Virus record (IMG/VR): IMGVR_UViG_3300028610_000201
Span: 1-41,491 of that record
DNA from: a virus
Reading direction: 5' to 3' (one strand)
DNA: 41,491 nucleotides
Position 1 is the stretch's first letter; each line of letters starts with the position of its first letter. A program made the position numbers and the translations under genes. The notes beneath the pieces were generated by a model, which was not told where the DNA came from, did no database searches, and saw only the letters and a list, made by a program, of their open reading frames with translations. Shown in pieces: positions 1 to 41,491 of this stretch.

Positions 1-144
1 GACCCGTGCAAGCTGATATATAGAAAGCAGGAGTTACGTGAGTTCAGTTTGTGCAACGTACCGGCGAACCCGAACGCAGTAGTTGTTGAGCAACCGGGAA
101 AATCGGTATTGAAAGACGTGAACGCCTGGACACAACGGACACAA
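1..144. repeat. Terminal direct repeat, left copy (circular closure)
   Basis: The first 144 bases are identical to 41348-41491. The repeat lies in the middle of the protease reading frame and the frame stays open across the join. This is what assembly overlap of a circular or circularly permuted molecule looks like. A true packaged terminal repeat inside a structural gene is less likely. Confidence 0.95.
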
Positions 145-393
145 ACGGATACAGATAAAAACGATACCGTTAATATTGATACGGTAATTATCCCGATAGC
201 TGAGTGGGAAGATATCAATGCCCGGCTGGATATGCTCGAAGACGGTATCAAAACGGTACAAGATATGCAAATGCGTATGGCCGAAACAGTGGTCAAGGAT
301 GATAATAATTTATACGAAGCTCTGATCAATTCAAGAGAGAAGCCCCCCACCAGGGACTTAAGAACCTTGCTTGATAAACGTCGGGGTAAGTAA
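1..393 (+). CDS. Prohead protease, C-terminal part (continues from 40883)
   Basis: Codons run in frame from base 1 to a TAA at 391-393. Joined with 40883-41491 across the 144-base overlap, they give a protein of about 285 aa, a usual length for an HK97-type prohead protease. This half carries the end of the protease core (REFSLCNVPANPNA, typical of the family) and then an acidic, charged tail of roughly 80 residues that is probably scaffold-like and removed on maturation. The major capsid gene follows after 18 bases. The apparent truncation is only an effect of where the circle was cut. Confidence 0.85.
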   Translation, partial: DPCKLIYRKQELREFSLCNVPANPNAVVVEQPGKSVLKDVNAWTQRTQTDTDKNDTVNIDTVIIPIAEWEDINARLDMLEDGIKTVQDMQMRMAETVVKDDNNLYEALINSREKPPTRDLRTLLDKRRGK

Positions 394-411
394 AATATAA
401 GGAGGCATAAT

Positions 412-1755
412 ATGCCTGATGAAATTAAAAAGCATGTGGAAATAACTGGAGATGACGGAGTTGAAAAGTTGCAGGCGTGGGTTGATAACACGGAAACTAT
501 CATCACGGATATGCAGGCGAAAGCCGAAGCGGACGAGGCTGCGATCAAAGTGAAAGACGAAGAGATCGTAACTCTCAAGAAAGAGGTAGCTGATATCGGC
601 GATCTTGTGGTAATCAACAAAGGCCGGTATAAAGGCACTGAGCCGGAGATGGAAAAGAATTATCAGTTCGGTAAGTGGCTGGGTGCAATACAGCACAGGG
701 ATTTTAAAACGTTGTCAGGTTTCGGAACAAAGGTGCTGGTAACGAACCGTAATCAGCCGGATATGGCGAAGGTCATGCCATTAAGCGAAGCTGGGAAATA
801 TCTCAATAACCTGTCAGCTATCGGGATGAAAGCCGATGTGCATGATGGCGTTAAAACCGACTTGGGAACGCCGTTGACTGGTGATGCAACGGGTACAGAC
901 GCACAGTATCTTGTACCACAGACGATGTATGAAACCACGATCTTGAAAACGGCTGACGCAGCGTCGGAGATCATACCGAAGTTCACGCGTAAGTCGATGA
1001 CAGGGCGGTTGCACCGGTATCCGGTACAGTCGACGAAAGCCGGTTTCACGTTTGTAACGAACGAAGTTACATCAAAAACCGAGCAGAACCCGACATGGAC
1101 GAACGTCGATGTTGAAGCCGAAACGTATGCGTTCTGGGTCGGTGTAACGGACGAGCTGATGGAAGATACCTTCGCCGACATTGGTGGAGAGATCAGGCAA
1201 CAGGGGCTTGACGCATGGGTTATCACGGTTGAAACCGGGATGCTGAATGGTACCGGGAGCACTCCCACTCCAATCACAGGGATATTGCAGGATACAGGAA
1301 CCAACGTTCTTGCAATGGATTCTAATTCGATCCTCAATGTTGACTGGGACGACTTGCAGGCGTTGTCTGCGAAGTTGACCACGAAGGGTAAAAGGGTCGG
1401 TGCAGGTTACATGATGCACGAAACGGTCTGGGACATTCTTGCGAACAGTAAAGATGCCGATGGCCGGTTCTACTTCAACCCATCGGCAGCAGTACCACGG
1501 TCAGCGAGAGGTTATCCGGTATGGACGTCAGACAACATGCCTGACACGGACGACGATGCATCGGACACGGCGTTTATTGCGTTCGGTAATCCGACGTATA
1601 CGATTCTTGGTATTCGTATGGGTATGGAGTTTAAATACTTTACCGAAACGATGCACGCTGTACAGGACGATGAGAACTTCTTCCGTGTAAGAACGAGGCT
1701 TGGTGGGGCAGTAGGACAGCCAGCAAATTACGCGGTATTGAAAACAAAGGCTTAG
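412..1755 (+). CDS. Major capsid protein, HK97 fold
   Basis: 447 aa, starting at ATG 412 behind a strong AAGGAGG at 400-406. Residues ~10-70 are charged and predicted coiled coil, as in the delta domain that phage proteases remove. The remainder has the HK97 capsid pattern: an N-arm, the E-loop region, and a C-terminal half with 'YPVWTSDNMP' and 'DENFFRVRTRLGGAVG', which resemble the P-domain and A-domain end of PF05065. It lies directly downstream of the protease and portal, the standard head-gene order. Its product forms the icosahedral shell. Confidence 0.9.
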   Translation: MPDEIKKHVEITGDDGVEKLQAWVDNTETIITDMQAKAEADEAAIKVKDEEIVTLKKEVADIGDLVVINKGRYKGTEPEMEKNYQFGKWLGAIQHRDFKTLSGFGTKVLVTNRNQPDMAKVMPLSEAGKYLNNLSAIGMKADVHDGVKTDLGTPLTGDATGTDAQYLVPQTMYETTILKTADAASEIIPKFTRKSMTGRLHRYPVQSTKAGFTFVTNEVTSKTEQNPTWTNVDVEAETYAFWVGVTDELMEDTFADIGGEIRQQGLDAWVITVETGMLNGTGSTPTPITGILQDTGTNVLAMDSNSILNVDWDDLQALSAKLTTKGKRVGAGYMMHETVWDILANSKDADGRFYFNPSAAVPRSARGYPVWTSDNMPDTDDDASDTAFIAFGNPTYTILGIRMGMEFKYFTETMHAVQDDENFFRVRTRLGGAVGQPANYAVLKTKA

Positions 1756-1854
1756 TAGACTAAGCGGTGGCGGGTTGGTAGCAAGAAAATGTTAATAGAC
1801 CGTCTTTAAGGTGATGAGCCTGACTGGACATATCTCAAAGTTTGGAGGCACGAA

Positions 1855-2451
1855 ATGGGTGCTAATGTTTATTTAGAGAATGTAGCAAGTTACGGATACA
1901 AAGCAGCAGCGTCAGCAGCAGCGACGATACTGCAAACGATTGACGGTTCGAGCGGGAACAGGATCGCAATCAGGGCGTTCGGTATGACGTGCGGTTCGGT
2001 AGCGACGAGCCTGTATTTCATGAAGGTTGCGGGCAAGACCACGAACGACGGTGCAGCTGCGTCGGGTGGAACGACGGTGAAGCTGACCTCAAAGACGATC
2101 ACAGCGGGGGCGGGTGCGCTGGCAGCGTTGGATCACATGTGTTTCGAGATGGACAACGGGGTGTATCACTTCACCACGGTCGTGTCAATGGGTGTGAGCA
2201 CGGTAGAAATTACCGACGCACTGGTCGATGACATGACCGACGGTAACACAATCTGGGCGTTCGGCGTTGAATCGGACAACGGCCATATAGCGATTGGTTT
2301 GACTGCGAACACGCAGTTGACGAAAGAGCTTGACGGCGGGATATGGTACGGTGAAAACAAAGGTGATCCGGGTATCCTCAAACATCTCAGCTTGACTTCG
2401 AGCACGGTCGGTACACTGGACTATGCAACGATAGACTTTCTGAACAAGTAA
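1855..2451 (+). CDS. Putative head structural/decoration protein
   Basis: 198 aa behind TTTGGAGGCAC. The protein is rich in Ala, Gly, Thr and Val with predicted beta structure and no membrane segment. Its place directly after the capsid gene and before the connector genes suggests a head decoration or minor head protein. I do not recognise the family. The 99 bases before it (1756-1854) hold no gene but include a CGGTGGCG motif that also occurs in the tRNA-like elements at 32 kb. A GC hairpin follows the stop. Confidence 0.55.
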   Translation: MGANVYLENVASYGYKAAASAAATILQTIDGSSGNRIAIRAFGMTCGSVATSLYFMKVAGKTTNDGAAASGGTTVKLTSKTITAGAGALAALDHMCFEMDNGVYHFTTVVSMGVSTVEITDALVDDMTDGNTIWAFGVESDNGHIAIGLTANTQLTKELDGGIWYGENKGDPGILKHLSLTSSTVGTLDYATIDFLNK

Positions 2452-2457
2452 AACCAC

Positions 2458-2477
2458 GGGGGGTCTTCGGGCCCCCC
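2458..2477 (+). terminator. GC hairpin between structural genes (no U tract)
   Basis: Six G and six C residues pair around an 8-base loop 6 bases after the stop of the preceding gene. No T run follows, so this is more likely an mRNA-stabilising or weak attenuating hairpin than a full terminator. A similar UUCG-containing hairpin occurs at 15153-15170. Confidence 0.45.
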
Positions 2478-2495
2478 AGATATACTGAGGTAACG

Positions 2496-2639
2496 ATGGG
2501 ACGGACAGTGGAATTGACAAGAGAGAACCTTGATGACTTGACAGACGAAGAACTTGAGGTTCTGGAACATGCTGGGATCATCGAGAAACGCAAGGGCGAC
2601 GAAAAGCCGAAGTTGAAGAAAGAGGTTAAAACAAAGTAA
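2496..2639 (+). CDS. Small acidic/lysine-rich head-region protein
   Basis: 47 aa, ATG at 2496 behind TGAGGTAACG. The N-terminal half is acidic (LDDLTDEELEVLEHAG) and the C-terminal end is lysine-rich. It resembles the short 'EL..L...GI' peptides often found between capsid and connector genes in siphoviruses. The stop codon overlaps the next start (TAATG), which indicates translational coupling. No specific function is assigned. Confidence 0.6.
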   Translation: MGRTVELTRENLDDLTDEELEVLEHAGIIEKRKGDEKPKLKKEVKTK

Positions 2640-3244
2640 TGGGTAATTTCGTAACGTTAGCGGAAGTTAAGAGTATACTGAACTACACCGACTCGACGTA
2701 TGATACCCGTATAGCGTTCTGGCTACCGTTTATGCCGGGGCGTGTATGTGCGATAGCGAACAACTTCTTCCTGACGAACCAGGCGTTTGTGTCGAGCGGT
2801 GACTTCACGTTTTCGGCATCGGCGTCTATTAGGACAGCGGAAGACAGCTTTGTGGAAGACGGGAACTTCAAAGCCGGTGACGATATATGGGTTGACGGGA
2901 CGTTACAGAACGACGGGTTCTTTGTGTTGTCGGCAGTGACAACGGTACTGTGTACGATTGATACTGATTCGTTATACGCTGAGACAGCGGTGGTGGCTGA
3001 GAACGTGGAGACAGAGGATTTGCGTAACGTATTCATCGGGCTGGTAATGTTCCCACGTGAGTTGAAGGTGCCGGTGGCGAACATGATCCGGTACGACATG
3101 ATTGAGCGACCCACGAGGACAGGGGTGACAGCTGAGAAAGTCGGCAATTATTCAGTGAGTTACAAAATGACAGCGGGGACAGTAGACTATCCGGCAGACA
3201 TTATCGGGTCGTTGAACCAGTTCACAATACCGGCAACAGGGTGA
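2639..3244 (+). CDS. Head-tail connector (adaptor) protein, gp6-like
   Basis: 201 aa. The N-terminal 'TLAEVKSILNYTDSTYDTRIAFWLP' region (about residues 6-31) is the pattern of the HK97 gp6/SPP1 gp15-type adaptor, in which a helix follows 'D...D..I...I'. The middle is a beta-rich insertion and residues ~120-200 return to helices. Order (capsid, adaptor, stopper, gp10-like, terminator) supports the call. The adaptor ring docks under the portal. The start overlaps the preceding stop. Confidence 0.65.
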   Translation: MGNFVTLAEVKSILNYTDSTYDTRIAFWLPFMPGRVCAIANNFFLTNQAFVSSGDFTFSASASIRTAEDSFVEDGNFKAGDDIWVDGTLQNDGFFVLSAVTTVLCTIDTDSLYAETAVVAENVETEDLRNVFIGLVMFPRELKVPVANMIRYDMIERPTRTGVTAEKVGNYSVSYKMTAGTVDYPADIIGSLNQFTIPATG

Positions 3245-3247
3245 GTT

Positions 3248-3571
3248 ATGGCGTTATCAGACTATTATAATATTAATGCGACGGTGATACAATGGTCACA
3301 GACATTAAACGAAACCGGGAACTTGTCGCCGACTACACGGACGGCGGTAACAAACATCACGCTTGCGTTACAGCAGTTATCGAAGAACGAAAGTTTTATA
3401 TCCGGTACTGACAGGATCATCGGGACACATCGGGCGTTCACAGCGATCAATGCAGCGATCACCGAAGAGCGTCAATTACTGATTGGCACGGACTATTATG
3501 ATATCGAAGGTGTAGAGAACCCGATGCAACTGGGTCGGCATTACGAAGTTTTATTGAGGTTAGTAGAATGA
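3248..3571 (+). CDS. Putative head closure (stopper) protein
   Basis: 107 aa, starting 4 bases after the adaptor gene. It shows no strong motif, but length, predicted mixed alpha/beta content and position between adaptor and the gp10-like gene match head-closure proteins of the SPP1 gp16/HK97 gp7 type. Its end overlaps the next start by 4 bases (ATGA). The call rests mainly on synteny. Confidence 0.5.
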   Translation: MALSDYYNINATVIQWSQTLNETGNLSPTTRTAVTNITLALQQLSKNESFISGTDRIIGTHRAFTAINAAITEERQLLIGTDYYDIEGVENPMQLGRHYEVLLRLVE

Positions 3572-3924
3572 GCTTTTCCGGTGGAATGAAGTTTACCAGT
3601 CATATAGAAACCGACAGGCCAGACAAGGTGCTTGCAGCAATGTTCAAAGGTATCGACTTCGGGGCAGTGGTTATCAAAAAGGCAGCACAAGACGAGGTGC
3701 CTGTTGACACTGGTAAGTTGAAAAAGTCGATTAAGATAAAAAAGATTAAAGACGGTAAGTCTATCGGGCCTGACACTGACTATGATATCTATGTTGAATT
3801 TGGTCATCATACTAAGGCGGGCACATTTGTTCCTGCACAGCCGTACATGCGCCCGGCGTTGCAACAGAATAGGAAAGAGATAGCAGCTTTCACAGCGAAA
3901 GAAATACGGAAGGTACTTAAATAA
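3568..3924 (+). CDS. HK97 gp10-like head-tail joining protein
   Basis: 118 aa. The pattern 'VPVDTGKLKKSI', then 'YDIYVEFGHHT', then 'QPYMRPAL' near residues 45-95 is the signature of the HK97 gp10 family (PF04883), tail-completion proteins that act at the head-tail interface. Start and stop overlap both neighbours by a few bases, so it belongs to one translationally coupled cluster. Confidence 0.8.
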   Translation: MSFSGGMKFTSHIETDRPDKVLAAMFKGIDFGAVVIKKAAQDEVPVDTGKLKKSIKIKKIKDGKSIGPDTDYDIYVEFGHHTKAGTFVPAQPYMRPALQQNRKEIAAFTAKEIRKVLK

Positions 3925-4334
3925 TGGCGTCATATATCGAGGGAGCCATGAGGTCGATTCTGGTGGATACACCAGCCGTTAATACATACAGCGGGAGCCG
4001 GGTATACTGGGGTCGTACACCACAGAAACCGACGACACCGTTTATTGTGTTCTTCGCAGTGAGCGACTTGCACCAGCCGTTATATATGACACTGGACGGG
4101 TCGGGTTCCGAGACAGGGCAGAGGATGTTTCAATTCAGCTGCATGGCTGAGGACAGTATTCAAGTACAGTTGATGCAACAGGCGGTGATGGATACTTTGC
4201 GATGGGCGCAGGGTACATCGTATGGGTTTACGATTGAGAATGTTGAGATAGAGAACATGAGGCAGCGGGTCGACCCGACGACAGATTTATTCGTCTGCGA
4301 CGTTGACGCGATAGTAGAATATTATGAGGCATAG
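3924..4334 (+). CDS. Tail terminator protein (copy 1)
   Basis: 136 aa. Position after the gp10-like gene and before the tail tube, size, and the 'GRTPQKPTTPFIVF' and 'TGQRMFQFSCMAEDS' segments fit tail terminator proteins (DUF3168-like/gpU fold) that cap the tail tube. A clear paralog lies at 11326-11850 and shares 'TLRWAQGT.YGFTIE' and a C-terminal 'VEYYEA'. This copy is in the canonical position and probably keeps the terminator role. Confidence 0.65.
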   Translation: MASYIEGAMRSILVDTPAVNTYSGSRVYWGRTPQKPTTPFIVFFAVSDLHQPLYMTLDGSGSETGQRMFQFSCMAEDSIQVQLMQQAVMDTLRWAQGTSYGFTIENVEIENMRQRVDPTTDLFVCDVDAIVEYYEA

Positions 4335-4343
4335 GAGGCACAG

Positions 4344-4763
4344 ATGGGTACGATATTAGGGAAAAGCGGTTACGTTTATGTCGGGATGGGGGTCACACCT
4401 ACTGCCGGGGTTATCATTAACACGATTGATACCTGGAGTATTGCCGGTACAGGCGATGCGATAGAGACAACGGCATTTGGTACGACTACCGCAGCGATAT
4501 ACAAAACGTTCGAGGCAGGGCTGAAAGGGCTAACAGGCAACGCAGCAGGGACGTATGACGGGGCACAGGTGGCTTTATCGACGTTTATGACAGTAATGTT
4601 CAACTCGGCCACGACAAGCGTCAACTGCGTGCTGCACATGGATACGGCACACCATGTATCGGCAGCTTGCGTGATAACAGGCTGGACAATCAATTCGGCG
4701 GTAGCTGACAAAGTAACGTTCGGGTTTGACTTCACCTGTAGCGGAACGCCGGTACTTGCGTAA
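4344..4763 (+). CDS. Major tail tube protein
   Basis: 139 aa behind AGGAGG at 4332-4337. The sequence is Gly/Thr/Ala-rich with alternating beta pattern, contains 'GDAIETTAFGT' and ends in beta strands ('VTFGFDFTCSGTPV'), typical of small siphovirus tube subunits. It lies between the terminator and the frameshifting chaperones, the expected place. It should be one of the most abundant virion proteins. Confidence 0.7.
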   Translation: MGTILGKSGYVYVGMGVTPTAGVIINTIDTWSIAGTGDAIETTAFGTTTAAIYKTFEAGLKGLTGNAAGTYDGAQVALSTFMTVMFNSATTSVNCVLHMDTAHHVSAACVITGWTINSAVADKVTFGFDFTCSGTPVLA

Positions 4764-4790
4764 ATTGAATCAACTAAGTGGGGGGCCACG

Positions 4791-5165
4791 ATGAAAATTA
4801 TAGCGCAGTCGGGACTGAGATATATCCCGAAATGGAACAAGAACCGTAAACAGCCGGTGGAGGAACAGGTGGTAATTGAATGGAACTATCTGTCAGGTAC
4901 AGACCGTGAGACTATATACGGTCTGAAGCCGATAGAGTTTGACACAGCATCCGGCAAGATGCAGGAGAAGATGATATTCCAGATAGACAATGTTGACCTA
5001 TTGCGGAAATCTATCAAGGGTATTATCAATCTGGACATTGACGACGGCGATATACGACAGGCAACAGTTGACGATATATGTACAATGCCGGGCCTGGGCG
5101 GGTTGTATACTGAGTTGAAAAACTATTTCTCTGAACAGAACGCGGAGACAGAAAAAAAAAATTAG
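4791..5165 (+). CDS. Tail assembly chaperone, G-like protein
   Basis: 124 aa in the classical G position between tube and tape measure. Translation normally stops at TAG 5163-5165 just after a run of ten A residues. A fraction of ribosomes should slip -1 there and continue into the downstream frame to give a longer G-T protein, as in lambda. The product should coat the tape measure during tail assembly and be absent from virions. The G name rests on gene order and the slippery site more than on sequence. Confidence 0.75.
   Translation: MKIIAQSGLRYIPKWNKNRKQPVEEQVVIEWNYLSGTDRETIYGLKPIEFDTASGKMQEKMIFQIDNVDLLRKSIKGIINLDIDDGDIRQATVDDICTMPGLGGLYTELKNYFSEQNAETEKKN
5152..5161 (+). other. Programmed -1 ribosomal frameshift site
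   Basis: Ten consecutive A residues at the 3' end of the G frame. In frame 0 it reads GAA AAA AAA AAT TAG. After a -1 slip it reads AAA TTA GAA GAC TGT and enters the frame of 5177-5476 with no stop in between. This is the arrangement used by siphoviruses to make the G-T fusion. Transcriptional slippage on A10 is an alternative. Confidence 0.8.
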
Positions 5166-5176
5166 AAGACTGTTAT

Positions 5177-5476
5177 ATGCTTGTAAAGACTGGCTGGATA
5201 ACACACATTGACACGGTGGTTGACAATCCGTTACCAGCATGGGCACCGGTTGTTAAGAAAAGGGCCCGTAACATCGGGACGGTGAAAGACCCGTACTATG
5301 TACAGGACGACGAGATGAAAGGTTTATTGAATGACCAGGGTATCACACGAAAGATTAACTTGTATATCCGTAGTAAAAAATGGGGGCTACCGTTTCCGGG
5401 GGGGTGGATGAACCAGCCTGCCTGGATAATGGAAGTGTTTGATATATTAGACAACGTCGAGGCAGCTCATGGCTAA
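5177..5476 (+). CDS. Tail assembly chaperone, T part of G-T fusion
   Basis: The open frame extends upstream through 5159 without a stop, so the natural product is probably the -1 frameshift fusion 4791-5161/5159-5476 (about 228 aa) and not a separate protein from ATG 5177. That ATG has no convincing Shine-Dalgarno sequence. The T domain should recruit the tail tube to the chaperone-coated tape measure. It overlaps the tape-measure start by 8 bases. Confidence 0.7.
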   Translation: MLVKTGWITHIDTVVDNPLPAWAPVVKKRARNIGTVKDPYYVQDDEMKGLLNDQGITRKINLYIRSKKWGLPFPGGWMNQPAWIMEVFDILDNVEAAHG

Positions 5477-7322
5477 AGAGCGACTACAAATAGAACTGAT
5501 AGCAGACGCAAAGAAAGCTGTCAAAAACCTCAAGCAATATACAAAAGAAGCGAAGAAATCCGGCGATCAAGTCGGCAAACTCACAAAACTATTTAAAAAC
5601 CATTTCGCAGGAATTGCAGCTGGGATACTTATTGCCCGAAAGGTTATTAAAGTTGTTGCAAACTTGACTGATGCGTATAAGGAACAGGAACTTGCCGTCA
5701 GGAGAATGGAAAGCGCCCTACGGGCTACAGGAACATATACTCCCACATTATCAAAAGAGTTACAGCAAATAGCAAGCGACTTGCAGGAGACTTCACGGTT
5801 TGGTGATGAAGCAACCTTACAAATGGCAGGGCTTCTGCAATCATTAGCAAAGCTGAATGGCGAAGGATTGAAACAAACTATTCCATTGGTGCATGACTTT
5901 GCTGAAGGCATGGGGATCGATCTGAATACAGCTGCCTCATTAATAGGTAAAACTCTCGGGAGTACAACAAATGCGTTAAGCCGATATGGTATTATTCTTG
6001 ATATGACCGGAACGCAATCGGAGAAGTTAGAAGAATTGACACGAGCAGTTAATGATTCTTTCGGAGGCATGGCAGCTGCTATGGGCGACACGTATGCAGG
6101 ACAAACGGCTCAATTAGGTAATGCATTCGGTGATCTGAAAGAAGAAATGGGAGAATTGCTCGGCGAAGCTATGCGCCCAATGATCCCTATTGTAAAGGAA
6201 CTGGTGGTATCATATACAAACTATTTAAACATAATCAACGATGCCAGAAAAGCGAAACTGACATTACAGAAAGTAGAAGCTGGTGATATAAAACTGAGTC
6301 AACTACGGATAGAACAGTTGAACCAGGAAGTCACAGCAAGACAGTTACAGATACATGTTGACGCACTGGCAATAATGCAGAGACGTGGGAGTTTAAAGAA
6401 AACGCTTGCAGAAAAAGAACAATTAATAAAATCATTACAGGATGAAATGAAGGCGCGTTCTTTAAATATAAAAGGTTTGGAAATTATAGCACAAGAATAT
6501 CAGGACTTGGTACCGGGAATAACCGAAACGATAACAACCAAAGAAGAAGAAAAGAAAATCGTAATAGAATCATCGGACGCATGGACACGATGGGCCGAAA
6601 GCGTGAAAGGTGCAACAGACGCAGCTATACAAGGACAAAAGAAAGAAATCAAAACATTGAAAGATTTAACCGACGAGACGTTCAAGGCTTTCCATGCTTC
6701 CAAAACATATAACAAGGAAACAAGAAGCGCTACTATCCCCGCTGTTCGCGACCTTGATGCTGAAATAAAACAGTTGCACAAAGACATGGAAGACCAGTCG
6801 GCCCTATTGGACACCGTTGCATCCCCGGCGCTGGAACAGTTCGCAATGGACTTGGGCGCAGCAGCCGTGGGCGCAGGTTCCGCAGGAGAAGCCGTCAGAG
6901 ACCTTGCGAAGAATATGATAAGTGGGTTGCTGATAGCGATAGGTAAACAACTTATTGCGATGGCGGTATTGTACTTGCTGGCATTGCAGTTTGGTAAAGC
7001 AGCAGCAGCACTGGCTGGCGGTATCGCAGCGATAGCAGCTGGGAGCGCGGTGGCGAACTTACAACAGGGCGGTACAGTAAAACACTTACAGACCGGGGGC
7101 GGGTTCGGTGACAGAGTGCCAGCGATGCTTGAAGCGGGCGAGGTAGTGATACCGAAAGAAGTGGTGCAAAGCAACGCTGCCGGTATCGGTGCAATGCGAG
7201 GTGGTGAAGGGGGCGATGGACGGCCTATATTATTACAGATAGATGGCAAGACGTTGTTTCGATGGATGTATAAAGAGTCGGTTAATAAAAATATGACAAT
7301 CAGTTCGAGAGCAGTTATATGA
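5469..7322 (+). CDS. Tape measure protein
   Basis: 617 aa. Long helical stretches at about residues 10-260 and 270-400 contain charged heptads. A hydrophobic Ala/Gly-rich region at about residues 480-530 has likely membrane-active segments (IAMAVLYLLALQFGKAAAAL). It ends with 'LEAGEVVIPKEVV', a motif typical of tape-measure C-termini (PF10145-like minor tail proteins). At about 1.5 angstrom per residue the tail would be near 90 nm. It is read from an ATG inside the T gene and overlaps the next gene by 4 bases. Confidence 0.85.
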   Translation: MAKERLQIELIADAKKAVKNLKQYTKEAKKSGDQVGKLTKLFKNHFAGIAAGILIARKVIKVVANLTDAYKEQELAVRRMESALRATGTYTPTLSKELQQIASDLQETSRFGDEATLQMAGLLQSLAKLNGEGLKQTIPLVHDFAEGMGIDLNTAASLIGKTLGSTTNALSRYGIILDMTGTQSEKLEELTRAVNDSFGGMAAAMGDTYAGQTAQLGNAFGDLKEEMGELLGEAMRPMIPIVKELVVSYTNYLNIINDARKAKLTLQKVEAGDIKLSQLRIEQLNQEVTARQLQIHVDALAIMQRRGSLKKTLAEKEQLIKSLQDEMKARSLNIKGLEIIAQEYQDLVPGITETITTKEEEKKIVIESSDAWTRWAESVKGATDAAIQGQKKEIKTLKDLTDETFKAFHASKTYNKETRSATIPAVRDLDAEIKQLHKDMEDQSALLDTVASPALEQFAMDLGAAAVGAGSAGEAVRDLAKNMISGLLIAIGKQLIAMAVLYLLALQFGKAAAALAGGIAAIAAGSAVANLQQGGTVKHLQTGGGFGDRVPAMLEAGEVVIPKEVVQSNAAGIGAMRGGEGGDGRPILLQIDGKTLFRWMYKESVNKNMTISSRAVI

Positions 7323-8095
7323 GAATATGGTACGACAACGAAGCTAACAAGGGTACGATAACGGCAGAGAGTGAAGAGACTGGGTACCCGGCAATTAACT
7401 TGCAGAACACGCAGTTGTCACGTACTACACGGTCGACAAACGTATCGTCTGTGCAGACGTGGGACTGGGACGCAGGCGCAGGGGTAACAATAGCCGGTGA
7501 CAGCATATCGATACTCGGCCACAATATTTCTTCGGCAGCCACAGCGATACAGTTCATCATGGCAGCGACCTCGACATTCGCCGGGGCAACGACGAGCGTG
7601 GTGCTGACACACAACGCCGGGCTTATGTCAGCGTATTTCGCAGCGGACTCACAACGGTACTCGCGGGTGCTGATAGACGATTCGTCCAACAGCGACGAGT
7701 ATATTGAGATGGGCGCGGTGTTCATTGCATCTTACTTGCACGTCACGGGCGGTGTGGGGGTTGATTTCCCGTTTCAAGTTTTGGACAGCTCGACAGGCGG
7801 GTACAGCAACACGGGCCAGTTCTTCGGCGACGAAGGCGACACGCTTGACCTTTACAGTTTCGCCATGCCGTTTATCAACAACGCTTTAAAGAAATCGTTT
7901 ATAACGATGTTCAACGAGGTCAAGACAGTCAAACCGATAATCATGGACTTTAACGAGTCAGCGCACAGTTCTATACTGCCGTTGTATTGCAGATTTAACG
8001 AACCAATATCCTATAATCATATTCCGGTTCCAGTAAGTGGTACCGACTGGGACTTTCACTGGAACGCTTCGATATCGCTAAAGGAGATAAAATAA
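7319..8095 (+). CDS. Distal/minor tail protein
   Basis: 258 aa, directly after the tape measure and overlapping it (ATGA). The sequence is beta-rich, with an N-terminal 'MRIWYDNEANKGTI' and 'YPAINLQNTQLSR' opening that I associate with tail-tip proteins of environmental siphoviruses. Position is that of Dit or gpM/gpL-type tip proteins. The family is not certain. Confidence 0.5.
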   Translation: MRIWYDNEANKGTITAESEETGYPAINLQNTQLSRTTRSTNVSSVQTWDWDAGAGVTIAGDSISILGHNISSAATAIQFIMAATSTFAGATTSVVLTHNAGLMSAYFAADSQRYSRVLIDDSSNSDEYIEMGAVFIASYLHVTGGVGVDFPFQVLDSSTGGYSNTGQFFGDEGDTLDLYSFAMPFINNALKKSFITMFNEVKTVKPIIMDFNESAHSSILPLYCRFNEPISYNHIPVPVSGTDWDFHWNASISLKEIK

Positions 8096-8820
8096 TGGGC
8101 GGTGAACAATACGTATACACGGAAGGTGACGCAAGCTGGCTTGACACTTTCGGTGCCAGGATGGAACAAACAGCACACGGAATGAACGGCATAATATTAA
8201 CAGAATACACAACGTCGGTAGTCTGTGCTATTGCTGCCGGGTCAGTAGTAGAGATTAACGGTGCAGTATTCCAGTTTTCAGCAGAGACTGCTATCACGGG
8301 AACACCTGCATCGGGAGTCAATTATATTATATGTTCGGTTACCGGAACGACAGCAAGCCCATACTGGGATCAGACAATATTTTCGACTTACGACACGGCA
8401 AAAGCGGGTTTATATACTGGGGCGTCTCGGTATGTAGCTGAATGCCATTATGGAGCTACTGGCGTGGACTATCTCGGAAAATATGTATACCCAGAAAGAA
8501 CGAGAGACTTGATACGAAAACTCCCTATCGGTAATTGGGATATGCCTGCAACAGGAACAGCAGCTATAATTCACGGGCTCGGGACAGTAACGACATTTAT
8601 AAGACAGGTTAATGTCCATATATATGGAGACTCCGATGCTTTTGCATACAACTTTAATTATTTAGCTACCTCTGCAACATCTGCTATTACACAATATGTT
8701 CAGATAAATGATAATCAAGTGAGGATTATTAGACCTGATTCACCACCCTTTACTTTATCATCATTTGATACATCGACAGGCTACAATAGAGGATGGGCTT
8801 ATTTATGGTACGAGATATAA
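8095..8820 (+). CDS. Putative tail fiber/receptor-binding protein
   Basis: 241 aa, beta-rich, with an N-terminal ~90-residue segment (MNGIILTEYTTSVVCAIAAGSVVEIN) resembling the attachment domains of tail-tip fibers. The C-terminal half is rich in Tyr, Asn and Thr and ends in aromatic residues ('GYNRGWAYLWYEI'), as many phage adhesin tips do. Position after the tail-tip gene supports an adhesin role. An AT-rich gene-free stretch with inverted repeats follows. Confidence 0.5.
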   Translation: MGGEQYVYTEGDASWLDTFGARMEQTAHGMNGIILTEYTTSVVCAIAAGSVVEINGAVFQFSAETAITGTPASGVNYIICSVTGTTASPYWDQTIFSTYDTAKAGLYTGASRYVAECHYGATGVDYLGKYVYPERTRDLIRKLPIGNWDMPATGTAAIIHGLGTVTTFIRQVNVHIYGDSDAFAYNFNYLATSATSAITQYVQINDNQVRIIRPDSPPFTLSSFDTSTGYNRGWAYLWYEI

Positions 8821-8847
8821 ACAGCAGTAAGGTTTCAAGGTTGTTTT

Positions 8848-8950
8848 ATACCATGCCCCGGAAGAAGGTTTTAATTGTTTGAAGGTGGTAACGATGGTTC
8901 ACAGTGGTAAGATAATTGGAAGCGCAGGTTTAAGATAAGGGGCAGGGTAT
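8848..8950 (+). ncRNA. Possible structured RNA closed by 12-bp inverted repeat
   Basis: The arms at 8848-8859 (ATACCATGCCCC) and 8939-8950 pair over 12 positions with one mismatch and enclose about 79 bases with further small helices. No ORF longer than 14 codons crosses it. It may be a folded leader or insulating structure between two adhesin genes. A T tract is missing, so it is not a simple terminator. Seen in sequence; function unknown. Confidence 0.3.
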
Positions 8951-9023
8951 TAAAAAGTCAAATAAGGAAAACTTATATTATGGTTGTATTATAAATAAAA
9001 CTTATAATGCTCATTGATAGGAA

Positions 9024-9051
9024 AGTAATATAAGCAAAACGTTATATTACT
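9024..9051. repeat. AT-rich 10-bp perfect inverted repeat
   Basis: AGTAATATAA at 9024-9033 is mirrored by its complement at 9042-9051 around an 8-base loop. It sits in a strongly AT-rich stretch (8955-9090) that also contains two copies of AAAACTTATA and a smaller hairpin near 9058-9077. The stretch could be a regulator-binding or easily melted region. The 285 bases 8821-9105 contain no gene. Confidence 0.4.
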
Positions 9052-9105
9052 GACGGAAGTATAAGTATTATTTATACATAATAACAAAGATATACGGGGG
9101 ACGGG

Positions 9106-9366
9106 ATGGCAATAGAATATCCACAAGATTGTACGACACCAGCAGAAAGAACAGAGTATTCCTATCGGGCACAAGAGTTGTTGAGGTTAGACCACAATAC
9201 AAAGAGCCAAGATTTTAAGGACAGTAAAATAAGTAAGAGTGAATGGGACACATACAAGGCAGATACGTTTGAACCAAAACAGGCAACGGTTATTGGAGAG
9301 ATACTTAAACAAAGGGCATTACTAAAAGCGTCTACTAAATGGAACATAGACATAGGTGATATTTAA
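9106..9366 (+). CDS. Small protein of the adhesin region
   Basis: 86 aa, hydrophilic and helical, behind GGGGGACGGG. Codon use is more AT-rich than the flanking tail genes. It shares a 1-base overlap with the following gene. It resembles small chaperone-like or accessory proteins next to fiber genes only by position. No family recognised. Confidence 0.5.
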   Translation: MAIEYPQDCTTPAERTEYSYRAQELLRLDHNTKSQDFKDSKISKSEWDTYKADTFEPKQATVIGEILKQRALLKASTKWNIDIGDI

Positions 9367-10010
9367 TGGCATTGGAAGATTTCAAAAATGACTATATAGA
9401 ATTAGACCCAGCGGCTTATATCAATGCTGATACAGCGAACACAAGGGTTGATTTTGTAAACATGATTACTAATGCCGAGATATACTTTTCTAAAGATTTT
9501 GGTGCAGCACACTTTGGTAATTATACTCATTTTATAGAATTCTATTTAGACGCAGCACCCGGGTCGTCAGCTAGCTTATGTGGGTATGCTGTCGCTGGAG
9601 ATTTAGAAGGTATTGGGCCACAACTTGATGCTTTTCAGGTTCATTGGCAGGGTGAAAGTGCGCCAGTAACACAACGAATATACATTCAAGACCCGTCTGA
9701 CGAAAGCGATGATCATTATAATGGTGCTTTAGACACATTGTACTATTTGAAAGTTATACGAAACGGCACGACTTGGTCGGTAGAGATTTACACTGGAGGC
9801 AAAGAGGATACGCTTGTAGATACAATCGCTACTACCGGAACTGCCACAGCTTTCAGATACATTCAGGCGGGACAGAATAATAACACTGGTGGTTCAAATA
9901 GGGACATAACAGGGTATATGCAAAACCTTGATTTACAGGAAGCAGCACCAGGTGGAACAGATAGCACAGTATTATTACAGCACATGGCCCGGTTAAGGAG
10001 GTCAGCGTAA
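9366..10010 (+). CDS. Putative lectin-like tail adhesin
   Basis: 214 aa. Residues ~40-200 have a jelly-roll-like pattern ('FIEFYLDAAPGSSASL', 'YYLKVIRNGTTWSVEIYTGG', 'TAFRYIQAGQNN') seen in concanavalin/LamG-type carbohydrate-binding domains. This is inference from pattern, not a firm family match. Located between the fiber and the repetitive fiber gene, it probably contributes to surface binding. Its AT-richer composition suggests separate acquisition. Confidence 0.45.
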   Translation: MALEDFKNDYIELDPAAYINADTANTRVDFVNMITNAEIYFSKDFGAAHFGNYTHFIEFYLDAAPGSSASLCGYAVAGDLEGIGPQLDAFQVHWQGESAPVTQRIYIQDPSDESDDHYNGALDTLYYLKVIRNGTTWSVEIYTGGKEDTLVDTIATTGTATAFRYIQAGQNNNTGGSNRDITGYMQNLDLQEAAPGGTDSTVLLQHMARLRRSA

Positions 10011-11329
10011 TGACAGATTTAAAAGTAGCAGCAGCGACAGTGACGATACCGATAGGCCCGTTTATTACGAGCGACGGCACAGCAGTAACGGCATTCACGT
10101 TGTCGGCAGGGGATATACAGCTAAGTAAAAACGGCGGTGCATACGCATCGAAGAATCATCCAGCGTCAGCGGTACACATGGCAAACGGATGGTTCGGATG
10201 TTTGCTGGACGGGACAGATGCAGGGACGTTGGGACAGCTTGATTTACACGTCACAGCAGCCGGGGGCGGTACAGGAAAACTGCCTGTTTGGAAAGAACTT
10301 GCTGTGGTAGCATCGAATTACTGGGCAATAAAATATGTTGCTGACTACGGTGTAGCACAGGGGTCGGTTGTCGCAGGGGTGGCACAGGCTTCTACGGTCA
10401 CCGGAGTCGCACAAGCGAGCACAGTGGCCGGGGTTGCGCAGGCGAGCGCGTTAGCGGTTATCGATACGAATTACGCACAGGCTTCAACCGTTGCCGGAGT
10501 TGCTCAAGCGTCGACAGTAACGGGCGTTGCTCAAGCGTCGGCACTGGCGGTTATAAATACGAACTACGCACAAGCGTCAACAGTGGCAGGCGTAGCACAA
10601 GCCAGCGCCACGACAGCGATATTAGCGAAGTTCCCGGTAAGCGTTGTATCAACGGTCACAGACGGGGCTCAAGCAACAACTGTGGCGGGAGTCGCGCAGG
10701 CGTCGACGTTGGCAACAGTAAACGGACAGTTTCCGTTATCGTATGTGACAGCTATCGGTACAGCATCGCATCTTAATTCACTGACTACGGTTGACGGAGT
10801 GGCTCAGGCTACGGCGTTGGCTGTTATAAATACAAACTATGCGCAAGCAAGTACGGTGGCCGGGGTCGCTCAAGCAACGGTATTGACGACAGTAACAAAT
10901 AAGTTTCCGATATCCGTGGTCACGGTGGTCGAGTCATTATCAACTGCTGATTCAATAAAATCTTACTTCCCAGTCAGTGTAGTATCAACAGTAACAGACG
11001 GGGCGCAGGCAACCACAGTTGCAGGAGTAGCACAGGCGACGTCAATATCAGCTATCGGGCCCGCACGGGGTGTCGAGATTGCTGACTTCCCGTTCTTCAT
11101 GAAACTTGCATCGGACAGCATTACACCGGCCTCGTCGTTGAACCCGGTGGGGTTTATCAAAAAGGATTCCGGCACGCTGGTGTCGCTTACTAACGCGGTC
11201 GCTGAAATATCGTCTTACGGTATGTACGTTGTTACGGTGACGTCTACTGAGATGACAGCAGACAAGGTGACTCTGATATTCACGGCAGCCGGTGCCGATC
11301 AAGTTGATATTATAATTATTACGACATGA
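10010..11329 (+). CDS. Repetitive tail fiber protein
   Basis: 439 aa. Residues ~1-110 form a beta-rich N-terminal domain resembling phage 'DUF'-type fiber heads. Residues ~117-345 are a chain of at least twelve short repeats of the form 'VAGVAQAS(T/A)', interspersed with 'LAVI.TNYAQAS' and 'KFPVSVVSTVTDGAQATT'. Residues ~350-439 are a C-terminal beta domain. The repeats suggest an elongated fibrous shaft of variable length. Start overlaps the preceding stop (TAATG). It probably contributes to host binding. Confidence 0.6.
   Translation: MTDLKVAAATVTIPIGPFITSDGTAVTAFTLSAGDIQLSKNGGAYASKNHPASAVHMANGWFGCLLDGTDAGTLGQLDLHVTAAGGGTGKLPVWKELAVVASNYWAIKYVADYGVAQGSVVAGVAQASTVTGVAQASTVAGVAQASALAVIDTNYAQASTVAGVAQASTVTGVAQASALAVINTNYAQASTVAGVAQASATTAILAKFPVSVVSTVTDGAQATTVAGVAQASTLATVNGQFPLSYVTAIGTASHLNSLTTVDGVAQATALAVINTNYAQASTVAGVAQATVLTTVTNKFPISVVTVVESLSTADSIKSYFPVSVVSTVTDGAQATTVAGVAQATSISAIGPARGVEIADFPFFMKLASDSITPASSLNPVGFIKKDSGTLVSLTNAVAEISSYGMYVVTVTSTEMTADKVTLIFTAAGADQVDIIIITT
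10356..11043 (+). repeat. Tandem imperfect coding repeats of the fiber shaft
   Basis: About twelve imperfect copies of a 24-30 base unit encode 'VAGVAQAS'-like residues, and a longer segment encoding 'VSTVTDGAQATTVAGVAQA' occurs near 10645 and again near 10983. Third codon positions differ among copies, so the array is old and kept by protein-level selection. It could still change length by recombination. Confidence 0.8.
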
Positions 11330-11850
11330 TAATACAATTCAGAGCAGGGCCCATGGCACAACCCCAGGTATACTTTGACCTGGGTTTTGCATATCACGTC
11401 TACTCATTGATCGGGGTGGAGATTATAACTCCGGGGGTGACGGTACAGACTATCGAGGGCGTGGTGCGGTTTATATTGAAAGACACCACGACCGTGAGCG
11501 ATATATGCGACGACCGAATATACTGGCTTAAAACACCACAGAAACCTGAGCTTCCTTATGTAGTGTTCGGGTCGGGCAGCGACCCACACGACGCACTTTA
11601 TATGTCGCTTGACGGGTCGAAAGCAAAGACCGGCCAGCGACGTTTTCAGTTTACCTGTGTGTCGGACGACAGCCTTGAAAGCCTGGAATTACAGCACCAG
11701 GTAATGAATACATTACGATGGGCACAAGGCACGACATACGGGTTCACTATTGAGGTGATCACGATGGCAGATATGCGACACGATATATCACCGGAAACCG
11801 ATCTGTACGAGAACCAGGTCGAGGTTAATGTAGAATATTACGAGGCGTAA
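11326..11850 (+). CDS. Second tail-terminator paralog with N-terminal extension
   Basis: 174 aa. From about residue 40 it aligns throughout with the protein at 3924-4334: 'IEG..R.IL.DT', 'TPQKP..P', 'LYM.LDGS', 'TGQR.FQF.C', 'TLRWAQGT.YGFTIE', 'VEYYEA'. The N-terminal ~38 residues have no counterpart. It sits between the repetitive fiber and the hub gene, far from the head-tail joint, so it may have been recruited as a tail-tip component. ATG 11326 overlaps the preceding stop but lacks a good ribosome site. ATG 11353 is an alternative. Confidence 0.65.
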   Translation: MIIQFRAGPMAQPQVYFDLGFAYHVYSLIGVEIITPGVTVQTIEGVVRFILKDTTTVSDICDDRIYWLKTPQKPELPYVVFGSGSDPHDALYMSLDGSKAKTGQRRFQFTCVSDDSLESLELQHQVMNTLRWAQGTTYGFTIEVITMADMRHDISPETDLYENQVEVNVEYYEA

Positions 11851-11853
11851 ACG

Positions 11854-13665
11854 ATGGCAGATGCAGCGTGGTTAGACTGGGCGTCACAGGCAGTCAGCGA
11901 AAAGATTGTATTAGTCGACATGGATATCGGTCGACTGCAGGAAGCGTGGTATAATGCGCGGTCGTCGGTATGGGGTCATAAGTTTTTCACGTTCAAGAAT
12001 ACTTCTCATGCTCTCGGCCAGGGCAATCTTGGTTACGGCAGCCTCGGAGGGTCAGGAACGTTCGAGTCAGGGAGCAAGTCTTACCCGCGAGCAGTAGGGT
12101 CGGCGGTTGTTGACAACACGAATTTAACAGAGCAAGGGTCGCTTGCATCGGTACAGACGAACATCAATTCATACTGGTACGATTTCGATACATCAAACTT
12201 TTATATACATTGCGCTGATCACAACGACCCGGCGATATTCACAGTGGTGCTCGGTCTTACTATGGCACTATCTAACAAGGCTATACACATCAACGGTGGA
12301 TATTACGAACCACGGCTGCTGGGCATACCGACATTATCAAAAACGAAAGACCCGCTGTTCTTCGGTATCATCAAGCACGACGGCGGGGCTGTTGAACTGG
12401 ACAACCACGATGGGTTCTTCGACAGCATCACCGACGATTTTATATTCGGTCGACCTATTGAGATACGGTACGGCGGGAACTATCACGACCTCATAATGCC
12501 GTTTGCAAACTATCGGCAGGTGTTTACCGGACATATCGAAAACAGCACACACACATGGGAGACGTTTTCTGTTGACGCAGTACACAACATTAAACGTCTG
12601 GCACGGACGATCCCGGTACGGAAATATAATCAGACAGACTTCACAGACTTACACGACGACGACCTCGGTAAACCACGGCCTATTTCATACGGACAGATAT
12701 ATCATGCAGAGGTAGTTTGTACGAACAAGGACGCCGGGTCAGGGCCTTGGACGTTCGAAGTAGCTGACACCACAGACCATGCGTCAGGTATTATGTCAGT
12801 GACGACAGTTTATAAAGATGGGGTATCGATAGCGATAGACTCGCAGAGCGTGGCTGGCGGGACGGTCAACGTGGCTGACGCTAACTACAAACCGCTTGCA
12901 ACCGACCGCGGGTCGGTATGGACAGCTGACTTCTCAGGGTACCAAGAGGGCGGTGCGATGATAACGAACTGCTGCGACGTGATAAAAGACCTTAACGCAG
13001 TGTACGCTGATATACCGTTCGCGTCAGCAACATACAATGTGGTAGAGTGGGACGCACAGGCTGTGAATGCACTTGACTGCGCTCTGTATATCAACGACGA
13101 GCTCAATATTGAGGACGCTATTGAGCAGTTAAGTTTATCAAGTTTCGGTGACTTCATTGAGATCGACGACGGCCGGTTCACGTTCCGTATCATCGACCTG
13201 TCGGCACCGGCAACCGAGACTATCGGCAAGAGCATGATATCAGGATCACCGTCAGCATACCATGATGGGACGTTGTTTTTATCGTCTTGCAAGATCGGGT
13301 ATAAGAAAGACTGGAGTCGTAGACAGTTCCGGTGGTTGAACGAGAACGATGAAGAGGACGATATCGCCACGAAGTCAGGGCGCCGGAGTGAAGAGAAGTT
13401 TGAAACGCTGTTGACGAACACCACAGACGCGCAGACTTTGGCAAACCGGTTCATGGCTTATTACGGTAAGATACGGCCTGACGTAACGATCATGGTCCCG
13501 ATAGAATATTCTGACTTCGAGATCGGTGATATCAAGAACTTTGATACATCACGGTTCGACGGTACACCGTTCCTCGGTACGATCACTGTAGAGATAATTG
13601 AGATCACAAAACATATCGGGGTTGATGGTGGTGACAGTGTTGGGCTGACGGGGTTGGTAATATGA
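11854..13665 (+). CDS. Tail hub/tip (Tal-like) protein
   Basis: 603 aa. The protein is large, Tyr/Asp-rich and beta-rich. The middle region ('YEPRLLGIPTLSKTKDPLFFG', 'GRPIEIRYGG') resembles domains that tile the tail hub, and the C-terminal ~200 residues (with 'FGDFIEIDDGRFTFRIID' and 'MVPIEYSDFEIGDIKNF') look like the gp27/gpD-type hub fold. Its position, last of the tail genes before a small ORF and lysis, supports this. It overlaps the next start by 4 bases. Confidence 0.55.
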   Translation: MADAAWLDWASQAVSEKIVLVDMDIGRLQEAWYNARSSVWGHKFFTFKNTSHALGQGNLGYGSLGGSGTFESGSKSYPRAVGSAVVDNTNLTEQGSLASVQTNINSYWYDFDTSNFYIHCADHNDPAIFTVVLGLTMALSNKAIHINGGYYEPRLLGIPTLSKTKDPLFFGIIKHDGGAVELDNHDGFFDSITDDFIFGRPIEIRYGGNYHDLIMPFANYRQVFTGHIENSTHTWETFSVDAVHNIKRLARTIPVRKYNQTDFTDLHDDDLGKPRPISYGQIYHAEVVCTNKDAGSGPWTFEVADTTDHASGIMSVTTVYKDGVSIAIDSQSVAGGTVNVADANYKPLATDRGSVWTADFSGYQEGGAMITNCCDVIKDLNAVYADIPFASATYNVVEWDAQAVNALDCALYINDELNIEDAIEQLSLSSFGDFIEIDDGRFTFRIIDLSAPATETIGKSMISGSPSAYHDGTLFLSSCKIGYKKDWSRRQFRWLNENDEEDDIATKSGRRSEEKFETLLTNTTDAQTLANRFMAYYGKIRPDVTIMVPIEYSDFEIGDIKNFDTSRFDGTPFLGTITVEIIEITKHIGVDGGDSVGLTGLVI

Positions 13666-13829
13666 GCAGTTTGACTGAGACATCTTATGTTATATTGAAG
13701 GGACGCATGATAAAGAAGACGCCGACGAAACATCCTGTGCGGTGCCCTTATGCAAAGATAATTTGTAAATATGCTATCGTTATCGGTGACTATGCGATAG
13801 ACTACGGCAAGGACGGACTATGGCCTTAG
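13662..13829 (+). CDS. Small basic protein with paired Cys
   Basis: 55 aa. ATG 13662 overlaps the hub stop (ATGA) and the end overlaps the following gene by 10 bases, which supports coupled translation. It contains 'PVRCPYAKIICKYAIVIGDYA'-like residues with two cysteines 7 apart, possibly a small metal-binding or assembly factor. Unknown family. It is short but well placed. Confidence 0.5.
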   Translation: MSSLTETSYVILKGRMIKKTPTKHPVRCPYAKIICKYAIVIGDYAIDYGKDGLWP

Positions 13830-14398
13830 ACGAAACTATTCCAGTTGACGGCGACGGTGAGACTTTTGGGGTGCTGGTATGCGAGCTTGCAGAAGCGATA
13901 CGCACACTGCGGACAAACCTGAACGATGGCGAGCTGAATTATGTGGGGGCTGTTGGTAATGTTGGTGTAGGAATTGCAACCGGAACTATCAAGTTGGATG
14001 TGCTCGCAAAGTCAGGCATGTCTGCCATCGGTGGATTCTGTATTAAGCTGACAAATGAATCAGGTAACCCGAGCGTTGCCGGTGATATAGTTGAAACCTC
14101 AACAACTGCTGATGCCGTGGATTTGGCAGACGCTTCAGCCTTAGACCCGATAGGAGTTTTTTTAGAAAGCGGGGTGGCAGACGGGGCCGAGGCTTGGATT
14201 GTTGTAGGCGGTATCGCTGACGTTCACATGGACGCCGGCGGTTGTGCTGTACATGACAGAATTATTACAAGTGCGACGTCAGGCAGGGGTGATGTAAGTA
14301 ATTCCCCTGCTGTGGCAGAACACTTTCAGGAAATCGGGCACGCGATTGAAGTCGCTGCTGCCAACGGGACAGCACGGTGTGTACTACATTTCTTATAA
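13820..14398 (+). CDS. Putative virion decoration/fiber protein
   Basis: 192 aa, Gly/Ala/Asp-rich and beta-rich. The C-terminal region around residues 125-192 ('GGIADVHMDAGG', 'HDRIITSATSGRG', 'FQEIGHAIEVAAANGTARC') resembles small phage head-fiber or decoration proteins with DUF2190-like strands. The N-terminal ~30 residues are acidic and helical. It is the last gene before lysis. Function by similarity of pattern only. Confidence 0.45.
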   Translation: MALDETIPVDGDGETFGVLVCELAEAIRTLRTNLNDGELNYVGAVGNVGVGIATGTIKLDVLAKSGMSAIGGFCIKLTNESGNPSVAGDIVETSTTADAVDLADASALDPIGVFLESGVADGAEAWIVVGGIADVHMDAGGCAVHDRIITSATSGRGDVSNSPAVAEHFQEIGHAIEVAAANGTARCVLHFL

Positions 14399-14408
14399 GA
14401 GGCTTGAC

Positions 14409-14867
14409 ATGGAACTCAGTGATTTTCACATGTTGAAAAACTTCCACGTAACCGAAAAGGATATCTATGGCCGGTTGATTATTGAAGACCTTGAACGTAT
14501 CGAAGAACAGTTGATGATCAAGGTGGACGCTATGGTCAGCACGGCAAAGGAATATTTTGGCTCGGACGCAGGGCAGTTTATTGTACATTCGATAGTGGCC
14601 GGGGCTCATACACCGGGTAGCAAACATTTCACCGGCGAGGCTATGGATGGACACTTCGCAGGGCTGAACTTATATCAAGCGGTGATGGTGGCATTAAAAG
14701 CAGGCTTCCGTGGGATAGGGTATTACCCATGGTGGAACAGACTCGGTATACATGTAGACATACGCTCACAGGCCCATACAAGCGTGTGGGCGAGCTTTTC
14801 GACCGGGGCCTATGAATATGATTACGGAATAGTAATAGAACGTTTGTTGATGTACGCTGATTTCTGA
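14409..14867 (+). CDS. Endolysin: M15-type peptidase
   Basis: 152 aa from ATG 14409 behind AAGAGG. It contains the zinc-peptidase signature 'SKHFTGEAMDGHF' (S-x-H...G-x-A-x-D, about residues 70-79) and the second metal ligand region 'LGIHVDIR'. These are the conserved motifs of the peptidase M15 family (PF08291/D-Ala-D-Ala carboxypeptidase type) used as phage endolysins that cut the peptide part of peptidoglycan. There is no signal peptide, so release would need a holin. The holin candidates follow directly. Confidence 0.8.
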   Translation: MELSDFHMLKNFHVTEKDIYGRLIIEDLERIEEQLMIKVDAMVSTAKEYFGSDAGQFIVHSIVAGAHTPGSKHFTGEAMDGHFAGLNLYQAVMVALKAGFRGIGYYPWWNRLGIHVDIRSQAHTSVWASFSTGAYEYDYGIVIERLLMYADF

Positions 14868-14947
14868 GGGCGTTATAAATAGATGCGCATCAAAGCCTGG
14901 GGGAAGGCCCTCTCTCTCAGGCGAAAATCTAATTTAAGGGGGGCGTT

Positions 14948-15148
14948 ATGCCAGCGATTCTTATGTCAATAGTAACTGGTATTGTGGGGGTGATACTGAA
15001 AAGACTGTCACCTATCGTTAAGGAAGCGATTGACGACTTTCTCGACAAGCTGGAAGAGAAAGCGAACACCACGAAGAACACGGTCGACAACATGCTTGTG
15101 GATTTCCTGCGGGAGATTCTACAGCCAGACGGCGATCCTGACGACTGA
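14948..15148 (+). CDS. Small protein with N-terminal hydrophobic helix, lysis cassette
   Basis: 66 aa behind AAGGGGGGCG. Residues 1-18 are hydrophobic (MPAILMSIVTGIVGVILK) and the rest is a charged amphipathic helix ending in acidic residues. Location between endolysin and a holin-like gene suggests a lysis accessory or holin partner. A 7-bp GC stem with a UUCG loop (15153-15170) follows. The 80 bases before it carry a small inverted repeat (GCCTG/CAGGC, 14897-14924). Confidence 0.45.
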   Translation: MPAILMSIVTGIVGVILKRLSPIVKEAIDDFLDKLEEKANTTKNTVDNMLVDFLREILQPDGDPDD

Positions 15149-15152
15149 ACAA

Positions 15153-15170
15153 CCGGGGCTTCGGCCCCGG
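15153..15170 (+). terminator. UUCG hairpin without U tract
   Basis: CCGGGGC pairs with GCCCCGG around a TTCG tetraloop. No T run follows. It probably stabilises mRNA or slows polymerase between the two lysis genes. Confidence 0.45.
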
Positions 15171-15190
15171 AACATTACACGGAGGACGGT

Positions 15191-15457
15191 ATGACAGACG
15201 GACAACTTAAAGACTTTATTACGTTGACAGCGAAAGACACAGCACACGAATGTGTCCGGGAGTTTCGAGCAACATTGGACTGTAATAAAAACGATGACCG
15301 CATCGGTGACCTTGAGCAGACGGTAAACAATGGCATCAAAGACCGGGGCGTCGAGAACACGAAGTCAATAAAACGTATATGGAAGTTTGTTACATTCACG
15401 TTAATAAGTATTATATTCGTAGTCGTCGGGAGCGTGGCAGCAGCCATATTCACCTGA
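15191..15457 (+). CDS. Holin candidate, XhlA-like tail-anchored protein
   Basis: 88 aa behind CACGGAGGACGG. Residues ~1-60 are hydrophilic and helical with a short coiled-coil-like stretch. Residues ~64-87 form one strong transmembrane segment at the very C-terminus. This topology matches the hemolysin XhlA family (PF10779), which assists holins in Bacillus phages. It is the last gene before a terminator and closes the late transcription unit. It could also be a spanin-like membrane anchor. Confidence 0.5.
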   Translation: MTDGQLKDFITLTAKDTAHECVREFRATLDCNKNDDRIGDLEQTVNNGIKDRGVENTKSIKRIWKFVTFTLISIIFVVVGSVAAAIFT

Positions 15458-15482
15458 CTTTTTTTCATTTATTCATTCTCCT

Positions 15483-15513
15483 ACCCCACGGGACTCGCCT
15501 GTGGGGTTATTTT
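15483..15513 (+). terminator. Rho-independent terminator at end of late region
   Basis: ACCCCAC (15483-15489) pairs with GTGGGGT (15501-15507), extendable inward by G-C pairs, and is followed by TATTTTA. It ends the structural/lysis transcription unit just upstream of the early promoter. Confidence 0.8.
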
Positions 15514-15546
15514 ATGCACTTTTTCTAATAATTATATAAAAAAGAG

Positions 15547-15575
15547 TTGACAAATATATATAATAGTGCGATACT
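15547..15575 (+). promoter_or_regulatory. Early promoter, sigma70-type
   Basis: TTGACA at 15547-15552, a 17-base spacer, and GATACT at 15570-15575 as -10 (4 of 6 matches). It follows the late terminator and precedes the first early gene by about 30 bases. The spacer is AT-rich. A perfect palindrome overlaps the -10. Confidence 0.75.
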
Positions 15576-15580
15576 ATTAT
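15560..15580. promoter_or_regulatory. Putative operator palindrome over early -10 box
   Basis: ATAATAGT at 15560-15567 and its exact complement at 15573-15580 are separated by GCGAT. The palindrome spans the -10 element, so a dimeric protein bound here would block transcription. The regulator is not identified. Candidates in the window are the RHH-like protein at 16316 and the HTH protein at 22439. Confidence 0.55.
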
Positions 15581-15604
15581 TATGTTCAATAAAAGGGGGA
15601 TGGT

Positions 15605-15850
15605 ATGACAGATGAAAATTTGCAGAAGGCCACAGAACAGCTTGGCATTGTTAAAGCACTTCGAGATAAATGCGAGATCGTGAAAGGCGAGCCGGGCAGT
15701 TACTCGGAAATAAAGTATGAGCATAAAGAGCGAATCAAGACGCTCTATATAAACGGCGAGCCTAAACTGCAAGCGGTTTTTTGCGAGATTGCCCGGAAGT
15801 ATTACAATCTTAAACTTGAAATCGAAGAGAAGAAATACAAATCAATGTAG
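15605..15850 (+). CDS. First early protein, unknown
   Basis: 81 aa, ATG behind AAGGGGGATGGT. Charged and helical, no cysteines and no membrane segment. As the first gene after the early promoter it is a candidate for host takeover or early regulation, but this is inferred from position only. Confidence 0.6.
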   Translation: MTDENLQKATEQLGIVKALRDKCEIVKGEPGSYSEIKYEHKERIKTLYINGEPKLQAVFCEIARKYYNLKLEIEEKKYKSM

Positions 15851-15860
15851 GGAGGACAGA

Positions 15861-16190
15861 ATGAACAAGGATACCAAGATTAAGATCACGTTACAGTTTG
15901 CACATGAGATGAAAAACTTTTACAACTGGGAGCACATGAAAGACGCACCGGTTAAACCTGAGACTGTCGCAAAGGTTATGGACTCGGTTACTGAATTACT
16001 GAGCGAAGAATGCGACGAGGACACGATTGAAGTGAAAGAGTTGAAAGCTGAGATTGACCGGCTGGAAACTATCGAGCAGGAAGCCGAGTACATGAAGAGC
16101 GAACTGGACGAGTGTCATCACCAGAACTATTGCAAAGAACAGGACGATATGATAAAAGATGATATTCATAGGACGTTCATCGATGTTTGA
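15861..16190 (+). CDS. Acidic coiled-coil early protein
   Basis: 109 aa from ATG 15861 behind GGGAGGACAG, which is a better start than ATGs further upstream that overlap the previous gene. Strongly acidic, with a predicted coiled coil at about residues 50-85 (EECDEDTIEVKELKAEIDR). Three Cys/His residues cluster near 'ECHHQNYC'. The stop overlaps the next start. Unknown function. Confidence 0.6.
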   Translation: MNKDTKIKITLQFAHEMKNFYNWEHMKDAPVKPETVAKVMDSVTELLSEECDEDTIEVKELKAEIDRLETIEQEAEYMKSELDECHHQNYCKEQDDMIKDDIHRTFIDV

Positions 16191-16470
16191 CACGTACACC
16201 GAACAGTTTGTTTTATTCACATGCGAGGGCTGTGGCCTTGAATCCGACGTTAATCAACACTACGTCGGGGGCCACGTTTATTGTAACGAATGCTATAAAA
16301 AGGGGGTGATAAGCAGTGAAACAAATAGGACTGAGACTGAGCGAGGATTTGATAAACAGGGCGAAAACGTATGTCAAAAAGGTACAGCACGAAAGGACGT
16401 ATTCGCTTGGGGAACTGGTAAGGGTATCACTGGAAACGTATCTTTACTCAAAGGGAGAGAAGAAGGATGA
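16183..16470 (+). CDS. Zinc-ribbon-like small protein
   Basis: 95 aa from ATG 16183, which overlaps the preceding stop. Residues ~13-38 hold two CxxC pairs ('CEGCG' and 'CNECYKKG'), a treble-clef or zinc-ribbon pattern. After about residue 45 the reading frame runs over the RHH-like gene at 16316 in another frame, and that part looks less protein-like. Either the genes truly overlap by about 155 bases or the zinc-ribbon gene has lost its original stop. Confidence 0.45.
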   Translation: MFDTYTEQFVLFTCEGCGLESDVNQHYVGGHVYCNECYKKGVISSETNRTETERGFDKQGENVCQKGTARKDVFAWGTGKGITGNVSLLKGREEG

Positions 16471-16483
16471 AGAAACGGGATAG
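16316..16483 (+). CDS. Ribbon-helix-helix-like DNA-binding protein
   Basis: 55 aa from GTG 16316 behind AGGGGG at 16301-16306. 'KQIGLRLSEDLINRAKTYV' followed by 'YSLGELVRVSLETYL' has the strand-helix-helix layout of MetJ/Arc regulators (basic/polar strand, two amphipathic helices). It lies near the early promoter and could bind the palindrome at 15560-15580. It overlaps the frame of the upstream zinc-ribbon gene and the next gene by 17 bases. Confidence 0.6.
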   Translation: MKQIGLRLSEDLINRAKTYVKKVQHERTYSLGELVRVSLETYLYSKGEKKDEETG

Positions 16484-16646
16484 ATCAATTCAGTTTGTAA
16501 CGCGATGCGGTTGGTGCGATAAAGAAATGAAACGAGAAACAATGGAGTCAAATATTTATATACATGATGTAGTATCGCACGGTATCTGTCGCAGATGCAA
16601 AAGAAAATTACTAAGGGAGAACAGGAATGACAGAAAAGGTGAATGA
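16467..16646 (+). CDS. Small basic zinc-ribbon protein
   Basis: 59 aa. Two cysteine pairs, 'CGWC' near residues 14-17 and 'CRRC' near 43-46, with a lysine/arginine-rich C-terminus, suggest a zinc ribbon that binds nucleic acid. It starts inside the end of the RHH-like gene and overlaps the ERF gene start by 20 bases, so it is embedded in the coupled early operon. Confidence 0.6.
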   Translation: MKKRDRSIQFVTRCGWCDKEMKRETMESNIYIHDVVSHGICRRCKRKLLRENRNDRKGE

Positions 16647-17586
16647 AGTAATGGTTGCCCCACAAAACGGGGTATCTGCCGAGGCGTTAATATCACAGGC
16701 GATAGACAAAGCAGTACCGGTGGAGACGATGGAGAAGTTGCTGGCTATGCGCAGGGAACTGAAAGACGAGCAGGCACGGGAAGCGTTTGCGCGGGACTTC
16801 GCAGCGTTCCAGGGAGAGTGCCCGGTCATCACAAAAAGCAAAGGTGTATTGAACAAAGACAAGAAATCGATACGGTATCATTATGCACCGCTTGACGACA
16901 TTGTGTCACAGGTGCAGGGGTTGTTGAAGCAGTACGGGTTCAGTTACACGATACAGACCATCAATGAGAAAGACCCCGACGGTCAACGGTCAGTTTGTAC
17001 GGTACATCATGTCGAAGGGCATAGCCGGTCATCGGAGTTTTGGGCACCAGTTGACCACGAAGCGTACATGAGCGACCAGCAGAAATGGGCAGCAGCCAGT
17101 ACCTACGGCAAACGGTACGCGTTCTGTAACGCGCTGGGCATCCTGACAGGCGACGGGGACAGCGACGCACAAGACGCTGGGAACGGGAACGATGCCCCGC
17201 CGAAACGTAACGGGAACGACCAGGACAAGGCGTTACGCAAACAGATATTGAAAGATATTAGCGACCCACATTTCACAGGCGAAATAAAGTACAAAGGAGA
17301 GATACACGTCTTAGATACATTCAGACGGGAAATAAATGTCTATCTCTCACAGAAAAATATACCGTTAAGTGAGTTGATAACGGGCGCAGAAAGGGTGGCT
17401 GAAATGTTACAGATAGCTTGCATGGACGCAGAAGACGAGCCGGTAACGGTCGAACCGACAGCCGAAGGGCAGCTGAGCGAGGTAGCAGATGTATTTGATG
17501 GCGATATAGTTACTACTGAAACATTATTCGATGACTTAGGAGATAGCGCAGTAGAAATTGAAAAGGAGGGTAACTTAAGTGGATAA
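16627..17586 (+). CDS. erf: ERF-type single-strand annealing recombinase
   Basis: 319 aa. The N-terminal ~185 residues match the ERF superfamily (PF04404), including 'KSIRYHYAPLDDIVSQV' and 'KWAAASTYGKRYAFCNALGI'. ERF proteins anneal complementary single strands during phage recombination and can circularise genomes. Residues ~190-319 are an acidic C-terminal extension with no recognised domain. The downstream Gam-like gene overlaps by 8 bases, and the two form a recombination module. No partner exonuclease is evident. Confidence 0.85.
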   Translation: MTEKVNEVMVAPQNGVSAEALISQAIDKAVPVETMEKLLAMRRELKDEQAREAFARDFAAFQGECPVITKSKGVLNKDKKSIRYHYAPLDDIVSQVQGLLKQYGFSYTIQTINEKDPDGQRSVCTVHHVEGHSRSSEFWAPVDHEAYMSDQQKWAAASTYGKRYAFCNALGILTGDGDSDAQDAGNGNDAPPKRNGNDQDKALRKQILKDISDPHFTGEIKYKGEIHVLDTFRREINVYLSQKNIPLSELITGAERVAEMLQIACMDAEDEPVTVEPTAEGQLSEVADVFDGDIVTTETLFDDLGDSAVEIEKEGNLSG

Positions 17587-18124
17587 GACTATCGAAGAGA
17601 TCATCTTCGGCGCAGAGGGCGTTGAGATGGAGCCGGAGAAGTTCAAGGTAACATCGTTACAGTCAGCAAGCTGGTGCATGGCGAAAGCGTCAACGGCAGC
17701 TGGCAAGATAGCGAACGCACAGGCTATGCACCTTGAAGCTATAAGCCGGATAAACGCATGGTTTGACGAGTACACAGCACCGCACGTGGCGACGATAGCA
17801 GCAATGGAAATGTTCCTGGAACCGTGGGTACGTGACGAGGTGGCTGACACGAAAAGCAAGTCGGTTAAACTGCCGGGTGGTTCCGCAGGGTTCCGGGCAT
17901 CACCTGACTCGGTGGTAATACCCGACATGGACAAGATGGTAGCCGAAGCGAAGACGCACGGTATCGATATACAGACGAAAGAATCGGTAAAGAAGAACGA
18001 TATCAAATCGTACATCAAGTCGCAGGGCGTGGTACTGGACAACGCGTTTCTTGTACAAGGCACCGAGAAGTTCTATGTCAAGGTGAAGGAGGGTACCGAT
18101 GAAGTTTCAGACGGCAGTAAATAA
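17579..18124 (+). CDS. Gam-like host-nuclease inhibitor
   Basis: 181 aa. The segment 'KSVKLPGGSAGFRASPDSVVI' (about residues 95-115, shown in part) is the core of the Mu Gam family (PF07352), whose members bind DNA ends and block RecBCD-type nucleases. The N-terminal half is helical, as in Gam. Overlap with ERF suggests they work together to protect and recombine phage DNA ends. Confidence 0.75.
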   Translation: MDKTIEEIIFGAEGVEMEPEKFKVTSLQSASWCMAKASTAAGKIANAQAMHLEAISRINAWFDEYTAPHVATIAAMEMFLEPWVRDEVADTKSKSVKLPGGSAGFRASPDSVVIPDMDKMVAEAKTHGIDIQTKESVKKNDIKSYIKSQGVVLDNAFLVQGTEKFYVKVKEGTDEVSDGSK

Positions 18125-18341
18125 GCTAAAGAAGATGGCGAAAGGTAAACATTGTGCTATTCAGTATGAATTATGTATCCATCATAATGGCAAAGAGGTC
18201 GCCGAGTGTTGCCTCTATATTGACGGTACAAAATGGTACTCAGCAAAGACATGGCATAAGGCATTTCATTTATTAGAAAACCCTCCTGTCGAGCCAGACG
18301 ACGATGAAGCCCCGGAGGGTGACAATGAAATACAAGTGTAG
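18099..18341 (+). CDS. Small early protein, unknown
   Basis: 80 aa. ATG 18099 is preceded by GGAGGGTACC inside the end of the Gam-like gene (26-base overlap). A central mixed alpha/beta segment contains 'YELCIHHNGKEVAECCLYIDG', with three cysteines and two histidines, and the C-terminus is acidic. It may be a small accessory of the recombination module. No family recognised. Confidence 0.55.
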   Translation: MKFQTAVNKLKKMAKGKHCAIQYELCIHHNGKEVAECCLYIDGTKWYSAKTWHKAFHLLENPPVEPDDDEAPEGDNEIQV

Positions 18342-18777
18342 GTACATATATCATTCAGATACGTTCATTATAGCTGACGACGAATCAAAAGCGTATTACT
18401 ACGACATGAAACAGTACAAGCCTGACGACCAGCTGACCATCGAGGTAAAGAAATACAAGCCGGTACGCACGCTGACACAGAACGCGTTCTTCCACAAGAC
18501 GGTGGGGTACCTGGCGTTCAAGCTGGGTATGGATGCTGTTGACGTCAAAGAGGGCATCAAAAGCATGTACGGTTATAAAATGAGGGTTTATGGGGGCGAC
18601 TTAATACCGAAACCGTCCAGTCAATGCAACAAATTTGAAGAAATGTCGGCACTCATCGAGGGGTGTTTCCGTGAGGCTGGTGAGCAAAGCATCGACATGA
18701 GAGACTACGTACTACAGTGGGAACGCTTCAAGAAAGAACGCAAGAAAACGCTTGACAAAAACGCAGATAACGTTTAA
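18325..18777 (+). CDS. NinB-like recombination protein
   Basis: 150 aa from ATG 18325 behind CCGGAGGGTGAC. 'RTLTQNAFFHKTVGYLA' (about residues 46-62) matches the opening of the NinB/lambda Orf fold ('R...QN..FH..L..I'), single-strand binding recombination mediators. The rest is helical and lysine-rich at the end. It follows ERF and Gam, which fits a recombination mediator. It ends the operon before a strong terminator. Confidence 0.55.
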   Translation: MKYKCRYIYHSDTFIIADDESKAYYYDMKQYKPDDQLTIEVKKYKPVRTLTQNAFFHKTVGYLAFKLGMDAVDVKEGIKSMYGYKMRVYGGDLIPKPSSQCNKFEEMSALIEGCFREAGEQSIDMRDYVLQWERFKKERKKTLDKNADNV

Positions 18778-18818
18778 TATTTAGCATGAATCATTAACAA
18801 ATTACATGGAGCCAGACC

Positions 18819-18992
18819 ATGAAATCAAATAACAAAGAGAGTACATCGGGGCTTTATCCTGGATATATTTCAGGGTATCTGGCAGGCCCCGGTGTACTCT
18901 TTTTTATTGGAATGACAGCCATTGATCTGACCAACCCACACCGCCCGATAGGTCAGTCCTTTAACGGTTTGGCAGCCAGTACGCGAGGGTAG
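18819..18992 (+). CDS. Possible 57-aa peptide overlapping a terminator
   Basis: ATG 18819 has a GGAG 8 bases upstream, and the frame gives a Gly/Tyr-rich peptide with a hydrophobic stretch ('GVLFFIGMTAIDL'). However, codons 7-28 coincide with the arms of a 15-bp hairpin ending in six T, which alone explains the sequence. I rate translation as possible but not likely. If real, terminator and coding sequence share the same bases. Confidence 0.25.
   Translation: MKSNNKESTSGLYPGYISGYLAGPGVLFFIGMTAIDLTNPHRPIGQSFNGLAASTRG
18838..18905 (+). terminator. Strong rho-independent terminator
   Basis: A 15-bp stem (18838-18852 with 18886-18900, one G-U pair, no mismatch) is capped by an internal CCTG/CAGG hairpin and followed by TTTTTT at 18900-18905. 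It should end early transcription behind the NinB-like gene. Genes from 19036 on then need read-through or their own promoter. I see no strong promoter at 18906-19035. Confidence 0.85.
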
Positions 18993-19035
18993 GAGAGGGC
19001 GGTTGCAATACTAATATTTTTATTGGGGGGGATGA

Positions 19036-19236
19036 ATGGATAATACAAAAGTAATACAAGAACAGCATGAGAAGTTAACAGGGTTAGTATTGAATGGTGA
19101 TATTGACTATCTTATATCCGAAGTGTATCGATTAAGAAACCTCGTTAAAATGTCTTATGAAGAGGGGCATGGAGACGCATTATATAATAATGGATGGTGG
19201 GAACAATCAAAAAGTATAAAGTTAATTATCACATAA
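19036..19236 (+). CDS. Small early protein, unknown
   Basis: 66 aa behind GGGGGGGATGA. Helical, with 'YEEGHGDALYNNGWWEQSK'-type residues in the C-terminal half, a pattern I have seen in small phage proteins of unknown role. AT-rich codon use. No function assigned. Confidence 0.5.
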   Translation: MDNTKVIQEQHEKLTGLVLNGDIDYLISEVYRLRNLVKMSYEEGHGDALYNNGWWEQSKSIKLIIT

Positions 19237-19268
19237 AACAGAGGGCAATAAAACAACAGGGGGAATGA

Positions 19269-19559
19269 ATGAACTGTGAATACGTAAGAGAATATTATGG
19301 AGTGCCTGCGGAAATAGGCAGGCGGGTTGAATATAAAGGTCGTAGAGGTATCATTTACAAAGAAGGGTATAACTATGTCGCCGTTAATTTTGATGATATG
19401 AAACCGGGCCGAACATTGAATATACACCCGACCGAACCCGATCTTGAATATTTGGGTATGGGAACTATAAGGAAAATGTCTCAATCACAAAAAAGATATC
19501 AAGAGTATTTAAGTTGTGACTATGGACTTTCTTTCGCTGAATGGTTAGGAATAAAATGA
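19269..19559 (+). CDS. Small protein with SH3-like fold pattern
   Basis: 96 aa. 'PAEIGRRVEYKGRRGIIYKEGYNYVAVNFDDMKPG' (about residues 13-47, cited in part) resembles small SH3-like beta barrels: a G..V.Y.G..G.I hairpin followed by a V.F.D strand. Such domains are common in small phage proteins that bind nucleic acid or proteins. The stop overlaps the next start. Fold inferred, role unknown. Confidence 0.5.
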   Translation: MNCEYVREYYGVPAEIGRRVEYKGRRGIIYKEGYNYVAVNFDDMKPGRTLNIHPTEPDLEYLGMGTIRKMSQSQKRYQEYLSCDYGLSFAEWLGIK

Positions 19560-19741
19560 ATAAACGTGGATATAGTAAATTAGAATGGGCGAAACTTTAT
19601 TATGACAATTGTACTAAAAAGGACAATGAAATAAACCAATTGAAAGCTATAATAAATAACATATATGATATGTTAAAGTTTGAAACAACGCATTCTGCTA
19701 AGGTGATAGTTGATGTTATTAAGGAATACAGAGGGCAATAA
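19556..19741 (+). CDS. Small coiled-coil protein
   Basis: 61 aa, ATGA overlap with the previous gene. It contains 'KKDNEINQLKAIINNIYDML', a short coiled-coil-like helix. AT-rich. No recognised family. Confidence 0.5.
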   Translation: MNKRGYSKLEWAKLYYDNCTKKDNEINQLKAIINNIYDMLKFETTHSAKVIVDVIKEYRGQ

Positions 19742-19761
19742 AACTATAGAGAGGTAGGCGT

Positions 19762-20568
19762 ATGCAAAAGATTAACTTTACAATGGTACCGAACGAGATT
19801 ATTGACGAACATTTAAGTGAGTTGACCGGGGCAGAGATCAAGATACTATTGGCTATATCACGGAAGACTATTGGCTGGCACAAGGACACAGACTGGATAT
19901 GTAATCAGCAGATGATGGATATTACAGGGCTTAGTAAGAAAACGGTAATAATGACGATATCATCTCTAATATTCAAAGGGCTTATAGTACAAGACAGAAA
20001 GGGTGGGAAGGGCAAAGAGAAACTGTATTATGAACTAAGTTTTGAAGAGGGGTGTAAAAAGGTTACGGGGGGGGTAGTAAAAAGTACACCGGGGGAGTGT
20101 AATAATGTAACCCACAAAATAAACACAACAAAAGATACTATACAAAAGAAAAAGGATATTGTGCCCCAGCAAGTATTAAACTACTTCAACAAGACTACAG
20201 GAAAGCATTTCACAACTATTAATAAATATATATACGGTCGTATTAACGACGGGTTTACTTTGGACGATGCACAGAAAGTTATAATGTTTAAATGGCTTGA
20301 ATGGAAAGACGATGATAAGATGAAGATGTATATAAGGCCGAGTACATTATTCGGGCCGGCCCACTTTGAAGAATACTTGATGGACGCTAACGAAGGGCTG
20401 GGACGTATGCAACACGACGCGTACCGCGAATGGATGGAAGGGTTTTGCGAGGATGCCGAAGAGTTGTTGAATGACGACGAGCGCATGGCGTTGCACGTAC
20501 CGACACAAAAGGAGTGGGAGAATGGCGAAGCGAAAGATATACAGAGAATTCTATCACACAGTAGTTAA
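19762..20568 (+). CDS. Replisome organiser / replication initiation protein
   Basis: 268 aa. Residues ~1-95 are a winged-helix domain of the phage replication protein O type (PF04492), with 'ELTGAEIKILLAISRKTIGW' and 'GLSKKTVIMTISSL'. Residues ~135-220 match the conserved phage C-terminal domain TIGR02220 ('VLNYFNKTTGKHF', 'DDAQKVIMFKWLEW', 'YIRPSTLFG'). Such proteins bind the origin and load a helicase. Origin repeats are not obvious inside this gene. No phage replicative helicase or polymerase was recognised, so host enzymes are probably used. Confidence 0.75.
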   Translation: MQKINFTMVPNEIIDEHLSELTGAEIKILLAISRKTIGWHKDTDWICNQQMMDITGLSKKTVIMTISSLIFKGLIVQDRKGGKGKEKLYYELSFEEGCKKVTGGVVKSTPGECNNVTHKINTTKDTIQKKKDIVPQQVLNYFNKTTGKHFTTINKYIYGRINDGFTLDDAQKVIMFKWLEWKDDDKMKMYIRPSTLFGPAHFEEYLMDANEGLGRMQHDAYREWMEGFCEDAEELLNDDERMALHVPTQKEWENGEAKDIQRILSHSS

Positions 20569-20935
20569 CCCGGAGTATCCTGACGGACACCTTGAGGTAT
20601 TCTTCGACAACGAGCAAGGTAAGTGGATACCGCGTGGGCTGTACAATAAAAAGCTGGCAGATGGTTACGCACCTGAAACGATATGGATAAAGTTTGCTAA
20701 GGCACCGCAGTTTAAGAAAGAGCCTGCCGTCAATAAGAAAAAAATATACAACATGGCCGAGCTGATGAAACACGCGTACACGGTACTTAACGCCAACCAG
20801 AAAGCCGAGTTCAAAAGCCAGTTCAAAAAGGGTATGAGCGTTGACGAAAAGATACTATGTTTCCCGGAAACGTTCCGTCCGATATTCAGGCTGATGCACC
20901 TACACGAAAACAAGCTGTGGGGTACTGCGAAGTGA
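20522..20935 (+). CDS. Unknown early protein
   Basis: 137 aa from ATG 20522 behind AAAGGAG at 20508-20514. This start overlaps the replication gene by 47 bases. Basic, mixed alpha/beta. The middle part 'YNMAELMKHAYTVLNANQKAEF' is helical. Its stop overlaps the GTG start of the HNH gene. Unknown function; co-translated with replication genes. Confidence 0.55.
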   Translation: MAKRKIYREFYHTVVNPEYPDGHLEVFFDNEQGKWIPRGLYNKKLADGYAPETIWIKFAKAPQFKKEPAVNKKKIYNMAELMKHAYTVLNANQKAEFKSQFKKGMSVDEKILCFPETFRPIFRLMHLHENKLWGTAK

Positions 20936-21234
20936 GACCGATAAGAATAAGTAAACTAAAGTCAACATCATGGAAGAGGGTGTATATGAAACAGGCATTT
21001 AGCGACGATACACGGGAATATATCTGGGAACGGGCTCATCACACTTGCGAGCTGCAGGCAGCGAAATGCACGTTCACGCAAGGATGCTCACCGCACCACA
21101 TTATTGCCAACACGAAAACTAACCGCAGGGTACACGGCAACGACGTAATACAGTCAGCACGCAACGGGGTGCTGCTGTGTCACAGTTGCCACGAACGGCA
21201 CTCATATATTTACAGGGGTTTACGGGATGACTGA
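20932..21234 (+). CDS. HNH endonuclease
   Basis: 100 aa from GTG 20932 (GTGA overlap), with ATG 20986 as an alternative start. Residues include 'CELQAAKC' and then 'CSPHHIIANT' (the H-H of the beta-beta-alpha-metal core), and the C-terminal 'LLCHSCHERHSYIY' supplies the Cys pair and the last His. This is a compact HNH nuclease. It is a free gene inside the replication block. It overlaps the cytosine-methylase-like gene by 8 bases, so the pair may act as a nicking/modification unit, although this is speculative. Confidence 0.7.
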   Translation: MRPIRISKLKSTSWKRVYMKQAFSDDTREYIWERAHHTCELQAAKCTFTQGCSPHHIIANTKTNRRVHGNDVIQSARNGVLLCHSCHERHSYIYRGLRDD

Positions 21235-21868
21235 GAGAATATTGATAGCTTGTGAAGAAAGCCAGGCAGTCACAAAAGAATTACGCCAGTTAGGATATAA
21301 AGCATATTCCTGTGACGTATTGCCTTGCAGTGGAGGGCATCCTGAGTGGCATCTTCAACAGGACGTTGACCCGTTGCTTAAAGAAGAATGGGATATGATA
21401 ATAGCGTTTCCACCTTGTACTCATCTATGTGTAAGCGGAGCGAGGTGGTTTAAAGAGAAATATGTTGATGGCAGACAACAGCAGGGTATAGACTTTTTCA
21501 TGTTGTTTGCTAATGCCGACTGTGCTAAGGTGGCAATAGAGAACCCTGTCGGGATAATGTCAACGGAGTGGAGAAAGCCGGACCAGATAATACAGCCGTG
21601 GCAGTTCGGGGATAATTATCAGAAGACTACTTGTTTATGGCTGAAAGGGCTGCCGAAGTTAATACCGACAGATATTGTGGACAGAGGGGAGGTCGTTACC
21701 TTTAAGAGCGGAAAATCTATGACAAAATGGTATGCCGATACATTAAGACTCCCGCCTGAAGAATGGTCAAAGATAAGAAGTAAAACGTTTCCGGGGATAG
21801 CGAAGGCGATGGCTGACCAATGGGCTGATGCTGTGGTTGATGAGCAATTAACACTATTCGGAGCATAA
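21227..21868 (+). CDS. Putative C5-cytosine DNA methyltransferase-like protein
   Basis: 213 aa. The N-terminal 'ILIACEESQAVTKELRQLG' resembles motif I of a family of small phage methylases, 'AFPPCTHLC' (about residues 60-68) gives the catalytic PPC of motif IV, and 'IENPVG' (near residues 102-107) resembles the ENV of motif VI. A full target-recognition domain is missing, so the protein is shorter than typical C5 methylases. It likely modifies phage DNA against restriction. No cognate specificity subunit is visible. Confidence 0.65.
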   Translation: MTERILIACEESQAVTKELRQLGYKAYSCDVLPCSGGHPEWHLQQDVDPLLKEEWDMIIAFPPCTHLCVSGARWFKEKYVDGRQQQGIDFFMLFANADCAKVAIENPVGIMSTEWRKPDQIIQPWQFGDNYQKTTCLWLKGLPKLIPTDIVDRGEVVTFKSGKSMTKWYADTLRLPPEEWSKIRSKTFPGIAKAMADQWADAVVDEQLTLFGA

Positions 21869-21869
21869 T

Positions 21870-22142
21870 ATGACTGAGCAATACTACTACGCCGTGATAT
21901 ATTTTTGCCGTGTAATGTTACCGATAGCCTGGTGGCGGTGGTGTGTGATAGTGTACACTTATCCGCTGTCGTTTATATCGTTACTGCTGGTTTGCATACT
22001 GATATTAATATTGATATCAAAGATACGGCACACGACAGTAACGGTAATAGAGGGCGACGAGATACATAACTTAATAAGAGCAATGAATGAGCCTATAAGT
22101 TCGGACACAAATAAACGGGGTGCTGTAAATGTTGATGGATGA
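21870..22142 (+). CDS. Small membrane protein
   Basis: 90 aa, starting one base after the previous stop. One long hydrophobic stretch at about residues 26-50 ('YPLSFISLLLVCILILILIS') gives a single membrane helix, preceded by an aromatic N-terminus and followed by a hydrophilic C-terminus. Such early membrane proteins in phages can affect host envelope functions. No family recognised. Confidence 0.55.
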   Translation: MTEQYYYAVIYFCRVMLPIAWWRWCVIVYTYPLSFISLLLVCILILILISKIRHTTVTVIEGDEIHNLIRAMNEPISSDTNKRGAVNVDG

Positions 22143-22212
22143 TAGGGGCCGTGGCGTTGCCCGGCTATCACACCTTATTGAAAAAGTGTTGAATAACAGT
22201 TATCAGCAGTAG
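22129..22212 (+). CDS. Possible 27-aa peptide
   Basis: A short frame from ATG 22129 to TAG 22210-22212 bridges the gap between two genes. It has no clear ribosome site and overlaps the previous gene by 14 bases. Composition is amphipathic. Kept only as a possible gene. Confidence 0.2.
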   Translation: MLMDDRGRGVARLSHLIEKVLNNSYQQ

Positions 22213-22261
22213 TGTGAAAACGAGAGCATTAAATATTGTGGCAGCACCCCAGGGGGATTGG

Positions 22262-22438
22262 ATGGATAGGTTTGAAGAGATAAAAACTATGGACCATGAT
22301 TCGGAATTTGGGAGTGAAGAATATGAATGGCTTATATCAGAAATAGAGCGGTTGAGGAAGGCGTTGCAATACATATTGATAATGTCAGACGATGACAGAG
22401 TAAATACTAAAGCCAAACAAGCATTAAAGGGGGATTGA
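22262..22438 (+). CDS. Small acidic helical protein
   Basis: 58 aa. ATG 22262 lies 4 bases after AGGGGGATTGG, which is better supported than upstream ATG 22214. The residues 'SEEYEWLISEIERLRKALQYIL' form a clear helix. It ends one base before the next start. Unknown role. Confidence 0.55.
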   Translation: MDRFEEIKTMDHDSEFGSEEYEWLISEIERLRKALQYILIMSDDDRVNTKAKQALKGD

Positions 22439-22777
22439 ATGAACGTACAAGACGGTAACGACATGAGACGCAGGTACGAAGAAGGTGAACGGATGGTAGG
22501 CATAGCTGCGCAGTACGGTGTATCGGTATCAACAGTGCACCGGGTGATACAAGGCAAAATAGTATTGTACGATAAACAGCCTGGACAACACGGGCGGGCG
22601 TTCGGTGCCAAGAACGCAACAACGCACGTTAAGCACGGCTTCGACCCATTGCACCTGGTAACGAACTTCGAGTTTGACATGAACTACAAAGACATGGCGG
22701 ATTACGAACACACACGGCACGGCCAGCGTAAGCCCGATATCAATAGGCTTAAAGCGTGGGAAAGGGGGCTTGTATGA
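22439..22777 (+). CDS. Helix-turn-helix protein
   Basis: 112 aa. Residues ~9-38 contain 'YEEGERMVGIAAQYGVSVST' followed by 'VHRVIQGK', a resolvase/transposase-type helix-turn-helix. The C-terminal half is basic and rich in His. It could be a transcription regulator, or a DNA-targeting domain of the helicase-methylase gene that overlaps its end (ATGA). It is one candidate to bind the palindrome at 15560-15580. Confidence 0.6.
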   Translation: MNVQDGNDMRRRYEEGERMVGIAAQYGVSVSTVHRVIQGKIVLYDKQPGQHGRAFGAKNATTHVKHGFDPLHLVTNFEFDMNYKDMADYEHTRHGQRKPDINRLKAWERGLV

Positions 22778-24987
22778 TCTACGATGATTTCTTAAAAAGC
22801 AAGATGGAATTAAAAATGGACAACGGATTCACGATTGACCAGAAATATATCAACCCGATTTTGTATGATTTTCAGCGGGCAATTGTAGCCTGGGCAATAC
22901 GCAAGGGTCGGGCTGCTGTATTCGCTGATTGTGGGCTGGGTAAAACGTTTATACAGTTGGAATGGATTAACCATATTTTAGAGCATAGAGGGGGACAGGG
23001 GTTAATAGTAGTTCCGTTGTCGGTAGCGGAGCAGACGATACAAGAGGCTGATAAATTAAATCTTAAAATAGAATATTGTAAAACACAGGATGATATTGCA
23101 AACAGGATTTCAATAACAAATTACGAGAGATTGAAAAACTTTGACGGGACTACATTCAATGCGGTGGTATTAGATGAATCGTCAATATTAAAATCTATCG
23201 GGGGTAAGATTAAAAGCCAAGTGATAGAAATGTTTAATGATGTAGAATATAAACTATCATGCACAGCGACGCCAGCACCGAACGATATATCAGAGATGGC
23301 GAACCAGGTGGCGTTCCTGGGGATTATGAGCCGGGAAGAAATGCTATCGAAATATTTTGTACATGATGACATGGTATGGCGATTGAAAGGGCATGCAAAA
23401 AAAGAGTTTTATAGGTGGATGGCGGGGTGGTCCGTGTTTATGAGAATGCCTTCGGACATAGGGTTTGATGATGATAAGTTTATATTACCGACATTAAATA
23501 TAGGGGCAATATATACAGACGAAGAATATGTGCCGAGTGGAGAGTTGTTTCCTGTGATGGAACTAAAGGGAATAGGGGGTCGGATTAAAGAACGGAAAGT
23601 GTCTATTGATGCAAAAGTCATCACACTATCCGAAGAGATAAATAATAGTGATTGTCAATGGCTGGTATGGTGTGGCCTGAATGAAGAGGCTGATAAACTT
23701 AATAAATTAATTGATGATAGTGAACAGGTGAAGGGGTCTGATAACCCAGAATATAAAACACAGACTATGTTAGATTTCAAGCATGGCAAATTAAGAGTAT
23801 TTATCACTAAACCGAAGATCGCAGGGTTCGGGATGAACTTCCAGAACGCACACAAAATGGCGTTCATTGGATTGTCAGATAGTTATGAAATGTACTATCA
23901 ATGTATACGTCGGTGCTGGAGATTCGGGCAGGATGAATCCGTCGATGTTGAAATAGTATTATCACCGGTAGAGCGTGTAATATTAGGGAACGTAAAACAT
24001 AAAGAATCTGAGGCAGCAAAAATAATAAATGGAGTGATAAAAGAAATGAGCGACTTCTCTAAGGATGAAATAAAGAAAGGAACATCGAGCCATATAGAAC
24101 ATTATTATACTGAAAGCAAGAAAGGCAAAGATTGGGAATTATGGCTGGGTGATACGGTAGAGACAATAAAAGAAATACCGGAAAATCACATTGACTTCTC
24201 AATATTCAGCCCGCCGTTTGCGCAGCTTTACACGTACTCACCGAGTATGAGAGACTTGGGTAATGGTAGGTCAAAGGCAGAGTTCTGGAAACACTTCGAT
24301 TACATGATTCCAGAACTAATGAGAATAATAAAAGAGGGTAGAATAATAGCAGTACATTGCGCACAGTTGGCGACGACATTAGTAAGTGATGGATATATCG
24401 GGCTGTATGATTTTAGAGGGGATATCATAAGACAGTTTAGCAAGTCAGGACTTGTATATCATGGTGAGGTTTGCATTGATAAAAACCCACAGTCACAGGC
24501 TATAAGAACACACGCAAAGGGTCTACTATTCGCACAACTGAAAAAGGATAGTTCATGGTGTAGGCCGGGACTTGCAGATTATATAGTATTGTTCAAGAAA
24601 CCAGGAGAGAACCAAGAACCTATTGAAAATGGGCCAGGGTTGGAAGTTGATAACGATGAATGGATTAGACTGGCTCATCCTATATGGTACAATATTAAAG
24701 AAACCAATACATTGAATAGACGAGAGGCCAGAACAGAAGATGATGAAAAGCACATGTGCCCGCTTCAAGTTGAAACTATCCACAACGCCTTGATGTTATG
24801 GAGCAACCCAGGCGATTTAGTATATTCTCCGTTTGCAGGGATAGGCAGCGAAGGTTATCAAGCACTGTTGGATAATAGACGGTTCCTGGGATGTGAACTT
24901 AAAAAAGAATATTATGATGTAGCTGTAAAGAACTTGAACAGAGCGTCAGTGAAAAAGGTGGAAGATAAGCAAACCTTATTTACTTGA
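22774..24987 (+). CDS. SNF2-type helicase fused to DNA methyltransferase
   Basis: 737 aa from ATG 22774 behind AAAGGGGG. Residues ~25-430 are a superfamily 2 (SNF2-like) motor: Walker A 'FADCGLGKT' near residue 50, 'VLDESS' as motif II, 'SCTATPAPND' as motif III, and 'QCIRRCWRFGQ' as motif VI. Residues ~450-737 are a beta-class amino-methyltransferase: 'GDTVETIKEIP', motif IV 'SPPF', then motif I 'SPFAGIGSEG' and 'FLGCELKKEYYDVA'. The order IV before I fits N4-cytosine/N6-adenine enzymes. The whole may translocate along DNA and methylate it to block restriction. No nuclease part is present. Confidence 0.85.
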   Translation: MIYDDFLKSKMELKMDNGFTIDQKYINPILYDFQRAIVAWAIRKGRAAVFADCGLGKTFIQLEWINHILEHRGGQGLIVVPLSVAEQTIQEADKLNLKIEYCKTQDDIANRISITNYERLKNFDGTTFNAVVLDESSILKSIGGKIKSQVIEMFNDVEYKLSCTATPAPNDISEMANQVAFLGIMSREEMLSKYFVHDDMVWRLKGHAKKEFYRWMAGWSVFMRMPSDIGFDDDKFILPTLNIGAIYTDEEYVPSGELFPVMELKGIGGRIKERKVSIDAKVITLSEEINNSDCQWLVWCGLNEEADKLNKLIDDSEQVKGSDNPEYKTQTMLDFKHGKLRVFITKPKIAGFGMNFQNAHKMAFIGLSDSYEMYYQCIRRCWRFGQDESVDVEIVLSPVERVILGNVKHKESEAAKIINGVIKEMSDFSKDEIKKGTSSHIEHYYTESKKGKDWELWLGDTVETIKEIPENHIDFSIFSPPFAQLYTYSPSMRDLGNGRSKAEFWKHFDYMIPELMRIIKEGRIIAVHCAQLATTLVSDGYIGLYDFRGDIIRQFSKSGLVYHGEVCIDKNPQSQAIRTHAKGLLFAQLKKDSSWCRPGLADYIVLFKKPGENQEPIENGPGLEVDNDEWIRLAHPIWYNIKETNTLNRREARTEDDEKHMCPLQVETIHNALMLWSNPGDLVYSPFAGIGSEGYQALLDNRRFLGCELKKEYYDVAVKNLNRASVKKVEDKQTLFT

Positions 24988-25012
24988 CATAATAATAGAT
25001 AATATTTATAAT
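24984..25012 (+). promoter_or_regulatory. Perfect-consensus sigma70 promoter for packaging genes
   Basis: TTGACA (24984-24989), 17-base spacer, TATAAT (25007-25012). Transcription should begin near 25019, only about 9 bases before the ATG of the small terminase gene, so the message has almost no leader. The -35 begins inside the last codons of the methyltransferase gene. Confidence 0.85.
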
Positions 25013-25027
25013 TCATTGCATAAACCA

Positions 25028-25408
25028 ATGGCATGGCAAAAAGGACAAAGTGGCAATCCGTCAGGCAAGTCGAAAACAAAAGGTCGACCGATGAGCGGGA
25101 CTACAATGATTGACATCTTCGAGGGTATACTTGCCGGACGTCAAAAAGAATATCCAAGCACACCTAAGAAACAAACCTGCCTTAAACTACTATCGGCTAT
25201 GCGTAACGGCGAGCCGTGGGCTATCAGAGAAATACTTCACATGACTATGGGAATGCCAATAGCGAAAACAGTATTAACAGGTTCAGACGAAGGGCCGGTA
25301 CGTTTAATTATACAGGGGGCAGGTGATGGGAATAGGGCCGATGGGATTAACGGTGGACCCGGAGGAAGCGATAAGGGACTGGATGAAACTAATGAGGGCG
25401 GTGAGTAA
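25028..25408 (+). CDS. Terminase small subunit-like protein (DUF5681 opening)
   Basis: 126 aa from ATG 25028. The N-terminus 'WQKGQSGNPSGKSKTKGRP' is the DUF5681 pattern common in small terminase-like phage proteins. Residues ~55-85 are helical ('LKLLSAMRNGEPWAIREIL') and the C-terminus is Gly/Asp-rich and flexible. It lies directly upstream of the large terminase gene. Small subunits recognise packaging sites. Neither RBS nor leader is evident because the promoter is very close. A TTG 12 bases upstream is an alternative start. Confidence 0.7.
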   Translation: MAWQKGQSGNPSGKSKTKGRPMSGTTMIDIFEGILAGRQKEYPSTPKKQTCLKLLSAMRNGEPWAIREILHMTMGMPIAKTVLTGSDEGPVRLIIQGAGDGNRADGINGGPGGSDKGLDETNEGGE

Positions 25409-25410
25409 AT

Positions 25411-25584
25411 ATGCCAATAGAGAAGCTGGAAGCGACGATGGACAAGAGGCAACTGAGGGACCCGGTGGTACTATACAACATGATACGCAAGATTAACGAG
25501 ATAATTGATGCCATTGACGGACGAAAGAACTTTCGTAACGAACCCGCTGCAAGCAAAAGCGTGGGAGTTGCTACAAAGAAATGA
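25411..25584 (+). CDS. Small basic protein between terminase genes
   Basis: 57 aa, two bases after the small terminase stop. It has a clear helix ('PVVLYNMIRKINEIIDAIDG') and a basic tail. It overlaps the start of the large terminase by 77 bases in another frame, so its last third shares DNA with terminase. GAGGGCGGTGAG upstream could serve as ribosome site. Plausible, unknown role. Confidence 0.45.
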   Translation: MPIEKLEATMDKRQLRDPVVLYNMIRKINEIIDAIDGRKNFRNEPAASKSVGVATKK

Positions 25585-26737
25585 ATTGAAGTACGTGCTA
25601 TTGGACGGGGGCGCGAGGTCGGGCAAGAGCTGGATAATTGCTATCCACATGATCAATATTGCTCTTGAGTTTCCGAACACTCGGCAGCTGGTAGCACGGT
25701 TTCGGTTCAACACGGCGAAGAAGACTATATGGATGCAGACGTTCTTGCCGTTAGTGAGAATGATATTGCCTGGATCAACCGATTGGTATCACGTCGCTGA
25801 TGGGTACATCGAGTTTAAAAACGGGTCTGAAATATGGCTGGGGGGCTTCGATGATAAGCAAAGAACAGAAAAGATTCTCGGTAGCGAATATAATAATATC
25901 TATCTTAATGAGGTGTCAGAACTCTCTTATCTCATCCCGGAGATGGCTCTTCCCCGGCTGGCCATTAAAACGCCCGGACTTGTCAACAAGGCCTTTTTCG
26001 ATTGTAACCCGCCGAGCCCTCTGCACTGGATACACAAACTATTTTATGATGAGGTTGACCCACGCACGGGAGAACCTGTCAAGAGGCCGGAACTTTACGG
26101 GAAACTTAAACTTAATCCAATTGATAATATCGACAATCTTCCTGATAACTATATTGAAGATACTCTGGATATTTTACCGCCTCGCGCCAGGGCCAGGTTT
26201 CGGGACGGACAGTACGTCAAAGCGGAAGGTGTAATCTATGAAGGGTTCGACGAGAAGTGCCTTATCGATAGAGACGCTATTCCTGTATGCGAGTTTTACA
26301 CGGTCGGTCTTGATTTCGGTCTTAACATGGCTGCCGTGCTGGTTGGCTGGGCAGGCGACCACGTTTATGTCCTGGCTGACCACGGTGCGTACAATGATAC
26401 GGCGTCGGCGTTTAACAAGGATATTAGAGAAGATAGATGCTGGGATGAATACAACTATATCGCATACTGCGACCCGTCAGGAGGTGAGAGAATTCAAGAA
26501 ATCACTAATGGCGATAAAGCGAACAATTCCGTTGAACCAGGTATCGATTACATCAATACCAAAATCGAGCGCGGTGAGTTCCACGTGGCGAGGGGATGCA
26601 ACGGGGTGCTGATGGAGATAAACGATTATATACGCGACGAGAAAGAACGTATCGTCAAGACAAACGATCACTACATGGACGCAATGAGGTACGGTATATT
26701 CAGCCGGGTGTCAGTGCCGGTACAAATATTTTTATAG
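25508..26737 (+). CDS. terL: Terminase large subunit (packaging ATPase/nuclease)
   Basis: 409 aa from ATG 25508. Walker A 'LDGGARSGKSW' at about residues 32-42, a Walker B-like 'NNIYLNEVSEL' near 130, and an RNase H-like nuclease opening 'YTVGLDFGLNMAAVLVGW' near 260 with a later acidic site 'NDHYMDAMRYG' close to the C-terminus. This is the PBSX/phage terminase 3 type layout. It pumps DNA into the prohead through the portal. TTG 25505 is an alternative start. Confidence 0.9.
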   Translation: MPLTDERTFVTNPLQAKAWELLQRNELKYVLLDGGARSGKSWIIAIHMINIALEFPNTRQLVARFRFNTAKKTIWMQTFLPLVRMILPGSTDWYHVADGYIEFKNGSEIWLGGFDDKQRTEKILGSEYNNIYLNEVSELSYLIPEMALPRLAIKTPGLVNKAFFDCNPPSPLHWIHKLFYDEVDPRTGEPVKRPELYGKLKLNPIDNIDNLPDNYIEDTLDILPPRARARFRDGQYVKAEGVIYEGFDEKCLIDRDAIPVCEFYTVGLDFGLNMAAVLVGWAGDHVYVLADHGAYNDTASAFNKDIREDRCWDEYNYIAYCDPSGGERIQEITNGDKANNSVEPGIDYINTKIERGEFHVARGCNGVLMEINDYIRDEKERIVKTNDHYMDAMRYGIFSRVSVPVQIFL

Positions 26738-26746
26738 GGGGATGAT

Positions 26747-26965
26747 ATGCCAGGGATTGAGGAAGCAACAAGCGGGTATGAACTGAGTTTAATATTTTAT
26801 ATACCGGGTGCGTTATTATTTCTGATATTGGGGAGCTCGATATTATGGGCCACATGGGATATTAAAGCATGGGCAATTACTATGGGATTCATAGGAGTAT
26901 GGGGTATTCCGAGTTTGATAGTAATACCACAGATAATTAAAATGATGATAACTGATGGATGGTAA
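26747..26965 (+). CDS. Small two-helix membrane protein
   Basis: 72 aa behind AGGGGGATGAT. Two hydrophobic helices at about residues 14-34 and 42-65 ('IPGALLFLILGSSILWATW', 'AITMGFIGVWGIPSLIVIP'). Topology fits a small inner membrane protein. It could be a second holin-type protein or a superinfection-exclusion factor. It opens the accessory block after terminase. Confidence 0.5.
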   Translation: MPGIEEATSGYELSLIFYIPGALLFLILGSSILWATWDIKAWAITMGFIGVWGIPSLIVIPQIIKMMITDGW

Positions 26966-26976
26966 AAGGGGGCATT

Positions 26977-27492
26977 ATGAAAACTGAGTTCTTAAAAGGG
27001 TTTCCGTCATACGACGATTACAAGAGCGACCCGAAACCGTCGAACGAGATATACCGGCAGTTCGTGTTTGACTACTTCGAGATGTACGGAATAACGATGC
27101 CGGAAGATTTGGGCGTGCAGTACTGCCATAGCGACGATGTTTTGAAAACGTCACGGTATCAGTGCGAGACTGGACGGCAAACAGCTGACGGTACGTGGTA
27201 CAAGTCGGGTATATGGAACTGTGGCGACGCGTATTTTGTAGGCGACGACAAGCGAGGGTACTTGATATCAACAGCGGTCATGCGTGCGTGGTCCGATATG
27301 GACGGGCTGGCGAACAAAGAAAAGGACGGCGTGAAGTACCTGGAGCTGGCACGAATGATGTTGATGCAGAACGCAGTAATGATGACAGGGTTTCGTATAC
27401 TGATGATACCCGACGACGCACGTGTATTGCAGGGCGCAGGGCCGACGATGCGTGAGCAGAACAAAGATGCACAGGGCAATGTTATAAAATAA
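26977..27492 (+). CDS. Unknown 171-aa protein
   Basis: Start at ATG 26977 behind AAAGGGGGCATT. Globular, rich in Asp, Tyr and Met, with a helical core at about residues 75-140 ('YLELARMMLMQNAVMMTGF'). Codon use matches structural genes. Position between terminase and the transport genes suggests a late gene or accessory product. No family recognised. Confidence 0.5.
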   Translation: MKTEFLKGFPSYDDYKSDPKPSNEIYRQFVFDYFEMYGITMPEDLGVQYCHSDDVLKTSRYQCETGRQTADGTWYKSGIWNCGDAYFVGDDKRGYLISTAVMRAWSDMDGLANKEKDGVKYLELARMMLMQNAVMMTGFRILMIPDDARVLQGAGPTMREQNKDAQGNVIK

Positions 27493-27507
27493 TTTAAGGG
27501 GGATGAT

Positions 27508-27690
27508 ATGACACAGATAGAATATTTCGGGTCAGGCTATGGCTGTGTATCCATTCAGGATCAGATGAATAAATGGATGGCAGAACACCCTGAATACGAA
27601 ATAAAACACATTGAAGATTTACCGATACAACATTTACATAATGGAGCGCATCATAGTTCCAAAATCATTTATGAAATAAAAAATCAATAA
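27508..27690 (+). CDS. Small protein, unknown
   Basis: 60 aa behind AAGGGGGATGAT. Hydrophilic and His-rich near the C-terminus ('HLHNGAHHSS'). It resembles the short phage proteins with a 'Y..IEDLPI' line but has no recognised family. AT-richer than its neighbours. Confidence 0.45.
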   Translation: MTQIEYFGSGYGCVSIQDQMNKWMAEHPEYEIKHIEDLPIQHLHNGAHHSSKIIYEIKNQ

Positions 27691-27701
27691 GGGGGTAGCA
27701 C

Positions 27702-28589
27702 ATGAAGAAAGTTTTAATATTGGTAGCGTTGTTTGTTTTCGCAGGGGGGCTGTTGTTTGCAGGGCCTATTGAATGGGGTGGATCGTTTACGTTTAAGCTG
27801 GGGGCGAACCCGCGCAACATATCGTTTGACCACACGGCACCGGGGGAGTTCGCTGATATTAGTGCGGACTTCGAGGTGCAGATTGACGAGACAAACTTAC
27901 TGCACACGTCGGTGGGTGGTACTGATGGAATATCAGTCGGTGACACGTATCTGCAAAGCGACTGGATAATATTCACTACGAAGCTGGGAACCACGGCTTA
28001 CGATTCGTTCGGGTACGCGGTATCTGATAAAGAGTATGAAGTGAAAGCGAACAGTATTGACGGTGCTGGTGTATCAATTGAGATACCCATTGGCGGGTTT
28101 ACTATCGGTGCAGGCAAGTTTTTTGATCCGTGTATCGGCGGTGTCGGTGCATCGTGGGAAAATGATATTCTCGGCATCGGTGTCAACTATGTAGGAGATT
28201 TTACTGTTAAGGATGAAACCTGGGCGCATACAGTCTCAGGTGGTGTAAAGGTTGCACTGGGCGATTTCTCGTCAGGTGCAGGCATACGTTACGACGATAC
28301 GGTATGGGCCGGTGGTGTAGGTGCGAAGTACGATTTTGGTGTACCGCATATAGCTGCCGGTGTTGGTATCGAGCAGACAGACGATGGTACGGAAACGAAG
28401 TTCGGTGCTGACACAGGGTTCGAGTTCGACACATGGGGCGGGCTGTTTTCAGCGAGCTATGTAGAAATGATAGACGTTATCAATATGTCGATATGGTACA
28501 AGCCGGGAGTTGTGAAGTTCAAGACAGGCTACGACTGGAACGCCGAAGCCGTAGACGAGATTTATATCGAAGTGTCGGCTGACTTCTAA
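27702..28589 (+). CDS. Exported outer-membrane-like beta-barrel protein
   Basis: 295 aa. A Sec signal peptide covers residues 1-20 (two lysines, hydrophobic core, cleavage after 'LLFA'). The mature part is built of alternating hydrophobic/polar strands with Gly/Tyr/Phe ends, and its last residues ('DEIYIEVSADF') end in Phe, as required for outer-membrane barrel insertion. It resembles spirochaetal porin-like proteins in style. A virion role is unlikely. It may change surface permeability or exclude other phages, and next to the sugar importer an uptake role is attractive. Confidence 0.65.
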   Translation: MKKVLILVALFVFAGGLLFAGPIEWGGSFTFKLGANPRNISFDHTAPGEFADISADFEVQIDETNLLHTSVGGTDGISVGDTYLQSDWIIFTTKLGTTAYDSFGYAVSDKEYEVKANSIDGAGVSIEIPIGGFTIGAGKFFDPCIGGVGASWENDILGIGVNYVGDFTVKDETWAHTVSGGVKVALGDFSSGAGIRYDDTVWAGGVGAKYDFGVPHIAAGVGIEQTDDGTETKFGADTGFEFDTWGGLFSASYVEMIDVINMSIWYKPGVVKFKTGYDWNAEAVDEIYIEVSADF

Positions 28590-28669
28590 TGATAGGAGCG
28601 ATTGTTTTTGGTATTATGTGGGTTGCTATCTCAGCAGCCAACATAATTATATTGTGGAAATGTTCATAA
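28589..28669 (+). CDS. 26-aa membrane peptide
   Basis: ATG 28589 overlaps the stop of the beta-barrel gene (TAATG). The whole peptide is one hydrophobic helix ending in a short charged tail ('IIILWKCS'). Too short for homology. It could be a small membrane partner of the barrel or the importer. Coupling argues for translation. Confidence 0.4.
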   Translation: MIGAIVFGIMWVAISAANIIILWKCS

Positions 28670-28678
28670 GAGGGTAAA

Positions 28679-29980
28679 ATGAATAACAAAAAATATGATG
28701 TAGTGGTGCTCGGTGGCGGGGTGGCTGGATGCAGTGCTGCGATAGCTGCTGCCGAGCAGGGGGCAAAGGTCGCGCTTATTGAGAAGGAACCGTATCTGGG
28801 AGGGCTGCCCGTTGGTGCCTACGTAATAGCGATGTGCGGGTTCTACAACGGGCATCTTGGCAAAGACCGTGTTGTTGCCGGTAACTTCAAAAAGATAGCC
28901 GACCGGGCAATAAAGATGGGCCATGCTGTCGGCACGAAGTGGAATCGGGAATGCAAGCCGAAGGATGCACGCGAGGTTACTATCGACCCGGAGGGGTTCA
29001 AGCACGTACTGGACACGGTAGTGCTGGAGGCCGGGGTTGACTTGTATCTGAGGGCGTTTGCATCAAGAGTTTATTACGACGAAGGCACAGAAACTCGACC
29101 CGAAAGTATCGGTGGAATAATGATTCTTGGCAAACAGGGTGCTATGACTATAGAGGGGCACACTTTCATTGATTGCACTGGTGACGCCGATACTGCCGAG
29201 TGGCTTGGATTAACTACCATGCAACCGTTTGTTGACGGGCCTGTGACAATGAGTATACGTATCGCTGGTGTTGACCGGTCAAAGGCGCAGTTTGATAAAG
29301 ACAATCCACCACCACCGGATATCAAGTTTGAGGGCGGGAAATACACAACCGTACCTGACCGACTGCCGATATCGGGGTGGATGGATATCAAGAACAAGAC
29401 CGGCGAATACTACGACTGCATGGCGATAGTCGGTGTGCAAGGGTTGACGTACCACGACCAAACGATAGCCGAGGTACGGGGCAGACAGTTGGCGCATGAG
29501 GCTATTGTCCAGCTTCGCAAGATACCGGCGTACAAGAATTGTTACCTGGTATCGACAGGGACGTTGCTCGGCAGCCGTAAAGCACGGATGGTTATCACAC
29601 AGTATTACCTGACAGACGAGGACGAGAACCAGAACCCGTACGATTCGATTGCCATAGCAGGAAATGTGATGACTGACTACGGGGCGATGAAAATACCGTT
29701 CCGGTGCCTGAAACCGAAACGCATTAAGAACCTGTTGTATGCAGGCAGGACGTTTACGCCGATGTACCACAGCGATAAAACGCAGGGTGGCGAGGCCATA
29801 CCGAAAAGCAACAGGAACTTTCTTGCATACGAGATACCGCGACTGATAGCGATATGTATGGCGACAGGCGAGGCTGCAGGCGTGGCTGCTACCAAATGTG
29901 CTGACAATGAAATGTCTGTCGATGAAGTGGACGTGGGAATTGTTCAAGACATATTGAAACAACGCGGGGCGATATATTGA
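28679..29980 (+). CDS. FAD-dependent oxidoreductase (PF12831 type)
   Basis: 433 aa behind AAGAGGG. Dinucleotide-binding motif 'VVVLGGGVAGCSAAIAAAEQG' (about residues 8-28, cited in part) followed by 'VALIEKE'. 'FIDCTGDADTAEWLG' near 165 and 'STGTLLGSRKARMV' near 297 are hallmarks of FAD_oxidored enzymes, and 'LLYAGRTFTPMYHSD' near 355 is the C-terminal FAD-contact region. Members often sit in bacterial carbohydrate gene clusters beside sugar ABC transporters, where they are presumed to oxidise a sugar or polyol derivative. Cytoplasmic. Substrate unknown. All key motifs are present, so it should be active. Confidence 0.85.
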   Translation: MNNKKYDVVVLGGGVAGCSAAIAAAEQGAKVALIEKEPYLGGLPVGAYVIAMCGFYNGHLGKDRVVAGNFKKIADRAIKMGHAVGTKWNRECKPKDAREVTIDPEGFKHVLDTVVLEAGVDLYLRAFASRVYYDEGTETRPESIGGIMILGKQGAMTIEGHTFIDCTGDADTAEWLGLTTMQPFVDGPVTMSIRIAGVDRSKAQFDKDNPPPPDIKFEGGKYTTVPDRLPISGWMDIKNKTGEYYDCMAIVGVQGLTYHDQTIAEVRGRQLAHEAIVQLRKIPAYKNCYLVSTGTLLGSRKARMVITQYYLTDEDENQNPYDSIAIAGNVMTDYGAMKIPFRCLKPKRIKNLLYAGRTFTPMYHSDKTQGGEAIPKSNRNFLAYEIPRLIAICMATGEAAGVAATKCADNEMSVDEVDVGIVQDILKQRGAIY

Positions 29981-30007
29981 TTGACGAAAACTAAAAGGAG
30001 GGATGAT

Positions 30008-30274
30008 ATGACAAGAGGAGAAATACACTCTAAAGCAATTGAGATTATGGATTCAAAGGAAATTGCAAAAGAAAAGAAACAACAAAATTGGCAGTATTTA
30101 AACGACTGTATGGAAGCCGATATTTGTCCGCAATGCGGGGCCAGACGAATAGAAGGCCATGTGTGGCGATGGTCATGTTTTATTCCATATAAAAACACTA
30201 CCTACGAATGCTCAGAGCAATGCGGATATACTTCAGAAATCGATAGTCAATCCTTATGGGTGATGATGGGATGA
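30008..30274 (+). CDS. Zinc-ribbon small protein
   Basis: 88 aa from ATG 30008 behind AAAGGAGGGATGAT. Residues ~41-44 (CPQC) and ~69-74 (CSEQC) form a zinc-ribbon; the N-terminal 35 residues are a charged helix. It lies inside the transport cluster but its role is unclear. AT-richer codon use than the FAD gene suggests an independent origin. Confidence 0.55.
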   Translation: MTRGEIHSKAIEIMDSKEIAKEKKQQNWQYLNDCMEADICPQCGARRIEGHVWRWSCFIPYKNTTYECSEQCGYTSEIDSQSLWVMMG

Positions 30275-30284
30275 GGATAATATT

Positions 30285-30524
30285 TTGATTGACGAAGATT
30301 ATGTCAAACAGTGTGTGATACCGCCACAGTACCAAAAGACGTTTCCACGTGGTTGGTTCACATCGGAGCACGTCGCTAATTACAAAATGATATGGCAGAA
30401 CGCACCACTGCCGAAAGCGTGGATACCGATAGAGATTTATATGCTTGAGATAAAACGCATGAAAGACGAGATACGTAAAGCACTGGAAACGGTGCTGGAT
30501 TCAATTAACGAAAAACTTAATTAA
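30285..30524 (+). CDS. Small protein, unknown
   Basis: 79 aa from TTG 30285 (weak ribosome site; an internal ATG is possible). Aromatic N-terminal half, then a C-terminal amphipathic helix ('MLEIKRMKDEIRKALETVL'). It precedes the solute-binding protein by 11 bases and may be translated with it. No family recognised. Confidence 0.45.
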   Translation: MIDEDYVKQCVIPPQYQKTFPRGWFTSEHVANYKMIWQNAPLPKAWIPIEIYMLEIKRMKDEIRKALETVLDSINEKLN

Positions 30525-30535
30525 CGGAGGGCAGT

Positions 30536-31882
30536 ATGAAGAAATTGATTTTAGTTTTACTGTGTCTGTCATTGTTTGTATCAGTGGCATTCGCAGACAG
30601 AGGCAAAGAGGAACCGATCAAAATTATCATGATTCATGGGTACGCTGATTATTACCAGCCGATGTTGGACGAATGGTCAGCTGAGCATCCTGAAGCTGAG
30701 TTTGTATGGGTGCCAAAGGGTTCGGGCATAGTGGCTGCTGAGGCATTGATAGCAGCGAAAGAACCGCCGAACCTTTTCATTGCGACACCGGGCGGGATAG
30801 GGAAATATCTTGTGCCTGGGTTTGCTGCGGAACTGTCACAGTACCTTGATCTGTCAGATTTCAAAGACGGCGCTTATGACATTTTCGTCCGTGATGGTGG
30901 CGTTTATGGCCTGCCAGTGACGTATGCGGTAAACGCTTTCAGTATCAACTTGACGCTTGCTGAGGCGGTCGGTATCGACATAAGCCGGTATCTTGACCGT
31001 GATATGCTGTCGATAGAAGAGTTCACACAGTTCTGTCAGGCGATTAAAGATAATGCACCTGAAGGGTACTATGGGACGGCTATATGGGCAGGTAATAGGG
31101 GATCACAGCAGATCAACCTTCACTGGTTGACAGCGTTCGGGGCTACCGTATTTGAGAACGGCGATTATACGAAAACCACGCTGAACTCACCAGAAGCTGC
31201 ACAGGGAATGAACTACATGAAGTTCCTTGTGGACAGCGGATTCGCACCACCGGAAGCGCCAGTGCTTGACGACGACGAAGCCATAGCAATATGGGCGTCA
31301 GGTAAAATCGGCGGGTTGTGGGCGAGAGCAGGCGGTTGGCTTGGCATGATAGACAACGCGGTATCACAGGGTATGTCTGATAGCGACGAGAGGCACGATC
31401 ACATGTTCATGACTTGGCCGGTAGCTGACGGAGTCAAGAGTAACCCGATGTCGTTCGGCGGAGCAGCAGGGCTTGTGATAGCAACAGGCGATCCTGAGAT
31501 AGACGCACTGGCTGCCAGTCTGTTAGATACAATGACAGGCGCTGATGCACAGATGAAGACTATCGCACCGGGAGCCGGGTACACTACACGGCATTCTGCG
31601 TTACAGCCACCACAGGACAACTGGCCAGCAAGCGCACACGTCAACATGGAGACCTATAATGCGGCAACAGAGTATGACGAGGGCTTTGAGCAATACACAA
31701 AGATTAGCGACCTGTGGGACGAATACGGCCCGCTGGACCTGGGCCAGTCGACAGTTTACAATTCAGCGTTGACCGCCGAATGGCTGGCTGTTTTTCAGCC
31801 GTTCATGCTGGGCGAGATAACAGCCGAGGAAGCACTGGCAACGTTTGAAAAGAAGTACAATAAGATATTAGCAGGCGAATAG
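30536..31882 (+). CDS. Periplasmic sugar-type solute-binding protein of an ABC importer
   Basis: 448 aa behind AACGGAGGGCAG. Signal peptide residues 1-20 with cleavage after 'VAFA'; no lipobox cysteine follows, so the mature protein should be free in the periplasm of a diderm. Two-lobed family 1 binding-protein pattern (SBP_bac_1): 'KIIMIHGYADYYQPMLDEW', 'NLFIATPGG', 'YGLPVTYAVNAFSINLTL', a Trp-rich 'AIWASGKIGGLWARAGGW' and C-terminal 'AEEALATFEKKYNKIL'. The fold binds mono-, oligosaccharides or glycerol phosphates and hands them to the permease pair encoded downstream. The carbohydrate is not predictable here. Confidence 0.85.
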   Translation: MKKLILVLLCLSLFVSVAFADRGKEEPIKIIMIHGYADYYQPMLDEWSAEHPEAEFVWVPKGSGIVAAEALIAAKEPPNLFIATPGGIGKYLVPGFAAELSQYLDLSDFKDGAYDIFVRDGGVYGLPVTYAVNAFSINLTLAEAVGIDISRYLDRDMLSIEEFTQFCQAIKDNAPEGYYGTAIWAGNRGSQQINLHWLTAFGATVFENGDYTKTTLNSPEAAQGMNYMKFLVDSGFAPPEAPVLDDDEAIAIWASGKIGGLWARAGGWLGMIDNAVSQGMSDSDERHDHMFMTWPVADGVKSNPMSFGGAAGLVIATGDPEIDALAASLLDTMTGADAQMKTIAPGAGYTTRHSALQPPQDNWPASAHVNMETYNAATEYDEGFEQYTKISDLWDEYGPLDLGQSTVYNSALTAEWLAVFQPFMLGEITAEEALATFEKKYNKILAGE

Positions 31883-31889
31883 TAAAAGG

Positions 31890-32023
31890 TAGTCGGTGGC
31901 GGAAGTATCATTTGCGCGCTGGGCAAGGGCAGCCCTTAGAATGATTAGACGCTATAGACGTAGGTAACTCGTTATCTTGAAAGGCGGAAGTTACCGTGTA
32001 GGGTTCGAATCCCTCCCGACTAA
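31890..32023 (+). tRNA. tRNA-like element 1 (Leu-like, D-loop insertion)
   Basis: A 7-bp acceptor stem (31890-31896 with 32016-32022) and a T arm with canonical TTCGAAT loop (31999-32015) are clear. 'TGGCGGAA' and 'TAGACGC' look like the two halves of a leucine-type D arm, but 40 bases lie between them, closed by a 6-bp hairpin (ATCATT/AATGAT, 31907-31912 with 31940-31945). I cannot draw a standard anticodon stem with a 7-base loop. The total length of 134 nt is far above 73-90. No CCA is encoded. It may be a decayed or insertion-bearing tRNA, or a tRNA mimic. Confidence 0.45.
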
Positions 32024-32036
32024 ATAAGTTTTAAAG

Positions 32037-32144
32037 GTGACGGTGGCGTATTGGTAAGCGCCCGTGCTTGCAGGTTCAAAGACCATCCTGCTGGTAGACG
32101 GTAAACAAGTAAAGTGTCAGGTGGTTCGATTCCACCCCGTCACC
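32037..32144 (+). tRNA. tRNA-like element 2 (extended anticodon arm)
   Basis: A 7-bp acceptor stem (32037-32043 with 32137-32143, extendable by one pair), a canonical T arm (GGTGG-TTCGATT-CCACC, 32120-32136) and a plausible D arm (GCG, loop with GGTAA, CGC). Instead of a normal anticodon arm there is a long hairpin 32062-32101 (CCGT/ACGG at the base, GCAGG/CCTGC at the top, 12-base loop). Length 108 nt. A GCA triplet after TT is present, but without the pairing stem an identity cannot be assigned. It abuts the start of a permease remnant. Confidence 0.45.
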
Positions 32145-32145
32145 A

Positions 32146-32247
32146 ATGAAGGGCAAACGCACAATTCTGTTTTTCCTCTTAGGGCCAGGGGTTGCATTCT
32201 ATCCTGTACGCAACCCCTGTTATATAAGGACTGAATATGCCACATAA
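32146..32247 (+). pseudogene. Orphan N-terminus of an ABC permease
   Basis: ATG 32146 opens a frame whose first 18 residues (MKGKRTILFFLLGPGVAF) match the N-terminus of the permease at 32628 (MKGKKSILLMLLGPGAIF), 12 of 18 identical, although most codons differ. After residue 18 homology stops at a 10-bp hairpin, and the frame ends at 32247 inside the HNH gene. This looks like the original permease start, cut off by insertion of the HNH gene. No ribosome site precedes it; the tRNA-like element ends 2 bases upstream. Confidence 0.7.
32186..32219 (+). promoter_or_regulatory. 10-bp hairpin upstream of HNH gene
   Basis: CAGGGGTTGC (32186-32195) pairs perfectly with 32210-32219 around a 14-base loop. 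It is followed by TTATATAAGGA, so it ends about 7 bases before the HNH ribosome site. Hairpins near the start of free-standing homing endonuclease genes in T-even phages control their expression. A similar role, or partial termination, is possible. No T run. Confidence 0.5.
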
Positions 32248-32638
32248 ATACAAGGAAGACCGAAACGCTCAATGTCGCCGGCACAGAGCAAAGAATGTAG
32301 AAAAATTTCGGGAGAAAGATCGTTTATATAGACTGAACAATCCGTTAATATGTAAAATAAGAGTGAGGGAAGCGCAAGTAAAAAAAAGAATGCTGGTATT
32401 GAATCACTATGGTTGTAAATGTCAATGGCCGGAGGGGTGTGATGTTACGGATCCAGATATGCTACAAGTTGATCACATTAATGGGGGAGGCAATAAACAC
32501 AGAAAGGAAATAAATAAAATCTTCTTCAACTGGTTGATTGATAATGATTTCCCTCCGGGATTCCGACTTCTCTGCGCAAACCATAATGTGAAACATAGGT
32601 CAAATTTGCAACGGGAGAAGCGAGAACGTGAAGGGTAA
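32237..32638 (+). CDS. HNH homing-type endonuclease inserted at permease start
   Basis: 133 aa behind AAGGA. The N-terminal ~50 residues are basic and probably bind DNA. 'CKCQWPEGC', then 'LQVDHINGGGNKHR' (about residues 82-95), and 'LLCANHNVKHR' near the end make a complete HNH motif with the structural cysteines. AT-rich compared with the permease genes. Its last codons overlap the GTG start of the permease by 11 bases, so the endonuclease gene supplies the new start region for the gene it interrupts, as expected for a mobile gene that keeps its target functional. Confidence 0.8.
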   Translation: MPHKYKEDRNAQCRRHRAKNVEKFREKDRLYRLNNPLICKIRVREAQVKKRMLVLNHYGCKCQWPEGCDVTDPDMLQVDHINGGGNKHRKEINKIFFNWLIDNDFPPGFRLLCANHNVKHRSNLQREKREREG

Positions 32639-33476
32639 AAAATCAATACTGCTGATGCTTCTCGGCCCCGGCGCAATTTTCATAATATTATTCACCGTCC
32701 TGCCCTTTATTTTTATGTTCGAGCTTTCTTTCTTTCAGACGAACTATATATCCAGTGAGTTCGTTAAGTTGAAACATTTTACTAACACGTTTACAGACCC
32801 GGAATATTTAAAGGTGTTTGTATCATCACTGATATACGCGGGGGGGATATGTTTAGTAACTACGTTTACACCACTTGTATTCGCCCTACTTGCATACGAT
32901 ACAAAACGGTGGATGCAGAACTATACGAAATTCATTTTCTTTGTACCGAGCTTCACCTCTGGCGTGATTATGACAATGGTATGGCGGTATATATTCCAAC
33001 CGAGAACCGGCCTGATAACATACTTAACTGGATTGGTAGGGATACAGCCTGTGATGTGGATGGCCAACAGGTCGACGGCTATCGCAGGCATTAGCATAAT
33101 GACGATATCAGGTATAATGGGGGTGCCGTTATTAATATACATGTCAAGTATATTGAGTATAAACCCGGAAGTATTCGACGCAGCCCGGATAGACGGCGCT
33201 TCTCGTTTTCAAACCAAGACACGAATTGTTATTCCCATGCTGGGCCCGTCAGTACTTTTGGTAATTCTTATAACGATGATGTCAGGATTTTTCATCATGG
33301 AAACGATCCTCTTGATGACGGGAGGCGGGTACGGTACACAGACGTTTATATTTAACATATTCGACGAGGGCATAAACAACGGTAAAGTCGGCCTGGCGTC
33401 AGCACGTAACGTGATAATGTTCTTTGTAATAATGTTTATGGTATTCATAAAACGTAAAGTGGAGGCACGGAGATGA
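32628..33476 (+). CDS. Sugar ABC importer permease, MalF/UgpA-type
   Basis: 282 aa from GTG 32628. Six membrane helices: one N-terminal at about residues 10-32 and five in the core (for example 'LIYAGGICLVTTFTPLVFAL' and 'MFFVIMFMVFIK'). The coupling EAA loop is intact at about residues 178-198 ('EVFDAARIDGASRFQTKTRI'), the site that contacts the ATPase. Belongs to binding-protein-dependent permeases (PF00528). It pairs with the permease at 33640. The first 18 codons are a recoded version of the remnant at 32146. No ATPase gene exists in this genome. Confidence 0.85.
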   Translation: MKGKKSILLMLLGPGAIFIILFTVLPFIFMFELSFFQTNYISSEFVKLKHFTNTFTDPEYLKVFVSSLIYAGGICLVTTFTPLVFALLAYDTKRWMQNYTKFIFFVPSFTSGVIMTMVWRYIFQPRTGLITYLTGLVGIQPVMWMANRSTAIAGISIMTISGIMGVPLLIYMSSILSINPEVFDAARIDGASRFQTKTRIVIPMLGPSVLLVILITMMSGFFIMETILLMTGGGYGTQTFIFNIFDEGINNGKVGLASARNVIMFFVIMFMVFIKRKVEARR

Positions 33477-33643
33477 ATGATAAAGTTGTGAAAAAGACAG
33501 AAATCGGTGTATATGAAGCAGTGATGGAAATACTGAACTTCATTAATTTAATTGTTACAACGTCAGATAAAGAAACTGCACTGCAGGTATTAGATAAAAT
33601 GAGAGATACGGTAAATGACAGGCTGGTAGAATTGCAAAAATGA
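33473..33643 (+). CDS. Small helical protein between the permeases
   Basis: 56 aa. ATG 33473 overlaps the preceding stop and the stop overlaps the next start (ATGA at both ends), so it is translated with the permeases. Helical, acidic/lysine-rich, no membrane segment and no cysteine. AT-rich. Bacterial MalF-MalG pairs do not normally have a gene between them. It may be a phage addition. Unknown function. Confidence 0.5.
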   Translation: MNDKVVKKTEIGVYEAVMEILNFINLIVTTSDKETALQVLDKMRDTVNDRLVELQK

Positions 33644-34494
33644 AATACGTAATAATATTCCTATTCACTATTTTGCTGATATTTCCAATTTACTGGATGT
33701 TCAGCGGTAGCATACAAGACCTCGGTATGTTGATGAAAACACCACCGAACTGGATACCGAAAAACGTTACGTTAGCAAACTTTCAGCATTTGGCTGATGT
33801 TAGCCTGGAGGGGATGTATACTACAGCTAAGGAGGGCGGGTCGAGAGCGTTGCCGGTATGGACGATTAACACGTTCCTTATATTCGCCATGAAATGTTCT
33901 ATCAGCATATTGCTGGTATCAACAGCCGGGTACGCGTTTGCTGTGTATCGGTTCCGTCATAAGAACTGGCTGCTCCTGTTTTTTATCGTTGGTATGTTTC
34001 TCGGCCCGGCGGTAACGATAGTGCCGGATTATGTTGTAGTTAAACGGCTGGGGCTATCCGGTACATGGTGGGGTGTCGTGCTGCCGTTTGCTTATATGCC
34101 TGTCGGGATGTACATATTTAAAAATTATGTAGAAACAATACCGAGCGAGATGATTGACGCAGCGCGGATTGACGGTGCTGGGGAGTACCGAATACTGTTT
34201 CGAATCATGATGCCGTTATGCAAGCCGGTGATGGGGGTCCTGGTTGTGCTGACGGCGCTCGGTACGTTGCAGGACTATATTTGGACGTTGCTGATGATAC
34301 CGGAAAGGGAGAAACAAACGCTGATGGTAGGGATCATCGAAGAGGTACAGAAAGCGTCGGCGCTGTCAGGTGGCCGTAACCCGATAGGGATATCATTAGC
34401 AGGCGGCGTGATAATATTCATACCGCTGTTTCTAATATTTCTATTCTGTCAGCGGTACTTTATTAAAGGGCTGACACTGGGGGGCATTAAGTGA
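33640..34494 (+). CDS. Sugar ABC importer permease, MalG/UgpE-type
   Basis: 284 aa, six membrane helices, beginning 'YVIIFLFTILLIFPIYWMF', the usual first helix of MalG-like subunits. 'FAVYRFRHKNWL' follows helix 2, and the EAA loop 'SEMIDAARIDGAGEYRILFR' lies near residues 166-186. The C-terminal 'CQRYFIKGLTLGGIK' is typical of this subunit ('F..G...GAVK'). Together with the MalF-type subunit it forms the membrane channel. A host MsmK/MalK-type ATPase is required for transport. The stop overlaps the next gene (GTGA). Confidence 0.85.
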   Translation: MKYVIIFLFTILLIFPIYWMFSGSIQDLGMLMKTPPNWIPKNVTLANFQHLADVSLEGMYTTAKEGGSRALPVWTINTFLIFAMKCSISILLVSTAGYAFAVYRFRHKNWLLLFFIVGMFLGPAVTIVPDYVVVKRLGLSGTWWGVVLPFAYMPVGMYIFKNYVETIPSEMIDAARIDGAGEYRILFRIMMPLCKPVMGVLVVLTALGTLQDYIWTLLMIPEREKQTLMVGIIEEVQKASALSGGRNPIGISLAGGVIIFIPLFLIFLFCQRYFIKGLTLGGIK

Positions 34495-34850
34495 GCGAGC
34501 CAAAGATGTTCTCCTGCCGTGACTGCCATTATGTCGCTATAGCAGTAATAGCCGACCATCGTAAATGTGAGCACCCGTGTATAGCCGAGGCCGATCTTGA
34601 AGGCGACGGGCTCAAGAACTTTACGAAGGTTGACTGGAAAAAGATATTCGTTATCGTCAACGAGATACTGCAACTTGATATCACGGTGATCAACGGGGAA
34701 GTGCCGAACTTTGATTTCCCGAACAAGTTTGACACGGTATGGATAACGGGATGCCGAGGGTACAAGCAGTCAACACAGGGCAAGGGGTGGAACAAGATAA
34801 CGTCCGATACGTACTCAGGCGAAAACGTCGACGAGTCAATGGGGGACTGA
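34491..34850 (+). CDS. Cys/His-rich tandem paralog 1
   Basis: 119 aa from GTG 34491. FSCxxC at residues 7-12, C26-x-H28-P29, 'LEGDGL..FT..DW.K' and a final 'VWITGC.GY' (Cys near residue 84). The same residues occur at the same positions in the next two paralogs, so the Cys/His set is probably a metal site. The C-terminal ~30 residues are unique. It is coupled to the MalG-like permease, so it is produced with the importer. Confidence 0.65.
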   Translation: MSEPKMFSCRDCHYVAIAVIADHRKCEHPCIAEADLEGDGLKNFTKVDWKKIFVIVNEILQLDITVINGEVPNFDFPNKFDTVWITGCRGYKQSTQGKGWNKITSDTYSGENVDESMGD

Positions 34851-35176
34851 TGAAAGAGTTACACTTTTTCAGCTGTATAAACTGCGAACACGCGACCATG
34901 GTAAACGGTATTATATACCTGGAATGTGCGCACCCCGAGGTTGCTAAAATGAACTTCGAGGGCGACGGTGTTGAATCGTACACACCGGAGGACTGGCTGA
35001 AAGTCGATGAGCTGGCAAACAATCGGTTGCAAATGAGGACAATGACAATGGGCGACCAGACAATACACGGGTTCGAGTTCCCGTTCAAGTACGATCCGAT
35101 AATGATAATATCCTGCGGGGCGTTCAAGCAACGTGATCACGAAGAATATATGGTATACAAGGGAAAGAAGCGGTGA
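34850..35176 (+). CDS. Cys/His-rich tandem paralog 2
   Basis: 108 aa from ATG 34850 (TGATG overlap). FSCxxC at 7-12, C26-x-HP, 'FEGDGVESYTPEDWLKVDEL', 'FEFPFKYDPIMIISC'. Same order and spacing as its neighbours, and the only member with a short basic tail. The family fold is unknown; a compact metal-binding domain with one central helix is inferred. Confidence 0.65.
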   Translation: MKELHFFSCINCEHATMVNGIIYLECAHPEVAKMNFEGDGVESYTPEDWLKVDELANNRLQMRTMTMGDQTIHGFEFPFKYDPIMIISCGAFKQRDHEEYMVYKGKKR

Positions 35177-35346
35177 AGATAGAGGACGAGAATAGAATAG
35201 AGTTTGAAGATGGTAGTTTCATCACTGTGGATTCAAATGGTAGAATATTAATAGAAATATTGAAAGAACTTCGGAATATTAGAGAAATAGCAGAATCTCA
35301 AAAGAAATGGCGAATGTTCAGAGAAGGTAAGTTTGATAATGAGTGA
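35173..35346 (+). CDS. Small helical protein between paralogs
   Basis: 57 aa from GTG 35173 (GTGA overlap); stop overlaps the following start. It has an N-terminal beta hairpin ('IEFEDGSFITVDSNGRI') and a C-terminal helix ('ILKELRNIREIAESQKKW'), AT-rich. It resembles small phage proteins with no assigned role. Overlaps at both ends support translation. Confidence 0.5.
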   Translation: MKIEDENRIEFEDGSFITVDSNGRILIEILKELRNIREIAESQKKWRMFREGKFDNE

Positions 35347-35668
35347 AACAACGTTTTTCAGCTGTCACGATTGCTGTCACAAAGAGAAAGCAAAGAACCC
35401 GATATGGTCAAGGTGCGGTCATCCTGCCGTTGACGCTATAGAGCTTGAAGGGTATGGTATAGAAACGTACACTGCCGATGATCGTGTAAAACTGGACCAT
35501 CTGGTCAACGATGTATTGAGACTGAGGCTGGTCAATGCTGGCGAGAAAAAGATAATACCGAACTTTGAGTTTCCGTTTCAATACGAGGCGGTGTGGATAG
35601 CGTCCTGCAAAGGGTACGATAGGCACGGGAAGAAAGAACTTAAAATGTGGAAAAGTGGGCAAAACTAA
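35339..35668 (+). CDS. Cys/His-rich tandem paralog 3
   Basis: 109 aa from ATG 35339. FSCxxCC at 7-13, C26-x-HP, 'LEGYGIETYTADDRVKLDHL', 'FEFPFQYEAVWIASCKGY'. The closest relatives in the window are paralogs 1 and 2. Its third codon positions differ widely from theirs, so the duplications are old. The stop overlaps the next start (TAATG). Confidence 0.65.
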   Translation: MSETTFFSCHDCCHKEKAKNPIWSRCGHPAVDAIELEGYGIETYTADDRVKLDHLVNDVLRLRLVNAGEKKIIPNFEFPFQYEAVWIASCKGYDRHGKKELKMWKSGQN

Positions 35669-35913
35669 TGGCAAAAGTATATTGCAATTTATGTAAGTGG
35701 CATAGATGTTATCATAATGGTGAAGAAAAGGTTCATGAATGTATACACGAAGATAATAAAGCGATGGTTGATACATGGCTAATGACAAAACTTCAACAAC
35801 GGGTACATCCGAAAGAAAGAAATCAATGGAATAATTGTAAATGGTATGAAGATTTACCAGACAAAGAGAAGACGCTTGGATTAAAACCAAAATATGCACC
35901 GGGGTTATCATGA
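35668..35913 (+). CDS. Divergent Cys/His-rich protein
   Basis: 81 aa from ATG 35668. CNLC at residues 6-9, then 'ECIHED' (C25-x-H27) and 'NNCKWYED' near the end. The ligand order C-x2-C, C-x-H, C is that of the three upstream paralogs, but the 'LEGdG..T' centre is missing and codon use is AT-rich. It may be a fourth, reduced member or an unrelated zinc protein. Stop overlaps the next start (ATGA). Confidence 0.55.
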   Translation: MAKVYCNLCKWHRCYHNGEEKVHECIHEDNKAMVDTWLMTKLQQRVHPKERNQWNNCKWYEDLPDKEKTLGLKPKYAPGLS

Positions 35914-36647
35914 AAAAGTTACCAGCGATAATTATCGCACGAGGCGGTAGCAAACGCACGCCACGGAAGAATGTATTACCGTTCTGTGGCAAGCCATTGG
36001 TAGAGTGGTCGATAATACAGGCTCAGGCGTCCGAGGGTTGCTCTCCTGTGGTTTTAAGCACTGATGACGATGAGATTGCCGATATCGGCGATAGATGCGG
36101 TGTGGTGGTCTTACGGCGTCCTGTGATGCCTGACGAGACTTCTGGTGCTGTAGCGTTCGATATTGCGATAGACCAGTTGCGTGGTAATGGCGTCAAGTTT
36201 GATTCATTCATATCACTGTTGGCTACCGGCCCGTTACGGCTGCCGTGGAATTTGGATAGTGCGATATACAAATACTGGAGATTTGCGTACCCACGAAGGA
36301 CACAGGTTATATCAGGGTTACAGGTTGTACCGGCGATGCACATACCCGGCAAGATGGGTGGTGACTGGTATCGGCAATGGTATTATAAGGCGAACGAAAT
36401 CGGTATGATGGACATAGGTTTATTTTCAATATGCGACGTGGACAGCTACCGGGCGTGTATGCAACGGGTACACGGTGACGCGAAACACTTATTAAAAACC
36501 AGACGGCTTGTGGAAAAGGTTCATCCGTATAGTATATTTTACAAATGCAAGCCGTGGCAACAGACAGACATAGACTACCCGGACGAGTTCGAGTTCGCCG
36601 AGGTACTATTTAAACATTTTATTCTTGACAAGGGGTATTATCAATGA
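35910..36647 (+). CDS. CMP-sialic-acid-synthetase-like cytidylyltransferase
   Basis: 245 aa. The nucleotide-binding opening 'IIARGGSKRTPRKNVLPF' (about residues 8-25) with 'GKPLVEWSI' is characteristic of the NeuA/KdsB family (PF02348), enzymes that activate sialic acid-like or other nonulosonic sugars with CTP. 'VVLSTDDDEIADI' near residue 48 and 'RRPVMPDETSG' near 70 are further conserved steps. Length is normal. It is adjacent to the DUF115 gene, which could use the product. No enzyme that makes the sugar is present, so a host pathway must supply the substrate. Confidence 0.85.
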   Translation: MKKLPAIIIARGGSKRTPRKNVLPFCGKPLVEWSIIQAQASEGCSPVVLSTDDDEIADIGDRCGVVVLRRPVMPDETSGAVAFDIAIDQLRGNGVKFDSFISLLATGPLRLPWNLDSAIYKYWRFAYPRRTQVISGLQVVPAMHIPGKMGGDWYRQWYYKANEIGMMDIGLFSICDVDSYRACMQRVHGDAKHLLKTRRLVEKVHPYSIFYKCKPWQQTDIDYPDEFEFAEVLFKHFILDKGYYQ

Positions 36648-36838
36648 GCGATAATATTGAAGAATTGAAAAATGAAATATTTGAAGTTAAAATATCCCCG
36701 TCTGGTATTCATTATACATACGATTTAAAACATCAATTAACGATATTACAAGATAAGACGAATGAAATGATTCGAGCTATTAATGAACTTAAAGAGAGGG
36801 AACGCAATGAGCGACAAAGAAATAACCAGCGGTATTAA
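36644..36838 (+). CDS. Small coiled-coil protein
   Basis: 64 aa, ATGA overlap with the cytidylyltransferase. Charged helices with heptad spacing ('LTILQDKTNEMIRAINELKE'), ending in Arg/Asn-rich residues. Its last 32 bases overlap the start of the DUF115 gene. AT-rich. Could be a linker or chaperone for its neighbours. Unknown. Confidence 0.5.
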   Translation: MSDNIEELKNEIFEVKISPSGIHYTYDLKHQLTILQDKTNEMIRAINELKERERNERQRNNQRY

Positions 36839-38165
36839 CGACAACGTCAGCGAGTACGAACGGCACTACGGGGCGCAGGACTTCAACCCGAACACGAAGG
36901 ACGTGAAGCTACCGGTTGAAATCAAGCATGCGTACTTTAACCACCACTTTATCTATCACGATATAAGGGACGGTGACGGTGCGGACCTGTCGACGGTGAA
37001 CGTCGAGGGCAAGATACCGGCGATAGTGCTGGGGTCAGGGCCGTCGCTTGACGAGATTATGCCGAGGCTGAAAGAATGGAAGGGCGCGATATTCGCGAGT
37101 ACTTCACAGGTGCCGACGTGTTGTTATCATGGCCGTGCGCCGGACTACATTGTGGCGCTGGACCCGCATACTAATTTAACCGAGCTTGAATGTATCGACG
37201 ACTGGAAGAAGTACCCGAACTCGGTGCTTATAACGCACCCGGCAATATCACCGACGCTTGTGCAGGGATGGCAGGGTAAACGTCTTTACTACCGACCGAT
37301 GGAACCGTCGAGCGAATTTCACGCGATGCATTTACCGGTCGCATACGGCGAAGTTATACAGACGTACTGTCTGCTGTTTTCGTGCAGCCCGTCGGCACAG
37401 TTGGCACTTGCACGCAAGATGGGGTATGGGCCGATATACCTGGCGGGTCTTGACTTCGGGTTTCCAGAATATCACCGGCGTGCGACACAGTGGTATTTCC
37501 ACGAGCTTGAAGGATGGATTAAAGACCGGCCTGCTGATGTAGACAAAGACGACAGCAACTTTAAATCTGACAACCCGTTCAGACGACTTATATACGCTGA
37601 TAACGGATGCTGTAGTTCTGTCATGCACCTGTATTATAAACGGGCGTTCCTGTGTGTCGCAAACATCGATATGTCGGATATCGTCAAGCTAAAAACGTTT
37701 AACGCGTTGACGGAGTTCCCGGAGATAACGATAGACGAACTTATGGAGACACAGGGGCATCTACCGAAAGAACGGTTCTATTCACGATCAAAGAAACAAC
37801 GGCTATACGAAAACTACCTCGCCCGATTCTACACGTTCGCACTGCGGTACAAGGATAATTCATTGATGTACTTTGAGTGTTCACCGACTATCGAAAAGAA
37901 TATCGACAAGTTACCGAAGGATATGCAGGAAAAGATTGAGGCCGGTGGTGAGATAACGATAGACGAGCAGATCAAACAGTTTGTCACGAACAACTATATC
38001 AACTTACAGAAACAGGCGTTACAGGTGTTTCAACGTACCGGCAAGAAACCGGAAGAGCTGTTGAACCTGGACGCAGAAGTCAAACGATTACAGAGGTTAA
38101 ACCATGTTGCAGCCAAATACCGAGAAGAGTATGCCAATCGCCACAACGGGGAACATAGTAAATGA
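36807..38165 (+). CDS. DUF115/Maf-like protein (putative sugar transferase)
   Basis: 452 aa from ATG 36807 behind AGAGAGGGAACG. Residues ~70-250 match the DUF115/MptE-like domain (PF01973): 'PAIVLGSGPSLD' at 71-82, 'PDYIVALDPH' near 112, and 'IYLAGLDFGF'. The same domain is the core of Maf motility accessory factors, which transfer pseudaminic or legionaminic acid to flagellin. The C-terminal ~150 residues are helical and charged. With the CMP-sugar synthetase next to it, transfer of an activated nonulosonic sugar to a virion or host protein is the simplest hypothesis. Confidence 0.75.
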   Translation: MSDKEITSGINDNVSEYERHYGAQDFNPNTKDVKLPVEIKHAYFNHHFIYHDIRDGDGADLSTVNVEGKIPAIVLGSGPSLDEIMPRLKEWKGAIFASTSQVPTCCYHGRAPDYIVALDPHTNLTELECIDDWKKYPNSVLITHPAISPTLVQGWQGKRLYYRPMEPSSEFHAMHLPVAYGEVIQTYCLLFSCSPSAQLALARKMGYGPIYLAGLDFGFPEYHRRATQWYFHELEGWIKDRPADVDKDDSNFKSDNPFRRLIYADNGCCSSVMHLYYKRAFLCVANIDMSDIVKLKTFNALTEFPEITIDELMETQGHLPKERFYSRSKKQRLYENYLARFYTFALRYKDNSLMYFECSPTIEKNIDKLPKDMQEKIEAGGEITIDEQIKQFVTNNYINLQKQALQVFQRTGKKPEELLNLDAEVKRLQRLNHVAAKYREEYANRHNGEHSK

Positions 38166-38310
38166 GTACATCGACAACATGAAGAACGTGCTGGCAACAA
38201 AGCAGTTCGGCAAAGTGGGTTTGGTATTCACAGTACACGAAGCGCAGGTGGTAGGCGTGCAAGAGATACGTGAAACACGGATGCAGGTTAAGGGGGAGGG
38301 TGATGATTAA
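38104..38310 (+). CDS. Small protein overlapping the DUF115 gene
   Basis: 68 aa from ATG 38104 behind CAGAGGTTAAACC, overlapping the previous gene by 62 bases in another frame. Mixed alpha/beta, with 'GKVGLVFTVHEAQVVGVQ'. Unknown family. Its stop overlaps the next start. Confidence 0.45.
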   Translation: MLQPNTEKSMPIATTGNIVNEYIDNMKNVLATKQFGKVGLVFTVHEAQVVGVQEIRETRMQVKGEGDD

Positions 38311-38467
38311 TAAAGAGCATATTGCTGAATTGAGAAAAATAATCGACGGGTGGTATGTTAAAGATAAGTTCAAACAGTGGGATTATCCTTACGGGATAAG
38401 TTTAATATTAGATTCGATACATACAATACATACACTTGAAGAAATACTAAAAAAGAAAGCGAAATAA
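38303..38467 (+). CDS. Small protein, end of accessory block
   Basis: 54 aa from ATG 38303 behind AGGGGGAGGGTG, which is better than the upstream ATG 38270. Helical, lysine-rich C-terminus, AT-rich. It is the last gene before the structural promoter at 38472. No recognised family. Confidence 0.5.
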   Translation: MINKEHIAELRKIIDGWYVKDKFKQWDYPYGISLILDSIHTIHTLEEILKKKAK

Positions 38468-38471
38468 ACAC

Positions 38472-38500
38472 TTGACACGGCAATAGCCGTACTGTATTAT
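38472..38500 (+). promoter_or_regulatory. Structural-operon promoter, sigma70-type
   Basis: TTGACA (38472-38477), 17-base spacer, TATTAT (38495-38500; 5 of 6 matches). The spacer contains an inverted repeat ACGGC-AATA-GCCGT (38477-38490), a possible operator. Transcription should start near 38507, producing a leader of about 290 nt before the portal gene. Confidence 0.8.
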
Positions 38501-38506
38501 TGTAGT

Positions 38507-38787
38507 GGGGCCGGTAACCATGTGTTATCTAACAGCAGTTATATTAAGTGGCCATATATATAACGGAAGCTGAAGGATAGAAAGATGGTGATCAATCTAA
38601 GCGAAAGCAGTTAGAGTCTGCCCGGCTTCTACCTTAAAGAATAAAAGCGATTACTGATAAGACAGTGCAATTGACAGGCAAATGGAAGGACATGGTTCCG
38701 ACCGTCGCTCTGTCATAAATAGCTGACCGGAAAACCGGAGGCATTGATTCACTTCATAATGTGAGGTGGATTAATGCCTCTTTTTTT
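38507..38787 (+). ncRNA. Structured leader / small RNA before portal
   Basis: About 280 bases without an ORF, beginning at the promoter and ending at an intrinsic terminator. Paired elements include GTTATA/TATAAC (~38537-38564), a 7-bp stem GAAGCTG/CGGCTTC (~38567-38630) enclosing a TCTAA-GCGAAAGCAG-TTAGA hairpin with a GAAA loop, GACAG/CTGTC (~38675-38715), and CCGG-AAAA-CCGG (38727-38738), whose last base is shared with the terminator stem. It may be an attenuator that senses a phage or host signal, or a stable small RNA. No known RNA family recognised. Confidence 0.55.
38738..38787 (+). terminator. Intrinsic terminator directly before portal RBS
   Basis: GAGGCATT (38738-38745) pairs with AATGCCTC (38773-38780), with inner CAC/GTG pairing, followed by TTTTTTT (38781-38787). 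The portal ribosome site (GGAG) starts 3 bases later. Structural genes can only be expressed by read-through or antitermination. Confidence 0.8.
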
Positions 38788-38798
38788 GTGGAGAAACA

Positions 38799-40880
38799 AT
38801 GTTTCTTGATACATTCAGAACGAAGTCAATAGCGAAACAAATCCTCAAACAGCATTATAAATCCGAACGGCAGATGAACATAAGTGAACTCGGTCGGACG
38901 TTTGACTGGAACAAGATAGCTGACGCCGAGGACGCTGGGATTAACACACGGCGTGTCAAAGACCCGTTGCAGCAACACAGCTGGGTTAATATCGCGATAG
39001 ACTTCCGGTCACGTAACCTTGCACGGTGCGATTATAAAATATACAACGGTGAGGACGAAGTAACCGAGGGGCCGGTATTCGAGTTGTTTAACGACGTCAA
39101 CCCGACAATGAGCCAGTACCAACTGTGGGAAGCGACCGAGGCATGGCGTATGGTCGAGGGCGAGGCGTTATGGGTGTACACTGGCAGAGACCAGGCACGT
39201 CTTGGACAAGAAGAGTTGCCTATTGAAATATACGTTGCTGACCCGCGTAAGTGGAAGATCGTATTAAACGACCGCGGGACGAGTATACTACGGTGGATGT
39301 GGTTTCCAGAAGAAGACCAGACACAAGGTATACCGTACAGCAACCGAGAGATCGTGCATTTTAAGATTTGGAGCAAATGGGACAGGTGGCGTGGTTCGAA
39401 CTTCTGGACAGCACAGACCGAGAACATTGAGCAGGATGTTGAAGCGAATGTATCAAACACCCAGCTGATAAAAAACAAGTCAGTACCGCCGGGGATATTG
39501 TCGTCCGAACAAATCATTGATGACAAAACAGCGAAAGAAATGGCTGACAGATGGGATAAGAATCATAAGGGCGCTGGCAAAACGGGCAGAATAGGAATAA
39601 CGGGCAAGGGTGCAAAATACCAGCCGATAGCGATGAGCCACAGCGACATGCAATACATGGAAATGAAGAAGTGGAACCGTGGGACAATACTTGCGAAAGC
39701 CGGTATCCCGCCGGTGCTGGTAGGCGTTAAAGACGACGCGACACCAATGAGCGGTACCGACACAAAAGAGCAGCAGGCGAACTTCTGGAACTCTACGATG
39801 TTCCCGGAAAAGAAAGCGCTGGAAGATAAACTTCGCACGGACTATTTTCGTCGGTTCGGTTTGCAGTTGCGTGGTGAATTCTCAACTGAGGGTATTCACG
39901 AACTGCAGGAAGACTTCGGCAAGAAAGTCGAGAAAGCAACGAAGCTGTTTGCCATGGGGTTTACACAGAACGAAATAAACGAGAAACTTGAGATGGGGTT
40001 TGAAGAGGCTGAGTGGGGCGATGTAGGGTACAGGCCGGGATCGTTGAAACGTGCGTCAGCGGAAGAGGAGCTGCCACCGCCGATGATACCGGGTAACGCA
40101 CCGCCACCGTTCTTGTCGTTGAGTGCCAAGCAAGACCGGTGGATAACATCCTATATATTAGAGTCGCGTAACCGGTGGGACAGCCTGGAAGAAAACTATC
40201 GGGCAGCAATAAAGAAATGGTTGTTCGCACAACGTAAATATTTCTTGAACCGGTACGGGAAGTCAGCAGACCAGAAAACGTATGAAGAGTTTTTGTACTG
40301 GGCAGAACAGAAAGAACAGCTTACGAACTTCTCAGAAACTTATTTCTTTTTCGCAATGGATGAAGTGCAGAGGGACCTGGTGACGATATTCCGTAAGACG
40401 GGATTCAACAGCGAGTTTGAGTTTTTCAGCGCGGATGTAAACAAGGTAGTTAATACTCGTTTGCAAACGTTGGAAGGGTTGGCAAATACAACAAAGAACG
40501 TGATTGACAAGGTTATCCGTGAAGGTGCGCAGCAGGGGTTTGAGCCTGGGCAGATGGCTGACATGATAAGATCAAAATATGTTCAACTCGGTAAACACGC
40601 TGATACGATAGCACGCACCGAGATGGCAATAATAAAAGCTGATGCACAGCAGACAGCTTATGCACGTGAGGGTGTACAGCAGATACAATGGCTGCACCTG
40701 GGCGGTGGGATGACTGACCGACCTGACCACGTAATGAACGATGGCGAGGTGAGGCTGTTCGGTCAAGAGATGTTCCCGACAGACGCAGGCGGGATACTTT
40801 ATCCGCACGCACCAGGCGGGGCAGCAGAGGACGTTATAAATTGTTATTGTGATTATATACCTGTGCCACAGGAGGCATAA
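38799..40880 (+). CDS. Portal protein fused to MuF-type head morphogenesis domain
   Basis: 693 aa behind GTGGAGAAACA. Residues ~40-430 match HK97-family portals (PF04860): 'HSWVNIAIDFRSRNLARCDYKIY', 'YVADPRKWKIV', 'GIPPVLVGVKDDATPMSGTDTKEQ'. After a Pro-rich linker ('PPPMIPGNAPPPF', ~425-437), residues ~440-693 form a helical region and end with the MuF-like motif (PF04233) 'ARTEMAIIKADAQQTAYA' and 'CYCDYIPVP'. Portal forms the DNA entry ring. MuF domains are minor head proteins and in some phages are fused to portal. The protein starts the structural transcription unit. Confidence 0.85.
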   Translation: MFLDTFRTKSIAKQILKQHYKSERQMNISELGRTFDWNKIADAEDAGINTRRVKDPLQQHSWVNIAIDFRSRNLARCDYKIYNGEDEVTEGPVFELFNDVNPTMSQYQLWEATEAWRMVEGEALWVYTGRDQARLGQEELPIEIYVADPRKWKIVLNDRGTSILRWMWFPEEDQTQGIPYSNREIVHFKIWSKWDRWRGSNFWTAQTENIEQDVEANVSNTQLIKNKSVPPGILSSEQIIDDKTAKEMADRWDKNHKGAGKTGRIGITGKGAKYQPIAMSHSDMQYMEMKKWNRGTILAKAGIPPVLVGVKDDATPMSGTDTKEQQANFWNSTMFPEKKALEDKLRTDYFRRFGLQLRGEFSTEGIHELQEDFGKKVEKATKLFAMGFTQNEINEKLEMGFEEAEWGDVGYRPGSLKRASAEEELPPPMIPGNAPPPFLSLSAKQDRWITSYILESRNRWDSLEENYRAAIKKWLFAQRKYFLNRYGKSADQKTYEEFLYWAEQKEQLTNFSETYFFFAMDEVQRDLVTIFRKTGFNSEFEFFSADVNKVVNTRLQTLEGLANTTKNVIDKVIREGAQQGFEPGQMADMIRSKYVQLGKHADTIARTEMAIIKADAQQTAYAREGVQQIQWLHLGGGMTDRPDHVMNDGEVRLFGQEMFPTDAGGILYPHAPGGAAEDVINCYCDYIPVPQEA

Positions 40881-40882
40881 AG

Positions 40883-41491
40883 ATGGAACTATATTTAAAA
40901 TCAGATAGCGGATATGAGAAACAAGATTTATCAACGGAAGATTATTTAAGCTGGTTCAAGAGCGCGACAGACGACGAAGGCAATGTCAAAGAAGACTGCC
41001 TGTTGTATGGCGACGCTGACGTGAAAGTGCATACTGACAAAACGATAACGTTCATCATGTCGGATGATAGTCTGGACAGGGATTTCGAGCGATTCGACAC
41101 GGCAGGATGGAACCTTAAAACGTACAAGAAGAACCCGGTGCTGTTGTGGTCGCATGACAGGTCAATACCGGCTATCGGTAAAATGGAACGTGTGCGTGTC
41201 AAAGATAACGAGTTGATTGGCAGCCCGGTATTCGATGCGAACGACGAGCTGGCTGTGAAGCTGGCAGGCAAAGTGCAGGGCGGTATTATACGGTCCGGGT
41301 CAGTGGGATTCTTCCCGTCAAAGATTGAGTTCAACGAAGACGAAAAGGACCCGTGCAAGCTGATATATAGAAAGCAGGAGTTACGTGAGTTCAGTTTGTG
41401 CAACGTACCGGCGAACCCGAACGCAGTAGTTGTTGAGCAACCGGGAAAATCGGTATTGAAAGACGTGAACGCCTGGACACAACGGACACAA
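40883..41491 (+). CDS. Prohead protease, N-terminal part (continues at base 145)
   Basis: 203 codons open to the end of the window, continuing in frame across the 144-base overlap to TAA at 391-393. ATG 40883 follows AGGAGGCATAAAG. Core features of PF04586: 'LLWSHDRSIPAIGKM' with the catalytic His region at about residues 90-104, 'GGIIRSGSVGFFP' with the Ser nucleophile region near 135-147, and 'LREFSLCNVPANPNA'. It cleaves the capsid delta domain during maturation. An N-terminal ~45-residue acidic segment precedes the core. Confidence 0.85.
   Translation, partial: MELYLKSDSGYEKQDLSTEDYLSWFKSATDDEGNVKEDCLLYGDADVKVHTDKTITFIMSDDSLDRDFERFDTAGWNLKTYKKNPVLLWSHDRSIPAIGKMERVRVKDNELIGSPVFDANDELAVKLAGKVQGGIIRSGSVGFFPSKIEFNEDEKDPCKLIYRKQELREFSLCNVPANPNAVVVEQPGKSVLKDVNAWTQRTQ
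41348..41491. repeat. Terminal direct repeat, right copy (circular closure)
   Basis: Identical to bases 1-144. See the left copy. The unique genome is 1-41347. Confidence 0.95.

Follow-up and report, generated by a model that had tools for sequence, protein, structure and literature searches.

How can a sugar-transporter permease gene of a phage carry a putative homing endonuclease gene inside its 5' end and still encode a complete permease? Among phage homing endonucleases, those that invade genes are mostly known for breaking them into pieces. The locus studied here belongs to an uncultured phage represented by the IMG/VR virus record IMGVR_UViG_3300028610_000201, which was analysed over its whole length (positions 1 to 41,491; 41,491 nucleotides) and is called the window in the following. 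Terminase, portal, capsid and tail genes are present, together with a transporter cassette showing the order porin-like gene, FAD oxidoreductase, solute-binding protein (SBP), permease 1 and permease 2, followed by cytidylyltransferase and MptE-like genes. In the 5' part of the cassette the FAD oxidoreductase gene is found at 28679, and the gene at 27702, which gave no family match, is porin-like in our reading. The SBP gene (30536..31882; Pfam SBP_bac_1, 1.1e-17) is located 5' of the split permease gene, permease 1 starts with GTG (32628..33476; Pfam BPD_transp_1, 6.5e-9) and permease 2 occupies 33640-34494. As no ABC ATPase gene was seen in the window, the transporter encoded by the phage may rely on an ATPase of its host. 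The SBP gene, permease 1 and all features described between them are encoded on the plus strand.

A sequence-only reading of this DNA had noticed that the 18 residues encoded from ATG 32146 onwards and the N-terminal 18 residues of permease 1 are alike in protein and mostly different in codons, and both parts of this observation could be reproduced at exactly these positions. The stub (32146..32199), whose frame begins with MKGKRTILFFLLGPGVAF, and the second permease 5' end (32628..32681), which reads MKGKKSILLMLLGPGAIF, are identical at 12 of 18 residues but at only 32 of the 54 bases, and 8 of the 12 identical residues are encoded by different codons if the AUG/GUG start is counted in. Their BLOSUM62 score is 64, compared to 28 for the best other 18-mer in the six frames of the window and 23 for the best other 18-mer beginning with a start codon, and none of 200,000 shuffles of the stub reached this value (maximum 56). 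A general similarity of permease N-termini as the source of this likeness was ruled out, as the stub scores at most 23 (7 of 18 residues) when compared to 28 further permease loci of phages and bacteria, a set that includes cassette-bearing phage relatives and, in part, repeated copies of a single contig. As the stub is far closer to permease 1 than to any of these, we regard it as an allele of permease 1 and not as a generic membrane helix. The base differences between both copies are distributed over codon positions 1, 2 and 3 as 7, 3 and 12, and this enrichment at the third position (Fisher p=0.007) suggests that the two copies diverged while both were protein-coding. The second 5' end is therefore indeed divergent, as had been claimed, but its description as "recoded" is better replaced by ordinary divergence of permease alleles, since the differences lie mainly at third positions. 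The homology ends in frame at codon 18, and a possible continuation via a one-base frameshift (SILYATPVI) was not significant (p about 0.13). The open frame of the stub itself extends over 33 codons to a TAA stop (32146..32247).

Two relatives lacking an HNH gene between SBP and permease were identified, namely contig 3300028840_002452 (L003) from a terminase scan of IMG/VR and 3300028837_001552 (L055) from a permease 2 profile search. L003 shows the same order as the window (terminase, porin-like, SBP, permease 1, permease 2, cytidylyltransferase, MptE, portal) and L055 the order SBP, permease 1, permease 2, cytidylyltransferase, MptE, portal; the placement of the SBP gene is equal in all three, and their permease 1 sequences are 39-40% identical to each other. 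In L003 a tRNA-like element lies between SBP and permease, and the permease ATG (14246) follows directly 3' of it (...CTGTGCC A ATG), matching the junction before 32146 in the window (...CGTCACC A ATG). As this junction is common to both phages, ATG 32146 is probably the old permease start and the HNH gene probably an insertion, L003 being the one informative relative for this comparison of sequences. With respect to the tRNA-like element, the permease ATG of L003 is placed identically to ATG 32146. In L055 there is a 14-nt overlap between the permease GTG and the SBP stop, and neither a tRNA-like element nor a stub is present, so the junction varies within the family. An uninterrupted permease starting exactly like 32628, which the sequence-only reading had named as the observation that would speak against it, was found neither in L003 nor in L055, whose N-terminus is only distantly similar to both window copies and thus does not start in this way. 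Searches with the permease, the HNH protein or the SBP revealed no further close relatives in IMG/VR besides L003 and L055, and GTDB genomes contained distant permeases only. Close relatives of a donor or a recipient permease allele were not found in the collections searched, and the comparison of the alleles comprises 18 codons. A scan of 393 genomes from the phylum of a Sphaerochaeta genome, run without a positive control, did not detect the HNH gene. As a separate observation, a cassette of SBP, two ABC permeases, cytidylyltransferase and MptE-like genes adjoins the packaging genes in three phages (window 27702-38165; L003 11970-19625; L055 872-6363).

The gene between stub and permease (32237..32638) encodes a putative nuclease of 133 aa with 27-43% identity to proteins of other phages (tblastn and alignment), two of which are annotated as HNH endonucleases. 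Pfam and NCBIfam profiles gave no match for this copy, whereas PHROG HNH families match five of the six aligned proteins and the window copy itself weakly (0.0069). The alignment shows that D79-H80 is kept, as are the zinc ligands except for one C-to-H change: D79-H80 and C62/C68/C113 are shared with the small HNH proteins Munch 436, Galactica 103, ANB28 and Wayne 49, which possess C-x2-C pairs where the window protein has C-x5-C and C-x2-H. The annotated and profiled relatives together with the conserved DH and most zinc residues identify the product as a predicted HNH protein. An AlphaFold model of the protein alone was unusable (mean pLDDT 43). With a GC3 of 0.385 the gene deviates from the SBP gene and both permease genes (0.51-0.57), and permease 1 shows the native base pattern of its counterpart permeases. 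Both observations point to the HNH gene as a foreign piece, and as a few other genes of the window are likewise low in GC3 we take its composition as support and not as proof. Relatives of the HNH gene in other phages are found between unrelated genes, as is expected for a mobile gene, and the four proteins named above are annotated between separate genes, in contrast to the location within the 5' end of a gene in the window. The presence or absence of the HNH gene at the site between SBP and permease is polymorphic, with the two phages lacking it, L003 and L055, being distant relatives (permease identity 39-40%). The gene is not part of an intron or intein, as it has its own start, stop and ribosome site; a group I intron or any other known RNA element was searched for at the insertion site, with a tRNA as the sole Rfam match. 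A second HNH protein of the window (20857-21234) shows no similarity to the one described here, and L003 carries a relative of this second protein at the matching place, upstream of a helicase/methylase-like gene.

The HNH gene is connected to its neighbours by two overlaps of equal length. As had been reported from the sequence, its last codons overlap the new permease start, with 11 nt shared between the end of the HNH frame and GTG 32628: GTGAAGGGTAA. On the other side, the stop of the stub frame and the HNH start likewise overlap over 11 nt: ATGCCACATAA. A ribosome-site match (AGGA) is present 6 nt 5' of the HNH ATG, whereas none was found at the stub ATG 32146. Upstream of the HNH ribosome site a perfect 10-bp inverted repeat with a 14-nt loop spans the end of the stub (32186..32219) and could form a hairpin; three such perfect repeats occur in the window, whereas random sequences of similar composition contain between zero and two. 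We rejected this hairpin as an intrinsic terminator, as no T-run follows it 3' and it was not flagged by a terminator scan, whose loop limit of 3-8 does not cover a 14-nt loop.

The stub, the second start and the junction in L003 agree with the claim that a homing-type HNH insertion split the 5' end of the permease gene, and also the claim of a divergent second 5' end that keeps the reading frame holds, as GTG 32628 opens a complete permease of 282 aa. We consider it rather probable that the HNH gene entered the permease gene of the phage in its 5' end, close to codon 18, and that the second 5' end originates from a diverged allele by HNH-driven recombination. The putative enzyme would have cut the recipient phage near the permease start, around codon 18, and the break would have been repaired from a co-infecting relative with a diverged permease, which would have supplied the HNH gene together with the permease start linked to it. 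The permease body would have served as the right-hand homology, and the left end would have been joined without homology, leaving the stub behind. GTG 32628 would then belong to the start of that diverged permease allele, and translation might pass from the stub to the HNH gene and on to the permease, coupled through the 11-nt overlaps. The permease is read from the second 5' end, which encodes nearly the peptide of the stub with mostly different codons, and the probable old start is stranded.

One could also imagine, as in the strong form of the sequence-only reading, that the HNH gene travels with a replacement N-terminus of 18 codons as a single mobile unit (about 32200-32681), which was inserted after codon 18 and restored the frame, with codons altered against cleavage. 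The homology of the two copies stops in frame at codon 18 without support for a frameshifted extension, the permease body has native composition, and replacement gene ends of similar size are known from endonuclease ORFs of fungal mitochondria (PMC3630166), all of which would suit such a unit; a second occurrence of it was not found, however, and the right-hand edge of a foreign part is not discernible in the sequence, so that we regard this as doubtful. Equally doubtful in our opinion is the corresponding view of a homing element of the phage that brings along a codon-altered gene start and keeps the rebuilt permease, just after a tRNA-like element of the kind found immediately before the permease start in HNH-free L003, both readable and uncut. 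Such an element would be a self-repairing counterpart, at the N-terminus, of the C-terminal hybrids of mitochondria. Immunity of the rebuilt permease would follow if the cut site is located within the first 18 codons. A duplication of the permease 5' end in place, with the HNH gene arriving between the copies and the copies diverging afterwards, would explain that both are near each other in the same orientation. Yet a base divergence of 40% with an excess at third positions requires that a stub of 18 codons, which gives no complete protein, remained under selection for a long time, and the combination of conserved protein and changed codons argues against this origin, making it quite improbable. 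A role of the stub as a functional leader peptide, with its translation set by the tRNA-like element and handed on to HNH and permease and its likeness to the permease kept for this reason, would fit the chain of two 11-nt stop/start overlaps but is hardly credible, as the stub lacks the ribosome site that the HNH gene has, no leader frame precedes the permease in either HNH-free relative, and the coupling could have arisen secondarily from the insertion.

The preferred explanation, replacement of the permease start by a diverged allele, has its closest counterpart in fungal mitochondria, where an endonuclease ORF can be located between the remnant of a native gene end and an alternative copy fused to the gene, as in atp6 of Allomyces macrogynus and in atp6, atp9, cox2 and nad3 of Glomus sp., with high protein identity and low DNA identity between the copies of the gene end (PMC3630166). 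Likewise, the window has its HNH gene between the stub and a second start fused to the permease. Differences are that the mitochondrial hybrids involve LAGLIDADG or GIY-YIG enzymes and not an HNH enzyme in a phage, that their donor origin is backed by phylogeny whereas the donor in the window is deduced, and that they replace the C-terminus. As the N-terminus is replaced here, the window case would work like these hybrids, yet we do not file it as a member. For free-standing homing endonucleases of phages co-conversion of flanking sequence is standard and gene splitting is documented, with mobE in nrdA of Aeh1, mobA in T4 gene 60 and seg43(25) with gene 43 as cases of splitting or adjoining a gene (PMC2988022). 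The window resembles these in having an HNH gene in a phage gene with start/stop overlaps, which for segF also amount to 11 nt, and in a strong hairpin that ends shortly before the ribosome site and leaves it uncovered, as described for seg43(25) from Aeromonas phage 25 (PMC2988022). The known phage splits yield two polypeptides that reassemble, whereas the window permease stays whole because its lost 5' end is made up for by the second one. That co-conversion and foreign gene ends on endonuclease ORFs are documented elsewhere was counted in favour of allele replacement. As the replaced end is not C-terminal and the permease is left whole, we regard the locus as a variant distinct from both the mitochondrial hybrids and the gene-splitting phage endonucleases; a literature search of limited depth found no description of such a gene-start version in a phage. 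The case suggests that during the invasion a gene can recover a 5' end by taking it over from a diverged allele, with traces of both alleles remaining readable in the sequence. Confirmation would extend a process known from the gene ends of fungal mitochondria to phages and to gene starts, and would provide a signature that can be searched for, in which a stub and a second start on either side of an HNH gene agree in protein and differ in codons.

Two tRNA-like elements, which like the hairpin had not been mentioned in the sequence-only reading, lie between SBP and stub. The first (31890..32022) was recognised by a pattern scan from its 7-bp acceptor stem, T-arm and an insertion in the D-loop, with no normal anticodon arm; it has no Rfam tRNA match, and its fold is no better than that of shuffled sequences (z -0.58). 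The second (32036..32145), which abuts the stub ATG, matches the Rfam tRNA family 32.4 bits above the gathering score and folds with a z of -3.92. Functional tRNAs were ruled out, as ARAGORN found none in its default settings and relaxed settings gave only degenerate matches, for example a tRNA-Ala with a 15-nt intron. The elements of the window (31890-32145) and of L003 (14158-14245) share a 7-bp acceptor stem, a T-arm and leucine-type features of the D-arm, and the normal anticodon arm is missing from both. In both phages a discriminator A is followed at once by the permease-type ATG, without a ribosome site. Speculatively, tRNA-processing enzymes might set mRNA ends at these elements and thereby create a leaderless start.

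Related genes also occur at other places of the window. Positions 34491-35668 encode three paralogues in tandem, small proteins bearing cysteines that are 32-38% identical to each other. Furthermore, a gene of the tail region exists in two copies (3924-4334 and 11326-11850), which are 53% identical over 132 residues.
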